Shown here: positions 1 through 64,000 of the stretch, piece by piece
Layout: every line of letters begins with the position of its first letter
Position numbering within the stretch: the stretch's first letter is position 1
NCBI GenBank assembly: GCA_016722945.1
Contig: JAEQMT010000010.1
Coordinates: 637,765 to 701,764 of the forward strand
Length of the DNA: 64,000 bases
Reading direction: 5' to 3'
From: Desulfofustis sp. PB-SRB1
GTDB lineage: Bacteria; Desulfobacterota; Desulfobulbia; Desulfobulbales; Desulfocapsaceae
Translations under genes and position numbers: made by a program
Notes under the pieces: model-generated
Database searches by the model: none
Told to the model about the DNA's origin: nothing
Seen by the model: only the letters and a program-made list of their open reading frames with translations

Positions 1-2
1 CC

Positions 3-308
3 GTTGCATGCGGTCGTGACGGCAAACTCGACCTTGACCGGATTGTCAGGTTACTCGCCGCTGAAAATATCATGTCGGTGCTGGTTGAAGGGGGTGCCAG
101 GGTCCACGGAGAGTTTATCAAACGGCAGCTGGTAGATCGGGTCTATCTGTTCTATGCACCGTTTTTTGGCGGCACCGGCGGTAATTCGGTGATCGAGTGC
201 GATGAGCCCTTTTCCTCTTCTCTGCGGATCACCCGTTCAAAGGCTCGTCGATATGGCAGCGATGTCCTGATCGAGGGGGACGTCTGTTATGGAAACCTTG
301 AAACATGA
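3..308 (+). CDS. ribD: RibD C-terminal reductase domain (partial)
   Basis: This is the 3' end of a riboflavin biosynthesis deaminase/reductase; the 5' part lies outside the window, and the frame is open from base 3. The visible part is the reductase domain, which reduces the ribosyl side chain of the pyrimidine intermediate with NADPH. It shows the family's LVEGGARVHGEF motif, the LVDRVYLFYAP strand and the closing SDVLIEGDV segment. The last residues (GNLET) and the TGA stop are read from the terminal inverted repeat of the MITE-like element at 291-432, so the natural C-terminus has been replaced by repeat sequence. No other riboflavin gene follows. Family assignment is firm; the effect of the altered tail is unknown. 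Confidence 0.88.
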   Translation, partial: VACGRDGKLDLDRIVRLLAAENIMSVLVEGGARVHGEFIKRQLVDRVYLFYAPFFGGTGGNSVIECDEPFSSSLRITRSKARRYGSDVLIEGDVCYGNLET

Positions 309-432
309 GAATATTCGTTCAAGGCGCGAGGCGCGAGGAAAATGTTACCGCGGGCATATGATCGATATTGCCAGTATAAAATTATTTGAGCAACGCTGCG
401 ATTGGGTGAAAAAACCATGTTGCAAGGTTCCC
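291..432. repeat. MITE-like repeat, copy A
   Basis: This is a 142-bp copy of a dispersed element found at least four times in the window. It begins GGAAACCTTGAAACATG and ends CATGTTGCAAGGTTCCC, an imperfect terminal inverted repeat of about 17 bp. It is flanked by TTAT on both sides (287-290 and 433-436), a possible 4-bp target duplication. It encodes no transposase. The left end overlaps the last codons of ribD. Confidence 0.8.
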
Positions 433-477
433 TTATAGGTGATGGGCTTTTCATCCTTTTCTCATTTTCTGGTTCTT

Positions 478-1416
478 TTAAACTTTTTTGGCAAGCAGTG
501 GTCTCAATTGTGGCCATAGAGCGTTCAGGCTGTCGCGTGAGCTGAATGCAACATTAAGCCACACCGTATCGTTCTCAAATGCCTGACTGGGGGTGATTGT
601 GCAGTGAGTCGGCAGCCCCAGAGATTGTTTGTAACGATCAAAATCACCTTTTGCCTGAACACTAAGTGGATGTGCACGTGCATTGAGCGCCTTGGCAATC
701 CGGTCGACGGTTTGCGGGATATTTGTCTCTTGGCCGCCGGCGACTAGTGAAATCAGTTCGGGGTCATTGAAGATATCGGCAATGGAGCACTGCCTGGTAG
801 CGCTGATGATTTTGCAGGTGTCTATAAATTTCAGTTGTTTATTGGCGCCTACCTGAAAGCGGACAAAGAATTCAGCGAGAGCGAGACGATCCTGAGTGGC
901 AAGGGGAGACATAGCAAAACCCGACCGCTCCGAGATATGGCCATAGTGGAGTCCGTTGCGGATGAGCAGTTCAAGTTCAAGCAGCTTACTGTAATGGGAA
1001 TGGGTGGATTTTTTCCCGATGTCTGTTCGCGCTTTTACGGCGCGGGCTTTCTTGTGATCAAGATATTGATCACAGAGGGCGTGAAAGCGTGCCTTCTCCA
1101 TGACCGAAAGGTCCCCCCCCGCGTCGTTGATCCTCCAGGATCAACCCAAGAAGATGATCTGGTGAAGCCTGGACATCCACCTCAAGACATACAATATGCG
1201 TCAGGTTAAGCTGATGGGCAATTGCCATTCGGTTTGCGCCACATATGAGCTCGAAGGTGTCTTCCCTTCTTTTCTCATAATAGGCGGGTGAATGATGCCG
1301 AATTGCCCTATTGAGTCAACCAGAGGGGTGTTGAATGCGGGATCGATATCCTGGTGAAGACTCCACCTTCGCAAAGAGGAAATGACGGTGAGCGGGACGG
1401 TGCGGGGGATCAGCAA
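478..1416 (-). pseudogene. ParB-like nuclease-domain protein, broken by two frameshifts
   Basis: Three reading frames join into one ParB/Spo0J-type protein. The N-terminal part (from TTG at 1416) holds the VDSIGQFGIIHPPIM segment. The middle part, in another frame (about 1260 to 1120), holds FELICGANRMAIAHQLNL, which matches the ParB GxRR-type motif. The C-terminal part (1101-478, 207 aa as an open frame) begins after DLSVMEKARF and carries the helix-turn-helix region. The first break needs one extra base near 1262; the second is one extra G in the 8-G tract at 1113-1120 (C on the top strand). The two shifts compensate. An ATG at 1478 in a third frame could be the original start. This may be a real pseudogene, a phase-variable gene or a sequence error. 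It lies downstream of ihfA on the same strand. Confidence 0.66.
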
Positions 1417-1523
1417 GATTGGTTGGTTACCTGTAATGTAGCAAAGTAAATGCCGGACACTGGGAAACGTGTTGCCATCTCGCGAAAACCCTTAATGAAA
1501 CAGATGCCCACTATGAATTCATC

Positions 1524-1808
1524 TCAGGAGTTGATTTTTTCCCGGAGAATACCAGATGGCTTGAAGGTTACCACGCGCCGGGGTCCCAGAATGAGTTCAT
1601 TGCCGGTTTGCGGGTTTCTTCCACGCCGGGCATTTTTTTCCTTGACGTTAAATTTGCCAAATCCGCTAAGCAGTAGATCGGAACCGTCAATCAAAGACTG
1701 CTTGGACAACCGAATAAGGGTCTCGACTGATTCGGTCGCCTCTGCCTTGGTGAGTTCCTGATGATTTTTGTATACCTCTTGTACCAGGTCTGCTTTTGTC
1801 AGTGTCAT
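1524..1808 (-). CDS. ihfA: Integration host factor alpha-like DNA-bending protein
   Basis: The 94-residue protein belongs to the HU/IHF family of small nucleoid proteins that bend DNA as dimers. It opens with MTLTKADLVQEVY, typical of the IHF alpha chain. It has the beta-arm signature GRNPQTGNELILGPRRVVTFKPS and ends with a short helix. Length is normal for the family. It lies 42 bp downstream of pilC on the same strand and may share its transcript. HU and IHF chains are hard to separate by sequence alone; the N-terminus and the PRRVVTFKP strand favour IHF alpha. Confidence 0.85.
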   Translation of the reverse strand: MTLTKADLVQEVYKNHQELTKAEATESVETLIRLSKQSLIDGSDLLLSGFGKFNVKEKNARRGRNPQTGNELILGPRRVVTFKPSGILREKINS

Positions 1809-1850
1809 ATCTTCTCTCTTGGTTTTCGGTAATGTAGGTGTTATGAACGG

Positions 1851-3057
1851 TTAAATATTACCGGCCATCTGAAAAATCGGCAGATACATGGCCACGATTA
1901 TACCGCCGATCATACCACCCAACCCGACAATCATCAGTGGTTCGATGGCCGCGGTCAGGTTTTCCACCGCCTGATCTACTTCCTCATCATAAAAATCAGA
2001 TATCTTGGCAAGCATTGCATCCAGTGCGCCCACCGATTCGCCCACATCGATCATCTGTACCACTAAATTAGGAAAAACGCCGCTTTCATCAAGTGGTTCA
2101 GCCAAGGGCCGCCCCTCGGCAATGGACTCAGCCGAACGCAGAACGGCGCGTTCAATGACCATATTGCCGGCCGTTCTGGCGACCACCTGCAGGGATTCAA
2201 GTATCGGCACGCCGCTTTGCAGCAGGGTGCCGAGGGTACGACAGAACTTTGCTACCGCCACTTTTCTGAGTAAGGACCCGATCAATGGTAATTGCAGGGC
2301 AAATTGATCAATTTTTGCCCTACCTTTCTCGGTTTTGTAGATTCTACTGAATAGAAAAATCAGTATACCGAGAATCGGAATAGCGATGACAATATTATTT
2401 TTAACAAAATCACTCATGCTTACAACAAGCTGGGTTGGGGCGGGCAGGGTGGCATCCATGTCGGCAAACATACTCTCAAAAACCGGTATGACGAATACCA
2501 AAATAACACCGAGGATTACTATCGAAATTCCAATAACGATTACGGGGTAGGTCATCGCTCCTTTGACCTTTCTCTTCAATGCCTGAGCTTTTTCAATGTA
2601 GGTGGCCAGTCTGTTGAGTATAGTGTCCAGGATACCCGCTGTTTCACCTGCCTCGATCATATTACAGTAGAGGGTATCAAAGGCCTTAGGGTGCTTGCGC
2701 ATGGAATCGGCAAAGGTGGTGCCTGATTCCACGTCTGTCTGGATCTGGATCAGAACTTTCTTGAATGTGGGGTTGTCTTGTTGCTTGGCAAGGATTTCAA
2801 TGCACTGGACCAGGGCAAGGCCGGCACTGATCATGGTGGCGAGTTGCCTGGTAAAAACGACAATATCTTTTTGGGGTAACCTTTTTCTGGAGAAACGATA
2901 CGTTCTCAAGGAGATCCTTTGGTTTTTCTTTTATTTTAGCCTCGCTGATACGAAGCCTTTTAACCGCGGTAGCGGCAGCCTCAGGGGTTGCTGCTTCAAC
3001 CTCTCCTTTGCGCTTTTCGCCATATTGGTTTTTTCCGCGCCAGACGTATACGGGCAT
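1851..3057 (-). pseudogene. pilC: PilC-type inner-membrane platform protein, one frameshift
   Basis: The gene encodes the type IV pilus or type II secretion inner-membrane platform protein of the GspF/PilC family. The first 62 codons (from ATG 3057, with an AGGAG site just upstream) read MPVYVWRGKNQYGEKRKG and run to VSFLQKKVTPK. The rest continues in the next frame as DIVVFTRQLATMISAGLALV to the end, with two T2SSF domains and three membrane segments, ending MYLPIFQMAGNI. Removing one A from the five-A tract (top-strand T 2868-2872) restores about 402 residues, the normal PilC length. No pilB or pilT lies nearby; the upstream side is occupied by a repeat and an IS701-type element. Indel error and true inactivation cannot be told apart here. 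Confidence 0.82.
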
Positions 3058-3216
3058 GAGAAGCTCCTGAAATCCTCAATTGATCTACCGCTAAATTAAA
3101 TGATCAAAAATTGTATCCTAGATTATCTTATATTACAACTCCATACGCCTCCTGAACCACTTTGTCCTGATTTTTCAGTGACCCCTCATCGCTTCCGCTG
3201 TATTACAGGCCGTTAT
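3058..3216. other. Gap upstream of pilC
   Basis: This stretch holds the leader of pilC and is AT-rich at its pilC end. I see no gene, hairpin terminator or clear promoter in it. It ends at the left edge of the interrupted MITE copy B. Confidence 0.5.
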
Positions 3217-3237
3217 GGGCACCTTGGGAAATGATAA

Positions 3238-4767
3238 CCCTACAACGAAAGTTATTTAAAATCCTTTAATGATCGAAGGCGTCGTCTTCGATGCGAAAGA
3301 TACGCCCTGTGATTCTTAACCTGCACGCTCTCAATCAGCGCCAACATTGTCATGGCGTCATAGTGGGCGATTGGCAGAACCGTTTCAATCAACATCCTAA
3401 GCTGCGACAGAGTAATAGACGGCGTTTTTTTCCCCCAACCGTATCTTGAGGTGCCAAAGAAAAAAATGCCCCAGCATACATGTCAGAATATGATGATTCC
3501 AGCCGGAATATTTGCGAACTTCATAGTGGTCCATCCCCAGCTCTGTTTTCGTTTCTTCAAAGCATTGCTCAATAGCCCACCGCACTCCGCTCAGCCAGAC
3601 AAACTTTGCAAGGCGAGTGCTTACCGGGGCGTTGCTGATAAAAAACGAATATTCCGGCTTGGGGCCGAGCGTTCGCTTGATGACCAACCACACTTCCTTT
3701 TCCGGCAATCCATCTTTTGACAATACAACCCGGCGCTTGGTGAATTCATACACAATAGGGCCTTTGGTGCCTTCGGAGACCTTTCGCCTGTACCAGAAGA
3801 AATCATTGATGCTTTTGGCAAGGTCGATGAACGCAATGGGGGCCTTTGAGGTATCTTCCAGAATTCTCCTGGTTTTGACCGTGCCCTTGTATTTGTATGT
3901 CTTTTCCCTGACGACGGGTCTTTTCAGCCAACAACGGGTGTCACTGGCCATGGATACAAAATAGGTGATCCCGGGAAGCCGATCAACCGCATTGATAAAT
4001 TCGGGGCTTGAGCCATACAGGCTGTCGGTGGCAATGTATTTGAATGGAAGTATCCCCTCGTCTCGAATTGCAGTAAACATCTCAACCGCCAGTTGCGGTT
4101 TGGTTTTGAACTTGATGTTTTCGGGTAAAGCGCATTTTTCCCGTTTTGCGGCATAGTCTTTCGCGAACCATTTCTCTGGAATAAAAAGCCGCTTGTCAAT
4201 CAGGGCGTACCCCTGGGGGGAGGCATACGCCGCGAATACACCGACCTGACAATTATCCACCTTTCCAATGGTGCCACAGTATTGCCTGGCTACACCAATC
4301 GAGTCGGATCCTTTTTTCACAAAACCAGATTCATCGAAAATGAGAATGCCGTTTGGATCACCCATATCATCATTAACCAAAGTACGATACTTGCGGCTTA
4401 TTTTATCTTCATCCCATTCCGCGACACTGATAAACCGCTGCATTGCTCGTATATTTCCGCCTGTGATATTAACGGCGATCGGTTCAATCGACTTCCTTTC
4501 AAGCTCACTGAATTGGCCGGCCATGTAATTAAAAAAATGCCCCCGCGACTCACTCCGGTGGAAACAGTCGGCAAAAATCTCATGATACCCTTCAAGTTCG
4601 GAATAAAAACCATCAATATCTTTTGTGGTGATCGAGAATTTCGGTATTTCGTACGTGTGCTCACCGGAACGAATTGACGACAACATAGGCCCACCTCCAT
4701 GGTTTGGGTTATGTTGCGCAGTGTTACATATTGTGGCTATGATGTCAATATAAGTTTCGTTGTAGGG
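3238..4767 (-). mobile_element. IS701-family insertion sequence
   Basis: This is an element of about 1530 bp with 18-bp terminal inverted repeats: CCCTACAACGAAAGTTAT at 3238-3255, and its near-perfect complement at 4750-4767 (one mismatch). It is flanked by ATAA on each side (3234-3237 and 4768-4771), as expected for a 4-bp target duplication. It carries a single transposase gene that looks intact. The insertion lies inside a copy of the local MITE-like repeat. Confidence 0.88.
3397..4686 (-). CDS. IS701-family DDE transposase
   Basis: The 429-residue transposase cuts and pastes the insertion sequence around it. The DDE triad can be placed at ILIFDESGF, YIATDSLYG and the C-terminal IEQCFEETKTELGMDHYEVR, and the IGVARQYCGTIGKVDNCQVG block is characteristic of the IS701 group. 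The start was chosen at ATG 4686 because GGAGGTG lies 7 bp upstream; an upstream in-frame ATG at 4782 falls outside the element. No stop or frameshift is seen, so the element may still be active. Confidence 0.88.
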   Translation of the reverse strand: MLSSIRSGEHTYEIPKFSITTKDIDGFYSELEGYHEIFADCFHRSESRGHFFNYMAGQFSELERKSIEPIAVNITGGNIRAMQRFISVAEWDEDKISRKYRTLVNDDMGDPNGILIFDESGFVKKGSDSIGVARQYCGTIGKVDNCQVGVFAAYASPQGYALIDKRLFIPEKWFAKDYAAKREKCALPENIKFKTKPQLAVEMFTAIRDEGILPFKYIATDSLYGSSPEFINAVDRLPGITYFVSMASDTRCWLKRPVVREKTYKYKGTVKTRRILEDTSKAPIAFIDLAKSINDFFWYRRKVSEGTKGPIVYEFTKRRVVLSKDGLPEKEVWLVIKRTLGPKPEYSFFISNAPVSTRLAKFVWLSGVRWAIEQCFEETKTELGMDHYEVRKYSGWNHHILTCMLGHFFLWHLKIRLGEKNAVYYSVAA

Positions 4768-4888
4768 ATAATGTTCGTTCAAGATTAAGGTGCGAGGAAA
4801 ACGTAATGCAGGCCGACCTGATATCCCGAGGATAACATGTTCTGAGCAACAATGAGGTTGGACGAAAAGGCCATGTTACAAGGTTCGC

Positions 4889-5151
4889 TTGCAAATCGTG
4901 TGGGTTTGGGGCGAACTGTTGCGGTGCCACTATACCCTCTGACGGGAGAGTTTTGTGCCTTTTCTCTACCGCGTGTTGTATTTTCGTGCAGCTTCAGGCA
5001 ACAATATCTTGAATTTTAATGAATGTAGCATTAATAAGATGTGTCCTATAGACCTTTAAGAGACCTGGCATATAGGTTTTTTACCTTTCATCGAAGTATT
5101 ATGCATCATGAACAGGTCTTTACGTAAAAATACTAACCATTGGTACCTTTT
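4889..5151. other. Gap between MITE copy B and PxxKW gene
   Basis: This holds the upstream region of the PxxKW gene. A short weak hairpin (ACCT...AGGT followed by T residues) lies around 5070-5092. No reading frame here looks real. Confidence 0.4.
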
Positions 5152-5394
5152 ATGAATGCTGTCGTAGATGAGCAAAAGGCTGTCTTTCAGCCAATAGTTG
5201 AGCAATGTGAGGGATGTGATCGCGTCATCGAGGAAGATGGTGCCAAACGTTGCCAGACCTATCTCAATCCCGCCGCCAAGTGGCGCAACGGAATATGTAA
5301 TTTTGCCACCCACCGTAAACCGGAAATCAAGGTGGCAAAAGTCAAGGTAAACCCGCTCAAGGCATCCAAGCGGGCGTCAAAAAGAAAACGTTAA
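5152..5394 (+). CDS. PxxKW family cysteine-rich protein
   Basis: This small 80-residue protein carries the motif that names the family (PAAKW) after CEGCDRVIEEDGAKRCQTYLN. Four cysteines in a C-x2-C...C...C arrangement suggest a small metal-binding fold; this is inference, as no function is established for the family. The C-terminus is very basic (KASKRASKRKR), which would suit nucleic-acid binding. ATG 5152 was chosen over an upstream TTG (5140). The gene converges on ugd, whose stop lies 27 bp away. The family is mostly known from deltaproteobacterial sulfate reducers. Confidence 0.75.
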   Translation: MNAVVDEQKAVFQPIVEQCEGCDRVIEEDGAKRCQTYLNPAAKWRNGICNFATHRKPEIKVAKVKVNPLKASKRASKRKR

Positions 5395-5420
5395 GGAGAT
5401 AGTGGCGGGGCATTGAGGCC

Positions 5421-6731
5421 TTATGATCGCCCCACCCCGGTATAGGAAAATCCCTTGGCTTTTACCTCTGCTGGTTGATAGACGTTTCTCAGGTCAATAA
5501 ATACCTTACGCTTCATGATTGAGCCAAGCCTGTCCAGATCCAAGGCGCGGTACTGATTCCATTCGGTCATAAGGATGCAGGCATCGGCATCCGTGCAGGC
5601 ATCATAGGCGTTCTCGGCGTAATATACGTTTGCCGGCAGCATTTCCCGGGCTTCCGCCATTCCGTGGGGATCATGCGCCCTGATGGTAGCCCCTTTTTCA
5701 ATAAGCGCCGGGAGTATGGTAAGGGAGGGCGACTCCCGCATATCGTCGGTCTCCGGCTTAAACGTCAGCCCTAGTACGGCAATGGTTTGACCTGCCTCGG
5801 AGCCGCCCAGCGCATCGCGTATTTTTTTCACCATTTTGGCCTTTTGGGCGCCGTTTACATCTACCGCCGCCTCGACGATGCGCAGGCTTTGCCCATTTTC
5901 CTGGGCGATTCTCAGAAGCGCTACCGTGTCTTTGGGAAAGCACGAGCCACCATATCCGGGACCGGGGTGGAGAAATTTTGTGCCGATTCTACCGTCCATA
6001 CCGATCCCCCGAGCCAAAGAGACAACGTCAGCGCCGATGGTATCGCAGAGCAGCGCCATCTCATTGATAAAGCTGATCTTGGTTGCAAGAAAGGCGTTGG
6101 CGGCATATTTTGTCAACTCTGCCGTTTCAATGGAGGTGGTGACAATGGGTGTCTCCTGCAGGAAAAGTGGCTGATAAATGGAGCGGAGAACAGATTCGGC
6201 TCGTTCAGATTCCACCCCGATTACCACCCGATCCGGCCTCATGAAGTCCGCAATGGCCGCTCCTTCCCGTAAAAACTCCGGATTTGAGGCGACTTCAAAA
6301 TCAGCTTTTCCGTTCATCTCTCTGATGATCCGGGCAACCTGGCGGGCGGTGCCGACGGGGACGGTGCTCTTGTCGACAATAACGGTGAAACCCTTTATAT
6401 GGGGAGCCAACTCACGTGAGGCTTCATAGATATAGGTCAAATCGGCATACCCGTCCCCTCGCCGGCTGGTTGGCGTACCGACAGCAATAAAAACGGCCTC
6501 TGCCTCGGAAACGGCGCCGGCAAGATCGGTGGTAAAGGTAAGATGGCCGTCGCTACAGTTTTTTTCCACAAGTTTTTCCAGGCCCGGTTCATATATGGGC
6601 ATGATACCCTGGTGCAGCCTGGTGATTTTGTCTCTAAGTTTGTCCACGCAGGTTACGTGATGACCAAACTCGGCAAAACAGGTGCCGGTTACCAGGCCGA
6701 CATAGCCGGTGCCAATCATGCAGATTTTCAT
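5421..6731 (-). CDS. ugd: UDP-glucose 6-dehydrogenase
   Basis: This 436-residue enzyme oxidises UDP-glucose to UDP-glucuronate with two NAD+, feeding polysaccharide and LPS sugar synthesis. It starts MKICMIGTGYVGLVTG, the Rossmann NAD site, and the catalytic cysteine sits in GPGYGGSCFPKD. The C-terminal domain begins near TIAVLGLTFKPETDDMRESPS. The start at 6731 matches the family N-terminus; an upstream in-frame extension to 6890 overlaps yggS and is rejected. It is 20 bp downstream of yggS, so it is probably the last gene of tatD-yggS-ugd. Confidence 0.95.
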   Translation of the reverse strand: MKICMIGTGYVGLVTGTCFAEFGHHVTCVDKLRDKITRLHQGIMPIYEPGLEKLVEKNCSDGHLTFTTDLAGAVSEAEAVFIAVGTPTSRRGDGYADLTYIYEASRELAPHIKGFTVIVDKSTVPVGTARQVARIIREMNGKADFEVASNPEFLREGAAIADFMRPDRVVIGVESERAESVLRSIYQPLFLQETPIVTTSIETAELTKYAANAFLATKISFINEMALLCDTIGADVVSLARGIGMDGRIGTKFLHPGPGYGGSCFPKDTVALLRIAQENGQSLRIVEAAVDVNGAQKAKMVKKIRDALGGSEAGQTIAVLGLTFKPETDDMRESPSLTILPALIEKGATIRAHDPHGMAEAREMLPANVYYAENAYDACTDADACILMTEWNQYRALDLDRLGSIMKRKVFIDLRNVYQPAEVKAKGFSYTGVGRS

Positions 6732-6750
6732 AAGATGATTGTCCTTTGTC

Positions 6751-7452
6751 TTATCTAAGATTTTGTGGCCTTTGGCCAAAAATAGCGCTTCCCACCCGCA
6801 CGATGGTTGCACCTTCCTCAATGGCAATGTGGTAATCGTGAGACATGCCCATGGATAGTTCAACCCTATCTGCAGCTGCGAACAGGCCACGATGATTGAT
6901 GGTATCAGCCAGCTTTCTTAACCCGGAAAAATGGATGCGACCATCTTCGGGCTCCTGACTATAGGGAGGTATGGTCATAAGTCCCTTGAAACAGAGATGA
7001 TCAAATTGGTGCAATTGCTCGGCCAAAGGGATTGCCTGATCCGGCGAAACCCCTGACTTATTGGTGTCTCCGGCAATGTTTACCTGCATGAGAACATCTA
7101 GTTTTTTGCCTTTTTCTCGGAGATATCTATTGAGGGTGCGGGCAACTTTGAGCCGGTCTATCGTCTGAATCATGGAAAATATTTCGGCGGCCTCTTTTAC
7201 CTTATTGCTTTGCAGGTGTCCAATCAGGTGAAGATCGACGATGCCGTCCACATCTGTCTTTTTTGCCGCCGCCTCCTGCACGTAATTTTCGCCGAAACAT
7301 CTTTGCCCCGCTCGGTAAGCCTCCAAAATTACCTCAACCGGGAAACGCTTCGAAACGGCAACCAGCGATACGGAGGCTGGGGCTCTGCCGCAGCGAATGG
7401 CGATGGTATCGATGGTATCGCGAATTGTGGTAAGGTTACGGGCGATGCTCAC
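6751..7452 (-). CDS. yggS: YggS/PLPBP family pyridoxal phosphate homeostasis protein
   Basis: This 233-residue, single-domain alanine-racemase-fold protein binds pyridoxal phosphate without a known catalytic role and is linked to B6 and amino-acid homeostasis. The PLP lysine lies in LVAVSKRFP, followed by FGENYVQEAAAK, HLIGHLQSNK and the closing SMGMSHDYHIAIEEGATIVRVGSAIFG. It starts with GTG, whose bases overlap the TGA stop of tatD (GTGA), so the two are probably translationally coupled. Confidence 0.92.
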   Translation of the reverse strand: MSIARNLTTIRDTIDTIAIRCGRAPASVSLVAVSKRFPVEVILEAYRAGQRCFGENYVQEAAAKKTDVDGIVDLHLIGHLQSNKVKEAAEIFSMIQTIDRLKVARTLNRYLREKGKKLDVLMQVNIAGDTNKSGVSPDQAIPLAEQLHQFDHLCFKGLMTIPPYSQEPEDGRIHFSGLRKLADTINHRGLFAAADRVELSMGMSHDYHIAIEEGATIVRVGSAIFGQRPQNLR

Positions 7453-8273
7453 GAAGTTTCCTCCGAAGGTGCGGTAAACCGGCAGTTAAAGATTCTCTGG
7501 GCGTTACGGGTGGTTGCGTGTGCTAGCGTGGCGATCGATATGTTTCTGAGCTTTGCTACCAGCGCCGCTATTTCCACCAGATACGCCGGTTCATTGCGTT
7601 TGCCGCGATATGGAACAGGGGCGAGAAACGGTCCATCTGTTTCGAGCAGCAAAGATTGAAGGGGGATATGGGTGGCAATCTCTCTTACCGTCTTTGCATT
7701 TGGAAACGTTGTGATGCCTCCGACGGATAACGCAAAATTCTCGTCGATGAATCGCCTGGCCCAGTGCAATGCACCGGTAAAGCAGTGCATAATTCCACCC
7801 CTTGGGAAAGGTCCTTCCTCCTTGACAATAGTAAAGCAGTCTTGATGGGCATCTCTGTCGTGTATCACAACCGGGAGATCAAGTTGTTTTGCAATCCGCA
7901 GCTGTTTTCTGAATACGTCTCGTTGTATTTCCGGTTTGCTGTAGGCCTTGAAATAGTCAAGGCCTATCTCGCCTACGGCGACAACTTCATCTTGATGGGC
8001 GCGGGCCAGCTCAATTAGATCGGCTAGTTCCCGGTCCGTTACCTTATCAGCGTCGTGCGGATGGATGCCGACGGTTGCCTTGACGCAGGAAAAGCGTCTT
8101 GCAATCGTTATGTTTGCTAGAGAACTTGATACATCTATGCCGATGCTGACGATCCCTGCAACATTGCCTGTGTTCGCCCGGTTAATGATATCTTCAAGCT
8201 CACCGTCGTATTGCGACATGTCGAGATGACAGTGTGTATCAATTAACGGTGATGCGTGGGGTGGTGCGGTCAT
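7449..8273 (-). CDS. tatD: TatD family metal-dependent hydrolase/DNase
   Basis: This 274-residue TIM-barrel hydrolase belongs to the TatD/YcfH group, which acts as a divalent-metal 3'-5' exonuclease on DNA ends. The metal ligands appear in LIDTHCHLDMSQYD, VGEIGLDYFKAYS, LPVVIHDRDAHQD, GIMHCFTG and LLLETDGPFLAP. The start at 8273 matches the family N-terminus; the longer in-frame extension to 8558 is AT-rich noncoding DNA. It is the first gene of tatD-yggS-ugd. Confidence 0.92.
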   Translation of the reverse strand: MTAPPHASPLIDTHCHLDMSQYDGELEDIINRANTGNVAGIVSIGIDVSSSLANITIARRFSCVKATVGIHPHDADKVTDRELADLIELARAHQDEVVAVGEIGLDYFKAYSKPEIQRDVFRKQLRIAKQLDLPVVIHDRDAHQDCFTIVKEEGPFPRGGIMHCFTGALHWARRFIDENFALSVGGITTFPNAKTVREIATHIPLQSLLLETDGPFLAPVPYRGKRNEPAYLVEIAALVAKLRNISIATLAHATTRNAQRIFNCRFTAPSEETS

Positions 8274-8683
8274 TGGTATTTCGTGGTCCTTGTCTATAAA
8301 ATTCGCCGCTTCCCTTAGCAGAGAATGGTAAGATCGGCAATGGCAATTTGGTTGCCGATATCTACTGATATGGTAAAAGATGCTTGTTCGAGAAAGAAGT
8401 TCCGTGAATATATTTTTGCCAAAATATGGGAATTTCAAAAAAAAATCTTCTACTCTGCAATTTTCTGTCGTATACTGGCAGCAATCTAAGATCAGCTTGT
8501 CGGGCTGGAAAGGTGGTGAAACTCTTCTATAATACGAAATCTTGCCCTTTAAAAGCATCTGTTTTTAACTATGAGTAAGATAATGGAAGATAACCCGTCA
8601 TAAACCACATAGTGGGATTTCTCGAGCAACAAAGCGGTTGGGGAAAAAACCTGAACGCTTATTCTAAAAGTTAGGAGAACTAT
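8274..8683. other. Divergent intergenic region tatD / Roadblock gene
   Basis: This 410-bp AT-rich region lies between diverging genes and must hold both promoters; I could not fix either with confidence. Around 8617-8652 the sequence GAGCAAC...GGTTGGG...AAAAAACC resembles the right half of the dispersed MITE-like repeat (compare copy A at 388-416), but no inverted-repeat end remains. It is probably a decayed copy. Confidence 0.45.
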
Positions 8684-9082
8684 ATGAATTATGGGATAGT
8701 GAGCCAGGATCAGCTTGAGAAAATTGATGCAATTCTTACCGAAAAGTTGATCAAGCTGGGAGTTGACTGTGTCATTATCATCGACATGGCGGGTAACATA
8801 ATTACCACCAAAGATAGCAAAAAACATAAGTACGATATTTATTCTTTTGCCGCCCTTGCCGCCGGCAACTTTGCAACGGTTGATGCGATGGCAAAGCTGG
8901 TGGGAGAAAGGGAATTTTCTCTGCTCTTCCACAAAGGACAGGAGTCAAATATTCACTTCAGCAAAATCGACAATGATCTGTTGCTGATATCCATGTTCGG
9001 CAAGGATATATCACTTGGTTTTCTGCGGCTTAATGTTGTTGATGTAATTGAGCAGATTGGTCAACTCTGGAAAGACAGTTAG
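8684..9082 (+). CDS. Roadblock/LC7 domain protein (MglB-like)
   Basis: This 132-residue protein has the Roadblock/LC7 fold, a small alpha-beta domain that dimerises and regulates Ras-like GTPases; MglB of Myxococcus is the best-known bacterial example, a GTPase-activating protein for MglA. The pattern is GVDCVIIIDMAGNIIT, then KYDIYSFAALAAGNFATVDAMAKLVGE, then a hydrophobic strand pair with LLLISMFG. An AGGAG site sits upstream of ATG 8684. The next gene on the strand is an MglA-type GTPase, which supports a regulator-GTPase pair. The catalytic details of GAP activity cannot be read from sequence. Confidence 0.8.
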   Translation: MNYGIVSQDQLEKIDAILTEKLIKLGVDCVIIIDMAGNIITTKDSKKHKYDIYSFAALAAGNFATVDAMAKLVGEREFSLLFHKGQESNIHFSKIDNDLLLISMFGKDISLGFLRLNVVDVIEQIGQLWKDS

Positions 9083-9107
9083 ATGGCTCTGTGGTTTTAA
9101 TTTTTCA

Positions 9108-9248
9108 GGGAGCCTTGAAAAATAAGAATTTTCGTTCAAGATTAAGGCGTGAGAAAAATTTTACCACAGTCATATGCCTAATATTCGGAGGATAAAATTT
9201 TTTACACAACGATGAGATTGGGCAAAAAGGCCATTTTTCAAGGTTCCC
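9108..9248. repeat. MITE-like repeat, copy C
   Basis: This 141-bp copy has ends GGGAGCCTTGAAAAAT and ATTTTTCAAGGTTCCC. The inner six bases of both ends have changed together compared with copy A (AAAAAT here, AACATG in A), so base pairing between the ends is kept. It sits between the Roadblock gene and the GTPase gene, inside their likely transcript. Confidence 0.8.
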
Positions 9249-9278
9249 TTAAGATCATATATCTGTGGAGACGATTGG

Positions 9279-9884
9279 TTGAGCTTCATTAACCTAAAAG
9301 AAAAAGTCGTCCAGGTAAAAATTGTCTATTACGGGCCGGGACGGTGTGGAAAAACCACCAATCTGGAGTATATCAATAACGCATTCAGGAGCCAGATTGC
9401 TTCTGATCTTGTCAGTCTTAAGACTCATGGTGACAGGACGCTTTTTTTCGATTTTTTGCCTGTTGATATGGGCAAAATCAAAGGATACGATATAAAGATA
9501 CAGCTCTATACTGTTCCCGGCCAGGTTAAGTATAACGCCACCAGGAAGCTTGTATTGCGTGGCGTCGATGGTATTGTCTTTGTGGCTGATGCCATGGTAA
9601 AACAGCGAGAGAAAAATATTCGATCGCTCAATCAATTGCATGAAAATCTCAAGGAGTACAATCAGAGTATTTTTCGGATTCCCATCGTGATGCAGTATAA
9701 TAAGGTCGATTTGGCCAAGCATGGAATCCCGACCCTGCCTATCGAGGTTCTGCAGAAAGATCTAAACAGTAAACTTAACGTACCCTATTTTGAAGCAAGC
9801 GCGCTGACAGGATATAATGTACCGAAAACATTGAAGAAAATTATTACGGCTACGGTCATATCAATCCAGAAAAAGCTCTTCTAG
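9279..9884 (+). CDS. MglA-type small Ras-like GTPase
   Basis: This 201-residue GTPase is of the MglA group, nucleotide-dependent switches that set cell polarity or position surface machinery in bacteria. G1 is GPGRCGKTT (residues 19-27). The switch II region is YTVPGQVKYN, with the threonine-valine of MglA proteins in place of the usual DxxG aspartate. G4 is QYNKVDL. Translation probably begins at TTG 9279, with GGAG at 9266-9269. It follows a Roadblock gene and precedes a large acidic protein by 9 bp, so the three probably form one operon. Pilus or motility polarity is a possible output but is not shown by the sequence. Confidence 0.86.
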   Translation: MSFINLKEKVVQVKIVYYGPGRCGKTTNLEYINNAFRSQIASDLVSLKTHGDRTLFFDFLPVDMGKIKGYDIKIQLYTVPGQVKYNATRKLVLRGVDGIVFVADAMVKQREKNIRSLNQLHENLKEYNQSIFRIPIVMQYNKVDLAKHGIPTLPIEVLQKDLNSKLNVPYFEASALTGYNVPKTLKKIITATVISIQKKLF

Positions 9885-9893
9885 CATCCTAAC

Positions 9894-12800
9894 GTGGAAC
9901 ATTATTCAGATAGTCAGTTTGATGATGATTTAACCGTTGGGCTCGATGATGGTGAATTCGGCTCATCAGAAGATGATCTGGATGATCTGTTGTATTCTCC
10001 AGATGAAAACGACGAATCACTGGATCGTCTTAAGACACTTATTCTATCAATTGATTGGGAAATAACCGATGAATATCTGCTGGATCTTGATGAGGAAACT
10101 AAGCGACTAAGAGAAGTTTGGGAGAGCAATCAATATGTCTGCACATATCTACAGCTCCTTGAAAAACTCGGTAAATACATCTACAAGAATAAAACCAAGG
10201 CACATCCCCGTGCCGCTCATTTATTGTTGCTGTTTTTCTATAACCTTGAAAAATTAGCAACTAATCCAGACATCGATGATAAACAAAAAAAGCTCATTTC
10301 CAGGGGCGATTTAAAAAAATTTGAAAAGTTAAAAGATTTCATCAGCAAAAGCAAAAAATCCAGCATCGAACCAGATGGTTCGCCTGTATCATCTCAACTG
10401 TTGACTTCTCATGATACGGCAACTCCTCCCGTACTGCTCAATCTAAAGGCATCGATTCTGGCCCTGGAATGGGAGATAACCGATCTATCCCTTCATGATC
10501 TAAGCAAAGAACTGCGTGAGTTAGAGCAGAGCTTTTCAGGTATCAAATCCCGGCTGCTTTTTCTACGGGCAATGGACTCGATCGGGGGCTATATAAAGCT
10601 CAAGAGAAGTAATGCACACGTAGATAGCTTTAATCTGCTTGATTCATTGTATATCGGGTTGGAGAAAATCGTTTCGCAACGTTTAAGTGCCGCGGAAAAA
10701 AGAGCGATTATCGATCCCGAGGTTGAAAAATTTGCTGAATTCAAGCGGCTTATTTTACCGACCATCGATGACGATTCCAGTGATCGGCAAACCACGCAGA
10801 TCGCTGGCCTAGATGGTGTTACTGACGCGGATTCGGACGGAGAATTTTCTCATTTCATGAACCGTGAGCAAACATCGGCCGAGCACACGGAACTTCAAGA
10901 TGATCTTGCCAATCGTCTCGATGTTCTGTTTGATTCCCCAAAAGATCAAGATGTTGACCAATTTGCCGATCCATCAGATGTTGATGATTATTCTACCGGT
11001 TTCTCTGAGGAAACCCTAAAAACGGTTGATAGTTTTTTCAGTGATGAAGCATTCGGTGAATCCGTAGAGCCCATCGACGAAGAAAAAATTTTGCGCGGCG
11101 TCAATGTTGAGTCTGAAGCAGACGATGACACCGAAGAGGATGCTCTGCCAACCACCGCTGACGGTACAATTGCCCCGGCTCTTGTGGATGAAGAAGAGTT
11201 GGCCAATGAAAATTTTCCAACTCCGGCTGTATCCATACAGGAAACGGCGAGCGATGGTACCGATGAGCAGCCTGGAATAACCTTAGGCGATGGTGATGAC
11301 GAGGTGCAGGCCGCTTTGGCCGGCGTCGATATCGACTCAGAGATACCGGGTGAAGATGATCAATTCGACATCCTGGATCTCGAAAGCGTTTCCACACTGT
11401 CTGATCAAGATGAAGAAGATAGCGGCGAGGATATAGCCCAAGCATTGACTCCGGCTCTGTCCGATTTTGAGGATGAGCATCTCGCAGATGATTCCGATGA
11501 AGCGTATCCGGTCGACCTAGACACTGATCTCGCCCCGGCATTGTCGGAGTATGACGATGAGCATGAAATTGATGAAGACGACGGGGAGTTTCCAGGCGAG
11601 CTGGAAAAACGTCTCGATTTCTTTTTTGGCGAGCAGGACAGTGATGACGAATTTGTAGCAGAGGGTGACGCGGCAGAAGCAGCAGCAGAACTTGACCCGA
11701 TAAGCGATGGCATAGCAGAAAAGCCTCTTCCCGCTGACCAGCCGGATGATCTCGATGAGTTCACTTCCGATGCCGATGAGGAAGATGTTTTTTTTGCTGA
11801 ATTGACTCCCGCCCTGGCAGGCTTTGCTGAAGAGCCAGATGATAGTAGTGATATTTGTGAAGAAGATGAGGAGCCCGAGGTTGAAGTTATTTTTGATGAG
11901 CAGGAAACTCCGTTCCATGATATCTCAGTGGAGGCGGATGGTGTGGTCCCTGAGGAAGAGGGCGAACCCGCCGCTGTCATCACGCCGGCCGAGTTTAAAG
12001 ATGAGAAGAGCGATGAAACGGAAGAACTTGTTGTTGCTGATTTTTTTATAGAAGAGCAGGAATCAGACGAAACAATAGCTGTAGTTCCGGTTGTGGGGGA
12101 ACCCATCGAAGTACCGGCCCCATGGCTGGAAGGTATAGACCAGAACCTTTTTAATGGGCTCAGCGACGGTATTGAGGCCCTGGCGATCGACATCGATGAC
12201 GAGATAAATGACTATATCTCTCTGGAAATAGATGGCATTCAGAACAGTTTAAAAAACGACCCCACGGCGGCGATTTTCCTGACCCTTCTGCAAACCGTCA
12301 ATCAGCATATAAAAACATACGGATTCAAGGCCCAGGCTGATTCCCATGCATTGCTTTCTTCTGTCTTTACTGCATTTAGAACCATCTATTCGGAACCAAC
12401 CGACTTTTCGCGGCTCCAGCTGAAAGTGCGCGAGCAGACAGGCAAGGTATTAGCGTGGCAACAGGAAATAATCGAGGCACAGGCATCGTCGATCCTTACT
12501 GCCGAAACATTGATCAGTTCTACTCAAAACGTCGTCGCACCAGTATCTTCCGGATTTGCAGATGTAACAGCTACCGAGGTGCCCGCTTACCAGGTGGAGA
12601 CATCTGCGCAAAGCGAGCTACGAGACATAGATAATGATGGCTTCGCCGATAGCCTCACTTTAATTGGAGCAGTCGATGAAGATGTAACAGCAGCGGAAGA
12701 TTCTGATTCGTCCATCCTGCCGCAGGTTGAGCAGACCTATGCAGGCTCCGGTGACTCTTCCTTTCTGGATCATACAGAAAAAATCAGCAACGGCGAGCAG

Positions 12801-12899
12801 GGTGAGACAATAACAGAATTTGTAAGGCAGGAAATTGAGGCCCTTCGAATATCTCTTCTTGCCGAAATCAAGAGTCTGCGCAAACAACTAGAGCCGTAA
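9894..12899 (+). CDS. Large acidic protein with three helical repeat domains
   Basis: I do not recognise this 1001-residue protein as a named family. It is extremely rich in Asp and Glu. About 100 residues of predicted helix occur three times: near 46-150 (core SIDWEITDEYLLDL and LEKLGKYIYKNKTKAHP), near 184-288 (ALEWEITDLSLHDL and MDSIGGYIKLKRSNAH), and near 755-860 (AIDIDDEINDYISLEI and LQTVNQHIKTYGFKAQ). The first two are close relatives, the third more distant. The middle (about 290-740) is a low-complexity acidic linker with a repeated PAL-S/A-x-F/Y-x-D/E-E motif near 428, 519, 547 and 638. The C-terminus is a charged helix (EIEALRISLLAEIKSLRKQ). It starts with GTG 9 bp after the GTPase gene. 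I infer a scaffold or effector for that GTPase. It has no membrane segment or signal peptide. Confidence 0.7.
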   Translation: MEHYSDSQFDDDLTVGLDDGEFGSSEDDLDDLLYSPDENDESLDRLKTLILSIDWEITDEYLLDLDEETKRLREVWESNQYVCTYLQLLEKLGKYIYKNKTKAHPRAAHLLLLFFYNLEKLATNPDIDDKQKKLISRGDLKKFEKLKDFISKSKKSSIEPDGSPVSSQLLTSHDTATPPVLLNLKASILALEWEITDLSLHDLSKELRELEQSFSGIKSRLLFLRAMDSIGGYIKLKRSNAHVDSFNLLDSLYIGLEKIVSQRLSAAEKRAIIDPEVEKFAEFKRLILPTIDDDSSDRQTTQIAGLDGVTDADSDGEFSHFMNREQTSAEHTELQDDLANRLDVLFDSPKDQDVDQFADPSDVDDYSTGFSEETLKTVDSFFSDEAFGESVEPIDEEKILRGVNVESEADDDTEEDALPTTADGTIAPALVDEEELANENFPTPAVSIQETASDGTDEQPGITLGDGDDEVQAALAGVDIDSEIPGEDDQFDILDLESVSTLSDQDEEDSGEDIAQALTPALSDFEDEHLADDSDEAYPVDLDTDLAPALSEYDDEHEIDEDDGEFPGELEKRLDFFFGEQDSDDEFVAEGDAAEAAAELDPISDGIAEKPLPADQPDDLDEFTSDADEEDVFFAELTPALAGFAEEPDDSSDICEEDEEPEVEVIFDEQETPFHDISVEADGVVPEEEGEPAAVITPAEFKDEKSDETEELVVADFFIEEQESDETIAVVPVVGEPIEVPAPWLEGIDQNLFNGLSDGIEALAIDIDDEINDYISLEIDGIQNSLKNDPTAAIFLTLLQTVNQHIKTYGFKAQADSHALLSSVFTAFRTIYSEPTDFSRLQLKVREQTGKVLAWQQEIIEAQASSILTAETLISSTQNVVAPVSSGFADVTATEVPAYQVETSAQSELRDIDNDGFADSLTLIGAVDEDVTAAEDSDSSILPQVEQTYAGSGDSSFLDHTEKISNGEQGETITEFVRQEIEALRISLLAEIKSLRKQLEP

Positions 12900-12923
12900 C
12901 GGCTCTGCCTCTTAGTATTTTTT
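12890..12923 (+). terminator. Hairpin at the end of the acidic-protein gene
   Basis: AGAGCCG-TAA-CGGCTCT forms a 7-bp stem whose loop is the TAA stop codon; a run of six T follows 11 bp later (12918-12923). The distance from stem to T-run is longer than in a standard intrinsic terminator, so activity is uncertain. Confidence 0.45.
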
Positions 12924-13015
12924 CCCCATTTTTTTCTGACTATAGGCTTTTAGCACGAGCCATTGGCGTTTTTTTTTTGCTGATACCCCTTTATTAGCTG
13001 CCCATTACATCGTCA

Positions 13016-13858
13016 TCAGTGCAGGGTGAGTGCCATCACTGATAGCCCGCCATACACAAGCAGCCAGCAGCAGATGAATATCAAAAGCGGCCGAAACCAC
13101 CGGCGATTTGCCCGCAGAAAAATAAGTGAAGCCAAAAATGATAAGGGGACGAGCACCCCGGCGACAAAGGGGTGTAGATATCTGAGCAGCTCCTGAAGGC
13201 CTAAAAAAAACCATGGCCCGGTTATATAAAATTGGCCGGGAAGATGTGGCTCCAGTGGTGCCGGCACCACCAAGCAGAATATTAAAAGTGATAGAACCAG
13301 CAAACCATGGTCGATAAGATTGGTTGAATAATGACGTACATGGTGCCATGCCAGCAGTAAAAATAGCACATCGAAGGTGATGATATGATGAAGATACACC
13401 CGCTGCATGCCGTTGCTGCTAATGGCAAAGAAAAGATTGTTGAGTGTGTTGCCGATAAATGGGATGGTCAGAACGATGCTTTCAGCGATCATACCGGCGG
13501 AAAACCCGGTGCTGTCGCCGCGCAATACGTAGCCGGTAAAAAGCAGTAGAAGAATAATCGGTAGCGTCAATACGAGAAAAACAAATCGGTGAAACTGATA
13601 GCGCTCGGTACGACTGAATACGCTCACATAATGAGCCAGGGCGAACAAGAAAAAAAGCTGGCTGGAATAAAAGTGCAGGGATCGAAAGAAGGCCCCATAG
13701 GGCACCAACAGGTCAAGTGCCGAAGTTGAGTAAAATGGCTCTGAGGGATCATAGTGCAGGCCAACCGCAATTCCTGAGCCGATCGAGAGATAGAGGCAGA
13801 CGAAACTCCAGTCCCCCCAGTTGATTCCGGTAATAAAAGCAGACTCTCGAAAGCGCAC
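13016..13858 (-). CDS. Cytochrome b (bc-type complex subunit)
   Basis: This 280-residue integral membrane protein resembles the haem-binding cytochrome b of bc1/b6f complexes. Two histidine pairs stand 14-15 residues apart on two helices: H62/H76 (RSLHFYSSQLFFLFALAHY) and H157 or H158 with H172 (VYLHHI...AWHHVRH). Further membrane segments follow, with GPWFFLGLQELLRY in the place where classical subunits have the PEWY quinol motif. It lies 7 bp downstream of the Rieske gene, so the pair probably works as a quinol oxidase module. No cytochrome c1 or f gene is present. The partner electron acceptor is unknown. Confidence 0.85.
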   Translation of the reverse strand: MRFRESAFITGINWGDWSFVCLYLSIGSGIAVGLHYDPSEPFYSTSALDLLVPYGAFFRSLHFYSSQLFFLFALAHYVSVFSRTERYQFHRFVFLVLTLPIILLLLFTGYVLRGDSTGFSAGMIAESIVLTIPFIGNTLNNLFFAISSNGMQRVYLHHIITFDVLFLLLAWHHVRHYSTNLIDHGLLVLSLLIFCLVVPAPLEPHLPGQFYITGPWFFLGLQELLRYLHPFVAGVLVPLSFLASLIFLRANRRWFRPLLIFICCWLLVYGGLSVMALTLH

Positions 13859-13865
13859 GGAAAAT

Positions 13866-14261
13866 CTATTGGATGATTACCCTGAAACCGGGTCCATTTT
13901 CCATCGGTTCAGCACGATACCGGGTGAGACTCTTTTTCGCCGGCCCACGAATTACCCGGCCCTGAGGGGTAAATCTGCTCTGATGGCAGGGGCATTCTAG
14001 AATATTCTCAGTTGGTTTAACGGCGATCCGACAGCCCAGATGGGTGCAGGTTCTTGAAACGGCCCAGGCTCCGGCATCATCGGTAAACACAATCAGCTCA
14101 TCGGTAGTTAGCGAGCCATCAGTACCGACGTTCTGGTTGATCTGCACAACGCGAGGTTTTCTGGGCAGACGGAAATTGATAAATTGCAGCATCGGGTAGA
14201 GTGCGGCGGCAACCCCCGCGACAAGCAGTAAACGACGTCTGAACACGAGCGTCCTCAGCAC
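13866..14261 (-). CDS. Rieske 2Fe-2S protein
   Basis: This 131-residue Rieske protein has an N-terminal membrane anchor (RRLLLVAGVAAALYPML) and the cluster ligands C72-T-H74-L-G-C77 and C90-P-C92-H93 (CTHLGC and CPCHQSRF). The two extra cysteines of the high-potential type are present. It probably accepts electrons from quinol bound at the cytochrome b encoded next. The start codon is GTG at 14261 and overlaps the end of coaD by 7 bp, an odd but clear linkage of a redox subunit to a coenzyme A gene. Confidence 0.9.
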   Translation of the reverse strand: MLRTLVFRRRLLLVAGVAAALYPMLQFINFRLPRKPRVVQINQNVGTDGSLTTDELIVFTDDAGAWAVSRTCTHLGCRIAVKPTENILECPCHQSRFTPQGRVIRGPAKKSLTRYRAEPMENGPGFRVIIQ

Positions 14262-14773
14262 ATCTTGGATTCATTTTCTCGGGATTCTTTACTGAATTTT
14301 TGTTGCAGCGCCTGATAGACGTGCACGGGTACCAGTTCTTCCACATCGCCGCCGTATCGGGCCGCCTCCTTGACGATGGAAGAACTGATGTAAATCCACC
14401 TGAAACCAGGCATCAGAAAAACCGACTCCACTTCCCGTTTGAGTTTACGATTCATCAACGCCAGCTGCAGCTCATAGTCGAAGTCGGAGACTGCCCTCAT
14501 TCCCCTGAGAATGGCGCGGGCGCCGCGTTTTACCGCGTATTCAACAATCAGCCCACTAACGCAGTCAACCTCGACGGCCTCGCCGTCAGCAAAGCACGCC
14601 TCGATCATGGCCCGGCGCTCAGCAAGGTCGAAAAGCGGTTGTTTGCCGGGATTAACGGCAATGGCGACGATGATCTTGTCAAAAAGATTCAGCCCTCGAT
14701 TGATCAGATCCAGATGTCCGTTGGTGATGGGGTCGAAGGTGCCCGAATAGACGGCGATGTTGGCTGTGCTCAT
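14255..14773 (-). CDS. coaD: Phosphopantetheine adenylyltransferase
   Basis: This 172-residue enzyme transfers AMP from ATP to 4'-phosphopantetheine, the penultimate step of coenzyme A synthesis. It carries the nucleotidyltransferase motif GTFDPITNGHLD and the second signature ISSSIVKEAARYGG. The start at 14773 gives the family N-terminus MSTANIAVYSGTF; a longer in-frame extension reads into rsmD and is rejected. Its ATG overlaps the rsmD stop (ATGA), the usual rsmD-coaD arrangement. Confidence 0.95.
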   Translation of the reverse strand: MSTANIAVYSGTFDPITNGHLDLINRGLNLFDKIIVAIAVNPGKQPLFDLAERRAMIEACFADGEAVEVDCVSGLIVEYAVKRGARAILRGMRAVSDFDYELQLALMNRKLKREVESVFLMPGFRWIYISSSIVKEAARYGGDVEELVPVHVYQALQQKFSKESRENESKMC

Positions 14774-15366
14774 GGCCTGTTTTCCTGTTGTGGTGAAATG
14801 AACCGGCAGATTCCCAATTCGGTATCTCCGTACCTGCGTATCTGGGTCTGGGAAAAGTTTGTAAAAGGTTTCTGCGGCAGATGCTGTTTCTCTTCCTCGA
14901 CAATGACCCATGCCTCATTGGCAAGCAGAGAACCGTCGGCAAGCGTATTCATCAGTGGCTCGATGAATGTGCCGCGATAAGGTGGATCGATAAAAACCAG
15001 ATTGAAGCCCTGATCTGATGTGGCCGTTGCCAGCTTCTTGGCAAGTGAGCGTCTGCGTAAATCGAATTTTGTCACGGTCGTGCGCTCAGTTCCGCGGGTC
15101 ATCAAGTCAATATTGCGATAGATAATGTTCAATGCCTGGACATCGTTATCAATAAAATGAACATGGCGGGCGCCTCTGCTGAGCGCCTCGCATCCCAATG
15201 CCCCGGTTCCGGCAAACAGATCCAATACAACTGCATCACGGACAAAATCACCGATTATCGCAAAGAGTGCCTCTTTAACGCGATCAGCGGTTGGCCGGAT
15301 GGCGGTGCAGGTGGCGGGAGGAGGGTGGAGTCTGCGTCCCTTGTCGACGCCGCCGATAATTCGCAT
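14770..15366 (-). CDS. rsmD: 16S rRNA (guanine966-N2)-methyltransferase
   Basis: This 198-residue SAM-dependent methyltransferase modifies G966 of 16S rRNA. It starts MRIIGGVDKGRRLHPPP as in the RsmD family. SAM is bound at VVLDLFAGTGALGCEALSRGA, and the catalytic motif is FIDPPYRG. It is first in an apparent operon rsmD-coaD-Rieske-cytochrome b and starts 13 bp after the end of asd. Confidence 0.93.
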   Translation of the reverse strand: MRIIGGVDKGRRLHPPPATCTAIRPTADRVKEALFAIIGDFVRDAVVLDLFAGTGALGCEALSRGARHVHFIDNDVQALNIIYRNIDLMTRGTERTTVTKFDLRRRSLAKKLATATSDQGFNLVFIDPPYRGTFIEPLMNTLADGSLLANEAWVIVEEEKQHLPQKPFTNFSQTQIRRYGDTELGICRFISPQQENRP

Positions 15367-15378
15367 CTCAGCGACACA

Positions 15379-16395
15379 TCAGATGAACAGCTCTGCTATC
15401 TGGATTGTATTGAGCGCTGCTCCCTTCAAAATATTATCCGATACCACCCACATGTTGAGACCGTTGGCAATTGACTCATCTTCACGGATACGGCCGACAA
15501 ATGTCTCGAATTGACCGGCGGCTTCGGTTGCCAGTGGGTAGCGTAACTGGGCCGGATCATCGATTACTTTTATGCCGGCGCCGTTTTCCAGCAGTGCCCT
15601 CGCCTCGTCGGCACTGATTTTATCAAATGTTTCGATATTTATCGATTCGGAATGGCCGTACACAACCGGCACCCGCACGGCGGTTGCGGTGATTCCGATA
15701 GTGTCATCACCAAATATCTTGCGAGTTTCGTTGACCATTTTCATCTCTTCCTTGGTGTATCCGTTTTCAAGGAAGGAGTCGATATGCGGCAGGCAGTTAA
15801 ATATTATCTGGTGCGGGTAAACTTCCGAGCGAAGCGGCTCTCCCGCTGAGTAGGCGCGGACCTGGGCATCGAGTTCAGCAATGGCGGCGGCACCGGTCCC
15901 GGAAACCGCCTGATAGGTGGAGACCACGATACGCTTGATGCCCACCGCGTCGTAAATCGGCTTGAGGGCAACCACCATCTGAATGGTGGAGCAGTTCGGA
16001 TTGGCGATGATCCCCCGGTTAATATACTGCTCCGCCGCCGATCCATTAACCTCGGGTACGACAAGGGGAATATCCGGTTCCATGCGAAAAGCGCTTGAAT
16101 TATCTACCACGATGGCGCCGGCCGCCGCGGCGGCCGGCGCAAATTCCAACGAACGGGCGGCGCCCGCTGAAAACAAGGCAAAATCGATGCCGCTGAAGGC
16201 GTCTTTGGTCAGCAACTGGACAACAATATCTTCTCCCTGAAAAGAAATCGTCCGTCCCACTGAACGTTGTGACGCCAGCAACCGCAATTCATCGATGGGA
16301 AACCCGCGCCGTGCCAGGGTCTGCAGCATGGCCCCGCCAACCGCGCCGGTAGCGCCGACAATTGCCACGTTGTATGAATCCTTTTTGGTAAACAT
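15379..16395 (-). CDS. asd: Aspartate-semialdehyde dehydrogenase
   Basis: This 338-residue enzyme reduces aspartyl phosphate to aspartate semialdehyde, the branch to lysine, threonine and methionine. It has the NADP site VAIVGATGAVGGAML, the catalytic cysteine in NPNCSTIQM and the PEVNG segment. The start at 16395 gives a standard N-terminus MFTKKDSYNVAI; a longer frame to 16509 overlaps ilvN. It lies 64 bp downstream of ilvN on the same strand. Confidence 0.95.
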   Translation of the reverse strand: MFTKKDSYNVAIVGATGAVGGAMLQTLARRGFPIDELRLLASQRSVGRTISFQGEDIVVQLLTKDAFSGIDFALFSAGAARSLEFAPAAAAAGAIVVDNSSAFRMEPDIPLVVPEVNGSAAEQYINRGIIANPNCSTIQMVVALKPIYDAVGIKRIVVSTYQAVSGTGAAAIAELDAQVRAYSAGEPLRSEVYPHQIIFNCLPHIDSFLENGYTKEEMKMVNETRKIFGDDTIGITATAVRVPVVYGHSESINIETFDKISADEARALLENGAGIKVIDDPAQLRYPLATEAAGQFETFVGRIREDESIANGLNMWVVSDNILKGAALNTIQIAELFI

Positions 16396-16459
16396 AGGGT
16401 AATCTCTCAGGGTTGGTAGATGCTTAAAATGGTTGATCGTTACCGACTTCTCCTGATAA

Positions 16460-16945
16460 TTATTTCGACATACCGGCCCGGCTGATGGCCACCGTTCCAG
16501 TACGGACAATCTCCTTGATGCCGATTGGTCTCAGGATATCGATCACCGCCTGAATCTTCGATGCCGAACCGGTTACCTCTACGGCATAACTTTTCTGGCC
16601 AACATCAACCACCTTTCCCCGGAAGATATCTATGATCCGTAATACCTCAGCTCTGGTCTGGGCATCCGCCTTCATCCGAATCAGTACCATCTCCCGCTCT
16701 ACGTAAACCCCTTCGCTGGTGTCCATAACCTTGATGACATCGATCAATTTGTGCAGCTGCTTGGTAATCTGCTCGATGATTGACTCATCACCGGAGGTAA
16801 CCAAGGTGAGCCTCGATACGGTGGGATCGATGGTCTCGGCCACGCACAGGCTTTCGATATTAAATCCACGACCGCTGAATAACCCGGTAACCCGGGAGAG
16901 CACGCCTGGTTTGTTTTGCAGCAATACCGACAGGGTATGTTTCAT
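16460..16945 (-). CDS. ilvN: Acetolactate synthase small (regulatory) subunit
   Basis: This 161-residue regulatory subunit activates IlvB and confers feedback inhibition by branched amino acids. It has an N-terminal ACT domain (TLSVLLQNKPGVLSRVTGLF, SRGFNIESL-type ligand loop) and a C-terminal domain ending in DILRPIGIKEIVRTGTVAISR. It starts 25 bp after ilvB ends, the usual ilvBN pair. Confidence 0.95.
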   Translation of the reverse strand: MKHTLSVLLQNKPGVLSRVTGLFSGRGFNIESLCVAETIDPTVSRLTLVTSGDESIIEQITKQLHKLIDVIKVMDTSEGVYVEREMVLIRMKADAQTRAEVLRIIDIFRGKVVDVGQKSYAVEVTGSASKIQAVIDILRPIGIKEIVRTGTVAISRAGMSK

Positions 16946-16970
16946 GGTAAGTTATTCATACGGGTTATCA

Positions 16971-18677
16971 TCAGACCAGTAGCATCTCGGTGTTTGCCTT
17001 ACCGGCGGGTACCATGGGAAATACGCCTTCTTCCCGGATTATGTTAAAATCCATCACTACCGTATTATCCGTTGCCAGTGCCTCTTTGATAACCGGCACC
17101 ACCTCATCTTTCGTTTTGGCACGCAGCCCCACCGCGCCGTACGCCTTGGCAAGTTCGACGAAATCGGGGGCTACATCCATCCCGGTTGAGGCATATCGTT
17201 TATCATAGAACAACTCCTGCCATTGGCGTACCATGCCAAGGTATTTGTTGTTCAAAATAGCGATCTTGACCGCTGTGTTGTACTGGCGGGCGGTGGCGAG
17301 TTCCTGAATATTCATCTGGATAGACCCATCACCGGCGACATCGATTACCGTTTTTTCAGGCATCGCGATCTTGGCGCCAATGGCCGCGGGCAGACCATAA
17401 CCCATCGTGCCCAGCCCGCCCGAGGTGAGAAAATGACGCGGCAACTTGAATTTATAGAACTGGGCGGCCCACATCTGGTGCTGGCCCACCTCGGTGGTGA
17501 TGATTGCATCACCGCCGGTTAGCTTATCGAGCATCTCGACAACGTATTGCGGCTTGATGCTGCTGTCGTTGTCGTCGATATATCCCAATGGATGGGCGTC
17601 GCTCCAGGTCTTTATCTTGTCAAACCACTGCTGATGTTTTCCTTTTTCCTGCGCCACCGATATGTCCTGCTGATTGTTGAACCAGGTATTCATGGCCTCC
17701 AGGCCGCGCTTGCAATCGGCCACGATGGGTACATCCACATGAACGTTTTTCGATATTGAGGTGGGGTCGATATCGATATGGATAATTTTGGCATGGGGGG
17801 CGAATGATTCGAGATTCCCGGTTACCCGATCATCAAAACGGGCGCCCACCGAGATAAGCAGGTCACATTTTGCCACCGCCATATTCGCGGTGTAGGTGCC
17901 GTGCATGCCCAGCATTCCCATGGACAGTGGATGGTTGCCGGGAAAGGCGCCCAGTCCCATCAGGGTCATGGTGACCGGTATATCAAGTTTGGTAGCCAGT
18001 TCCGCCAGTTCTTCGTGACCGTTTGCCAGAATTACCCCGCCGCCGACGTAGAGCACCGGCTTGCGTGCCTCCATGATCATCCGGCAGGCCTTGCCGATCT
18101 GTCCGGGGTGCGGTTCGGTGTTGGGTTGGTAACTGTCCATCTTGATCGGCTGCGGCGGTTCATAGGTGATCAATCCATTAATGATGTTTTTTGGCAGGTC
18201 AACCAGAACCGGGCCCGGTCGGCCGGTGCGGGCAACATGAAAGGCCTCGCGCAGGGTCTGGACGAGTTCATCCTTACTGCCCACCAGATAATTATGTTTC
18301 GTGCAGGGCCTGGTGATGCCGACGATATCAACCTCCTGGAAGGCGTCGTTGCCGATGAGCGGGGTCGGCACCTGACCGGTCAGGATAACCACCGGGATGG
18401 AGTCCATATACGCGGTGGCAATGCCGGTGACCCCATTGGTGGCGCCGGGTCCAGAAGTAAGCAGTGCCACCCCGACCTTTCCGGTGACACGGGCATAGCC
18501 ATCGGCGGCATGAACGGCAGCCTGCTCGTGGCGTACGAGAATGTGCTCGAGTTTCTCGCTGTTCATGAGTTCATCGTACAGATCGATGACCGCCCCGCCG
18601 GGATAACCAAATATTGTGGTAACCCCTTCTTCCAGAAGGCATGAGACGATGGCCTGGGCGCCGGTGAGTTGTGACAT
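16971..18677 (-). CDS. ilvB: Acetolactate synthase large (catalytic) subunit
   Basis: This 568-residue thiamine diphosphate enzyme condenses pyruvate to acetolactate, or pyruvate with 2-oxobutyrate, in valine, leucine and isoleucine synthesis. The catalytic glutamate region is VRHEQAAVHAADGYAR, and the ThDP/Mg site is VIDVAGDGSIQMNIQELATA...ILNNKYLGMVRQWQ. ATG 18677 is preceded by GAGG. A consensus promoter lies about 75 bp upstream. Length is typical. Confidence 0.96.
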   Translation of the reverse strand: MSQLTGAQAIVSCLLEEGVTTIFGYPGGAVIDLYDELMNSEKLEHILVRHEQAAVHAADGYARVTGKVGVALLTSGPGATNGVTGIATAYMDSIPVVILTGQVPTPLIGNDAFQEVDIVGITRPCTKHNYLVGSKDELVQTLREAFHVARTGRPGPVLVDLPKNIINGLITYEPPQPIKMDSYQPNTEPHPGQIGKACRMIMEARKPVLYVGGGVILANGHEELAELATKLDIPVTMTLMGLGAFPGNHPLSMGMLGMHGTYTANMAVAKCDLLISVGARFDDRVTGNLESFAPHAKIIHIDIDPTSISKNVHVDVPIVADCKRGLEAMNTWFNNQQDISVAQEKGKHQQWFDKIKTWSDAHPLGYIDDNDSSIKPQYVVEMLDKLTGGDAIITTEVGQHQMWAAQFYKFKLPRHFLTSGGLGTMGYGLPAAIGAKIAMPEKTVIDVAGDGSIQMNIQELATARQYNTAVKIAILNNKYLGMVRQWQELFYDKRYASTGMDVAPDFVELAKAYGAVGLRAKTKDEVVPVIKEALATDNTVVMDFNIIREEGVFPMVPAGKANTEMLLV

Positions 18678-18724
18678 GGTGTAATTCCTCAAGGCAGCGA
18701 ACAAAAATGATCTACAAAAGATAA

Positions 18725-18739
18725 GGCTGGTTTTTCAGC
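18725..18739 (-). other. Hairpin in the ilvB leader
   Basis: The leader RNA can form GGCTG-AAAAA-CCAGCC, followed by TTATCTTTTG. It sits only about 10-20 nt after the predicted transcription start, so it could protect the 5' end or act as a weak early terminator. No leader peptide rich in branched amino acids fits between start site and hairpin. Confidence 0.35.
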
Positions 18740-18752
18740 CGGAAAGCCCGCA

Positions 18753-18781
18753 AGTATAGAAGTCGCCCGGATGGATGTCAA
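18753..18781 (-). promoter_or_regulatory. Sigma-70 type promoter of ilvB
   Basis: On the minus strand, TTGACA (18776-18781) and TATACT (18753-18758) are separated by exactly 17 bp. The -35 box is perfect and the -10 box near perfect. The predicted start is near 18746, leaving a leader of roughly 70 nt before ilvB. Confidence 0.78.
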
Positions 18782-18856
18782 CCGCCGAACCATGGTATCG
18801 CGATAAAAACGAAACATCCTCATATCACCCGACAGGTAAGGCAAGCGATATTGGCC

Positions 18857-18887
18857 TTGACATTTATTATGCAAGTGAGGATAAGAT
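18857..18887 (+). promoter_or_regulatory. Promoter of the leu leader / leuA
   Basis: TTGACA at 18857-18862 is followed by TAAGAT at 18882-18887 (spacing 19) or ATAAGA one base earlier. The -35 box is perfect and the -10 box is weaker. It lies about 42 bp before the leader peptide start and faces away from the ilvB promoter. Confidence 0.55.
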
Positions 18888-18928
18888 TGTATACAATTCC
18901 CAGCTAATAATAAAACGTTATCCAACTT

Positions 18929-19000
18929 ATGATATTGATACTTTCTCTACTACTACCCGGGGAGCACATATCCGGCGCCGTGGAACCGGTGGAGTTGTAG
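18929..19000 (+). CDS. Leucine-rich leader peptide of leuA
   Basis: This short frame encodes 23 residues beginning MILILSLLLPGEH. Five of its first nine codons are leucine, including three consecutive CTA, which are usually rare codons. It ends with TAG 25 bp before a strong hairpin-plus-T terminator and about 110 bp before leuA. This is the layout of a transcription attenuator in which ribosome stalling at scarce leucyl-tRNA prevents the terminator. No strong Shine-Dalgarno is visible. Expression is inferred, not shown. Confidence 0.75.
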   Translation: MILILSLLLPGEHISGAVEPVEL

Positions 19001-19024
19001 GCCCAAGGCCAGAAATCGACTCGA

Positions 19025-19051
19025 AGCCGCGGCGTAAGCCGCGGCTTTTTT
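19025..19051 (+). terminator. Attenuator terminator before leuA
   Basis: AGCCGCGGC-GTAA-GCCGCGGCT is a perfect 9-bp GC stem with a four-base loop, followed by six T (19046-19051). It is a textbook intrinsic terminator placed between the leucine leader peptide and leuA. Confidence 0.88.
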
Positions 19052-19112
19052 CGTGGTGCGTTCGGCAGGGCGTACCAGCGTGAGGATATCAGCAACAAAT
19101 GGAGACTCTCTC

Positions 19113-20798
19113 ATGATGCAGCACGCCGCGCTCAAATACCGACCCTATCCCTCCGTCCCGCTGTCCCGAAGAAGCTGGCCGGATCGTCGAATCGAGCACC
19201 CCCCCGCCTGGTGCAGTGTTGACTTGCGTGACGGCAATCAGGCCCTGATTCAACCCATGAGTCTTACCAAGAAACTTGAATTATGGAACCTGCTGGTGGA
19301 GATCGGCTTTAAAGAGATTGAAGTGGGATTTCCTTCGGCTTCTCAGGTGGAGTTTGACTTCACCCGTCACCTGATCGAAAATGGGCTCATTGCTGACTCG
19401 GTATGGATTCAGGTATTGACCCAGGCCCGGCAGCATCTGATCGAAAGAACCTTCGAGTCCACCAGGGGTGCCAGGCGCGTTGTCCTGCATCTGTACAACT
19501 CCACCTCGACAGTGCAGCGTGAGGTGGTGTTTAACATGACCAGACAACAGATTGTCGAGCTTGCCGTAAAAGGGGCGCGGTTGGTCAGAGAGGAGGCTGA
19601 AAAATATCCTGAGACTGAGTTTCGCTATCAATATTCGCCGGAGAGCTTCACCGGCACGGAGCTCGATTTTGCCCTCGAGGTATGCGAGGCGGTGATGGCC
19701 GAGTGGGGTGCCAGTGCCGAGAAACCGGTTATCTTAAATTTGCCGGCCACCGTGGAGATGGCCACGCCGAACATATACGCCGACCAGATTGAATGGTTTT
19801 GCACCCACATGAAAGATCGTGACGCCGCCATTATCAGCGTTCATACCCATAATGATCGTGGCACGGCGGTGGCGGCGACCGAGTTTGCCCTCATGGCCGG
19901 CGCCCAGCGGGTTGAGGGGACGCTGTTTGGTAATGGTGAGCGCACCGGCAATGTCGACCTCATTACCATGGCACTCAATATGTTTACGCAAGGTGTTGAT
20001 CCGGGTCTCGACCTGCACGACATCAACCACCTCATCGAGGTGGCCGAACGGGTTAACAAAATTCCCATACATCCACGCCACCCATACGCCGGTGAGCTGG
20101 TCTACACCGCCTTTTCCGGCTCTCACCAGGATGCCATCAACAAGGGGATGCACCATTACACCGACTTTGATCACAAACTCTGGGATGTCCCCTACCTGCC
20201 CATAGACCCCACCGATGTCGGCCGCACCTACGAATCCATCATCAGAATAAACAGCCAGTCGGGAAAGGGAGGCGTCGCCTATATCCTGGAAAACAAATTT
20301 GACCTGAAACTGCCAAAAGAAATGCATCCCGAATTTGGCAAAGTCATTCAGGCTATCAGTGAGGCAGAGGGGCGTGAGCTCAAAAGTGATGAGATCTATC
20401 AGGCCTTCCGCGATACCTATATTAACGCTCACGAACCGTATGACCTGCATACCTTCCATGTTGTAAAGCGGCACTCCGACCGACGCGAGCAGCACTCTTT
20501 TGCCCAGGTCGAAGCAACCCTGGAAAACTCCGGCCACGAAATTGCTATAGCCGGAAACGGTAACGGCCCGCTGGATGCCTTTGCCAATGCCCTGCAGGAG
20601 CAAACGGCTGAAAAGTTCAGCCTCCGTGCCTACCATGAACATGCCCTTAACACCGGCTCAAATGCGCAGGCCGCGGCATATATTGAAATAGAAACAGAAG
20701 ATGGCAAACGATTCTGGGGGGTGGGCATCAATACCGATATCATTATCGCATCGGTAAAGGCGTTGCTCAGCAGTCTGAACCGGGCCGCAACCAACTGA
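19113..20798 (+). CDS. leuA: 2-isopropylmalate synthase (long, LeuA type 2)
   Basis: This 561-residue enzyme condenses acetyl-CoA with 2-oxoisovalerate in the first committed step of leucine synthesis. The catalytic barrel begins WCSVDLRDGNQALIQPM. Metal-binding HTHNDRG and the GTLFGNGERTGNVDL loop are present. A C-terminal LeuA dimer regulatory domain (about 430-560) would bind leucine for feedback control. The start at ATG 19113 has GGAGA upstream. Transcription probably passes through the leader-peptide attenuator at 18929-19051. Confidence 0.95.
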   Translation: MMQHAALKYRPYPSVPLSRRSWPDRRIEHPPAWCSVDLRDGNQALIQPMSLTKKLELWNLLVEIGFKEIEVGFPSASQVEFDFTRHLIENGLIADSVWIQVLTQARQHLIERTFESTRGARRVVLHLYNSTSTVQREVVFNMTRQQIVELAVKGARLVREEAEKYPETEFRYQYSPESFTGTELDFALEVCEAVMAEWGASAEKPVILNLPATVEMATPNIYADQIEWFCTHMKDRDAAIISVHTHNDRGTAVAATEFALMAGAQRVEGTLFGNGERTGNVDLITMALNMFTQGVDPGLDLHDINHLIEVAERVNKIPIHPRHPYAGELVYTAFSGSHQDAINKGMHHYTDFDHKLWDVPYLPIDPTDVGRTYESIIRINSQSGKGGVAYILENKFDLKLPKEMHPEFGKVIQAISEAEGRELKSDEIYQAFRDTYINAHEPYDLHTFHVVKRHSDRREQHSFAQVEATLENSGHEIAIAGNGNGPLDAFANALQEQTAEKFSLRAYHEHALNTGSNAQAAAYIEIETEDGKRFWGVGINTDIIIASVKALLSSLNRAATN

Positions 20799-20848
20799 TC
20801 TTAGCTGATCATTAGATGATTGTTTCTGTTGCAATAACGGGTGGATAG

Positions 20849-22549
20849 GTGAAAACAGACGAATATTCGGAATCTCTGGTGGTTCATTTTCAGCGCGGCC
20901 GGGAACTGCGGCGTGAGGCGCTGACGGCGGTCGCCCTCGATCTTAACGAGAGGCAGCTCTTTGACTTGGAACTGCTGCTGAACCGTGGCTTTTATCCGCT
21001 TACCGGTTTTATGACCGAGTCTGTCTACGAGTCGGTGCTGGAGCATATGGCCCTGCCCGATGGTACCATCTGGCCGATTCCCATCTGTCTTGATGTCGAT
21101 GAGTCCCGTGCTGATTCGCTCACCATCGGTCAACGGATTGCGCTCAATGATCAGGAAGGTTTTTTGCTGGCGCTGCTGAGGGTGGAAAGCATCTGGCGGC
21201 CCGATAAGATCAAGGAGGCCGAGCGGGTATACGGGACAACGGATGCGCAGGTCCACCCCGGTGTTGGCCGCCTTTTCAATCAGACCGGGGCCTGTTACCT
21301 GGGCGGTACGCTCGAAGGAGTCTCGCTTCCCATTCATTACGACTTTCTTGAACTTCGTCTGACCCCGTCGGAGACGGTACGCCGTTTTACCATGAACGGG
21401 TGGCGGCGGGTTCTCGGCTTTCACACCGAGCAGTATCTTCACTGCGCCCATCGGGAGATGGTTATTGACGCGGCCAAAGAGTGCCAGTCGGCCATTTTTC
21501 TGCAACCGGTGGTGGGGCTCGATCATCCCGGAGATGTCGATTTCTATACCCATATTCGGTGCTATCAGGTGTTCACCGAGAAGTTTCCGCCAAATCTCAT
21601 CGTCCTCGGGCTGTCACCATTTGCCACCCGGTTGGCGGGGCCTCGTGAGGCGCTGCTGCAGGCAATCATGCGGCGCAATTTTGGATGCAGCCACTTCATG
21701 GTATCTGAAGATCATGCCGATCCCGGCGCTGGCCGCCGCAATGGCGGCAGGCTGTTCTATGAAAGAGGCGCCGCCCAGCAGTTGGTGGCCGATCATGCGG
21801 AGAGCACCGGTGTAGCGATGGTGCCGCAGCGCGATTATGGGTTCGATAAGGCGACTAAAAAATATTTTCCCATGGCTGCCGGCTCTGAAAACGGGGTACG
21901 CTCAATTACCTCAGCCGACCTGGAAAAGATGATTTGCGCCGGCGAGGAGGTTCCCCAGTGGTTTGCCTGGCCCGATATGGTGGCCGAACTGAAATATTCA
22001 TTTCCGCCGCGCTCGCGCCAGGGATTCACCATCTTCATGACCGGGCTGTCGGGGTCGGGGAAATCAACGATCGCCAAGGTATTGCTGGTCAAATTCATGG
22101 AGATGCGCGGCCGCCCGGTTACTTTGCTGGATGGCGATATCGTCCGCAAGAATCTCTCTTCTGAGTTGACTTTCAGCCGGGATCACCGTGATCTCAACGT
22201 TACCAGAATCGGCTTCGTTGCCGGTGAAATTACCAAAAACGGTGGCATCGCCCTGTGCGCTCCGATTGCCCCATACGATGAGCCGCGCCGCGCCAACCGG
22301 GCGCTCATCTCCCGCTATGGCGGATATATCGAGGTATACGTGTCAACCCCGCTTGAAGTATGCGAACAGCGCGATCGCAAAGGATTATACGCCAGGGCGC
22401 GGGCGGGGGTGGTGAGCGGCGTGACCGGGGTAACCGATCCCTACATCGCCCCTTCAAACCCCGATATAACCATCGATACCAGCAATATCACCCCATTGGA
22501 AGCGGTACAGGAAATAATGTTGTATTTGCGAGAGCAGGGCTACATATAG
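20849..22549 (+). CDS. Sulfate adenylyltransferase / APS kinase fusion, altered sulfurylase motifs
   Basis: This 566-residue fusion has an ATP sulfurylase domain (about 1-385) and an APS kinase domain (about 390-566). The kinase half looks active: P-loop MTGLSGSGKST, LLDGDIVRKNLSSELTFS and the IAPYDEPRRANR block, making PAPS from APS. The sulfurylase half is unusual. The usual QTRNPxHRAH ATP-binding motif reads HTEQYLHCAH, the GRDHAG motif reads SEDHADPG, and MRYAGPRE reads TRLAGPRE. The fold-defining segments (IFLQPVVGL, AIMRRNFGCSHF) remain. I infer that sulfurylase activity is lost or changed and that the domain may now be regulatory. No sulfate transport or reduction gene is adjacent. Confidence 0.88.
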   Translation: MKTDEYSESLVVHFQRGRELRREALTAVALDLNERQLFDLELLLNRGFYPLTGFMTESVYESVLEHMALPDGTIWPIPICLDVDESRADSLTIGQRIALNDQEGFLLALLRVESIWRPDKIKEAERVYGTTDAQVHPGVGRLFNQTGACYLGGTLEGVSLPIHYDFLELRLTPSETVRRFTMNGWRRVLGFHTEQYLHCAHREMVIDAAKECQSAIFLQPVVGLDHPGDVDFYTHIRCYQVFTEKFPPNLIVLGLSPFATRLAGPREALLQAIMRRNFGCSHFMVSEDHADPGAGRRNGGRLFYERGAAQQLVADHAESTGVAMVPQRDYGFDKATKKYFPMAAGSENGVRSITSADLEKMICAGEEVPQWFAWPDMVAELKYSFPPRSRQGFTIFMTGLSGSGKSTIAKVLLVKFMEMRGRPVTLLDGDIVRKNLSSELTFSRDHRDLNVTRIGFVAGEITKNGGIALCAPIAPYDEPRRANRALISRYGGYIEVYVSTPLEVCEQRDRKGLYARARAGVVSGVTGVTDPYIAPSNPDITIDTSNITPLEAVQEIMLYLREQGYI

Positions 22550-22585
22550 GTGTTCTCTAGGCAGTACCCTCAAGCGGAGCGGCGA

Positions 22586-23479
22586 TCAGCGCTGGATAAG
22601 CTCGGTAATGTGTTTGTACGCATTCATTTCGGTGAGCCACTGCCGCGGTATCGCTTCTATGCCGTGGTGAGCGCCCAGGATCATGCCGGCTGCCATGCCC
22701 CGTGCCGCCGACTCGCCGCCCGCCATCACGTTTGCAATCAGCGCCGAGGTAGGATCATCCTCATAGGAACAGACCAGATGGATGGCACCGGGCAGGGCCG
22801 CGGTTATCCCGCAGGCCGGGCCGAAGCGTTGAATCGTGGCAGTTGTGTCAGCGCCGGCAGTCTCGCATGCCTGCCGCATTTTTTCCGCCACTTCCTCATG
22901 GCCGATACCTTCTGTCAGCACCTGATTGATCGCCGCCACGGGGGTTGTGCCGCGCAGAACCAGTAACACAATACGGGCCAGAGATTCGGCGCCGGCAATG
23001 GTTGCCGGGTTGTTGTGGGTTAAGACGGTTTGCTGGCGCACCGATTCCAGCAGTTTTTCCTGATCGTCATGATAGCGCCAGATCAGCGGCGCGATTCGTG
23101 CCGCACCACCAAGATCGTTTGACGGCGAGCCGCATTCTTCGGGGGCGGCGCCGCTGTCCATATGTTCCAGGGTCTTTCGACTGGCTCCATCCATGTAGCC
23201 GGTGTAGTTGTTCATCATCTCTTTCCAGTCGTCAGCGAAACCGGAAAGCGAAAACCCCTGGTGGCTAATAATCGAGCTGAGCAGAAGCAGAGCCTGGTCC
23301 CCGTAGTGAGTGAAATCACCCTTGTTTTTTCTTTTGTGGAATGAGTCGGCAAGGGGCTGACGCAATGAATCGACCCGGCCGAATTCCATGTCTATTTTAA
23401 TCGGATCATATATCCAGTGCGCACCCAAGGCGAGGCTATCGGCGGCAAATGAGACGAGAAGCTGGTCAGTGTGGTTCAT
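22586..23479 (-). CDS. ADP-ribosylglycohydrolase family protein
   Basis: This 297-residue all-helical protein is of the DraG/ARH family, di-metal enzymes that remove ADP-ribose from proteins or other substrates. The N-terminal motif AADSLALGAHWIYD stands for the family GDALG-type metal site. A second acidic site appears in LTHNNPATIAGAESLARI, and the C-terminal AGGESAARGMAAGMILGAHHG replaces the usual GGDTD. The start at 23479 removes an extension that overlaps lolD. No ADP-ribosyltransferase partner is adjacent. Substrate is unknown. Confidence 0.8.
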   Translation of the reverse strand: MNHTDQLLVSFAADSLALGAHWIYDPIKIDMEFGRVDSLRQPLADSFHKRKNKGDFTHYGDQALLLLSSIISHQGFSLSGFADDWKEMMNNYTGYMDGASRKTLEHMDSGAAPEECGSPSNDLGGAARIAPLIWRYHDDQEKLLESVRQQTVLTHNNPATIAGAESLARIVLLVLRGTTPVAAINQVLTEGIGHEEVAEKMRQACETAGADTTATIQRFGPACGITAALPGAIHLVCSYEDDPTSALIANVMAGGESAARGMAAGMILGAHHGIEAIPRQWLTEMNAYKHITELIQR

Positions 23480-23588
23480 GGCTGGTGGTTTCCTTGTCAG
23501 TTTTTTGGAGAGTATGCGTAAAGCAATAATGTCAACACTAATCATCAAAAAACAGCGGGAAAGACCAAATGAGCGCGATGCCGTGTCT

Positions 23589-24263
23589 TCAGGACAACAG
23601 ACCATCAGCCAGGGTGAGCCGCCGGTCCATACGTCTGGCCAGATCCTCGTTGTGGGTGGCCATTACCACTGCGAGGCCGCGCTGACGGCAGAGGTCGTGC
23701 AACAGGGAAAACACAATGTCACCGGCACGCCGATCGAGATTGCCGGTGGGTTCGTCGGCCAGCAGCAGTGAGGGTTGCATGATCAGGGCTCGGGCCAGGG
23801 CGGTACGCTGCTGCTCACCGCCGGATAATTCACCGGTCCGGTGATGCATACGTGTGTCGAGTTCAACCTGGGTGAGCAATTCTTGGGCTGCTAGTGCCGC
23901 CTTCTGGCGGGAGGTGCCGTTGATCAGAGCAGGCATCATGGTGTTTTCCAGGGCACTGAATTCCGGCAGCAGGTGATGAAATTGAAAAACGAAGCCGATA
24001 TGGCGATTGCGAAATTGCGCCAGGTTCCGTTCCGGTTTGGTATCCAGCCGTTCCCCGCAATAGGACAGTTTGCCGCTGCTCGGCGCCGCCAGGGTTCCCA
24101 GAATCTGCAGCAGGGTAGTTTTGCCCGAACCCGAAGCACCCACCACGGCGATCATCTCACCATGGCTGACGGTTAACCCGACACCCTTGAGTACTTCAAC
24201 CGTAAGCGAGCCGTTATCATACACCTTGCCGATCTTGGCGGCTTCCAGCAGCGCATTGTTCAT
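23589..24263 (-). CDS. lolD: Lipoprotein-releasing ABC transporter ATPase LolD
   Basis: This 224-residue ATPase powers release of lipoproteins from the inner membrane to the carrier LolA. The Walker A motif is GASGSGKTT (residues 42-50), the signature is LSGGEQQR, and Walker B is [12 protein letters not shown], with the H-loop in MATHNEDLA. Its start overlaps the end of the permease gene by 4 bp, confirming one transcription unit. Confidence 0.92.
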
Positions 24264-25486
24264 GTCAGGGCCTCGGCCGGTTTGACCCGTGACGCCTTCC
24301 AGGACGGGTACAGGGTGGCAAGCAGGCTGATAAGCACGGCGCAGGCCGCGATGATGGCCACATCGCCGGGAAGCACCTTGATGGGCAGGGTCGTCATGGG
24401 ATAGACGTTGGACGGCAGTTCGATAAACTGATAGCGCGAAAGCAGCTCACACAGGCCGAGCCCGCCGAGCACCCCAAGCACCGTACCGGTAAGTGAAATG
24501 ACCATTCCCTGCAGGAAGAAGATCTTCATGATCGATTGTGAGCTTGCCCCCATCGCCTTTAGGATGGCGATATCACGACCCTTCTCCATGACCACCATGG
24601 TCAATGCACTGATGATGTTCAGCGAGGCCACGATAATTATCAGGGCCACGCAGATAAACATGCCGATTTTCTCAAGCTTGAATGCGGCGAACAGGTTGCG
24701 GTTCATGGCCATCCAGTCCTTGGCGATGGTGCCGGGGCCAAGGGCGGCAACGATCGCTTCAGCGATACGATCAGCCTTGTTGAGCTGACTTTTCGCCACC
24801 TTTATTTCAAAGCCGTGCACCACGTCGCCAATTTCAAGAAACTGCTGGACTGCTGAAATCGACATGTAGGCAAGAGAAGAATCATACTCGAACATGCCCG
24901 TTTCGAAGACGCCAACCACCCGGCATGTTTTGATCCGGGGAATCACTCCCATCGGGGTCAGCGGTCCGGAGGGGCTCAGCAGACGCAGCTTCTGGCCGGC
25001 GCCGGCACGCAGGTCAAGGGCGAGCTGCCGGCCCAGGATAATACCCGGTACCTGTTCATCATCGGCTGATGCCAGTGAGTCCAGCGAGCCCACAAGCAAT
25101 TGCGATTCCAGGTGGATGACGTCGCCAGCGGTGGCCGGGTCGATACCCCGCAAAACCACGCCCGAACCGCCGCCGCTGCCGCTTAAAAGGGTCTGGGTGT
25201 AAAGATACGGAGTTGCGCCGATTACCCCGTCAACCGCCAGGATGTTCTCTCTCATCGCATCGTAGTTGGTAATATATCCTTCGGTGCGCTGGACGATGAT
25301 ATGAGAATTGATACCCAGGATCTGATCGCGCAGCCCGCCGGTAAAGCCGGCATAAACCGCCAGCACCACGATGAGCGCGATCACCCCCACGGTAATGCCG
25401 GCAACCGAGATAAAAGAGATCAGCGAGATGAAGCCGTGACGATGTTTGGCACGCAGATAGCGCATGCCGATGAATAGCTCGTACAT
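24260..25486 (-). CDS. lolC: Lipoprotein-releasing ABC permease LolC/LolE
   Basis: This 408-residue inner-membrane permease starts MYELFIGMRYLRAKHRHGFIS, typical of LolC/E. It has one N-terminal membrane helix, a large periplasmic domain, and three C-terminal helices in the FtsX-like domain (SLNIISALTMVVMEKGRDIAILKAMG is the coupling region). A single gene probably serves both LolC and LolE roles as a homodimer (LolF type). It lies between lysS and lolD on the same strand. Confidence 0.92.
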   Translation of the reverse strand: MYELFIGMRYLRAKHRHGFISLISFISVAGITVGVIALIVVLAVYAGFTGGLRDQILGINSHIIVQRTEGYITNYDAMRENILAVDGVIGATPYLYTQTLLSGSGGGSGVVLRGIDPATAGDVIHLESQLLVGSLDSLASADDEQVPGIILGRQLALDLRAGAGQKLRLLSPSGPLTPMGVIPRIKTCRVVGVFETGMFEYDSSLAYMSISAVQQFLEIGDVVHGFEIKVAKSQLNKADRIAEAIVAALGPGTIAKDWMAMNRNLFAAFKLEKIGMFICVALIIIVASLNIISALTMVVMEKGRDIAILKAMGASSQSIMKIFFLQGMVISLTGTVLGVLGGLGLCELLSRYQFIELPSNVYPMTTLPIKVLPGDVAIIAACAVLISLLATLYPSWKASRVKPAEALT

Positions 25487-25530
25487 AGAGAGTCTTAGAT
25501 CGATATCTCGGGGCCTGCTCAGGGAAGCGG

Positions 25531-27009
25531 TTACCGCGGTTTGAGATGGGGAAACAGAATCACATCTCGAATCGAAGGAGAGTCGGTAAGCAGCATGACC
25601 AGCCGGTCTATGCCGATTCCTTCGCCGGCGGCGGGAGGCAAGCCGAATTCCAGGGCGCGAATGTAGTCGGTATCGAGCACCGGATGAATCTCTTCGTCAT
25701 CTCCTCGTTCGGAGATCTGTTTTTCAAACCGTTGAAGCTGCTCAACGGGATCGTTTAATTCACTGAATCCGTTAGCAATCTCTCGACCGGCGATGAACAG
25801 CTCGAAACGATCGGTGATCTCGGGGTTGGTTTCATTCTGCCGGGAAAGAGGGGAGACTTCAGTAGGGTACGCGGTGATGAAGGTGGGGTCAACCAGTTTG
25901 TCCTCCACCAGATGTTCAAAAAGCGCTGTTTTTGCCTTGCCGATGCCGGCCTGTTTATCAAGGGTGATACCGTGTTTGCGGACGAGGCTGAACACCCTGC
26001 TCTCATCGTCAAGATCATCAGGATCAACGGCGCCGATGTCAATCAGCGCCTGATCCATGCTCAGACGTCGCCATGGCCGGGTGAAATCAATGCTCTGGGA
26101 CTGATAGATTATGGTCAGGGTGCCACATATCGTTTCGCAGATCGAAGCGATGAGCTCTTCGCTGAGATCCATCAAATCCTCATAGGTGGCATAGGCCTGA
26201 TAGAATTCCAGCATGGTGAATTCCGGGTTATGCCTGGTAGACAGCCCTTCATTGCGAAAGTTCCGGTTTATCTCAAAGACCCTCTCAAACCCGCCCACCA
26301 GCAGCCTTTTGAGGTAAAGCTCCGGGGCGATGCGCAAATAGAGATCGATTCCCAGGGCGTTGTGATGTGTTTTGAACGGTTTTGCCGTGGCGCCGCCGGG
26401 AATGGTCTGCATCATCGGCGTTTCCACCTCGAAAAAGTCGTGGCCGGTGAAGAACTCGCGGATAAGCTTGATGATTTCAATACGGCGCAGAAAGGTCTCT
26501 TTGCTTTTCGGGGTGACCAGCAAATCCACGTAGCGCTGGCGGTAGCGGGTCTCTACATCACTGAGGCCGTGCCACTTCTCCGGTAGAGGCTGCATCGACT
26601 TGGTGAGCAGGACAACCTGATTACCATACAACGACACCTCACCCGTCTTGGTGCAAAAGAGATGCCCGGTGGCGCCGATGATATCGCCGATATCATACTT
26701 CTTAAATGACTCAAACCCGGGCTCACCGATGACGTCACGGCGGATATAGACCTGCATCTGGCCGCTGCTGTCGGCAACGGTGGCAAAGGCCGCCTTGCCG
26801 AATTTTCGCAAAGCCATTATTCTGCCGGCGATCCGGTGCTGCTCTTTGTGCGGGTCGCTTTGCTCGGGCTGCAGGTGGTCGCCCTCCGCCAGAAGCGAGC
26901 TGATGCGCCGGTCCGGCCTAAAATCATTGCGGTACAGGGTTGTTCCGAGATCGGCGAGAGCCGCTGCCTTTTCCCGTCGTTGGCTCAGTATATCACTAGT
27001 GGTGCTCAT
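25531..27009 (-). CDS. lysS: Lysyl-tRNA synthetase, class II
   Basis: This 492-residue enzyme charges tRNA-Lys. It has an N-terminal OB-fold anticodon domain (IAGRIMALRKFGKAAFATVAD) and a class II core. Motif 2 is FRNEGLSTRHNPEFTMLE, and motif 3 is GIGIDRLVMLLTDSPSIRDV. It is 44 bp upstream of lolC, an arrangement common in proteobacteria. Length and motifs are normal. Confidence 0.96.
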   Translation of the reverse strand: MSTTSDILSQRREKAAALADLGTTLYRNDFRPDRRISSLLAEGDHLQPEQSDPHKEQHRIAGRIMALRKFGKAAFATVADSSGQMQVYIRRDVIGEPGFESFKKYDIGDIIGATGHLFCTKTGEVSLYGNQVVLLTKSMQPLPEKWHGLSDVETRYRQRYVDLLVTPKSKETFLRRIEIIKLIREFFTGHDFFEVETPMMQTIPGGATAKPFKTHHNALGIDLYLRIAPELYLKRLLVGGFERVFEINRNFRNEGLSTRHNPEFTMLEFYQAYATYEDLMDLSEELIASICETICGTLTIIYQSQSIDFTRPWRRLSMDQALIDIGAVDPDDLDDESRVFSLVRKHGITLDKQAGIGKAKTALFEHLVEDKLVDPTFITAYPTEVSPLSRQNETNPEITDRFELFIAGREIANGFSELNDPVEQLQRFEKQISERGDDEEIHPVLDTDYIRALEFGLPPAAGEGIGIDRLVMLLTDSPSIRDVILFPHLKPR

Positions 27010-27136
27010 GAGACATGGGTCGTTGGTTTTGTTTGTGGTAAAATAGTGGGGACAGGCTTCAATGACACATGAAGCCTGTCCCCGAAGTCTTGCATTTACT
27101 GGTATACGGGCCGGATGTCAAATTTATTACAGTACA

Positions 27137-27277
27137 GGGAAACTTGAACAATGAGAATTTTCCTTCAAGGTCAAGGCGCGTGGAAAATTTTACCGCGGGC
27201 ATATAGGTAATATTCCGAGGATAACATTTTTTGAGCAATGGTGAGATTGGGTGAAAAGGCCATTTTGCAAGGTTCCC
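27137..27277. repeat. MITE-like repeat, copy D
   Basis: This is a 141-bp copy with ends GGGAAACTTGAACAATG and CATTTTGCAAGGTTCCC. It lies between the divergent genes lysS and tamA. It is the copy closest to copy A in the interior (TTACCGCGGGCATAT is shared exactly). The rest of the lysS-tamA gap (27010-27363) shows no gene. Confidence 0.8.
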
Positions 27278-27363
27278 TATATTCAATGCAACTTTTGGCG
27301 TCCGTGGCAATGCTTGCCCGTATCTGGTGCCGCGAATTATCTCTATACAGGTCAATCTATTAG

Positions 27364-29187
27364 ATGGGGAGTACCCCTTTGTTATTGTCGCCCGGCTCTT
27401 TGGTCTTTAAGCAGGTACACTATTTTCGCGCCCCAATCTCCGTCCTGATCTCTTTTCTGGTGCTGTGGTGCGCCTTGTGTATACCTGTAACCGGGTGCGG
27501 CGAGGAAGATGCTCCCACTAATGTGGAGGTCTTCGTAACCGGTGTGGAGGGCGAACTCTATGACAACGTCATGGCTCGGCTGCGCATCAATGTGTTCAGG
27601 CGCGATACCATACTCTCTGAGGCGGAGATACGCCGCCTGCACCGGCTTGCCGAAACCGATATTAGGACTGCACTTGAACCGTTCGGCTATTACAATAGTA
27701 CCGTCGAGTCGAAACTGAGCCGAACAGACGATATCTGGCGAGCTGACTATCACGTCGAGCCGGGTAAACCGGTTATTGTCGCATCAATTTCGGTCACCCT
27801 CACCGGGCCAGGCAGAGATTACAGCGCCCTGGCAAATCCACAATCATTGTTCAACCTCCACAAAGGTGATGTTCTCAACCAGGTATTGTATGATACAGGC
27901 AAGCGGGAGTTGCGTCGACGGGCTTTTCTGGCTGGATTTATCGACGGCCGTTTCGATGTCCACGAAATCAGGATAGATCGCAGCGCCAACACCGGTACTA
28001 TCATTCTTGTTTTCCATACCGGCGAGCAGGCCCGCATCGGCACAATCATCGCCGATCAGTCCATTCTCGATGATGATCTATTGCGCCGTTACCTTGGGTT
28101 TTCTCAAGGCGAGCCGTACGATCCGCAAGTTTTGCTGGAGGCACAGCGGGCCCTAAATCGCACCGATTTCTTCCAGTTCGCCTCAGTTGAGGGTGTGATT
28201 GACAACCGGGCGGGAAGTGAAGTGCCGGTGGTCGTCCGCCTGGAGGAGCTGGAAAAATACAATCTGTTCAGTTTCGGGTTGGGGTACGCCACCGACACCG
28301 AAGCCTACGTTCGCGCCCAATGGAAAAATCGGCTGCTCAACCGGCATGGTCATCACCTCAACAGCTCGGTGCTGATCGGCCAATTGCGGAGTTCTCTGGC
28401 GGTGGAGTATCGTATCCCGATTGCCGATCCCCGTTTTAATATCCTGGTGGGAAGTGGCGCTATTTACAGAGAGGAATGGGAAAATACCACTATCGACGCG
28501 GTTTCAGTGGGTGGCGCTTACGAGTACGTAAGCGAAATGATGGCCTACGGATTTTCCCTGGAGTGGTTGTCGGAGGATTATACGGTGGGCAACACCTCCG
28601 GCGACAATAAATTGGTCGTTCCAACGCTGAAAGGATCGGTGGCCATCGCCGACAATGTGGTAACCACCGAAAACGGATTGCGCCTCGGCGTGGAAATCTC
28701 AGGGGCCAGCGACAACCTGCTTTCCGATGCCACCTTCGGTCGGGCGCGGGTGGACGGCAGGCTGATTTTGAGCCCGATACCCAGCTGGCGATTGCTCGGC
28801 CGCGGCGCCCTGGGAGTGCTTCTGGTTGATGACATTGAAGACGTTCCACCATCGGTACGCTTCTATGCCGGCGGGCCGCGAACCGTTCGTGGTTATCGCT
28901 TTCGCAGTCTGGCGCCGGAAAACGAGCAGGGCTTTGAAACTGGCGGTAAATATCTTCTGGCCGGGGGAATCGAGATCGAACGGCAGATTGCCCAGATGTG
29001 GCGGCTTGGCCTGTTTTATGACGCCGGCAATGCCCTCAGCGATATCAGCGACGGTCTTGCCCACGGGGTCGGTTTTGGTATCGGGCTGGCCTTGCCGTTT
29101 GGCCAGGCCCGCTTTGATTTCGCCTATCCACTCAAAGACGAGGGGAGCCCCCAATACGTCTATTTTACGGTGGGGGCCGATTTATGA
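27364..29187 (+). CDS. tamA: TamA/BamA-family outer-membrane assembly protein
   Basis: This 607-residue outer-membrane protein inserts or helps to secrete beta-barrel proteins together with TamB. After a hydrophobic N-terminus (ISVLISFLVLWCALCIPVTG) come POTRA-type domains (about 40-300) and then a 16-strand barrel ending in an aromatic-rich strand (YVYFTVGADL). The lid-lock motif appears as GPRTVRGYRFRSLAP. The start codon is uncertain: ATG 27364 lacks a strong ribosome site, and TTG 27379 with GGGGAG upstream is an alternative. Its stop overlaps the tamB start (ATGA), confirming tamAB. Confidence 0.9.
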   Translation: MGSTPLLLSPGSLVFKQVHYFRAPISVLISFLVLWCALCIPVTGCGEEDAPTNVEVFVTGVEGELYDNVMARLRINVFRRDTILSEAEIRRLHRLAETDIRTALEPFGYYNSTVESKLSRTDDIWRADYHVEPGKPVIVASISVTLTGPGRDYSALANPQSLFNLHKGDVLNQVLYDTGKRELRRRAFLAGFIDGRFDVHEIRIDRSANTGTIILVFHTGEQARIGTIIADQSILDDDLLRRYLGFSQGEPYDPQVLLEAQRALNRTDFFQFASVEGVIDNRAGSEVPVVVRLEELEKYNLFSFGLGYATDTEAYVRAQWKNRLLNRHGHHLNSSVLIGQLRSSLAVEYRIPIADPRFNILVGSGAIYREEWENTTIDAVSVGGAYEYVSEMMAYGFSLEWLSEDYTVGNTSGDNKLVVPTLKGSVAIADNVVTTENGLRLGVEISGASDNLLSDATFGRARVDGRLILSPIPSWRLLGRGALGVLLVDDIEDVPPSVRFYAGGPRTVRGYRFRSLAPENEQGFETGGKYLLAGGIEIERQIAQMWRLGLFYDAGNALSDISDGLAHGVGFGIGLALPFGQARFDFAYPLKDEGSPQYVYFTVGADL

Positions 29188-32100
29188 AAGTCCGCCGCCT
29201 TGTCTCTGTACTGGTTTTTTCCCTGCTGCTTATGATGGCGGCCCTGGTCTTTATGTTGTCCACGAATATGGGGTTGACATTCACGATGCGTTCGCTTGGC
29301 TGGTTCAGTGGCGAAACGTTTCGGGTCGGCGCCGCGCATGGTCGGCTGGCGGGGAAATGGCGCCTCGAAGATGTTGTCATAAAAACTACCGGCGCCACCG
29401 CTGAGCTTTCCCTGCTTGCCGTGGACTGGCGACCGTCACAATTGCTTTCCGGTCATCTCGACGTCGATACGATTCTGGCCAGAGAGGTGCATGTGGTTGT
29501 AAAAGAAAGAAAAGAAAGTGGTGATGGCAGCAGCAGGCAGGGGAGGCGGCCATCGGCCGGTGGCTTGAATCCGCCACTTGCAATCACCGTCAACACTATT
29601 GCCATTGAAGATCTGCGCATTGACGACGGCGCCCAATCCATCGCTGTTCACCAAGCAAGTGCGGCCCTCTCCCTGCGCCGTGAGAAGCTCGCGGTAGAGA
29701 ATTTTTCCTGGCGGGCGGATAGCCATGGCGGCACGTTTAACGGTGAGCTCGATACCACAGCTGAGATGGCGGTGTCGGCACATGGCACATGGTGGCTGAA
29801 CCCTGAGGATTTTAACCGGTTAAACGGTACCCTCACAATCAACGGTCCAACCAACAACTGCCGCGCTGATCTTGCCATCTTGCATCCCAGTCGGGTTGAT
29901 GCCCAGGTGAAACTGTTTGATCCGTTTTCAGATTTTTCCTGGCGGTTAAACCTTACCGCGGAATCATTTTCACCCGCTGATCTCTCGCCGCACTGGCCGG
30001 CTTCTCAGGTGGGTATGCGCATTTCTTCGGAGGGCACCGGTGAAGATTTCAAGGGAACAGTCTCAGCAACACTTACACCGCCTGATTTGGGCGATGTCGA
30101 TCTGACGGCATCCTTTTCGGGCGATAGCACGTCTCTTGTAATTGGTGACGCTACCCTGCATCACGGTGAGGGGGTTGTGCACGTCACCGCGCAGACGTCA
30201 TTGAGGCAGCCGATACAGTGGCAGTCCAACCTTCATATCGTAGATGTGGAGCCATCCATCTTTTTTGCCGAGCTTCCCACCGCGCCTATTGACGCCGAAA
30301 TATCGGCCCACGGTGAACTGGCCGAACAAAAGGTGAGCTACACTGTAGATATCGAGTCTATGGAGGTACATGCGCCCGAGCCCATTGCCACCATAAAGGC
30401 AACCGGTCACATTGTTGGTAATCAATCCGGCCTGCGCCTTACCGGCGCCAATCTGGGGGCCGGCACCGGGGTTGTCGAGGTCGACGGTTCCCTGCAGTGG
30501 ACGGATGGACTGAGTTGGCAAATGAACGGTGCGGTGCGCGATTTTGACCCTGCAATCACCGGGTTTCTGCCGCCTGGCATGATCGAGGCTTCTGTCTCAA
30601 CTTCCGGTTCCGTGGCCGCTGCTTCGCTGCAGGTGGATGTCGGTCTGGATTCCTTGTCCGGGGAGCTGGCCGGCTATGAACTCACCGGTTCCGGTAAGTT
30701 TTCACTCACCGATACAGAATTGATTCATGCCGAGCTGATGCTGGCCAATGGCGACAACACCGTCACTGTCTCCGGAGCGGGGGCTGAAGAGGTCGATCTT
30801 GATTTTTCCTTTCACGGCACAGAGCTGCACCGCATTGTCCCGAAGCTGGCCGGCAGCCTCGATATTTCTGGGGCTCTGACCGGCCCGCGAGATGATCTGC
30901 GCCTCACTTTTTCCACCAGCGGTGAAGACATTGCCATGGCTGATTTCAGCCTGAAACAACTATCCGGTTCCGGGGATATCGGCTTTGGTGATAGGGGACT
31001 GGTGCGTGCCGATATCACCGTCGACGGCCTCTCTACCTCCATGGTTCAGATCGATCAGGCCAATACCACTGTTGACGGAACCGTTACCGATCACCTGATC
31101 AATCTCGACCTGGTTGCAGGAGATGGAGATATCCAGTTGAGCGGTCGCGGCGGTCTTTCTGCCGACTATGAGTGGAATGGAGATATCGACAGGGCGATGC
31201 TTACTCATGTCCGCTTCGGCGCCTGGCGGCTGCGTGATGCTGCCCGCCTGACAGCGGGAAGAAAAGGGGGAGCATTGGATGGATTCTGTATGCAATCCAC
31301 TGCCGGTGGTGGTTGCCTGACTGCCTCCATCGATGAGAACTCAGCCTGGCGGGTTGCGCTCAGCGAATTTGTTTTTAATACAGAGATGCTTTCGCAATGG
31401 GGTCTTTCCCCCGTCGATACCACGGCGGAGGTGTCCGGCAACGGCCTTGTCTACGGTACCGGGGGCGTCGTATCGCAACTGGAGGCGATGCTCAGCGCCG
31501 TCCAGGTACGAATGTCTATCGAGGGTATCGATGGGTTTGATTCATTTGATTTTTATGCACCCAGGCTTTCGCTCAGCTATGCTGATGAGCGGATTGATAC
31601 ATCGTTTTCATCGGCCCTTACCGGCGGCGGCGCGGTTGAAGCGAATTTGTCGCTCAGCGGGTATTCCGATGCAGATTTCAACCTGGTCGATATGGTTGCG
31701 GATGGCCGGCTGCGGGCACGGCTTACCGATCTTTCCGCCATTGCCTTATTAAGTGATGAGTTCGTTATCCCATCCGGTACGGTGGATGTCGATATAAATG
31801 TAAGCGGGCGGCTGCGCGATCCCATCCTTTCCGGTACCTTGTCTCTGCAAAACGGCGAGCTCCGCTTTCCTGAGCTGGGCTCCGCCCTGCACGATCTGAC
31901 CGGGGCCATCAACGGTAACGGTAAAACGTTCTCAATCAATCTTTCCGGCCGGGCCGGGGAGGGGAACCTAACGGCACTCGGCAGCCTCGATTGGTCGGGG
32001 GAGCAGTGGCGGTTTGAGACTCAGATTGGCGGCAACAAAGCCCTGATTGTCAACCGGCGGGACAAACGGATTACTGCCGGCCCCGATCTGCTCCTGCGGA

Positions 32101-32962
32101 TGGGCCTGACGGCGGCGATCTTACCGGGCGCACGGTGATAGATCAGGCCCTTTTTTCTCCCGAGCAGATGGTGGGCTCGGTATCTCCTTCCGCTGATGTG
32201 GTTATCGTTGACGAGGACAAGAAAAACGCCTCCTGGCCATTTACCTATAGCATCGATGTAATCCTCGGTGATCAGGTCCAGTTAACGGGCTATGGGCTTG
32301 ATGTTTCGCTTGGCGGCACCATGGTCGTGAACAGTACCTCGGGTAAGCCTGTTTACGGCCGCGGCGAACTCAACGTAACCACGGGAACGTTTCTCATTTA
32401 TGGTCGGCCTCTGGATATCTCCCGGGGAAGGATCTTTTTCAACGGTGGTTCGGTGGACAATCCTTTACTGGATATCCGCGCTGAAAAGAGTTTTGCCGCC
32501 CGCGAAGCGGGGCAGAAGCCGATCACCGTCGGCATAGCGGTAAGCGGGTTCGTCCATGACTATCGGGTCGAGCTGTTTTCTTCGCCGGCAATGGAAGACA
32601 GCGATATTGTTTCCTACCTAATTTTGGACAGACCACTTGGCGCCGGCGAGGGCTCCAGCGGCATCGTCGCATCGGCCCTGGAACGGGCCGGGCTGGGCGG
32701 CGGAAATCGGCTGCTTGATCAGCTCACGGGAATACTGCCCGATGCTCAGCTCTACGTCTCAAGTGGCGATGGCGGCGACGACAGATCGGTGGTTATACTC
32801 AAACAGCTCACCGACAATCTCTCCATAAGCTATGATTTTAATCTCTTCACCAACGACGGTCTGTTCAATGTCAGCTACAATTTCGGATCAGGATTTTCCG
32901 TGCAGACCAGCAACTCATTTGAAACCAACCTGGCGGAATTGGTCTACTCGTTTGAACGGTGA
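29184..32962 (+). pseudogene. tamB: TamB translocation/assembly protein, split by a frameshift
   Basis: TamB spans the periplasm from an inner-membrane anchor (residues 8-30, VLVFSLLLMMAALVFML) and forms a long beta-taco groove that supports TamA and lipid traffic. The first frame (984 aa) stops at 32138 after GPDLLLRM. The C-terminal TamB/DUF490 domain continues in the next frame as DGGDLTGRTVIDQALFSPEQ, then 275 aa to 32962 ending VYSFER. One missing base near 32100-32120 explains the split; restored length would be about 1270 residues, normal for the family. The second frame has its own GTG overlapping the first stop (GTGA at 32135-32138), so coupled translation as two chains is conceivable. 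Sequence error is the simplest alternative. Confidence 0.85.
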
Positions 32963-33409
32963 CCGACGGGAGAGCGGCCGACCTTGCTCTTGGTCAATTG
33001 CGTTTAGCTTGGCTCCCAAAATCTTACCTCACCTCTAATTAATACAAACTCTCAGCGGCATGATTACGATTCGGAACAATGGCATAAATGTGTTATACCA
33101 TATTGCCGTGTACCCACCGGCAGAAGGACCATTATCTCTGCTATAGTGGCGCCTCTTTCACTAATTTGGCATCTCAAGGGAGGTGGTAATTACTCTGGCA
33201 CAGGGGGGAGCAAGCATAATCTATTCTTTTAAGTAGTTGAGTTCTAACCTCCGAAGCACTACACTTTTACCCCATAGTTGGTATTACTCTATTGAGGAAC
33301 ACAATATTATCGCTGCTATAGCACCAAAAATTACCAGATGACCTGCTGGATTTAAAGAGAAAATCTTGTGTTCTCTTGACCTCTTGTTGTCCACGTTACC
33401 CAAAAGAGT
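32963..33409. other. Gap between tamB and yqeY
   Basis: This 450-bp stretch has a lower GC content than its neighbours and contains no frame that looks real. Short repeats such as CTGCTATAG (twice) and a 7-bp inverted repeat (AAGAGAA 33355-33361 and TTCTCTT 33371-33377) were the only structure found. It may be decayed coding DNA. Confidence 0.4.
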
Positions 33410-33415
33410 GTGACC

Positions 33416-33817
33416 ATGAAGCTACATGAAAGAATTTCCCAGGATTTACGTGTATCCATTAAGAGCCGTGAGCCGGAGCGGACCGCCGCCATTCGGGTGT
33501 TGCTGGGTGAGTTTCAGCGGCAGCCGGAAAAGGAGCTGAGCGATGAGCAGGTTTACGCCATTATCCGCAAGCTGATCAAGGCCGAGCGCGAACTGCTGGC
33601 TGCTGCCGGCAAAGAGGAATCACCGTTTATCGAGGTGATCGGCGGGTATCTACCCAGTCAGGCGGGAGACGATGAGATTTCCGCCTGGATTGCCGCCAAT
33701 ATTGATTTTTCCCAATTCAGTCAGCCGATGCAGGCGATGCGGCCGATCATGGCACATTTTGGTTCACGGGCCGACGGCAACCAGGTCAAGAAGATACTGC
33801 AAAGCTTGAATAGCTAA
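33416..33817 (+). CDS. yqeY: GatB/YqeY domain protein
   Basis: This 133-residue protein matches the stand-alone YqeY family, similar to the tail domain of the amidotransferase GatB and thought to bind tRNA. It shows MKLHERISQDLRVSIKSRE, the central IRKLIKAERELLAAAGKEE helix and the C-terminal GSRADGNQVKKILQSL. ATG 33416 is preferred to GTG 33410. Its stop overlaps that of the convergent CYTH gene by 4 bp. Confidence 0.88.
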   Translation: MKLHERISQDLRVSIKSREPERTAAIRVLLGEFQRQPEKELSDEQVYAIIRKLIKAERELLAAAGKEESPFIEVIGGYLPSQAGDDEISAWIAANIDFSQFSQPMQAMRPIMAHFGSRADGNQVKKILQSLNS

Positions 33818-34290
33818 CGGTTTTCATCCCACCGGTTGAATGGCAGGGCGGCAAGGGCGGAGTTGAGATATCGGCTGTCGCCGGTAACCTCCCTGCCAAG
33901 CCATGGCGGTGCGGCGAAGTGTTGATCTTCTGAGCGCAGTTCGATCTCTGCCACTATGAGGCCCTCGTTGTCACCGATAAACTGATCGATTACCCATTCA
34001 TCTCCGGCAAACATCAGGGTATAGCGGTACTTTTCTATCAGCGGTCGTCGGCATATCTGGGCCAGCATGGTTTCTCCATCGCTCATCGGGATTTTGTATT
34101 CAAACTCCATCCGGGTGGTGATGCTGGTCGCGCCCTTGATGGTGATGGTGGCCTCGTTGCCCATAATGCGCACCCGGACGCTGTGGGTTTTCAGGGCGAC
34201 AAGATAGCCCTGGCGGCATAATACGCCGGTTGCCTGGCTCTGCCAGTCACTCCCTTGAACCAGGAATTTTCGCTCAATTTCGATATTCAT
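33814..34290 (-). CDS. CYTH domain protein (triphosphate tunnel metalloenzyme)
   Basis: This 158-residue protein is a short CYTH/TTM enzyme of the YgiF/NeuTTM type, which hydrolyses triphosphate or related compounds. The defining ExExK motif is EIERKFLV at residues 4-11. Alternating charged strands follow (RVRIMGNEATITIKG, EWVIDQFIGDNEGLIVAEIELRSE), as expected for the eight-stranded tunnel. The length fits the simple bacterial class, with no CHAD domain. The substrate is not determined. Confidence 0.88.
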   Translation of the reverse strand: MNIEIERKFLVQGSDWQSQATGVLCRQGYLVALKTHSVRVRIMGNEATITIKGATSITTRMEFEYKIPMSDGETMLAQICRRPLIEKYRYTLMFAGDEWVIDQFIGDNEGLIVAEIELRSEDQHFAAPPWLGREVTGDSRYLNSALAALPFNRWDENR

Positions 34291-34365
34291 AATGGTGTTG
34301 TAAAAACTGCCATATTTGTCATTCTGGCTTTGATCAAACTCCCAGAGTTAGATGAATGTACTGGA

Positions 34366-34383
34366 TTCCCGCTTTCGCGGGAA
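34366..34383. repeat. Dispersed hairpin repeat, copy 1
   Basis: TTCCCGC-TTTC-GCGGGAA is a perfect 7-bp hairpin set in CTGGATTCCCGC... context. The same 23 bases recur at 42336-42358. It is the widespread proteobacterial intergenic hairpin whose translation gives the false SFPRKRES peptide. Confidence 0.75.
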
Positions 34384-34453
34384 AGACGGTTGACACCACA
34401 TTCGATGTTCTTGCGAGAATATCGGTAACAACGGCATGAGAAAGAGAAAAAGC

Positions 34454-35584
34454 TCAGGATTCACCATCCGGCGTATCAGTGCCGTTGGCCGCGGTGGCAG
34501 CGGAGGGGTTCTGGCCGTTGATCTGCATCTTAACCTCCGGTAGAAATCTTTTGAAAACATCTCCGTACATCTCCCACACAGTGATGAACAATGCGGCGAT
34601 GATGGGGCCGATGATGATGCCCAGGATGCCGAACATGGAGATGCCGCCCAGGGTGCTGAACAGTACGAACAGGTCATGCATCTGGGTGTCCTTGCCCACC
34701 AGGCGAGGGCGCAGCAGATTGTCGAGGTTGCCGGCGATCAGCCCGCAGCAGACAATGAGGATGGCCACCCCGGCGAATTTTCCGCTTACCCCCATGATGA
34801 TGGTGGCTGGTATCCACACGATGGCCGTGCCGAATGCCGGTATCACCGAGCAAACCGCCATCAATGATCCCCAGAACACCGGGCCCTCGATACCCGCCAG
34901 CCAGAACCCGAAGCCGCAGATGGCGCCCTGGAGGGCACCGATAACCACCATGCCCTTGATGGTGGCCCGGGTCACCGAGGTGAATTTGGACAGCAGTCGT
35001 TGCTCGTCATGATCCTGGAGGGGCAGGAAATAAAGAATCTTGGCCAGCAATTTGTCTCCCATGGTAAAGAAGAAAAACATGACGTAGAGCATGATGATGG
35101 TGCCGATGATGGCGTTGATGGTCACCAGGGTGAACGAGGAGAGGGAGTTGATAAGAAAATTTGAGATGGTGGTGGCAAGCTGGCCGAGCCGTTCGATGAT
35201 AATGGTTTGGTAGGGAATGAGTTGGTCATAAAACGGCAGTTGCTCAACGGAATGAAAAAAGCTCCGCGGCTCGTTGATCATCTCCTGGATATAGGGCCGC
35301 ACCGTCTGCCCGACGCTGATCGCCTGCGCGGTAATGACGGCAATCAGCAGGCTTAAGGGGGCGAGAATAAGGATGATGATCCCCACAATGGTAAGCACCG
35401 AGGCAAGCATCTTTCGCCCCCCCAGACGATCATTCAGCCACAGGTAGGCGGGTCTGGCCATGGCGGAGAACAGCCCGGCCATGAACAGCGGCATCAGAAA
35501 CGAGCGGATCATCACGAGAAATATCACGGAAATGAGGATAACAAGGGCCAGCAACGTCCCGTTGTTTATGTAATCTCGATTCAT
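34454..35584 (-). CDS. AI-2E family transporter (predicted permease)
   Basis: This 376-residue polytopic membrane protein is of the AI-2E/YdiK/PerM family, exporters or antiporters with diverse substrates. It has eight hydrophobic segments, including LVILISVIFLVMIRSFLMPLF near the N-terminus and the family block GSLMAVCSVIPAFGTAIVWIPA, followed by the C-terminal LGGISMFGILGIIIGPIIAALFI. The C-terminal 25 residues are hydrophilic and Ala/Asp-rich. Substrate cannot be inferred. Confidence 0.88.
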   Translation of the reverse strand: MNRDYINNGTLLALVILISVIFLVMIRSFLMPLFMAGLFSAMARPAYLWLNDRLGGRKMLASVLTIVGIIILILAPLSLLIAVITAQAISVGQTVRPYIQEMINEPRSFFHSVEQLPFYDQLIPYQTIIIERLGQLATTISNFLINSLSSFTLVTINAIIGTIIMLYVMFFFFTMGDKLLAKILYFLPLQDHDEQRLLSKFTSVTRATIKGMVVIGALQGAICGFGFWLAGIEGPVFWGSLMAVCSVIPAFGTAIVWIPATIIMGVSGKFAGVAILIVCCGLIAGNLDNLLRPRLVGKDTQMHDLFVLFSTLGGISMFGILGIIIGPIIAALFITVWEMYGDVFKRFLPEVKMQINGQNPSAATAANGTDTPDGES

Positions 35585-35617
35585 ACGCGGGCGGCTCCTT
35601 AGACATAATTTGTGAGT

Positions 35618-36136
35618 TCAGGGTGTTGACGAGTCGTTTTCAACCGAGTCGATCACGGTAAATCTATTGTGGTGCCGATCTTTGCGCACCTGATCAGCGC
35701 TGTATACGGTGCCGTGCATGGTGATGTACACGCCTGGCTCAAGCAGCTGCACCGCCACCAGGGCGCCGCCGATATTGAACAAAGCGTCGCTGCCGCTGAA
35801 CCGGGCGGGTTGCAGGGCGCCGGTGAGAACAATTGTTTTACCGGCTATGGTGTGCAATGCTCTGGCGGTCAGCGTCATGGTATCGGTACCGTGGGTGATC
35901 AGGATGCGTGACTCCGGGGCGCGGGCCACCGCATCGTGGATCAGCCGGCGGTCATCATCGGTGATTTCCAGGCTGTCCTTGCGAAAGAGCTGCTCGACAC
36001 GATAGCTGACGCCGATGTGCATTTCCTGAAGATTTGTGATGATATGTGGTTCACCCACCTGATAATCGCTGAGCGCATCGAAGTATATCTTATCGATGGT
36101 GCCGCCGGTGGTGAGGATAAGGATCATCTTGTTCAT
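35618..36136 (-). CDS. Asparaginase N-terminal-domain-only protein
   Basis: This 172-residue protein is equivalent to just the N-terminal half of a type I/II asparaginase. It keeps the first catalytic threonine in LTTGGTIDK and the second motif ITHGTDTMTLTARAL, followed by KTIVLTGALQPA. The C-terminal domain, which completes the active-site dimer in classical enzymes, is missing; the gene ends naturally with no downstream remnant. Such short versions occur as a family, and their substrate is unclear. ATG 36136 was chosen because the longer frame runs into the divergent regulator's leader. Confidence 0.82.
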   Translation of the reverse strand: MNKMILILTTGGTIDKIYFDALSDYQVGEPHIITNLQEMHIGVSYRVEQLFRKDSLEITDDDRRLIHDAVARAPESRILITHGTDTMTLTARALHTIAGKTIVLTGALQPARFSGSDALFNIGGALVAVQLLEPGVYITMHGTVYSADQVRKDRHHNRFTVIDSVENDSSTP

Positions 36137-36249
36137 GGCCTCGCCGTGAAGTAGTTTTGTACCGATTCCCGTTTTGGTATATAAAGCGGTACGTGCGGGT
36201 ATCCAATCCGAACGGGATGGTTTACGCTTCAGGTAAACAGGGTTGAGTG

Positions 36250-37614
36250 ATGGGTGCAACGAAAAAACAAAAAACGGTGCTGGTGGTAGATGATGAACAG
36301 GTGCACCGCTACGTGCTGCGCTCCATGCTGGATCAGTGGGGATGGCAGTGTGTCGAGGCCGATGACGGCGATACCGCCGTGGAGGCGGTGCACAGCCGAT
36401 CCTATGATGCCGTGCTCATGGACGTGCGCATGGCACGAATGAGCGGCTACGAGGCCTTTGCCCGCATTCATCGCGATTTTCCGGCTCTGCCGGTGATAAT
36501 CATGACGGCCTATTCTTCCATCGATGACGCGGTGGATGTGATCAAAAAGGGCGCCCATGATTATCTCACCAAGCCCCTTGATTTTGACCGGCTTCGGATC
36601 ACCCTTTCCCGGGCCCTGGACGGTTCCCAGGTGGCGGCCCAGAAACATGCCGCGCCCGCACAACCGCAGACGGGGTTGAAAACAAGGATCATCGGTGAGT
36701 CGGCGGTGATGCAAGAGCTGCTTGAAACCATCTCCTTTGTTGCTCCCACCCAGGCCACCGTGCTTATCACCGGTGAGTCGGGAACCGGTAAGGAACTGGT
36801 GGCCGAGACCGTACATGCCAACTCCGACCGGGCGAAACACCCTTTTATCAAGGTGAACTGCGCCGCTTTTGCCGAAAACCTGCTGGAATCAGAGTTGTTC
36901 GGTCACGAAAAGGGCGCCTTCACCGGCGCCGAGAGGCAGCGTGACGGGCTTTTCAGCCAGGCCGACGGCGGCACCCTGTTTCTTGATGAAATCGGTGAAA
37001 CCAGTCTCGCCATGCAGGTGAAATTGCTGCGCACCTTGCAGGAGGGTGAGGTCCAGCGGGTGGGCGGCGACCAGCCCGTTACCGTTGACGTGCGCATCAT
37101 TGCGGCCACCAACAGGAACCTGTTGGAACAGGTAGAGCAGGGGAGGTTTCGCGAAGACCTCTACTATCGTCTCAACGTCGTCACCCTGGAGATTGCCCCT
37201 TTGCGGGACAGAGGCGATGATATTGTCTTGCTGGCACACCATTTTGCCGCCGGCTACGCCGAAAAAAACCGGCGTAGCTTTACCTCGCTCACCCCCGAAT
37301 GCCGGCAGGTTCTGACGGCCTATTCATGGCCGGGCAATGTACGAGAGCTGCAAAACTCCATGGAGCGGGGCATCATCCTCATGCGCGGCGAACAGCTCAC
37401 CGAAAAAAGTCTGCCTCTGCATATCCAGCGTGAAGCCCAGGCAAAAACTATAGTCGATCCGCGCCCGGCGGCCACCCTGCAGGAGGCTGAAAAGGCGCTT
37501 ATTCTACAAACATTGGCGGAGGCCGATGGCAATAAAAGCGAAGCGGCCAGACGGCTGGGCATTACCCGCAAAACCCTTCTTAAAAAGATCACCAGCTACG
37601 ACTCCGATTCCTGA
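36250..37614 (+). CDS. NtrC-family sigma-54-dependent response regulator
   Basis: This 454-residue regulator has a receiver domain with phosphorylatable D58 (VLMDVRM) and K108, a sigma-54 AAA+ domain with Walker A GESGTGKE (175-182), the GAFTGA sigma-54 contact loop (222-227) and arginine-finger region, and a Fis-type helix-turn-helix at the end (NKSEAARRLGITRKTLLKKI). It should activate sigma-54 promoters after phosphorylation. No histidine kinase is adjacent, so it is an orphan in this window. The target genes are unknown. Confidence 0.92.
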   Translation: MGATKKQKTVLVVDDEQVHRYVLRSMLDQWGWQCVEADDGDTAVEAVHSRSYDAVLMDVRMARMSGYEAFARIHRDFPALPVIIMTAYSSIDDAVDVIKKGAHDYLTKPLDFDRLRITLSRALDGSQVAAQKHAAPAQPQTGLKTRIIGESAVMQELLETISFVAPTQATVLITGESGTGKELVAETVHANSDRAKHPFIKVNCAAFAENLLESELFGHEKGAFTGAERQRDGLFSQADGGTLFLDEIGETSLAMQVKLLRTLQEGEVQRVGGDQPVTVDVRIIAATNRNLLEQVEQGRFREDLYYRLNVVTLEIAPLRDRGDDIVLLAHHFAAGYAEKNRRSFTSLTPECRQVLTAYSWPGNVRELQNSMERGIILMRGEQLTEKSLPLHIQREAQAKTIVDPRPAATLQEAEKALILQTLAEADGNKSEAARRLGITRKTLLKKITSYDSDS

Positions 37615-37885
37615 ACTTCTCCGCTAATCTTTTTGTGCTCACTCATGATTGGGTGAGTCGTTCTTCTTTATCTTCATATTGGCGGGCCTGCTCATCCCTG
37701 GCGTCGCGTCAAACTATGCCGAGGCTGCTGGCTATGTGAGGTCTGTACGGGTTGACAGTCAAAACCGAGCTACTTATCGTCGGGCACAATGATATAAACG
37801 GCAAACAGCGATGGTAACTCGTTGAAATAATTAAACCAGATTATCTGAATTAGCATTGTAAACAGACGGCCAGAAGGAGGTCTTA

Positions 37886-38512
37886 GTGAGTCAGGAAAAG
37901 TACGATGAAAATACCGAGGAGAATCAGCAACCCGAGACATCCGGTGAACCCATTGACGTAACCATTGGCGGCCAAGGCGACCAGGGGGCTGAGCAGGAAG
38001 AAAAATCCATCGAGGAAGAGTTGGTCGATGCGTTGCGGGAATCTGATCATCTCCGCGATCAGGTGTTGAGAATCGCCGCAGATTTTGAGAACTACAAAAA
38101 ACGGATGGAGCGGGAGCGCCAGGCCAGGCTGAAATATGAAGGAGAAAATATTCTACGCGCCATGCTACCGGTGGTGGACAACCTCGAGCGTGCCCTGCAG
38201 CAGGGAAGGGTGGATGGGGTCGATCCCGAAAAAAACCTCGAAGCCCTGCACGAGGGGGTCAAGCTCACCCTCAAGAGCCTGGTGGATACCCTGGAAAAAC
38301 TTGAGGTGAAGCCGGTGGAATCCATTGGCGCCCCGTTTGACCCCACCTTTCATGAGGCCATGAGCATGGAGGCAAGCGACACGATACCGCACAATCACGT
38401 CGTCGCCGAATTTGAGAAAGGATATCAGTATAAGGACAGGCTGTTGCGCGCCGCCCGGGTAGTTGTGTCGGCCGGCGCAGCCGGAGGTGACGGCACGGAT
38501 AGTCAATCGTGA
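37886..38512 (+). CDS. grpE: Nucleotide exchange factor GrpE
   Basis: This 208-residue co-chaperone promotes ADP release from DnaK. It has an acidic, disordered N-terminus, a long coiled coil (RESDHLRDQVLRIAADFENY) and a C-terminal beta domain with PVESIGAPFDPTFHEAMS. Translation starts at GTG with AGGAGG upstream. dnaK follows after 187 bp. TTGACA at 37750 with TATCGT 17 bp downstream could be a vegetative promoter; no CIRCE element was found. Confidence 0.93.
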   Translation: MSQEKYDENTEENQQPETSGEPIDVTIGGQGDQGAEQEEKSIEEELVDALRESDHLRDQVLRIAADFENYKKRMERERQARLKYEGENILRAMLPVVDNLERALQQGRVDGVDPEKNLEALHEGVKLTLKSLVDTLEKLEVKPVESIGAPFDPTFHEAMSMEASDTIPHNHVVAEFEKGYQYKDRLLRAARVVVSAGAAGGDGTDSQS

Positions 38513-38699
38513 TGGCTTTCTAACAGGAAAAAACGATTCCTTGAGCGGTGAAGCGAAGATTTCACGGTGCCGTCAATCGCGATGAGACGCTTGACAATCA
38601 GCGGTAAGTGAGCACTTTAGGCATGTGATATCGAACACTGAACATGACATATTAATACCACTGAAAAGCACTAACAGGTTTTGAACAAGGAGTAACATT

Positions 38700-40619
38700 A
38701 TGGGAAAAATTATTGGAATCGATCTCGGTACCACCAACTCATGCGTGGCGGTAATGGAAGGTGGTGATCCAACCGTAATCGCAAACAGCGAGGGTAATCG
38801 CACCACCCCATCGGTAGTGGCCTTTGCCGACAACGATGAGCGTCTCGTGGGCCAAGTGGCCAAGCGTCAGGCAGTCACCAACCCCACCCGCACCCTGTAC
38901 GCGGTAAAAAGGCTTATCGGTCGCAAGTTTCAGGACGCCGAGGTACAGAAATCAATCAGCATCAGCCCTTTCAAGATTGTTGAGGGAACCAATGAGTCCG
39001 TCTCCATCGAGGTGGAGGGCAAGGTGTATCGCCCGGCCGAGATTTCCGCGATGATTCTGGCAAACATGAAGCAGACCGCCGAGGCGTATCTGGGAGAGGA
39101 TGTCACCGATGCGGTCATTACCGTACCGGCCTACTTTAACGATTCTCAGCGCCAGGCCACCAAGGATGCCGGCAAGATCGCCGGGCTCAACGTCCAGCGC
39201 ATCATTAACGAGCCCACCGCGGCCTCCCTTGCCTATGGCCTCGACAAGAAAAACGAGGAGAAAATTGCGGTATTCGATCTGGGCGGCGGCACCTTCGATA
39301 TCTCCATCCTGGAGATCGGTGATGGCGTCTTCGAGGTAAAATCCACCAACGGTGATACCTTTCTGGGCGGCGAAGATTTCGATATGCGCATTGTCAACTG
39401 GTTGGCCGATGAGTTTAAGCGCGATCAGGGAATCGATCTGCGCGGCGACAAGATGGCCCTGCAGCGTCTCAAGGAAGAGTCTGAAAAGGCCAAGATGGCA
39501 CTCTCCAGCACCGTTGAGACGGATATAAACCTGCCCTTCATTACCGCTGACGCCAGCGGGCCTAAACACCTCAACGTCAAGTTGAGCCGGGCCAAACTGG
39601 AGAGCCTGGTGGAAGACCTTGTGGATCGTACCATCGGCCCCTGCAAGACCGCACTGAAAGACGCGGGCGTCGAGCCGTCCGATATCGATGAGGTGATCCT
39701 GGTGGGCGGTATGACCCGGATGCCCCGCGTCCAGGAAAAAGTAAAAGAGATATTCGGTAAGGCCCCTCACAAGGGAGTAAATCCCGATGAGGTGGTTGCC
39801 ATCGGTGCCGCAATTCAGGGCGGGGTTCTGCAGGGCGATGTCAAAGACGTCCTGCTCCTGGATGTCACCCCGTTGAGCCTTGGTATTGAAACCCTTGGCG
39901 GCGTGGCCACCAAGTTGATCGAAAAAAATACCACGGTGCCCACCAAGAAGAGCCAGGTCTTTTCCACCGCAGCCGACAATCAGCCGGCCGTATCCATTCA
40001 TGTGCTCCAGGGTGAGCGTGAGATGGCCCAGGACAACAAGACCATTGGCCGCTTCGAGCTTACCGATATTCCGCCGGCACCGCGCGGCGTGCCCCAGATC
40101 GAGGTCACCTTCGATCTTGACGCCAACGGAATTCTGCACGTGGGAGCCAAGGATCTGGGCACCGGCAAGGAGCAGTCAATCCGGATCACCGCCTCATCCG
40201 GTCTCACCGAGGACGAGATCGAGCGCATGAAAAAAGATGCGGAACTGCATGCCGAGGATGACAAAAAACGGCGCGAACTGGTGGAGATGAAAAATCAGGG
40301 CGATGCCCTCATCCACGCCACCGAAAAGAGCCTCAAGGATCTGGGCGACAAGGTAGATGCTGAAACCAAGGGTAACGTGGAAAAAGAGATCGAAAATCTC
40401 AAAACCGCATTGCAGGGCGATGATGTTGCCGCCATCAAGTCAGCTACCGAAGCCCTTACCGCTGCTTCCCATAAACTGGCGGAGCTGATGTATGCCCAGG
40501 CCGCCAAGGATAACCCCGATGGTGGCGGGCCGGAAGGCGGCGCCCGTACCGGTGGTGATTCGCAACAGAACAAGGGCGACGATGATGTAGTTGATGCCGA
40601 CTACGAAGAAGTAAAATAA
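38700..40619 (+). CDS. dnaK: Chaperone DnaK (Hsp70)
   Basis: This 639-residue Hsp70 starts [22 protein letters not shown] and has the ATPase blocks [17 protein letters not shown] and [17 protein letters not shown], the substrate domain (about 390-500) and the C-terminal acidic tail ending VDADYEEVK. It folds proteins with GrpE and a DnaJ protein; no dnaJ gene is present in the window. AAGGAG lies just before the ATG. A strong terminator follows. Confidence 0.97.
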
Positions 40620-40651
40620 CGCGCATCAAATCTGTTTCTTAACCTGACGGA

Positions 40652-40686
40652 GGGGGTGAAGGGTACAATCCTTTCTCCCCCTTTTT
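40652..40686 (+). terminator. Intrinsic terminator after dnaK
   Basis: GGGGGTGAAGGG and CCTTTCTCCCCC form a 12-position stem with one mismatch and a six-base loop, followed by TTTTT (40682-40686). It lies 32 bp after dnaK and 27 bp before trpS. Confidence 0.82.
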
Positions 40687-40712
40687 CTACGACATCATTA
40701 CAACTTGCGGCA

Positions 40713-41678
40713 ATGAGAATACTATCCGGCATCCAGCCCTCGGGCAAGCTCCATATCGGCAATTATTTCGGGATGATGAAGACGATGATCGGCCATATGG
40801 AGAGCTCCGATCTCTTTGTCTTTATCGTCGATCTGCACGCCCTCACCTCGGTGCATGACAAAGAGCGGCTGGCCACCGGTACCCTGGAGGCGGCGGCCGA
40901 CTTCATTGCCCTGGGGCTTGACCCGGACAAGTGCACCTTCTGGGTCCAATCAGATGTTCCCGAGGTGTGCGAGCTGACCTGGGTGCTGTCCACCATTGCC
41001 CCCATGGGGTTGCTGGAGCGGTGCCATTCCTATAAGGACAAGATCGCCAAGGGTATCAGTCCCAGCCACGGATTGTTTTCCTACCCGGTGCTGATGGCCG
41101 CCGATATTCTGCTCTATCAGGCCGACCGGGTGCCGGTGGGCAAGGATCAAAAGCAGCATCTTGAGGTGGCCCGCGACCTTGCCCATAAATTCAATATCAC
41201 CTTCGGCGATACTTTCACCGTCCCGGAACCCGCCATCGATGAACAGACGGCGGTGGTGCCGGGCCTTGACGGGCAGAAGATGTCAAAATCCTATGGCAAT
41301 ACCATCCCCATTTTTCTTAGCGGAAAACCGCTGAAAAAGCAGATCATGGCAATCAAGACCGATGGCGCCGCGGTGGAGGAGCCGAAAAACCCCGACACCT
41401 GCATCCTGTTTCAGCTTTTCAGCCTTTTCGCCGAACCGGCCCGCCTGCACCAGGTTCGTGAACTCTATCTCAATGGCGGCGCCGCTTACGGGTACATCAA
41501 GGTTGAGCTTTTTGAGTTGATCGAGGCACACTTCGAGGTTGCCCGGAAGAGAAAACAGGAGTTGCTGGATGATGCCGGCAAGCTGCGCCGCATCCTCAAA
41601 AACGGCGCCGAGAAGGCCCGGGTCCAGGCGATACCCACCCTCGAGAAGGTACGCGAGCGTATCGGCTGCATCTATTGA
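40713..41678 (+). CDS. trpS: Tryptophanyl-tRNA synthetase
   Basis: This 321-residue class I synthetase charges tRNA-Trp. It starts MRILSGIQPSGKLHIGNYFG with the HIGH motif as HIGN, and carries KMSKS in GQKMSKSYGNTI. The length fits bacterial TrpS. The start at 40713 avoids an extension that would cover the dnaK terminator. The HD-domain gene follows within 15 bp. Confidence 0.95.
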   Translation: MRILSGIQPSGKLHIGNYFGMMKTMIGHMESSDLFVFIVDLHALTSVHDKERLATGTLEAAADFIALGLDPDKCTFWVQSDVPEVCELTWVLSTIAPMGLLERCHSYKDKIAKGISPSHGLFSYPVLMAADILLYQADRVPVGKDQKQHLEVARDLAHKFNITFGDTFTVPEPAIDEQTAVVPGLDGQKMSKSYGNTIPIFLSGKPLKKQIMAIKTDGAAVEEPKNPDTCILFQLFSLFAEPARLHQVRELYLNGGAAYGYIKVELFELIEAHFEVARKRKQELLDDAGKLRRILKNGAEKARVQAIPTLEKVRERIGCIY

Positions 41679-41692
41679 ACTATTATTGTGTC

Positions 41693-42259
41693 ATGGAAAC
41701 TGGAATAAACCGTGAAGAAGCGCTGACGCTGGTACAAGAGCACCTGAACAACGACCATCTGGTAAATCACAGCCTCGCTTCCGAGGCGGTATTGCGTGCT
41801 TTGGCCCGCCATCTCGGCGAAGATGAAGAATTATGGGGTCTCACCGGACTCCTTCATGATCTCGATGCCGAAGCGCAACCCGATCTGGCCGTTCATACCA
41901 CCCAGACCGCGGCCATTCTCACGAAGCGAGGGGTTCATCCGGATATCATCGAGGCTATCGAACTGCATAACCTCAGCGCCCATCTGGGGCGTGGGCGCAC
42001 GGCGCCCCTGCACCATGGCCTTGCCGCCGGCGAGACCATAACCGGGCTGATCGTTGCCGCCGCACTGGTCAATCCAGCCAGAAAACTGGCAGCCGTCAAA
42101 CCCAAATCGGTGAAGAAACGCTATAAGGAAAAGGCCTTCGCCCGTGGCGCCGATCGAGCCATCATTGCCGAATGCGAACTGCTCGGTATCAGCGTGCCCG
42201 ATTTCTGCGAGCTGAGTCTTGCCGCCATGCAGGATATTGCCGGCGACATTGGGCTGTAA
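41693..42259 (+). CDS. HD-domain protein, predicted phosphohydrolase
   Basis: This 188-residue protein has the HD metal site in GLLHDLDAE, a first histidine in LVNHSLASEAV and an ELHN helix further on (AIELHNLSAHLG). HD proteins of this size hydrolyse phosphate esters of nucleotides, but the substrate is not identifiable. ATG 41693 is chosen; a TTG at 41675 would overlap the trpS stop. It is probably cotranscribed with trpS. Confidence 0.78.
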   Translation: METGINREEALTLVQEHLNNDHLVNHSLASEAVLRALARHLGEDEELWGLTGLLHDLDAEAQPDLAVHTTQTAAILTKRGVHPDIIEAIELHNLSAHLGRGRTAPLHHGLAAGETITGLIVAAALVNPARKLAAVKPKSVKKRYKEKAFARGADRAIIAECELLGISVPDFCELSLAAMQDIAGDIGL

Positions 42260-42340
42260 TGTTTTGATGGACTTGTAAAAATCTCTATGTTCGGCATACT
42301 CGTCCTGATTGGTTGTCAGTAGACCATTGAAACGACTGGA

Positions 42341-42358
42341 TTCCCGCTTTCGCGGGAA
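42341..42358. repeat. Dispersed hairpin repeat, copy 2
   Basis: This is the same TTCCCGC-TTTC-GCGGGAA hairpin as at 34366-34383, with CTGGA before it and TGAC after it. It lies between the convergent HD-domain and peptidyl-prolyl isomerase genes. Confidence 0.75.
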
Positions 42359-42412
42359 TGACGAAAGGAAACAATTTCGGGGTTTTTAGGAGTTTATCAT
42401 GTTTGGGCTCCG

Positions 42413-43435
42413 CTACTGAAAATCCACCAGCTCCACATCAAACACCAGTACCGAATTGGGTGGAATCGGGCCGCGGCCGGAGGCGCCGTAACCAAGCTCG
42501 GGTGGAATAATAAGGGTACGTTTTTCACCCTTTTTCATGGTGAGCAGCGCCTCGTCCCAGCCCTTGATCACCCGGCCGGTGCCTACCTCAAAAACAATGG
42601 GTTTTCCGCGTGATACCGAGCTGTCAAACACCCGATCATCGAGGAATTTGCCGGTATAGTGCACCGTTACCCGGGTGCCGTTGGTAGGAGTATCTCCTTC
42701 GCCCGGCTCGGTGACAATGTATTTCAGGCCGCTGTCGGTGGTGATGGCACCGGCGTAGAGTACCTCGAGTTTGATGCGCTGCGCTTCCTGGGCCGCCTCC
42801 AGCCGGGCCTGGCGGCGTTCATCCAGTTCGTCCCGGTATTGCTCAAAGGCCTGCTGGCCGGTGGCAAAATCCTCGGCATCACCGCCCACTCTGAGTATCT
42901 CCAGGCTGAGGATCACGTCTCCCTGGCGGATGGTGTTTACCACGTCCTGGCCCTGTACTACTTCGCCGAAGACGGTGTGCTTGCCGTCCAGCCAGGGGGT
43001 CGGTCCATGGGTGATAAAAAACTGGGAGCCGTTGGTGTTAGGGCCGGCGTTGGCCATGGAGAGAATGCCCGGTTTATCATGGCGCAGCTCAGGCACGATC
43101 TCATCGGGGAAATTGTAGCCCGGTCCGCCGGTGCCGCTGCCCAGCGGGCAGCCGCCCTGGATCATGAAGTCATCAATCACCCGATGAAAGGTGAGCCCTT
43201 TGTAGTATGGTTTATCCTGCCTTTCGGCGCCGGCGCCCAGTTGCATGGTTCCCTCGGCGAGGCCGACAAAGTTGGCAACGGTCATGGGAGTCTGCTGATA
43301 AAACAGAGAAACTATGATTTCACCGCGGGTGGTGGTGAATTTTGCGTACAGTCCATCGGGAAGATTGGGTTGGCTCATGGCGATACCTGGGGAAATGATG
43401 AAAATGAGAAATAAGGCGGAGACAATGCGGTGCAT
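42413..43435 (-). CDS. Exported cyclophilin-FKBP fusion peptidyl-prolyl isomerase
   Basis: This 340-residue protein fuses two unrelated prolyl isomerases. A signal peptide ([21 protein letters not shown]) points to the periplasm. The cyclophilin domain (about 30-190) has [36 protein letters not shown] charged helix ([18 protein letters not shown]...) links to an FKBP domain (about 240-340) with [44 protein letters not shown] and a C-terminal VFDVELVDF. Both active sites look intact. The order is that of bacterial dual-family immunophilins (cyclophilin first). Confidence 0.9.
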
Positions 43436-43618
43436 ACGATACTCCTTGATTCCGGTTATGCTACAGTGGGGCACTCACTACTCGATCAGTCGTATAGTGT
43501 CAAGGTGAACCGGTTTTTCCGTGCCCTGCGTGGTTGACGAGATGGGCACGGCCATGTTTATTGTGGTTTTTCACCAGGCAGCCGGGAAGATTACATCACG
43601 CAGCATAAACGGTTAAAA

Positions 43619-44929
43619 GTGAATTTCATGATTGCTCTGTACCGCGTAATCGTCGGCCTGCTGTTCTGGACGCTTTTTCCTGTTTTGTTGCTCATTGTTA
43701 TATTATCGGGCAAACATCGTCGCGGCCTTGGCGAACGGCTGGCACTTGCAACGCCTGTAATAAGGTCATCAAAGAGCGGTGCGATCATCTGGATCCACGC
43801 CGCCTCCATCGGTGAGGTAAGGGCGGCCCGGATCGTGATCGATCACTGTACGCGGAACTGGCCGGAGTCCTCGGTGGTTTTAACCACTATGACCATTCAC
43901 GGGCGCGACTATGCCCGCACCATCCTGCCCGATAGCGTCTTCTGTCTGCTTGCCCCGCTCGATGTTCCCTTTGTTGTCGAGCGCGCGATAAAACGGCTGC
44001 GGCCGACCATCTATGTCTGTCTGGAAACGGAATTGTGGCCGCTGCTGGTTGCCGCCCTGCATCGCCGGGGAATCGGCACGGCACTTTTGAACGGCCGTAT
44101 TTCCACCCGCTCATTGCCACGCTATCGGCGGTGGCGGACACTGTTTGGCACTGTTCTTAATTGCTTTGATGGGATCGGCGTGATCAGCGATGAGGATCGC
44201 AGCCGATTTTTAGAGATTGGCGCTGATTCTTCGCGGCTGCGGGTAACCGGCAATATAAAGTATGATTACCCCCCTCCACATCGCCGAGAGGGTGTCACCC
44301 AGAGATATCGAAAACGACTTTCCCTGGAGGCTGGAGATGAGGTTTTTATCGCCGGTTCAACCCATTCTCCGGAAGAACGATTGCTCCTTGAAGAATTCGG
44401 GGGCCGCCCAGATCTTCAGGAGATGGTATGGCTGATCGCCCCCCGACATCTCAAGCGGGTAGCGGAGATCGAGGCACTGCTCGCGCAGATGAAGATCGGC
44501 TACGACAAACTGAGCACGCTCAGTGAAGAGTACAGCCGCCGTCATCGTCTGGTTCTGGTGGACACCATGGGGGATCTGGCTGATCTCTATGAAGTGGGAA
44601 CCTATATTTTCATAGGGGGCAGTATAGCCGAATATGGCGGGCATAATCTGATGGAGGCGGCTCGCCGCCACAAACCGGTCTTTTTCGGTCCCCATGTGGA
44701 GGATTTCAAAGACGGCGCCACTGCTCTTATTGACCAGGGCGGCGGCTTTCAGATTGACTCGGCCACCGATCTCTTTACCCATATTGAACAATTGTACCAT
44801 AATCGCAATAGTTTGACCGCCGCCGGCCAGGCAGCGGGCAAGGTAGCCGGGTCGTGCCGGGGCGCGGTGGGGCGTCAGATGGAAATAATCGGCGAAATTT
44901 TTGACGAAAAATCGAAAAATGAGCGATAA
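43619..44929 (+). CDS. waaA: 3-deoxy-D-manno-octulosonic acid (Kdo) transferase
   Basis: This 436-residue inner-membrane glycosyltransferase adds Kdo to lipid A precursor, an essential LPS core step. It has the N-terminal hydrophobic segment ALYRVIVGLLFWTLFPVLLLIV, the IWIHAASIGEVRAAR motif, the acceptor-side CLETELWPLLVAAL, and the donor-side GGSIAEYGGHNLMEAA. The start may be GTG 43619 or ATG 43628. It marks the organism as a Gram-negative LPS producer. Confidence 0.93.
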   Translation: MNFMIALYRVIVGLLFWTLFPVLLLIVILSGKHRRGLGERLALATPVIRSSKSGAIIWIHAASIGEVRAARIVIDHCTRNWPESSVVLTTMTIHGRDYARTILPDSVFCLLAPLDVPFVVERAIKRLRPTIYVCLETELWPLLVAALHRRGIGTALLNGRISTRSLPRYRRWRTLFGTVLNCFDGIGVISDEDRSRFLEIGADSSRLRVTGNIKYDYPPPHRREGVTQRYRKRLSLEAGDEVFIAGSTHSPEERLLLEEFGGRPDLQEMVWLIAPRHLKRVAEIEALLAQMKIGYDKLSTLSEEYSRRHRLVLVDTMGDLADLYEVGTYIFIGGSIAEYGGHNLMEAARRHKPVFFGPHVEDFKDGATALIDQGGGFQIDSATDLFTHIEQLYHNRNSLTAAGQAAGKVAGSCRGAVGRQMEIIGEIFDEKSKNER

Positions 44930-44951
44930 CGAACACGTAAGGAGCCCAACA

Positions 44952-45725
44952 ATGAAACTTATCTCATGGAACATAAACGGTATTCGCGCCGTCTTCGGTA
45001 AAGGCTTCACCGAGGCGATTTCGGCAATGCAGCCCGATATCCTGGCCCTACAGGAAACAAAAATCCAGAAGCCTCAACTCACCGATGAGATGACCAGCCT
45101 GGGTGATTATGAATCACACTGGGCGCACAGCACCGTAAAAAAGGGGTATAGCGGGGTGGCCTCATACACCAGGGTGAAACCGGTCTCGGTACGGGTAGGT
45201 TTTGGTATCGATCGCTTCGACAACGAAGGCCGGGTTATCGAATATGATATGGGCTCTTTTGTGTTCTTTAATGTCTACTTCCCAAATGGTCAGAAAGATG
45301 ATGAGCGGCTGCGCTACAAGCTTGATTTTTACCGCGACTTTTTTGCCTATGCGGACAGTTTGAGGAAACAGGGACGCTCACTGGTTATCACCGGAGATTT
45401 CAACACCGCGCATAATGAAATCGATCTGAAAAATCCAAAAAGTAACGAGAAACGCTCGGGCTTTCTGCGTATCGAGCGTGACGTGCTCGATGAACTGCTC
45501 GCCGACGGCTACGTGGATACCTTCCGGGCGCTGTATCCCGACACGGTTAAGTATTCATGGTGGAGCTATCGATTTTCCGCCCGTCAGAAGAACGCGGGAT
45601 GGCGGATCGACTATTTTTTCGTGACCGAAGATCTCTATGCCAACGGCGCCGTGCGCGATGCCTTCATCCTCAACGACGTCTACGGCTCCGATCATTGTCC
45701 CATCGGTCTTGAATTGAGCGTCTGA
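44952..45725 (+). CDS. xthA: Exodeoxyribonuclease III
   Basis: This 257-residue AP endonuclease and 3'-5' exonuclease repairs abasic sites. It starts MKLISWNINGIRAVFGKGF, with metal ligand E in LQETKIQ, catalytic ITGDFNTAHNEIDL, and the final YGSDHCPIGLEL. AAGGAG is 7 bp before ATG 44952. Its 3' end overlaps that of nhaA by 34 bp. Confidence 0.95.
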   Translation: MKLISWNINGIRAVFGKGFTEAISAMQPDILALQETKIQKPQLTDEMTSLGDYESHWAHSTVKKGYSGVASYTRVKPVSVRVGFGIDRFDNEGRVIEYDMGSFVFFNVYFPNGQKDDERLRYKLDFYRDFFAYADSLRKQGRSLVITGDFNTAHNEIDLKNPKSNEKRSGFLRIERDVLDELLADGYVDTFRALYPDTVKYSWWSYRFSARQKNAGWRIDYFFVTEDLYANGAVRDAFILNDVYGSDHCPIGLELSV

Positions 45726-47098
45726 GCCCTGCCATAGGAAGCAAACCGAAGCAGGAAATAACCGCACAGACCACCAATAAGCGAGCCGATAATAATGCCG
45801 ATCTTGGCATATTCCTGCAGGATCGGATCGGTGAAAGAGAGCGCCGCGATAAACAGCGACATGGTGAAACCGATCCCGCCTAAGAAACCGACACCGATAA
45901 TCATCTGCCAGCTCGATCCACCGATAAGCTCTACCCGTAGCATCCTCGTTGCCAGCCAGGTAAACAGGGTAACGCCGATCGGTTTGCCGAGTGCCAGGCC
46001 GGTACCCACCCCAATGGTTACCGGATGGCTCAGGGCCGCGCCCAAATCCAAGACGCCCAGCACCACGCCCGCATTGGCCAGGGCAAACAGGGGCAGCACC
46101 AGATAGGCAATCCACGGCTCCAGCGTTTCTTCCAACCGCTGCAACGGCGTCTCCACCCGGCCGCAGGCGCTGTGGATCGCCTGCACTGCTTCCAGGTGGG
46201 TCGGGTTTGTGAGAACACTGTGGCCCCCCGTTTCACTTTCGCTTTCAATATGCTCCAGTCGCTCGTGCACCAGTCGCATGAACACCGAGGTATCGTAGCG
46301 GCTGCGGGCCGGGATGAAAGCGGCCACCAATACCCCGGTAATGGTGGCATGCAGCCCGGAATGGCCCACCATGAACCAGAGCAGTGCGCCGAATATCAGA
46401 TAGACAACGCCGACCTTTACCCAGAGCCGGTTGAGGATAAACAGGCAGAGGCACACCAGGGCGGCGGCGACAAGATAGTCCAGATGAATCTGCGGGGTGT
46501 AGAACAGCGCGATTACCAAAATGGCGCCAAGATCGTCGGCGATGGCAAAAGCGGTGAGAAAGAGTCTGATTCCCAGCGGGACCCGGTTGCCCAAGGTTGA
46601 CAGGATGGCAAGGGAGAAGGCGATATCGGTGGCCATGGGAATGCCCCAGCCGGATAATCCGTAGCCGCCCATATTGAGCACTGCATAGATCAGAGCCGGA
46701 AATATCATACCGCCGGCGGCGGCGGCAATGGGCAAGGCCGCGGTACGCAGATCGGAGAGCCTGCCCACCAGCATCTCCCGCTTGATCTCCAGACCCACGG
46801 TGAAAAAGAAAAAGGTCATCAACCCATCGTTTACCCAATGGGCCAGGGAATGGGAAAGCTCATACGCTCCCAGGGTGAGGCGCACCTCGATATGCCAGAA
46901 ATCATGATAGGAGTGGGCATCGATATTGGACCAGATAAATGCCGCAATCGCCGCCGCCAGCAGCAGAAAACCGCCGTTTGAGATGGTGTTGAAAAAATTC
47001 TGAAAGGCGGAGGTGTTGATTACCTTGCGGATCAGCGATTCCGGGTTCTGTTGATCGGCGGGGCGATCTGCCTGTATCGATACTTTGTGTTTTTCCAC
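45692..47098 (-). CDS. nhaA: Na+/H+ antiporter NhaA
   Basis: This 468-residue antiporter exchanges sodium for protons. The key aspartates appear in AFAIADDLGAILVIALFYT, and the conserved GWGIPMATDIAFSLAILSTLG segment is present. The N-terminus is longer than in E. coli NhaA. A hydrophilic insertion (about 280-330, with HSVLTNPTHLEAVQAIHSAC) is typical of the long bacterial NhaA type. The 3' end overlaps xthA. Confidence 0.93.
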   Translation of the reverse strand: MEKHKVSIQADRPADQQNPESLIRKVINTSAFQNFFNTISNGGFLLLAAAIAAFIWSNIDAHSYHDFWHIEVRLTLGAYELSHSLAHWVNDGLMTFFFFTVGLEIKREMLVGRLSDLRTAALPIAAAAGGMIFPALIYAVLNMGGYGLSGWGIPMATDIAFSLAILSTLGNRVPLGIRLFLTAFAIADDLGAILVIALFYTPQIHLDYLVAAALVCLCLFILNRLWVKVGVVYLIFGALLWFMVGHSGLHATITGVLVAAFIPARSRYDTSVFMRLVHERLEHIESESETGGHSVLTNPTHLEAVQAIHSACGRVETPLQRLEETLEPWIAYLVLPLFALANAGVVLGVLDLGAALSHPVTIGVGTGLALGKPIGVTLFTWLATRMLRVELIGGSSWQMIIGVGFLGGIGFTMSLFIAALSFTDPILQEYAKIGIIIGSLIGGLCGYFLLRFASYGRAQTLNSRPMGQ

Positions 47099-47540
47099 GG
47101 CGCCTTGAGCCCTTTAGTAGTATTTTGCCATCTTTGAAGAAAACAGAGTATTTTGATAATTTCAAGAGCCAAGGTGACAGTGGCGGTTCGGTTCCGTCAG
47201 GCACAATGGTGGTGATTTGGCAGGGTATGAGAGAGGTTTGTACCACCAATGCCGGTCAAATATGATAGGGTGTACCTATCTGAGATTTCTGGAAAATCAT
47301 CTCAAAGGTCAATAGCATATGGATATTTCAAGAGTCACCTACAAAATCGCCCTTGTTACGGTCATTTCCCTCATCTATTGGGTTTTTGCCTTTGGAAGAG
47401 GCTGTTCGAAAAGGCCATGTCGCAAGGTTCCCTACAATAGTGTTGCGCTGTTTGCCCGCCCGGATTCAGCAGTCATTGGTAGTTGATTGTCTGACTGGAG
47501 TCGGTATCTGAAAACAAAACCATTAACAAAAGGTGATGCC
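47099..47540. other. Gap between nhaA and the DUF4139-like gene
   Basis: This 440-bp stretch must hold the promoters of two divergent genes. At 47404-47432 the sequence GAAAAGGCCATGTCGCAAGGTTCCC matches the right end of the dispersed MITE-like repeat; no left end was found within the expected distance. No real coding frame was seen. Confidence 0.5.
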
Positions 47541-49310
47541 ATGACTCGTTGTATCGGAGTATGCCTGATGATTTTGTTGCTTGTGGCGGAAATCGCCATG
47601 GCCGAGCCCCCGGTTTCGTTTCAGAGTATGGCGCGGATGCCGGTGAAAGAGATCACGGTGTTTAAGGATGGCCATGCCTTCGTTATGCATCGGGGCGTTA
47701 TGGCCACCGATCAGGCCGGCAGTGTCGTGCTGGATCATCTGCCTGCTCCTGTTATCGGCACGTTCTGGCCGTTTTCAGCCGATGAGGCTGTAAAACTCAG
47801 TGCGGTGACGGCCGGCCGGCGCAAGGTTGTGGCGGAGCAGACGGCGCTTACCCTGCGGGAGTTGATCGAGGCAAACGTCGGGGTCAGCGCAATTATTACG
47901 GAAGTTGCCGCCGGCGATACCCAGCCCTCCTATGAGGCGGTCATTGCCTCGGTGCCCAGCCGGGACGGTGAAGAACTGGAAGCACTCAGTCCGCCTTACA
48001 CGGGCGAGATGCTCCCCGAAAAAGGCGATGTGGTACTGCTTGAAACCGAGGCCGGCGTGAAGGTGGTCGCCTTTGATCGTATCCAGGATATCGAATTCAC
48101 CCAGGAATTTAACCTGGATGTGGCCCAGGAGCAGTTTCGTAATCTGCTCACCCTCAAGCTGGACTGGGGTGCCGCCGGCCCCGGCCGCCACGCCGATGTG
48201 GGGTTGCTCTACCTGCAGCGCGGCATTCGCTGGATACCCGGCTACAAGGTTGAAATCGACGGTAAGGGCACGGCACTGGTGCGGCTGCAGGCCACCCTGA
48301 TTAATGAACTTGCCGATCTGGAAGATGTTACCGCGCATCTGGTCATCGGGGTGCCCACCTTTGCTTTCAAGGATACCCTTGATCCCATGGCATTGCAGCA
48401 GACCATGGCAACACTCTCACCCTATTTCGAGCAGGATGCCCAGACTGCGTATGGTTTTTCCAACGCCATCATGACGCAGCAGATTGCCTCGGCTGGCCAT
48501 CTGCGCGGCAATCAGCCGGCCCCTGAACCCGCTCTTGATCTGGGGCCGGAGGTGGGTGAGGCGGGTAAAAACGAGGACCTGTTCATCTTTGCGGTAAAAC
48601 ACCTCACCATGAAAAAGGGCGAGCGCATGGTGCTCACCATCGGTGAGTTCACCATGAAGTATGAGGATGTCTATACCCTTGATATCCCCTTTGCCCCGCC
48701 AATGGAGTTGTGGCGCACTATTGGCGGCAATCAGCAGGCTGAACTGGCGAGGCTGTTCAATACGCCTACCGTTATGCACAAGATCAGGCTCTTCAACACC
48801 GGTGAATACCCCCTCACCACCGCGCCGGCCCTCATTCTCAGGGACGACCGGGTACTTGCCCAGGGGCTGATGAGATATGCGGCGCCGGGCGTCGATACCG
48901 ATCTTACCGTCACCTCGGCGGTGGATATCCGCGTCAAGAAGAGCGATAGCGAGATCAGCCGAACCCCCAATGCCGCCCGGTGGCAGGACGATCAATACGG
49001 CCGGATCGATCTGGCCGGGACGATCACCCTGACCAGTTTTCGTGACGATGAGGTAACCGTGGAGGTAACCCGCGACGTGCTCGGTAATGTCGAGTCAGTC
49101 GGAAAAGGCGGCGCCATTGAAATGGTAAACGTCCTTGAAGATCCGAGTTTTGGCGCAAGCAGCGGGGTCTATCCCTCTTGGTGGGGCTATTTTCAATGGC
49201 CATGGTGGTGGCACCATTTCAACGGCGTCGGCCGCATTACCTGGACGGCAACCCTGAAACCGCACAAGCCGGTGGAACTTGCATACAGATGGAATTACTA
49301 CTGGCGGTAG
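47541..49310 (+). CDS. Exported DUF4139-like protein
   Basis: This 589-residue protein begins with a signal peptide (MTRCIGVCLMILLLVAEIAMA). The central part (about 180-290) has YLQRGIRWIPGYKVEIDGKG and LATLINELADLEDVTAHLV-like strands, which resemble the DUF4139 domain of cell-envelope proteins of unknown function. The rest is beta-rich with a notably tryptophan-rich end (YPSWWGYFQWPWWWHHFNG). AAAGGTGA precedes ATG 47541. It stands alone; function is unknown and the family call is moderate. Confidence 0.62.
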   Translation: MTRCIGVCLMILLLVAEIAMAEPPVSFQSMARMPVKEITVFKDGHAFVMHRGVMATDQAGSVVLDHLPAPVIGTFWPFSADEAVKLSAVTAGRRKVVAEQTALTLRELIEANVGVSAIITEVAAGDTQPSYEAVIASVPSRDGEELEALSPPYTGEMLPEKGDVVLLETEAGVKVVAFDRIQDIEFTQEFNLDVAQEQFRNLLTLKLDWGAAGPGRHADVGLLYLQRGIRWIPGYKVEIDGKGTALVRLQATLINELADLEDVTAHLVIGVPTFAFKDTLDPMALQQTMATLSPYFEQDAQTAYGFSNAIMTQQIASAGHLRGNQPAPEPALDLGPEVGEAGKNEDLFIFAVKHLTMKKGERMVLTIGEFTMKYEDVYTLDIPFAPPMELWRTIGGNQQAELARLFNTPTVMHKIRLFNTGEYPLTTAPALILRDDRVLAQGLMRYAAPGVDTDLTVTSAVDIRVKKSDSEISRTPNAARWQDDQYGRIDLAGTITLTSFRDDEVTVEVTRDVLGNVESVGKGGAIEMVNVLEDPSFGASSGVYPSWWGYFQWPWWWHHFNGVGRITWTATLKPHKPVELAYRWNYYWR

Positions 49311-49351
49311 CCGGGAGATGCTCCCTGACACAAGAACGGGAACTGTTCATA

Positions 49352-49377
49352 GGTGCAACGGTAAAAACCGTTGCACC
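49352..49377. terminator. Hairpin between convergent genes
   Basis: GGTGCAACGGT-AAAA-ACCGTTGCACC is a perfect 11-bp inverted repeat between the DUF4139-like gene and dhaKL. Neither side has a clear T-run, so it may stop or stabilise transcripts from both directions. Confidence 0.5.
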
Positions 49378-49411
49378 AGTAGCAGTGTTAGACAGAGCCG
49401 GTGGTCATATC

Positions 49412-51034
49412 CTATTTTTGCGCCAAGTGTTCGAATAATCGGGCCACTGCTTCGGCGCCGGGGTCGTTATGCCCTTCAAGCTGGTGGGCACTGACATAAG
49501 AAGCCCTTCCCGCTTTGGCCTTGACTATGGTGGCGGTATGGTCGGCGCCTGCGCGGGCGGCGGTGGCGGCCGCACCAAAGCCGTTATCCAGAACCTCGAG
49601 GGCCGGGGCAAGGGCATCTACCATGGTGCGGTCGCCACGCCGGGCACCGCCGATTTCCTGCATGCGGTCAAGCCCGGCCTGCAAGGCTTCACGCATGGGT
49701 AAACCCCTTGATAATCCATCGCTGGCAGCAGCAAAGAATATCGCCAGCAATACACCCGATGAACCACCCATGGCCTGACTGAGTTCAAGGCCGATTGCCC
49801 GACACAATTGAGTATGATCGGCAAGGGGCAGGCGAGGAATTGTCTCGATAAGCGCCCGTGCGGCGGTAGCCAGGGTGGAACCGGTGTCGCCGTCACCTGA
49901 TTTGGCATCAAGGGTGTTGAGATCGGTTTCCGCGGCCAGCAAAACCCGGCAACATGCACTAATAAATTCCTTGGTGGCTTCATCTTCTGAAGCCGCTATC
50001 GCGGGCGGGGCAATATCGGCTGAGAGGGGCAGAACCGTTACCGGCTTTACCGATGAAAGGCCGGGCCACGCCGGCAATGGTGTGGTCTTTGCCAGCAATG
50101 CAAGCTCCTCCACATCAGGTGCATATATTGATAAGGAGAAACCTCTCATGTCGAGAGAAGTCATCAGCGGCGCCGGGCCGATCACGTGGCTGATGTTTTT
50201 GCCGATCCTGGAATTGATAACCTCATGAAGAACAACCGCCATCTCCAGCGAAGAGGTTCCGCCAAGATTGTTGAGTAAGGCAACATGTGGCCCATCCTCC
50301 CCGCCGGTGGCCAATTTGGCCGCCATTGCCGCCACCGCCTCAGAAGCACCAGTGAACTCAACCTGCTCCACTCCGGCCTCGCCATGGATGCCCAGTCCCA
50401 GTTCGGCCTTACCGGCCGGGATCCGGTCTTCCTTGGGTGATCCTGGAACGGTGCAGGTGTCAAGCGACATTCCGATACTTTTTATCCCGGCTATCACCTT
50501 TTGTGCCGTTGCCGCTATGGTGGACAGGTCGGCGCCGGCTTCGGCCATGGCGCCGGCGATCTTGTGCACGAACAGGGTACCGGCAACGCCGCGTGCCTGC
50601 GGCAGATCGGGCAGAGCAATATCGTCATTGACAATAACCATGGCAACATTGAGCCCCAAAGCACGGGCCCGTTCAGCGGCCAAACCGAAATTCAGGCGGT
50701 CGCCGGTATAGTTTTTCACGATCAGCAGGCACCCGGAAGGCCCGGTGACCGCAAGAATACCGGCAAGCACCGCATCAACGCTGGGCGATGCGAATACGTC
50801 TCCACACACCGCCGCGCTGAGCATTCCCGGGCCGACAAATCCGGCGTGCGATGGTTCGTGGCCTGAGCCGCCGCCGGAGACCAGGGCAACTTTTGATTTG
50901 TCCCAGTCGGTCCGAACCACAACCCGAATGTGCGGGTAGCCGTCCAGACGTGCCAGTGTTCCGCCTGAGGCCGCAACGATGCCGTCAATTGCCTCAACTA
51001 CAATATGTTCTTTGCTGTTGATGAACTGAGCCAT
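49412..51034 (-). CDS. Dihydroxyacetone kinase, DhaK-DhaL fusion
   Basis: This 540-residue fused kinase phosphorylates dihydroxyacetone, probably with ATP. The DhaK domain (about 1-320) has LVSGGGSGHEPSHAGFVG and the substrate-binding histidine in GLGIHGEAGVEQ. The DhaL domain (about 345-540) has the Mg-ATP motif KSGDGDTGSTLA and GGSSGVL. The fused form is that of ATP-dependent enzymes, not the PTS-coupled DhaK/L/M set. It is the last gene of an ABC importer operon and overlaps its ATPase gene region in the leader, so the imported sugar or polyol probably ends as dihydroxyacetone phosphate. Confidence 0.92.
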   Translation of the reverse strand: MAQFINSKEHIVVEAIDGIVAASGGTLARLDGYPHIRVVVRTDWDKSKVALVSGGGSGHEPSHAGFVGPGMLSAAVCGDVFASPSVDAVLAGILAVTGPSGCLLIVKNYTGDRLNFGLAAERARALGLNVAMVIVNDDIALPDLPQARGVAGTLFVHKIAGAMAEAGADLSTIAATAQKVIAGIKSIGMSLDTCTVPGSPKEDRIPAGKAELGLGIHGEAGVEQVEFTGASEAVAAMAAKLATGGEDGPHVALLNNLGGTSSLEMAVVLHEVINSRIGKNISHVIGPAPLMTSLDMRGFSLSIYAPDVEELALLAKTTPLPAWPGLSSVKPVTVLPLSADIAPPAIAASEDEATKEFISACCRVLLAAETDLNTLDAKSGDGDTGSTLATAARALIETIPRLPLADHTQLCRAIGLELSQAMGGSSGVLLAIFFAAASDGLSRGLPMREALQAGLDRMQEIGGARRGDRTMVDALAPALEVLDNGFGAAATAARAGADHTATIVKAKAGRASYVSAHQLEGHNDPGAEAVARLFEHLAQK

Positions 51035-51047
51035 ATCTCTTCTCCAG

Positions 51048-52043
51048 TCAGTTGACCCGATTACCTTCTTGATCAAAATAGAAGGCATGTTTGGGCTGTA
51101 TTTTTACAACATCACCATTTTTCAGTGTAGTATGAGCCTCGGTCACGGTGACCAGGTCATGGCCTTTTATCAGAAGATAGAGCCTTGTTTGATCGCCCAA
51201 TCTCTCCACTCGAGTGACCTGGCCTTCCTCTCCTTGGCCTTGCACGATCTGCTCTGGTCGCATGCCGATGAATGATGCGCCTGAGGGGGCGCCGCCAAAC
51301 ACATCGGCGGGTAATATGTTAATGCGTGGTTGTCCCAATCGACTGGCCGCGTATATACTGATGGGGTTTTCGTAAATTTCTCGGGGCGGGCCGAATTGCA
51401 CCAATCTACCCGCGTCGAGCACGCCGACATGGGTTGCCATGGTCATGGCTTCGATTTGATCATGGGTGACATAAAGAAGGGTCGCACCAAGATGTGCCTG
51501 GATACGTTTTAACTCGATCCGCAGATCGGCTCGCAATTTCGCATCAAGCGAACTCAGTGGTTCATCCATCAGATAGATGTTTGGTTTGCGCACCAGAGCG
51601 CGACCAATCGACACCCGCTGCATTTCACCGCCGGAAAGCTCTGTTGCCTTGTTATCAAGTTTGTGGGTGATCTGCAGGGTTTCAGCAACGGTTGCGACGG
51701 TCTTGGCGATTTCATCCGCGGCCATGCGCAACAATGGTGATTTGAGTGGAAACTCAAGGTTTTCCCTGACGCTGAGGTGAGGGTACAGTGAGTATTGCTG
51801 AAATACCATGGCAACATTTCTTTGCGCCGGCATCAATCTGTTTACGCTCGTCCCGTCGAAACGCACGTCACCGCTATCGGGCTTGTCAAGCCCGGATATC
51901 ATTCGCAGCGTAGTCGTTTTACCGGCGCCGGTGGGGCCGAGAAGAACAACAAACGAATGATCGGCAATGGTGAGTGAAACATGGTCAAGGGCAACCGTAT
52001 CACCAAAGGTCTTGGTCACCTGATGCAGGGTTACTTCAGCCAT
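51048..52043 (-). CDS. ABC importer ATPase, second subunit
   Basis: This 331-residue ATPase of the carbohydrate-uptake (UgpC/MalK) type has Walker A GPTGAGKTT, signature LSGGEMQR and Walker B YLMDEPLSSLDAKL, plus a C-terminal TOBE domain (about 240-331). It overlaps the preceding ATPase gene by 8 bp. Two different ATPases in one importer are typical of the glycerol GlpSTPQV-type systems, in which the two form a heterodimer. Confidence 0.9.
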   Translation of the reverse strand: MAEVTLHQVTKTFGDTVALDHVSLTIADHSFVVLLGPTGAGKTTTLRMISGLDKPDSGDVRFDGTSVNRLMPAQRNVAMVFQQYSLYPHLSVRENLEFPLKSPLLRMAADEIAKTVATVAETLQITHKLDNKATELSGGEMQRVSIGRALVRKPNIYLMDEPLSSLDAKLRADLRIELKRIQAHLGATLLYVTHDQIEAMTMATHVGVLDAGRLVQFGPPREIYENPISIYAASRLGQPRINILPADVFGGAPSGASFIGMRPEQIVQGQGEEGQVTRVERLGDQTRLYLLIKGHDLVTVTEAHTTLKNGDVVKIQPKHAFYFDQEGNRVN

Positions 52044-53133
52044 TTCCTATAACAGCCTTGTTTGTTTCCGATAATAAGGCACGGCCACTTGTCCTTTCAA
52101 ATAGTGAAAGGGTACGTGCATCAAATGTGAGACCGAGTGTTTCGCCGGAGTTGACCGCCACTTCCGAAGATACCCGCGCCTTGATGATGCCATGGGGGGT
52201 TTGGATCGTGATTATCTGGGTTGTGCCCAGGTATTCCACCGCAATAGCCTCGCCGCGATACGATGAGTGATCGGAAAAATGGATATGCTCGGGGCGCACC
52301 CCAAGGGTGACGGCGCCACTATACTCGTCGAGCGATTCCGGTATCGACATCTCACAATCACCCAGCAGCACACTGGTTGATCCACGCGCTACGGAACCAT
52401 GAAAATCAAGAAAATTCATCGCCGGCGAACCGATGAATTCGCCGACAAATTTAGTCGCCGGCCAGTCATAAATTTGCTGTGGATCGCCAAACTGTTCGAT
52501 GACGCCATGGTTCATAACCACAATTTTATCGCCCATTTGCATGGCTTCCATCTGATCATGGGTCACATACACCGTGGTTGCCCCGATACGGTCGTGCAAG
52601 GCCCGTAACTCGGTAGCCATATGCTCACGAAATTCCGCATCCAATGCGCCCAGCGGTTCGTCCATGAAAAACGCTTTTGGTTCACGAACAATCGCCCGGC
52701 CAAGCGCCACCCGCTGGCGGTCACCGCCGGACAAACCCCTTACCGGTTTTTTCAGGCTGTGCTCTATGCCGAGAATACGGGCGACTTCAAGAACTTTCTC
52801 GCGCGCCTGGGCACGCGGCATTCCCTGGCTGAGCAGCGGATACGACATGTTCTTGCCAACACTCATATGCGGGTAGAGGGCAAACATCTGAAAGACGAAG
52901 GCAATATCTCGTTCAGAGGCCCGTTTGTTGCTCACATCCTCGCCGTCAATATGGATTTCGCCACTGGTGGGGAGTTCAAGTCCGGCCATCATACGCAGGG
53001 TTGTGGTTTTACCGCACCCCGAGGGACCAAGCAGCATAAAGAATTCGCCGTCTTCGATGGTGAAGGTAGAAGACTCGACGGCGGTAAAACTGCCGAATTC
53101 CTTTCGCAGGTTTTTGACTTTGATTTGAGCCAT
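52036..53133 (-). CDS. ABC importer ATPase, first subunit
   Basis: This 365-residue ATPase has Walker A GPSGCGKTT, signature LSGGDRQRVAL, Walker B FFMDEPLGALDAEF and a C-terminal TOBE region with LGVRPEHIHFSD. ATG 53133 is the family-like start (MAQIKVKNLRKEFG); a longer frame to 53346 overlaps the small membrane gene and is rejected. It works with the second ATPase and the two permeases of the operon. Confidence 0.92.
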   Translation of the reverse strand: MAQIKVKNLRKEFGSFTAVESSTFTIEDGEFFMLLGPSGCGKTTTLRMMAGLELPTSGEIHIDGEDVSNKRASERDIAFVFQMFALYPHMSVGKNMSYPLLSQGMPRAQAREKVLEVARILGIEHSLKKPVRGLSGGDRQRVALGRAIVREPKAFFMDEPLGALDAEFREHMATELRALHDRIGATTVYVTHDQMEAMQMGDKIVVMNHGVIEQFGDPQQIYDWPATKFVGEFIGSPAMNFLDFHGSVARGSTSVLLGDCEMSIPESLDEYSGAVTLGVRPEHIHFSDHSSYRGEAIAVEYLGTTQIITIQTPHGIIKARVSSEVAVNSGETLGLTFDARTLSLFERTSGRALLSETNKAVIGNG

Positions 53134-53141
53134 TTTACGTT

Positions 53142-53330
53142 CTATTGCCTGAAATGGCTGACGACGATAAACATCACCGTGCCCGTCAATAGCACAACAA
53201 ACGAATAGGTGTAGAGGATCAGCATAAACGGCTGCATCAGCATGAATACACCGATTGCAATGAGCAGCGACGCCACCAGTTCCCACGAACCCCGGCGCAG
53301 GTGAATGAGGCCTTCGAAAAACTTGTTCAT
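53142..53330 (-). CDS. Small membrane protein of the importer operon
   Basis: This 62-residue protein has two hydrophobic segments (VASLLIAIGVFMLMQPFMLIL and YSFVVLLTGTVMFIVVS). Its start overlaps the end of the upstream permease gene by 4 bp and it ends 8 bp before the ATPase, so it is clearly part of the operon. No named family was recognised. An accessory membrane subunit is the likely role. A small membrane gene between permease and ATPase genes recurs in glycerol-type ABC operons. Confidence 0.65.
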   Translation of the reverse strand: MNKFFEGLIHLRRGSWELVASLLIAIGVFMLMQPFMLILYTYSFVVLLTGTVMFIVVSHFRQ

Positions 53331-54265
53331 TTGCGCACCGCTCCAAAGGTTATGCCACGCAGGAGATGACGGCGAAGAATGATGGTAAATACCATAACCG
53401 GCAGCAGGAACAAGGTTGCCCCCGCCGCCACGGCCGGCCAGTCCTGTCCCGCTACGCCGATAATTGTTGGAATGAAGGGTGGCGCCGTCTGCGCCGTGCC
53501 CGAGGTCAAAAGTACCGCGAATGCATACTCGTTCCAGGCAAATATCAGGCAGAAGATTGCGGTGGAGGCGATCCCGGTTGCCGCCTGCGGCAGGACAACT
53601 TTGTAAAATGCCTGAAAGCGGGTGTAGCCGTCTATCAGTGCCGCCTCTTCGTATTCAATGGGGATTTCATCGATGAACCCGTTTATCAGCCATACCGCAA
53701 GCGATAGGTTTACCGTGGTATACAGCAGTATCATTCCGGCGTGGGTGTCGTTGAGGCCGAGGTTGCGAAACATTAAAAAAATCGGGATTGCCACGGCAAT
53801 AGGCGGCATCATACGGGTGGAGAGTATAAAAAACAGCAGGTCATCTTTCAGCGGCACCCGAAAGCGGGAAAAGGCATAGGCGGCCGTCGTGCCAAGTACG
53901 ATGGCGAAAAACGTCGATCCAAAACCGATTATGACTGAGTTGAAAAAACGCTCGGAAAACCGCGATGGCCCGACAATGGTATTGCCTTTTTTGCGGACGA
54001 TTTGTTCGTACCAGGGAAGATGATCGCGGGGCTCGGTAATAACACCGGGACTCATTCTGGTCTGGGTGGTAAACAGGTTTACATATCCCTCAACGGTGGG
54101 AGTGAAAACGACCTTGGGAGGATATGCGATTGAATCAGGTGATGACTTGAACCCGGTGGTAATGATCCACACCAGCGGCATCAAGGTGATCAGGGTGTAG
54201 CAGACAACCACGATGCCGGCGAACCATTTCTGCCGTTTAGATGGCTCGGTTACCGAAAAGCTCAT
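53327..54265 (-). CDS. ABC importer permease, MalG-type
   Basis: This 312-residue permease has about six membrane helices and the EAA-type loop EYEEAALIDGYTRFQAFYKVVLP that contacts the ATPase. The periplasmic N-terminal loop carries TQTRMSPGVITEPRDHLPWYEQ. Its start overlaps the other permease gene by 4 bp. It belongs to the binding-protein-dependent sugar permease group (GlpQ/MalG-like). Confidence 0.9.
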   Translation of the reverse strand: MSFSVTEPSKRQKWFAGIVVVCYTLITLMPLVWIITTGFKSSPDSIAYPPKVVFTPTVEGYVNLFTTQTRMSPGVITEPRDHLPWYEQIVRKKGNTIVGPSRFSERFFNSVIIGFGSTFFAIVLGTTAAYAFSRFRVPLKDDLLFFILSTRMMPPIAVAIPIFLMFRNLGLNDTHAGMILLYTTVNLSLAVWLINGFIDEIPIEYEEAALIDGYTRFQAFYKVVLPQAATGIASTAIFCLIFAWNEYAFAVLLTSGTAQTAPPFIPTIIGVAGQDWPAVAAGATLFLLPVMVFTIILRRHLLRGITFGAVRK

Positions 54266-55224
54266 CGGTCTTTCACTCGATTAAGCGCTTTAACGTAGAT
54301 GGAAGCAAGCCCGAATACCGTTACAAAGAGGATCACCGCATAGGCCGAGGCATACCCGGTTCGCCATTTTTCAAACGCCTCGCGCTTGAGATTGATGGAG
54401 GTCAGTTCAGTGGTCGAACCGGGACCACCACCCGTCAACTGCACGACCAGGTCAAACATCTTAAAATTTTCAATACCCCGGAAGAGCACGGCCAGCATCA
54501 AAAACGGCAACACCATGGGAATGGTGATGGTCCAGAACTGTCGCCACTTGCTGGCCCGGTCACATTCCGCCGCCTCATATATCGAGTCTGGTATTGAGCG
54601 CAGACCGGCCAGGCAGATCAGCATCACGAACGGAGTCCACATCCAGGTGTCGACAATCACGATGGCCCACGGGGCAAGTACGACATCGCCGATCATGGAG
54701 AATTGCGATGGGTCGACGCCACTGAAAAAACTTACCACGTAATTGAACAACCCGATCTGAGGCTGATATAAAAATGTCCAGAAGTTGCCCACAACGGCGG
54801 GAGAGAGCATCATCGGCAGCACGATGATGGTTGTTAACAGATCATTTCCCTTGAATTTTTTATTAATCAGATAGGCAAGCGCAAAGCCGATCAGCACCTG
54901 AAAAAAGATGGTCCAGAACAGGAAATGGGCGGTAGCCTGCATGGTGATCCAGATATCGGTGTCCGACAAAATCCTTTCATAATTGCGCAGCCCGACGAAA
55001 TCGACGGCCTTGTTGGGCCGGTTGACCCGGTAGTTGGTGAAACTGAGATATATTGTCCAGATCAGCGGAAATATATTGATTGCCAGAAGGATTACTATTG
55101 TCGGCAGTATAAACAGCCAGGCAATTGCACGATCCGATAGCCCCTTAACCCGGTGGACGAGAGCGGTAGAGCCGGGCTCAGGTCGATGTGATCTATGGTG
55201 GTCAGACACCTTGAAATCCCGCAA
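54262..55224 (-). CDS. ABC importer permease, MalF-type
   Basis: This 320-residue permease has six membrane segments and the ATPase contact loop IPDSIYEAAECDRASKWRQFWTITIP. N-terminal helices start at IAWLFILPTIVILLAINIFPL. It pairs with the MalG-type subunit encoded immediately downstream. A stem-loop separates it from the binding-protein gene. Confidence 0.9.
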   Translation of the reverse strand: MRDFKVSDHHRSHRPEPGSTALVHRVKGLSDRAIAWLFILPTIVILLAINIFPLIWTIYLSFTNYRVNRPNKAVDFVGLRNYERILSDTDIWITMQATAHFLFWTIFFQVLIGFALAYLINKKFKGNDLLTTIIVLPMMLSPAVVGNFWTFLYQPQIGLFNYVVSFFSGVDPSQFSMIGDVVLAPWAIVIVDTWMWTPFVMLICLAGLRSIPDSIYEAAECDRASKWRQFWTITIPMVLPFLMLAVLFRGIENFKMFDLVVQLTGGGPGSTTELTSINLKREAFEKWRTGYASAYAVILFVTVFGLASIYVKALNRVKDR

Positions 55225-55234
55225 TCATATCAAT

Positions 55235-55271
55235 GAAGCGGGGCCGGAATCAGATATTCCCGCCCCGCTTC
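55235..55271 (-). other. Stem-loop between binding-protein and permease genes
   Basis: GAAGCGGGG and CCCCGCTTC form a perfect 9-bp stem around a 19-base loop, extended by imperfect CAAT/ATTG pairing. There is no T-run. In importer operons such hairpins protect the abundant binding-protein message and lower permease expression; that role is inferred here. Confidence 0.6.
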
Positions 55272-55300
55272 AATTGTAGAACAAGAAGGTTTGCCGGGCT

Positions 55301-56629
55301 CTATTTCAGACCCTCATCCTCGAATACCTCATTCCAGTCTTTGACCAGACCGTCAAGGGCCTCTTGAGCGGTGCCTTGACCGGCAATGACGTAATTGTGA
55401 ATGCGTGACTGCATGGGCAACAGCAGAGATGCGTAGGCGGGTTCCGCCCAGAAGTCTTTGACAATCGCCATCGAGTCAAGAAAAGTCTGTGCGTATGGCT
55501 GGCTGGAGGCAAAACCGGGATCCTCTACCACCGCGTTCAGTGCGGAATAACCACCCGCTTCCCACCATTTCTTCTGAACTTCGGGTTGGGCGAACCACTT
55601 GATATACTCAAGGGCGGCATCCTGCTTGTCGGAATATGCCACAACCGAGATTCCCTGGCCGCCCAGTTGCGCGAAATGCCCACCCGGACCGGCCGGATTC
55701 GGGAAATATCCCGATTTGCCGCCGCCAACGTTGGGATCGGACTCAACGCCTGGCCAGATGAAGGCAAAATTCATTTGCAGGGCAACCTGGCCGGATTTGA
55801 AGGCATCAATGCATTCAGACATATACCAGTCCGAGGAGCCGGGCGGTGTGCAGCAGTCGTAGAGTTCTTTGTAATACTCCAGACCGGCAACGGCCTCGGG
55901 AGAATTGACGAACCCCTCAAGCTCATAGGGTTTTTCAGGATTTTCGTACAAAAATCCGTAATTGTACAGGGCGTTGGTGACGCCCATGGTGATTCCCTCG
56001 GAGCCGCGTTCGGTGTAGATTGCCGCGCCGTAGACTGTTTTTCCGTCAATTTCACGGCCCTGGAAGAACTCGGCAACGTCTTTCAACTCTTCAAGAGTTT
56101 GTGGCGCATCAAGGGCGCGACCATATTTTTCCTGAAACTCGGCCTGTAGTTCAGGGCGCTCGAACCAGTCCTTACGATAGGTCCAGCCGACAACATCTCC
56201 GAAAGCCGGCAGTGCCCAGTAATTGGGGGTGCCTTTAGGCCATTCCGCATATCCGGTGACGGTAGCCGGAATGAAATCGGCCATATCGATTCCTTCCTGT
56301 TCGAAAAAATCGTTCATTTTGATGTAATGACCGTTTTCCGCGGCACCGCCTATCCATTGTGAATCGCCGATCATCAGATCACACAGTTTGCCGCCGGAAT
56401 TCAATTCGTTGAGCATACGATCGGCAAAATTGGGCCACGGAACAAATTCAAAACTCATGTTGTGGCCGGACTGAGCCTCGAAATCCTTGCTCAACTCCAC
56501 CAGTGCATTGGCCGGATCCCAGGCTGCCCAACAGAGCGTCAAATCTTCAGCATTCGCTGTCGGTGCAGCCACTACTGAAGCGGTAAACATGCCGAGACCG
56601 GCGGAAAATGCTAGTACACTTTTTTTCAT
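55301..56629 (-). CDS. Extracellular solute-binding protein, family 1
   Basis: This 442-residue periplasmic binding protein has a cleaved signal peptide (MKKSVLAFSAGLGMFTASVVAAPTA is too hydrophobic to be mature; cut after NAE-type site). The mature part begins DLTLCWAAWDPANALVELSKDFE and includes FVPWPNFADRMLNELNSGG and WAEPAYASLLLPMQSRIHNYV. It resembles sugar/glycerol binding proteins of ABC importers. It is the first gene of the operon and likely sets substrate choice; glycerol, dihydroxyacetone or another polyol are candidates, given the kinase at the operon end. Confidence 0.9.
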   Translation of the reverse strand: MKKSVLAFSAGLGMFTASVVAAPTANAEDLTLCWAAWDPANALVELSKDFEAQSGHNMSFEFVPWPNFADRMLNELNSGGKLCDLMIGDSQWIGGAAENGHYIKMNDFFEQEGIDMADFIPATVTGYAEWPKGTPNYWALPAFGDVVGWTYRKDWFERPELQAEFQEKYGRALDAPQTLEELKDVAEFFQGREIDGKTVYGAAIYTERGSEGITMGVTNALYNYGFLYENPEKPYELEGFVNSPEAVAGLEYYKELYDCCTPPGSSDWYMSECIDAFKSGQVALQMNFAFIWPGVESDPNVGGGKSGYFPNPAGPGGHFAQLGGQGISVVAYSDKQDAALEYIKWFAQPEVQKKWWEAGGYSALNAVVEDPGFASSQPYAQTFLDSMAIVKDFWAEPAYASLLLPMQSRIHNYVIAGQGTAQEALDGLVKDWNEVFEDEGLK

Positions 56630-56860
56630 CTAGTCCCCTCCCAATGGTCATCCCGTACTTACGCGAGATAGTTGGCACTTATCAATAAGCGCGTGTTGTG
56701 AGTGTGGCTGTGAAGAAATCTCAGCCAGCCAGTCGGTGCCGGTAATAGCCTGTTGTTAACTCCAGGCTATGCAATCGGTCAATAATATTTATGAGTCTAC
56801 GTCAAATCAAGAACATTTTTAGATGGCAGGGGCCGCCGAGTACCGCGATGCTTTGGGTTT

Positions 56861-56886
56861 GGGAGAGATTCCCCCGGCTACCCGAT
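56861..56886 (+). mobile_element. Group II intron 3'-end fragment (remnant 3)
   Basis: These 26 bases are identical to the 3' tail of intron remnant 2 (59062-59087), including the GGGAGAGATTCCCCC hairpin and CTACCCGAT. Upstream bases to about 56824 are not clearly intron. It ends 17 bp from the hicA stop codon and is on the strand opposite to hicA. Confidence 0.65.
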
Positions 56887-56902
56887 GTGGGCAATTAGTG
56901 AC

Positions 56903-57121
56903 TTACTCGAACTCAGAGCGGCTGACTCCAGATTGGCGGATTATAGACAACAAGGTTCCTGTCCGAATTTCTCTATGGTCTGGAACCGGAACGGTAATGG
57001 TTCTTCCCGGAAGCTGTTTTTGCATAACGATATGGCTTCCACGTTGGCGCGCTTTCAAGAATCCGTGTTTTTCGAGGATTCCACAGATTTCTTTTCCCGA
57101 CAAGACCTTCAGCTTAACCAA
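56903..57121 (-). CDS. hicA: HicA-family mRNA interferase toxin
   Basis: This 72-residue toxin has the dsRNA-binding-like HicA fold, with the catalytic histidine in RQRGSHIVMQK and KVLSGKEICGILEKHGF at the start. It would cut mRNA when freed from the antitoxin. The start is TTG at 57121, inside the last codons of hicB (8-bp overlap), which should keep toxin levels low relative to antitoxin. The antitoxin gene comes first, the reverse of the classical hicAB order. Confidence 0.88.
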   Translation of the reverse strand: MVKLKVLSGKEICGILEKHGFLKARQRGSHIVMQKQLPGRTITVPVPDHREIRTGTLLSIIRQSGVSRSEFE

Positions 57122-57335
57122 CTGCCACCTCTACTTGAGTAATATAGACCTCCTTGTGTAATCGTGCGCCGATTTCCTGAGCTGACGCGGTTTCAAAGAA
57201 GAGTTCTAAAGCCTCCCTTAGGTTGTCTCTTGCCTCAGCAATTGAATCTCCTTGGCTGGCTACATCTACTTCCGGGCACAAAGCGACATAGCCGTCACCT
57301 TCCTTTTCTATGATCGCGGTTAGCTGTCTGTTCAT
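57114..57335 (-). CDS. hicB: HicB-family antitoxin
   Basis: This 73-residue antitoxin shows the partial RNase H fold of HicB: LTAIIEKEGDGYVALCPEVDVASQGDS followed by the helix AEARDNLREALELFFETA. It lacks a separate DNA-binding domain, as many short HicB proteins do. ATG 57335 matches the family N-terminus; a longer frame to 57371 is less likely. A GTTGGGC heptamer lies 30 bp upstream of the start (57366-57372), of the type found at gene-cassette boundaries. Confidence 0.87.
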   Translation of the reverse strand: MNRQLTAIIEKEGDGYVALCPEVDVASQGDSIAEARDNLREALELFFETASAQEIGARLHKEVYITQVEVAVG

Positions 57336-57409
57336 CTGTTTTCTCTCTGGAAATCTTTCTTGATCGCCCAACGGTAAGTTTACCTGTCTGCTTCAGCGGG
57401 TCTGGGGAA

Positions 57410-57960
57410 ACATGTTGTATACGCACGGCACGGGCGTGAACTAATGGGGTTCAATTTACCAATAAGCGTTCCGATGTATATTGTTGAAGCATAACATAAA
57501 TTATTAGCCGATGGCAAGCGCGTCATCGCGAGATGGGGGACTGAAGGAGGCCGGAGCACAGGTAATCCAGGAGTTACATCACTATGTCCTTGGCTGGTGG
57601 GGATACTTTCGTCTGACGGAAGCCAAATCCTTCCTCAAGGGACTGAAAATCTAGATAATACGGAGATTACGGAGTATTGTCTGGAAACAATGGAAGAACC
57701 CGAAGACCAGGGTAGCTAACCTGGAAAAGCTTGGGATTGCTCATGAGGACGCCATGCTCCGCGGAAATGCCCGCAAGAAGTATTGGCGTATGAGTAAAAT
57801 CAAGTGGGTCGCTATTGCCATGCCACAAAGCTGCTTCACTGGGCGAGGATTATACCTGCCGGGATACTGATTTCCTGATCAGCCGAACCGCCTTGGTACG
57901 TGATCCGTATGCCGGGTGGTGTGGGAGGGCTCCTCAGTAATGAGGAGTCCTATCCCGATT
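57410..57960 (+). mobile_element. Group II intron remnant 1, internally deleted
   Basis: About 550 bp keep both ends of a bacterial group II intron but not its middle. The left part has the domain I-like GGCACGGGCGTGAACTAATGGGG and CGCGAGATGGGGGACTGAAGGAGGCCGG. The right part has the last 100 codons of the intron protein, then the 3' RNA domains (AACCGCC...GGTGGTGTGGGAGG...CTATCCCGATT). It lies between hicB and the RDD gene; its 3' end contains the stop codon of the RDD gene, which is on the opposite strand. Confidence 0.8.
57571..57870 (+). pseudogene. Group II intron reverse transcriptase/maturase, C-terminal fragment
   Basis: One continuous frame reads the maturase end: LHHYVLGWWGYFRLTEAKS, a TAG stop at 57652-57654 where the family has the W of the EWI/RRRLR motif, then RRLRSIVWKQWKNPKTRV, ARKKYWRMSKIKW and GRGLYLPGY. 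The reverse transcriptase domain is absent. It cannot make an active protein. No endonuclease domain follows. Confidence 0.85.
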
Positions 57961-58549
57961 CTGCCCATTTCTCGAACTTTCTTTGGATAACCACCGTGCC
58001 TGCAACATAATCATGCAAGGCGCGCTTTCTTTTGTCTATGAGAAGAACTAGGAATTCACTCCAGATCCATATCTGCGTACCCCAGTAAAAAGGAACATGC
58101 CATTCCGGCATATTAAGCTGCCTATACTCTGCAAACTCCATCCATGTCATCGAGGCGAATTGCTGGTCAGAGACCTGAAGCGTCAAAACTAAACTAGCAA
58201 TTGCTCCAGGTATTCCTAATGCCAACAAAACGGATTCTCTTAGGATAGCTTCTCTCCAATCGCATTTCTTGCCATTTTTTCTTTTTATAACAATTTTCAC
58301 CAGAAGTTTGCCCGGGGTTCCACCCCACCGCTTCACAGTGTAGACTGAATAGATGAAAAAGAAGACATAAGAAGGAATAATGGTATAAAAGACGCCTAAT
58401 CTGCTCAAGTTGTTAAAGTACTGCAGAAGAACCACCCACGGCAAAACTATAACGAAGTCTAACCAGAAAGCTCCGAATCGCCTCCAGAATCCGGCATATG
58501 GATAGTCTCCTGAGTCACTTACATTAATAGGTAAAATGTTATTATCCAT
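57950..58549 (-). CDS. RDD family membrane protein
   Basis: This 199-residue protein has the RDD pattern: YAGFWRRFGAFWLDFVIVLPW in the first helix, an Arg-Asp pair replaced in part (RFGAFWLDF), the second helix SYVFFFIYSVYTVKRWGGTPGKLL and a final KRKRALHDYVAGTVVI. RDD proteins are small polytopic membrane proteins, mostly of unknown function, some linked to sodium or compatible solute transport. Its stop codon lies inside the tail of intron remnant 1, so the original C-terminus may be slightly changed. Intron remnants flank it on both sides. Confidence 0.85.
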   Translation of the reverse strand: MDNNILPINVSDSGDYPYAGFWRRFGAFWLDFVIVLPWVVLLQYFNNLSRLGVFYTIIPSYVFFFIYSVYTVKRWGGTPGKLLVKIVIKRKNGKKCDWREAILRESVLLALGIPGAIASLVLTLQVSDQQFASMTWMEFAEYRQLNMPEWHVPFYWGTQIWIWSEFLVLLIDKRKRALHDYVAGTVVIQRKFEKWAESG

Positions 58550-58574
58550 GATTATCTTCGCAGAACGTGGACAT

Positions 58575-59089
58575 CTGCCGCGGCACTAGCCGTCGGTAGC
58601 ATGGCTTGGTGTACGCCCGGCATGGGCGTGATCTTATGGGGTGCAAGTCCCCTGTATGTAAACCCAGTTACTGTCGTGATGACAGGAACATAAATACTAG
58701 TCGAAAGCAAGGCCGATCCCGCGAGGGTTAAACACCATACCCGAAATCGACCAGTGGCTGCGCCGCAGGGTACGCATGTGCTACTGGAAACAGTGGCGTT
58801 ACTGCCGTACCAAGGTTCGCGAGCTGACCAAGCTCGGGACATTCCTGCGTACCGCTATCTCCGTCGGTTTGAGCCGCAAAGGTCCATGGAGATTATCCCG
58901 CACATTGGCCACCCAATCGGGTATGACCAATCAATGGCTCAGGGATCAAGGTTTGATTTGCCTTAAAGATCTATGGGTAAACATCCATTACCCGGCTACG
59001 GCTCGGTAACCTCTGGGAACCGCCTAGTGCGGACCCGCTTGCTAGGTGGTGTGGGGGCTGGGGGAGAGATTCCCCCGGCTACCCGATTC
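58575..59089 (+). mobile_element. Group II intron remnant 2, internally deleted
   Basis: About 515 bp hold the domain I-like GCCCGGCATGGGCGTGATC and GGGGTGCAAGTCCCC, a short middle, the last 90 codons of an intron protein, and the 3' RNA domains (GGAACCGCC...GCGGACCC...GGTGGTGTGGGGG...CTACCCGATT). Most of the reverse transcriptase is deleted. It lies between the start of the RDD gene and the end of the HEPN gene, with its 3' end 22 bp from that gene's stop. It is a different lineage from remnant 1. Confidence 0.8.
58737..59009 (+). pseudogene. Group II intron reverse transcriptase/maturase, C-terminal fragment
   Basis: The frame is open for 90 codons to TAA and reads IDQWLRRRVRMCYWKQWRY, CRTKVRELTKLG, SRKGPWRLSRTLATQSGM and NQWLRDQGLICLKDLWV, the maturase domain X and C-terminus of intron-encoded proteins. 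There is no start codon at a sensible place and no reverse transcriptase domain. Confidence 0.85.
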
Positions 59090-59110
59090 GATATTTGATC
59101 AAATTAGGAA

Positions 59111-60625
59111 TTACAAATTATCAATATAATCTGTGAACTTTATTTGCTCATCAACTGTCCAATTTAATCGAAATTGATCATAAAATAATAGCGTTTTTGA
59201 GACATCAGATTTATCAATGGGATACTCCAAAATAGTTAAAAGTACTCTTTCAAGCATATATTGCAAACTGCTATTTGCTTCTGATAGCATTTTAATATAA
59301 TCATTAGATATTATATCGCCGTGAATCAGTTTGTTTCTAATATCCGACAACCCTATAATACCATCCACTCTGAAAAGGGGCCATAAGTCTGAAACATTGA
59401 TATTATATTCGCTACAAAATTTTTCAAAAACAATTCGTAGTGGAATTCTATTTAATTCATCCAATTTTCCATATACATAAGACCTTTGCTCTCCAGAGTA
59501 ATTTTTCATTATCGTTGTCACTGATTCGTGCATTTCTTTTTTTCGCGACTTCCATTCTTCTTCATCAGCAATAACATATTCAAGATTATTTCTTTTTCGG
59601 AAATCAAGAATTAACGATTCTAAACTAGAAAACATAGATAAGAATGATTCTTCAATTGTTCTTTTTCGTCCAGGCACAAGATTGACTATTGCGTCACACA
59701 ATATTTCTGGGTTGGGGTATGAAAGAAGAGCAGGGAAGCATGTTTTTAGATAGTCTTGAAAGCATGATCTATCAATCAAGCTATGAGTGTGGTTCGATCC
59801 TTTTAAATCTTCAGGAAACGCACAATTAATTAGAAACTCACTTTTTCCAGAAGGGAAAGATATTTCACTACGGTAAAATTTAACGATATGATTATTAGTG
59901 AAAATTTCCCAACCCAGACAAGCAGTACGGGTTCTTGATCCTAAAGAGGCGACCATCAAAAAATTATCAACCAAAGACATTATTTCATTTTCGTATTTTG
60001 TATCATTAATTTGTAATGAATCAACTTCTGCGCACCCAACTAAAAAAGAAGACTGTTTGAGATCTCCATTTTTTTGAGTAGCTGTTTTAAAATGCTTGTC
60101 GAAAGTTACAATTAAATTCTCTGAAATTTCGAATTCAATTTGACCAACTCGATCATATTTAATATCACCGTGATAATGATATTGTGGCATCAAGATAGGT
60201 TCAAGAAGAGAATTTGGACTAATCCAAATATTCAAGAAACCTCTGTTTGATTCTATTTTATCTGCTAAATTTATAACCTGAACCACTTTAAGATTTTGCG
60301 GTTCCCCTTTCAATGTTGATTCAGAAGAATTAGGCCCCCAGTATCTTGTTGATTTACTAGAAAGATACACCTCTGGAGAAATAATTGTAACTTCTTTTTT
60401 AGAATTGAATCCGTCTAAAACTGCAGAAAATGAAGTTTTATTAGTTTTCGAGAGTATATCAAATTGGATTTTTGATGGACGAAACCAGAAATATGGTTTA
60501 TCCATTGTAGATTCAGGAAGATATATCTTGCAAGGAACCTCTTGGATCTCTTTTCCGAGGATATCAAGAGATGCTTGAACAAAGAAATCCTCTTTTCGTT
60601 CTGAAATTGATTCTGACTTTATCAT
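59111..60625 (-). CDS. HEPN-type protein resembling ApeA defence proteins
   Basis: This 504-residue protein is strikingly AT-rich compared with its surroundings, a sign of transfer. The C-terminal third is helical and holds RNKLIHGD (near residue 430), the RX4H motif of HEPN ribonucleases, after a family-like RTIEESFLSMFSSLESLILDFRK helix. The N-terminal ~300 residues are beta-rich and of the ApeA N-terminal domain type by overall pattern (my inference). ApeA proteins are anti-phage HEPN nucleases that abort infection. ATG 60625 is preferred to TTG 60640. It is a single-gene unit next to intron remnants and a toxin-antitoxin pair. Confidence 0.68.
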   Translation of the reverse strand: MIKSESISERKEDFFVQASLDILGKEIQEVPCKIYLPESTMDKPYFWFRPSKIQFDILSKTNKTSFSAVLDGFNSKKEVTIISPEVYLSSKSTRYWGPNSSESTLKGEPQNLKVVQVINLADKIESNRGFLNIWISPNSLLEPILMPQYHYHGDIKYDRVGQIEFEISENLIVTFDKHFKTATQKNGDLKQSSFLVGCAEVDSLQINDTKYENEIMSLVDNFLMVASLGSRTRTACLGWEIFTNNHIVKFYRSEISFPSGKSEFLINCAFPEDLKGSNHTHSLIDRSCFQDYLKTCFPALLSYPNPEILCDAIVNLVPGRKRTIEESFLSMFSSLESLILDFRKRNNLEYVIADEEEWKSRKKEMHESVTTIMKNYSGEQRSYVYGKLDELNRIPLRIVFEKFCSEYNINVSDLWPLFRVDGIIGLSDIRNKLIHGDIISNDYIKMLSEANSSLQYMLERVLLTILEYPIDKSDVSKTLLFYDQFRLNWTVDEQIKFTDYIDNL

Positions 60626-60671
60626 TGAAATTTTTTCCAAGCAAACTTTGTTATTAGGTTTTTATAATTCA

Positions 60672-60752
60672 GTCGAACCGTCACGGATGAGACGCTTCGG
60701 GAACCGCGCTCGGCGCGGTTTGCGAAGTCGCTTCTCCATCCGATTGTTCGGC
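60672..60752. other. Long imperfect palindrome, attC-like
   Basis: Nested arms pair across 81 bp: CGAAC/GTTCG (60674-60678 with 60746-60750), CGGATGAGA/TCTC-C-ATCCG (60684-60692 with 60733-60742, one unpaired C), CTTCG/CGAAG and AACCGCGC/GCGCGGTT around a TCG loop. The nested arms with an extrahelical base recall integron attC sites. The outer boxes keep AAC/GTT but not the full RYYYAAC/GTTRRRY. It overlaps the last codons of the gene at 60681. Confidence 0.45.
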
Positions 60753-61127
60753 TTGGTCCTTGATTGTTGTTACCGTTAGCTGGTAGGTGTTGATTCCGTC
60801 CTGCCATGTGACCTGATTATTCGCTGTCTTCACGTCTTTGACGTGTGGAGAGGACTCTTGAAACATCCGCTTCGCTTTGTACACGGTGATGGGCAAGTCG
60901 TATTCAGTTTTGACGGTGAGAACTGATGTTTCCGGATCAAGAAACGGCATGCCAATGGATTCAGCAGTGTAGCTGAGGGTGACTTCTCCATTCGGAAACG
61001 GGAATGACTCTGTCTTAAGCACCTTGTGCCAGTATCCACCACGGAGGTGTTGCAAGAACGCACCGAGAAGACACCCGATGGCGAACACAACCACGAATGA
61101 AACTACGATAATCAGTTTCTTTTTCAT
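60681..61127 (-). CDS. Small membrane-anchored protein of unknown function
   Basis: This 148-residue protein starts MKKKLIIVVSFVVVFAIGCLLGAF, a single N-terminal membrane segment or signal anchor. A soluble domain follows (TLSYTAESIGMPFLDPETSVLTV, then an alternating strand pattern) with an Ala/Thr/Ser-rich tail. No family was recognised. ATG 61127 has AAAGAG just upstream; a longer frame to 61208 lacks a site. A GTTGGGC heptamer (61135-61141 on the minus strand) lies 7 bp before the start, the same heptamer as upstream of hicB. Confidence 0.6.
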   Translation of the reverse strand: MKKKLIIVVSFVVVFAIGCLLGAFLQHLRGGYWHKVLKTESFPFPNGEVTLSYTAESIGMPFLDPETSVLTVKTEYDLPITVYKAKRMFQESSPHVKDVKTANNQVTWQDGINTYQLTVTTIKDQAEQSDGEATSQTAPSAVPEASHP

Positions 61128-61373
61128 CTCTTTAGCCCAACCAACTGGTAAAAAGAGCATTTTTGAGGGGTTTCCCTGGTTCTTGTACGTCTTTTTGCGA
61201 AATATCACAACTTATACGGATGACTGAATAACTACAATTTATTGAGAAATAGAAGTCAGAAGATAGTAATTACAGCATGTTAGATGCTACTGATTTTGGG
61301 GCTTATCCGATTGGCGCACACCCTATACGGTTCAGCAACCCCATCATTTCGGTAGGGTGTATGGTGGCTGGTA

Positions 61374-61401
61374 GGCTGGGGATAGTGGAAAATCCCCAGC
61401 C
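61374..61401. terminator. Strong hairpin after the coiled-coil membrane protein gene
   Basis: GGCTGGGGAT and ATCCCCAGCC form a perfect 10-bp stem with an eight-base loop, 17 bp beyond the stop at 61418. No T-run follows on the minus strand, so it may be a processing or Rho-assisted end. The rest of 61128-61417 holds no recognisable gene. Confidence 0.5.
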
Positions 61402-61417
61402 CGACATTTATTTTGGG

Positions 61418-62302
61418 TTATTGTATCGTCCGCTTTATCTCGCGAATGTAATCCTTGGTAAGGCGGGGGTGGTCGGCGAGAACCTGATAGAGCTCCGGGG
61501 TCAAGGTTTGCTTGAAGTGTTCGTCCATTTGGGCGTAGGTGAGATCTTTGGTCACCGCCTCATGCACTGCCGCGACGACTGCCTGCTGATCGTCGTAACC
61601 TTCAATATAGCTGAACAGTCCCGGTATGGTGTCGGTGGCGGGTGACTCGCCCCGGCTTGACGCCAGCCGTTCGATTGCATCCTGTACATCTTGATACTGA
61701 TCACTCAGGCGCTGTAATTCGAGACGGTTCTGCTGTACTTCCTGGGCCAGGGCCTCGAGTTTTTCCACGGAAGATTCACGAAATCCATTGAGACTGTGTA
61801 CTTGCGCGCCAATTGCCTGTTGGGTGGCGTGCAGGTCTGCCACGCTTTGCTCGATGTCCGCAAGTGGTGCGGTAAGCGAAGCGTTATCGGATGGTGCGGC
61901 ATGGGGGGAGGATGCCACTGATGTCCGGCCGTCCATATCCGGTGATGGCGATGTGACGCCGCCGCTCTTGCTGAATCGAGCCACCAGTTGTGAAGATGAG
62001 AGTTCGCGGATATAGGAGCCGCCTATCGCCTTGAAGCGGCCGTAGGTATCACGGGCGCGATCAGCGGAATGGATATACATCGCGATAAAGAAAATGGTGA
62101 TCAGTACTGCCGTTGACACCACAATGGCAATGCTCAGGCCGATGACAAACAAAATGGCGGAAACCAGCCCCGAGAACAGGGCCACGATGCCGCCGCCCAG
62201 GCCGCCCTCATTGGAGCCTGCTACCAAGGCAATGAGAATAAAGACGATCAGTAAAATCGCCCCGGATTGGATCAGCGGATTCTTGAAATCATTATTGTTC
62301 AT
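61418..62302 (-). CDS. Membrane protein with coiled coil, unknown function
   Basis: This 294-residue protein has two or three N-terminal membrane segments (SGAILLIVFILIALVAG and LVSAILFVIGLSIAIVVSTAVLITIFF), a Ser/Pro-rich linker, a coiled coil (about 150-225, SSVEKLEALAQEVQQNRLELQRLSD pattern) and a C-terminal helical part (EHFKQTLTPELYQVLADHPRLTKDYIREI). GAGGAG precedes ATG 62302. No family was recognised. It is 100 bp downstream of the M48 peptidase gene and may be cotranscribed with it. Confidence 0.65.
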   Translation of the reverse strand: MNNNDFKNPLIQSGAILLIVFILIALVAGSNEGGLGGGIVALFSGLVSAILFVIGLSIAIVVSTAVLITIFFIAMYIHSADRARDTYGRFKAIGGSYIRELSSSQLVARFSKSGGVTSPSPDMDGRTSVASSPHAAPSDNASLTAPLADIEQSVADLHATQQAIGAQVHSLNGFRESSVEKLEALAQEVQQNRLELQRLSDQYQDVQDAIERLASSRGESPATDTIPGLFSYIEGYDDQQAVVAAVHEAVTKDLTYAQMDEHFKQTLTPELYQVLADHPRLTKDYIREIKRTIQ

Positions 62303-62402
62303 GGCATGCTCCTCTGGGTGTGGTGGGTTAGCGCTCAGAGAACTCTTATCGACTCACTGTAACTAATAGTGGTGCAACTTTCCACCATTGAGTTGTCCAG
62401 AT

Positions 62403-63647
62403 TCATTTTCCATCCACCGACAGCTTGTTAAGAGCGCAAATCCTGGCATCTACCGGCGGATGGCTGTAGTGGCTGTAGACCATAGCCGGATGAGGGGTGA
62501 GGTTGGAGAGGTTTTCCCGGCTCAATATTTTCAACCCTTCGATAAGGGCGTTACGGTCGTCGGTGGTCGTTGCGCTGAATCTGTCCGCCTCGAATTCAAA
62601 ACGGCGCGACAATGCATTGCTGATCAGATCAGTGACTATGGAAATAGGCGAATAGAGCATAGTAAAAATGACCATGCCGCCAGCGATGGAAGGCGTCATA
62701 CCAAGTGCTGCAAAGGGGCCCGGTATGGTTACCATGAGTGAGAAAAGATAGAGCATGAAACCGGACTGCAGGATGGCAACCGCTCCCAGTTTCCAGATAT
62801 GATGTTTCTTGTAGTGGCCCATCTCATGGGCAAGCACCGCCAGAATCTGCTGGTTAGTGAGTTTTTCCAGCAGGGTATCGAATAAGACGATCTTTTTGGC
62901 ATGGCCGATGCCCGCGAAAAATGCGTTGAGCCGGCTGGAGCGTTTGGAACCGTCCATGGCGTAGATCCCCTGTATCCGAAAGTTCTGCCGGCAGGCATAG
63001 CCTTGCAGCAATTGGGTGAGTTCTTCGTTTGCCAGGGGAGTGAAGGTGTTGAACAGCGGCATGATAACGGTGGGTACCAGGTATTGCATGAAGACGGTAA
63101 AGCCGATCATTGCCAGCCAGCAATAGAGCCAACCGAGTCCGCCGAAACTGGTAAAGAGCCAGATAACGCCAATCAGCAGAGGGACGCCGATGATGGTAAC
63201 GACCAGAGCGGCCTTGATCTTGTCCATGATAAAGGTGGCGACGGTGGTGCGGTTGAAGCCGTAGCGCGTTTCCAGGACGAAGGTTCTGAACCAGCCAAAG
63301 GGAAGGCTGATAAAAGTCGAAGCCAGCAACAGCAGCCCGATAAAGAGCAGGGCGTGGAGGTAGATGGAGTCGCTCACGCTGGTGCTTAATTTTTGCAGCA
63401 GGGAGAAACCGCCGACGCCCATAAAAATCAGCAGGATCACCACCGAACAGGTGGTTTCGACAATGGAGCAGATGGTTGATTGTCTGGTGTAGTGCTGGGA
63501 GCGCTGGTACTCTTCGTCGTCATAAATATCGCTCACCGCGGGTGGCGGGGTTCGGCCAAGGGCGGCGAGGTTCAGCAGGGAGATTCCCACCGAAAAGAGA
63601 TAGTTACCGATGATGGCGCCTAAGATCAGAACAAACCAGATATCCAT
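62403..63647 (-). CDS. M48 family (Ste24-like) membrane metallopeptidase
   Basis: This 414-residue polytopic membrane peptidase has the zinc motif HEMGHYKKHH (HExxH) and the third-ligand region FEFEADRFSATTTDDRNA. The N-terminal part has several membrane helices, and RYGFNRTTVATFIMDKIK is typical of the Ste24/HtpX-like CAAX protease branch. It ends in a conserved HPPVDARICAL segment. In bacteria these enzymes act in membrane protein quality control. ATG 63647 is preferred to TTG 63650. nuoN ends 79 bp upstream. Confidence 0.9.
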   Translation of the reverse strand: MDIWFVLILGAIIGNYLFSVGISLLNLAALGRTPPPAVSDIYDDEEYQRSQHYTRQSTICSIVETTCSVVILLIFMGVGGFSLLQKLSTSVSDSIYLHALLFIGLLLLASTFISLPFGWFRTFVLETRYGFNRTTVATFIMDKIKAALVVTIIGVPLLIGVIWLFTSFGGLGWLYCWLAMIGFTVFMQYLVPTVIMPLFNTFTPLANEELTQLLQGYACRQNFRIQGIYAMDGSKRSSRLNAFFAGIGHAKKIVLFDTLLEKLTNQQILAVLAHEMGHYKKHHIWKLGAVAILQSGFMLYLFSLMVTIPGPFAALGMTPSIAGGMVIFTMLYSPISIVTDLISNALSRRFEFEADRFSATTTDDRNALIEGLKILSRENLSNLTPHPAMVYSHYSHPPVDARICALNKLSVDGK

Positions 63648-63725
63648 CAATGGCGCCGGGTCGGCCTCCCACGAAATTTGTACGGCGCCATCACCATATT
63701 CCGGCCTGCCGGTGCCGGCGGGCGC

Positions 63726-64000
63726 CTACAATATGGCGCCGATGGCGGATGCGGAGATCGCCAGAAACGGGGCCGGCGCCACGCCCATGGCAATGATGAT
63801 AATCAACAGAGCCACCGAGGTGAAAGAAATCGCCGCTGACTGGGCCGGCATCGCCTCGCTGCTGGTTTCCTGATCGGTGCAATAGGCGGCGCGGACGATG
63901 GACAGATAGTAGTAAATGGCGATAGCGGTGTTGATGGCGGCCAGGATGACGGCAATAAGGTAGCCGTCTTTTAAGCCGTTATAAAGCACCATGAATTTGC
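63726..64000 (-). CDS. nuoN: NADH-quinone oxidoreductase subunit N, C-terminal fragment
   Basis: This is the last ~90 codons of a NuoN-type proton-pumping subunit; the frame is open past the window edge. It shows the final antiporter-like helices KDGYLIAVILAAINTAIAIYYYLSIVRAAY and a last hydrophobic segment (SVALLIIIIAMGVAPAPFLA). The Y-Y-Y-L pattern after the alanine-rich helix is characteristic of NuoN. A Nuo complex I operon probably continues to the right. Confidence 0.85.
   Translation of the reverse strand, partial: KFMVLYNGLKDGYLIAVILAAINTAIAIYYYLSIVRAAYCTDQETSSEAMPAQSAAISFTSVALLIIIIAMGVAPAPFLAISASAIGAIL

Follow-up and report, generated by a model that had tools for sequence, protein, structure and literature searches.

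Why three decayed group II introns should end in succession just beyond the stops of minus-strand genes, each on the strand opposite to its gene, is the question raised by a short gene row in the window, the 64,000-nt stretch of DNA analysed here (G000:C1:637765-701764, from a 4.69-Mb assembly of 71 contigs). A CALIN is a cluster of attC sites, at least two, that lacks an integron integrase. The segment at 56.86-60.75 kb is very probably a small CALIN of minus-strand cassettes, in which attC sites were split by decayed IIC-attC introns belonging to two lineages. Its units are best read as a 175-aa gene, a HEPN-like gene, an RDD gene and a HicBA pair, with three of the four attC sites split, and it is the uninterrupted attC-like hairpin marking the start of the HEPN unit that makes CALIN the best reading of the region. 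The features are as follows.

56861-56886, plus strand: intron piece A, the last 26 nt (3' part of domain VI) of a group IIC intron of the C lineage; 26/26 nt identical to 59062-59087
56887-56893, plus strand: 3' exon of A, (T)GTGGGC, R'' side of a candidate attC site, from its position and the L025 3' exon TGGGC
56903-57121, minus strand: hicA toxin gene (cassette gene); Pfam HicA_toxin, 3e-17
57114-57371, minus strand: hicB-like antitoxin ORF adjoining hicA; weak HicB-like matches only, below cut-offs
57366-57418, plus strand: 5' exon of B, which ends in TTGT and spans R' (GCCCAAC) to L'' on the bottom strand of a candidate attC site; R' consensus and TTGT|T
57419-57959, plus strand: intron piece B, 541 nt, with both termini; from homology and a GIIM match (45 bits)
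57950-58549, minus strand: RDD-family membrane protein ORF; Pfam RDD, 1.3e-19
57960-57966, plus strand: 3' exon of B, TCTGCCC, R'' side of the split attC site, starting with T
58560-58610, plus strand: 5' exon of C, R' to L'' of an attC bottom strand, ending in TTGGT; 87% identical to C47:139011-139062
58611-59087, plus strand: intron piece C, 477 nt, with both termini; ends from full-length relatives
59088-59094, plus strand: 3' exon of C, TCGATAT, R'' side of the split attC site
59111-60640, minus strand: HEPN-like (possibly ApeA-like) cassette gene; Pfam HEPN_Apea, E = 0.008, below cut-off
60672-60752, plus strand (as bottom strand): uninterrupted attC-like site, with R' GTCGAAC, L' CGGATG, L'' CATCCG and R'' GTTCGGC
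60681-61208, minus strand: 175-aa ORF without family match, the presumed cassette gene owning the 60672-60752 site

The gene row and the intron ends

Gene labels had been given by the sequence-only reading, made earlier from the letters alone. Those of HicA and RDD are firm by Pfam profile matches (3e-17 and 1e-19), while that of HEPN is weak (E = 0.008), and the HEPN-like gene had no match in PADLOC. A search for this gene in related genomes, aimed at locating an intron-free array, returned one weak match only. The RDD ORF ends 10 nt within intron B, so that its last codons and stop are supplied by the antisense intron (57950-57966); when B was omitted in silico, the RDD frame became 38 codons longer across the joined site.

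The base-exact ends of the intron pieces come from comparison with four introns of nearly full length (1840-1850 nt; L080, L082, L084 and L090), three of which carry an open 508-aa protein. The same earlier reading had put the 3' ends at 56886, about 57960 and 59089, near or overlapping the stops of minus-strand genes and on the opposite strand. The first two positions stand, the second at 57959, and the third is now placed at 59087; the relation to antisense stops was reproduced, at +17 bp for A (hicA, 56903), -9 bp for B (RDD) and +24 bp for C (HEPN-like, 59111). A start of A at 56824 found no support, since only 56861-56886 is recognisable as intron and the segment 56824-56886 folds with z = +1.1 against shuffles. 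The 26 nt of A are also present at the intron ends of L024 and L025, and its 3' exon, compared with GTTRRRY in the bottom-strand reading, is one base out of register.

A separate hairpin was seen at 56752-56778 (ATAGCCTG-TTGTTAACTC-CAGGCTAT, loop TTGTT), upstream of a glycerol-transport substrate-binding gene; it is a candidate terminator or attC remnant.

attC sites and integron context

A strict attC grammar, composed of R and L boxes, spacers and an inner stem, gave a single match in the 64 kb, at 60672-60752, and none in 10 shuffled windows. This site immediately precedes the HEPN-like gene's start, contains a vacant TTGT|T and folds as DNA with z = -5.3. The grammar was not enriched in the intron loci of relatives (2 matches vs 3.7 expected), and for the named loci L160-L208 its count was 11 vs 2; being insensitive and unenriched in relatives, it makes the 60672-60752 match support and not proof.

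The split sites were inspected after joining their exons. The hairpin of the joined C site (z = -2.55) comprises an R box, an L box, the spacers and single-base bulges, and the site folds like its uninterrupted homologue at C47:139011-139062. At the joined B site, R' matches the consensus perfectly (GCCCAAC) and TTGT|T is exact, with a weak hairpin (z = -0.5) in which the R box pairs at 5/7 positions, and A retains the R'' side of its candidate attC site only. A score for R- and L-box pairing on joined sites was barely above control (p = 0.05) and was therefore not relied on. An early attC scanner using 8-nt L boxes was dropped, its matches being mostly unrelated palindromes.

An integrase search of the genome disclosed an intact integron integrase gene at C36:1702-2637 (L055; 365 bits vs a cut-off of 265) and intI remnants on other contigs, and none near the cassette cluster of the window. 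The contig C36 is 3.5 kb long and its first bases resemble part of an attC site; the cassette array of this integrase was probably lost in assembly. A second cassette cluster occurs at G000:C43:786000-803000 (L024), with attC-like sequence and two decayed IIC introns antisense to genes; an intI 3' remnant at C43:789974-790147 lies about 4 kb from the C43 intron copies.

Many near-identical tandem pairs of tyrosine recombinase genes were also encountered on C10, C25, C27, C46, C56, C58, C62, C63, C66, C69 and others. Located mostly on short contigs, they probably represent a multi-copy mobile element.

Insertion target

The target was derived from 57 intron 3' ends and 43 intron 5' ends in this genome and its relatives. 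A T opens the 3' exon in 53/57 ends, the next three bases are purines in 42, 38 and 43 of the 57, and a pyrimidine follows in 49, giving the consensus TRRRY. On the other side (n = 43) the last four bases of the 5' exon are T (40), T or G (41), G (39) and T (40), so that 5' exons end in TTGT or TGGT, usually behind a hairpin. The combined motif, TTGT|TRRRY, corresponds to the attC R'' box in the bottom strand and matches the published rule for IIC-attC introns, by which insertion takes place at TTGT|T in the bottom-strand R'' box (PMC7923331). Within the window, the motif is exactly TTGT|T at B and TTGGT|T at C, and the 5' exon of A is lost. The closest relatives of B, in its own genome and in G014, have T-purine 3' exons. 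Remoter B-type copies (G010 and G051) have 3' exons that do not start with T, and for this reason the rule is established for the nearest kin of B only.

Hairpins preceding the insertion point were observed for the set as a whole. The 5' exons fold with a mean z of -2.2 vs -0.4 for random segments, and also better than their own shuffles; z was below -2 in 22/43 of them vs 11/86 controls. Single-base bulges often occur at attC-typical positions, as in L082.

According to PMC7923331, terminators too serve class C introns as targets, an ability that IIC-attC introns have retained. The pieces could then be ordinary group IIC introns inserted at the terminator hairpins of convergent gene ends with no integron involved, and two loci of the set, L025 and L129, are indeed without obvious cassette context, the 5' exon of L129 being a long perfect hairpin. 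The exons speak for a different target: the 3' exons go on with RRRY in place of a T tract, and the 5' exon hairpins show the attC-like bulges. Moreover, insertion at terminators predicts a sense gene upstream, whereas the observed neighbour is antisense and at the 3' side, and both the attC-like site at 60672-60752 and the integrase genes and remnants of the genome would be left aside. We regard this explanation as distinctly unlikely. The attC-targeting class C intron inserted antisense to cassettes, which had been proposed from the sequence at the outset, agrees with the closest solved protein (6ar1), with TTGT|TRRRY and with the attC-like context.

Class, lineages and decay of the introns

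Rfam gave no group II match at gathering or permissive thresholds, and the class was accordingly assigned from proteins and homologues. The maturase tail of C is 92% identical in amino acid sequence to P0001, the protein of a full-length homologue, and among solved proteins P0001 is closest to the GsI-IIC RT (6ar1; 455 bits, with 144 bits for LtrA). For the maturase tail of B, matches are restricted to 6ar1 and 7uim. Classification of the tails, one of the checks suggested earlier, thus leads from C through P0001 to the GsI-IIC RT, and from B to 6ar1 and 7uim. Identity between the two tails is about 37% over 57 aa, and the introns also differ in their domain VI stems, which bears out the earlier claim of two lineages; judged by the closest solved proteins, both lineages are of class C. 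In addition, domain V of B and of C has the CGC triad, which is given for group IIC (PMC7923331), and the fold of domains V and VI at the 3' end exceeds that of shuffles (z = -4.8 for B and -5.3 for C).

Piece B consists of a 5' terminus of about 137 nt joined to a maturase tail (57559-57867), followed by domains V and VI (57883-57959), and C of a 117-nt 5' terminus joined to a maturase tail (58734-59006) with domains V and VI at 59018-59087. C corresponds to nt 1-117 fused to 1493-1843 of the 1843-nt full-length L080 intron, with about 1.4 kb deleted. Loss of the reverse transcriptase (RT) with retention of both RNA ends, as noted earlier for the two longer copies, was confirmed, and most of domains I-III proved to be gone as well; the GsI-IIC RT and the 7uim maturase, the solved proteins closest to P0001 and the B tail, have an RT domain, of which B and C retain nothing. 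The presence of both RNA ends does not, therefore, imply a working ribozyme: B and C are dead ribozymes, remnants and not active members of class C, and their termini can neither splice nor move.

Matches to C were found in 31/58 genomes, its own counted, and further genomes within the family and order contain full-length C relatives (1.84 kb, 508-aa protein). The related intron protein has its closest named carriers in Desulfobulbus, Desulfogranum and a Geobacteraceae MAG. C relatives in its own genome are located at C43:793765-794547, C43:796218, C43:606672 and C43:197499, and a B relative at C47:137979-138380. The C43:793765 copy has other deletion end points (165 and 1232), and its deletion is hence independent of that of C. 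Full-length introns of the B lineage were sought in G014 and G010 and none was found. A full-length C-type copy able to act in trans, for which a search had been recommended, is absent from the assembly, although with an assembly so fragmented (71 contigs) this absence is not final; other group II RTs encoded in the genome reach no more than about 26-40% identity along most of the protein, and one 133-aa fragment is 50% identical.

B and C might instead be functional ORF-less introns, spliced or moved by a protein supplied in trans, a type for which the related genome G012 offers examples of 712 and 705 nt with complete domains I-III. B and C, in contrast, miss most of these domains, the end points of their deletions differ, and the assembly holds no full-length class C protein of C type, which renders function very unlikely.

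Position relative to gene stops

An antisense ORF of at least 60 aa has its stop within 60 bp of 45/57 intron 3' ends vs 24% of random points in the same loci; the corresponding p of about 7e-18 is only nominal, as copies in related genomes share some history. In the genome of the window, 9/10 3' ends lie between -9 and +24 bp of an antisense stop, and at the tenth (C43:793765) the antisense ORF continues into the intron. That intron debris in intergenic DNA merely falls beyond stops by chance has a negligible probability: roughly one random point in four within these loci does have an antisense ORF stop close by, but the excess is as stated and the motif TTGT|T is base-exact, and on the evidence of the relatives the stop-adjacent positions are not a matter of chance.

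Proposed origin of the split sites

Returning to the CALIN with split attC sites, the arrangement is best accounted for by group IIC introns of two lineages that would have reverse-spliced into three attC sites in a row, each time on the bottom strand. The complex of intron RNA and protein would pair through IBS1 and IBS3 at TTGT|T, and the folded bottom strand of attC would be recognised in place of IBS2, the second exon-binding pairing; both steps are the published rule (PMC7923331), and the reverse-splicing route is taken from the same literature. Recognition of the hairpin together with insertion at TTGT|T would place each intron antisense to the cassettes, its 3' end at the stop of the preceding cassette gene. 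Independent internal deletions would later have removed the RT and most of the ribozyme. Since split attC sites should no longer be excisable by IntI, the HEPN, RDD and HicBA units would be fixed in the chromosome.

B is possibly a recombinant of two lineages, because 78% identity to C-type introns is seen in its 5' part and not in its 3' part. A wider scenario, in which IIC-attC introns shape arrays throughout the order, recombination between introns lodged in attC sites has joined and then frozen these units, and an ORF-less lineage kept in related genomes moves with borrowed proteins, appears rather unlikely at present.

Relation to known systems

Sonbol and Siam (2021, PMC7923331) describe IIC-attC introns both from cassette arrays and from CALINs. 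A soda-lake array has a truncated one, and in a toxin-antitoxin-rich CALIN the truncated introns are of group IIB, one of them beside hicA (PMC7923331). The introns of the window share with the described IIC-attC introns the class C affiliation, the TTGT|T target on the bottom strand and the antisense orientation to cassettes, and the case belongs to this already described kind. It differs in that three successive attC sites are occupied, by two lineages, that both longer copies keep both termini, and that comparable insertions exist across many related genomes; the less usual aspects are the three successive sites, the two lineages and the number of insertions in relatives.

Like a CALIN, the cluster is a short same-strand row of small genes including a toxin-antitoxin pair, with an attC-like site and no integrase nearby. 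Its sites amount to one intact attC-like site and two or three split ones. It departs from a CALIN in having only one of four sites uninterrupted, and for that reason standard attC finders would probably miss it. Intron 3' ends antisense to gene stops could serve as marks of degenerate integrons that such finders overlook. To the rule that a group of class C introns targets folded attC sites, the locus adds a base-exact case, with 57 comparable ends from its own and related genomes, and it makes an end state visible, namely cassettes that have dead introns within their recombination sites and are probably fixed in the chromosome.

Other group II introns in the genome and its relatives

Several near-identical copies of another, unrelated protein of a group II intron, with about 35% identity to P0001, were found at L002 and L004 and on C12 and C21, some of them with full-length ORFs. 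The ORF-less G012 examples are RT-less group IIC introns at L098 (reverse strand, 2134-2845, 712 nt) and L101 (1564-2268, 705 nt). They keep domains I-III, V and VI, are 77% identical end to end and occupy two different attC-like sites, and a third relative (69%) is present at G054:C172:29022-29688, in another family of the order. This group is a candidate ORF-less IIC-attC lineage moved in trans.
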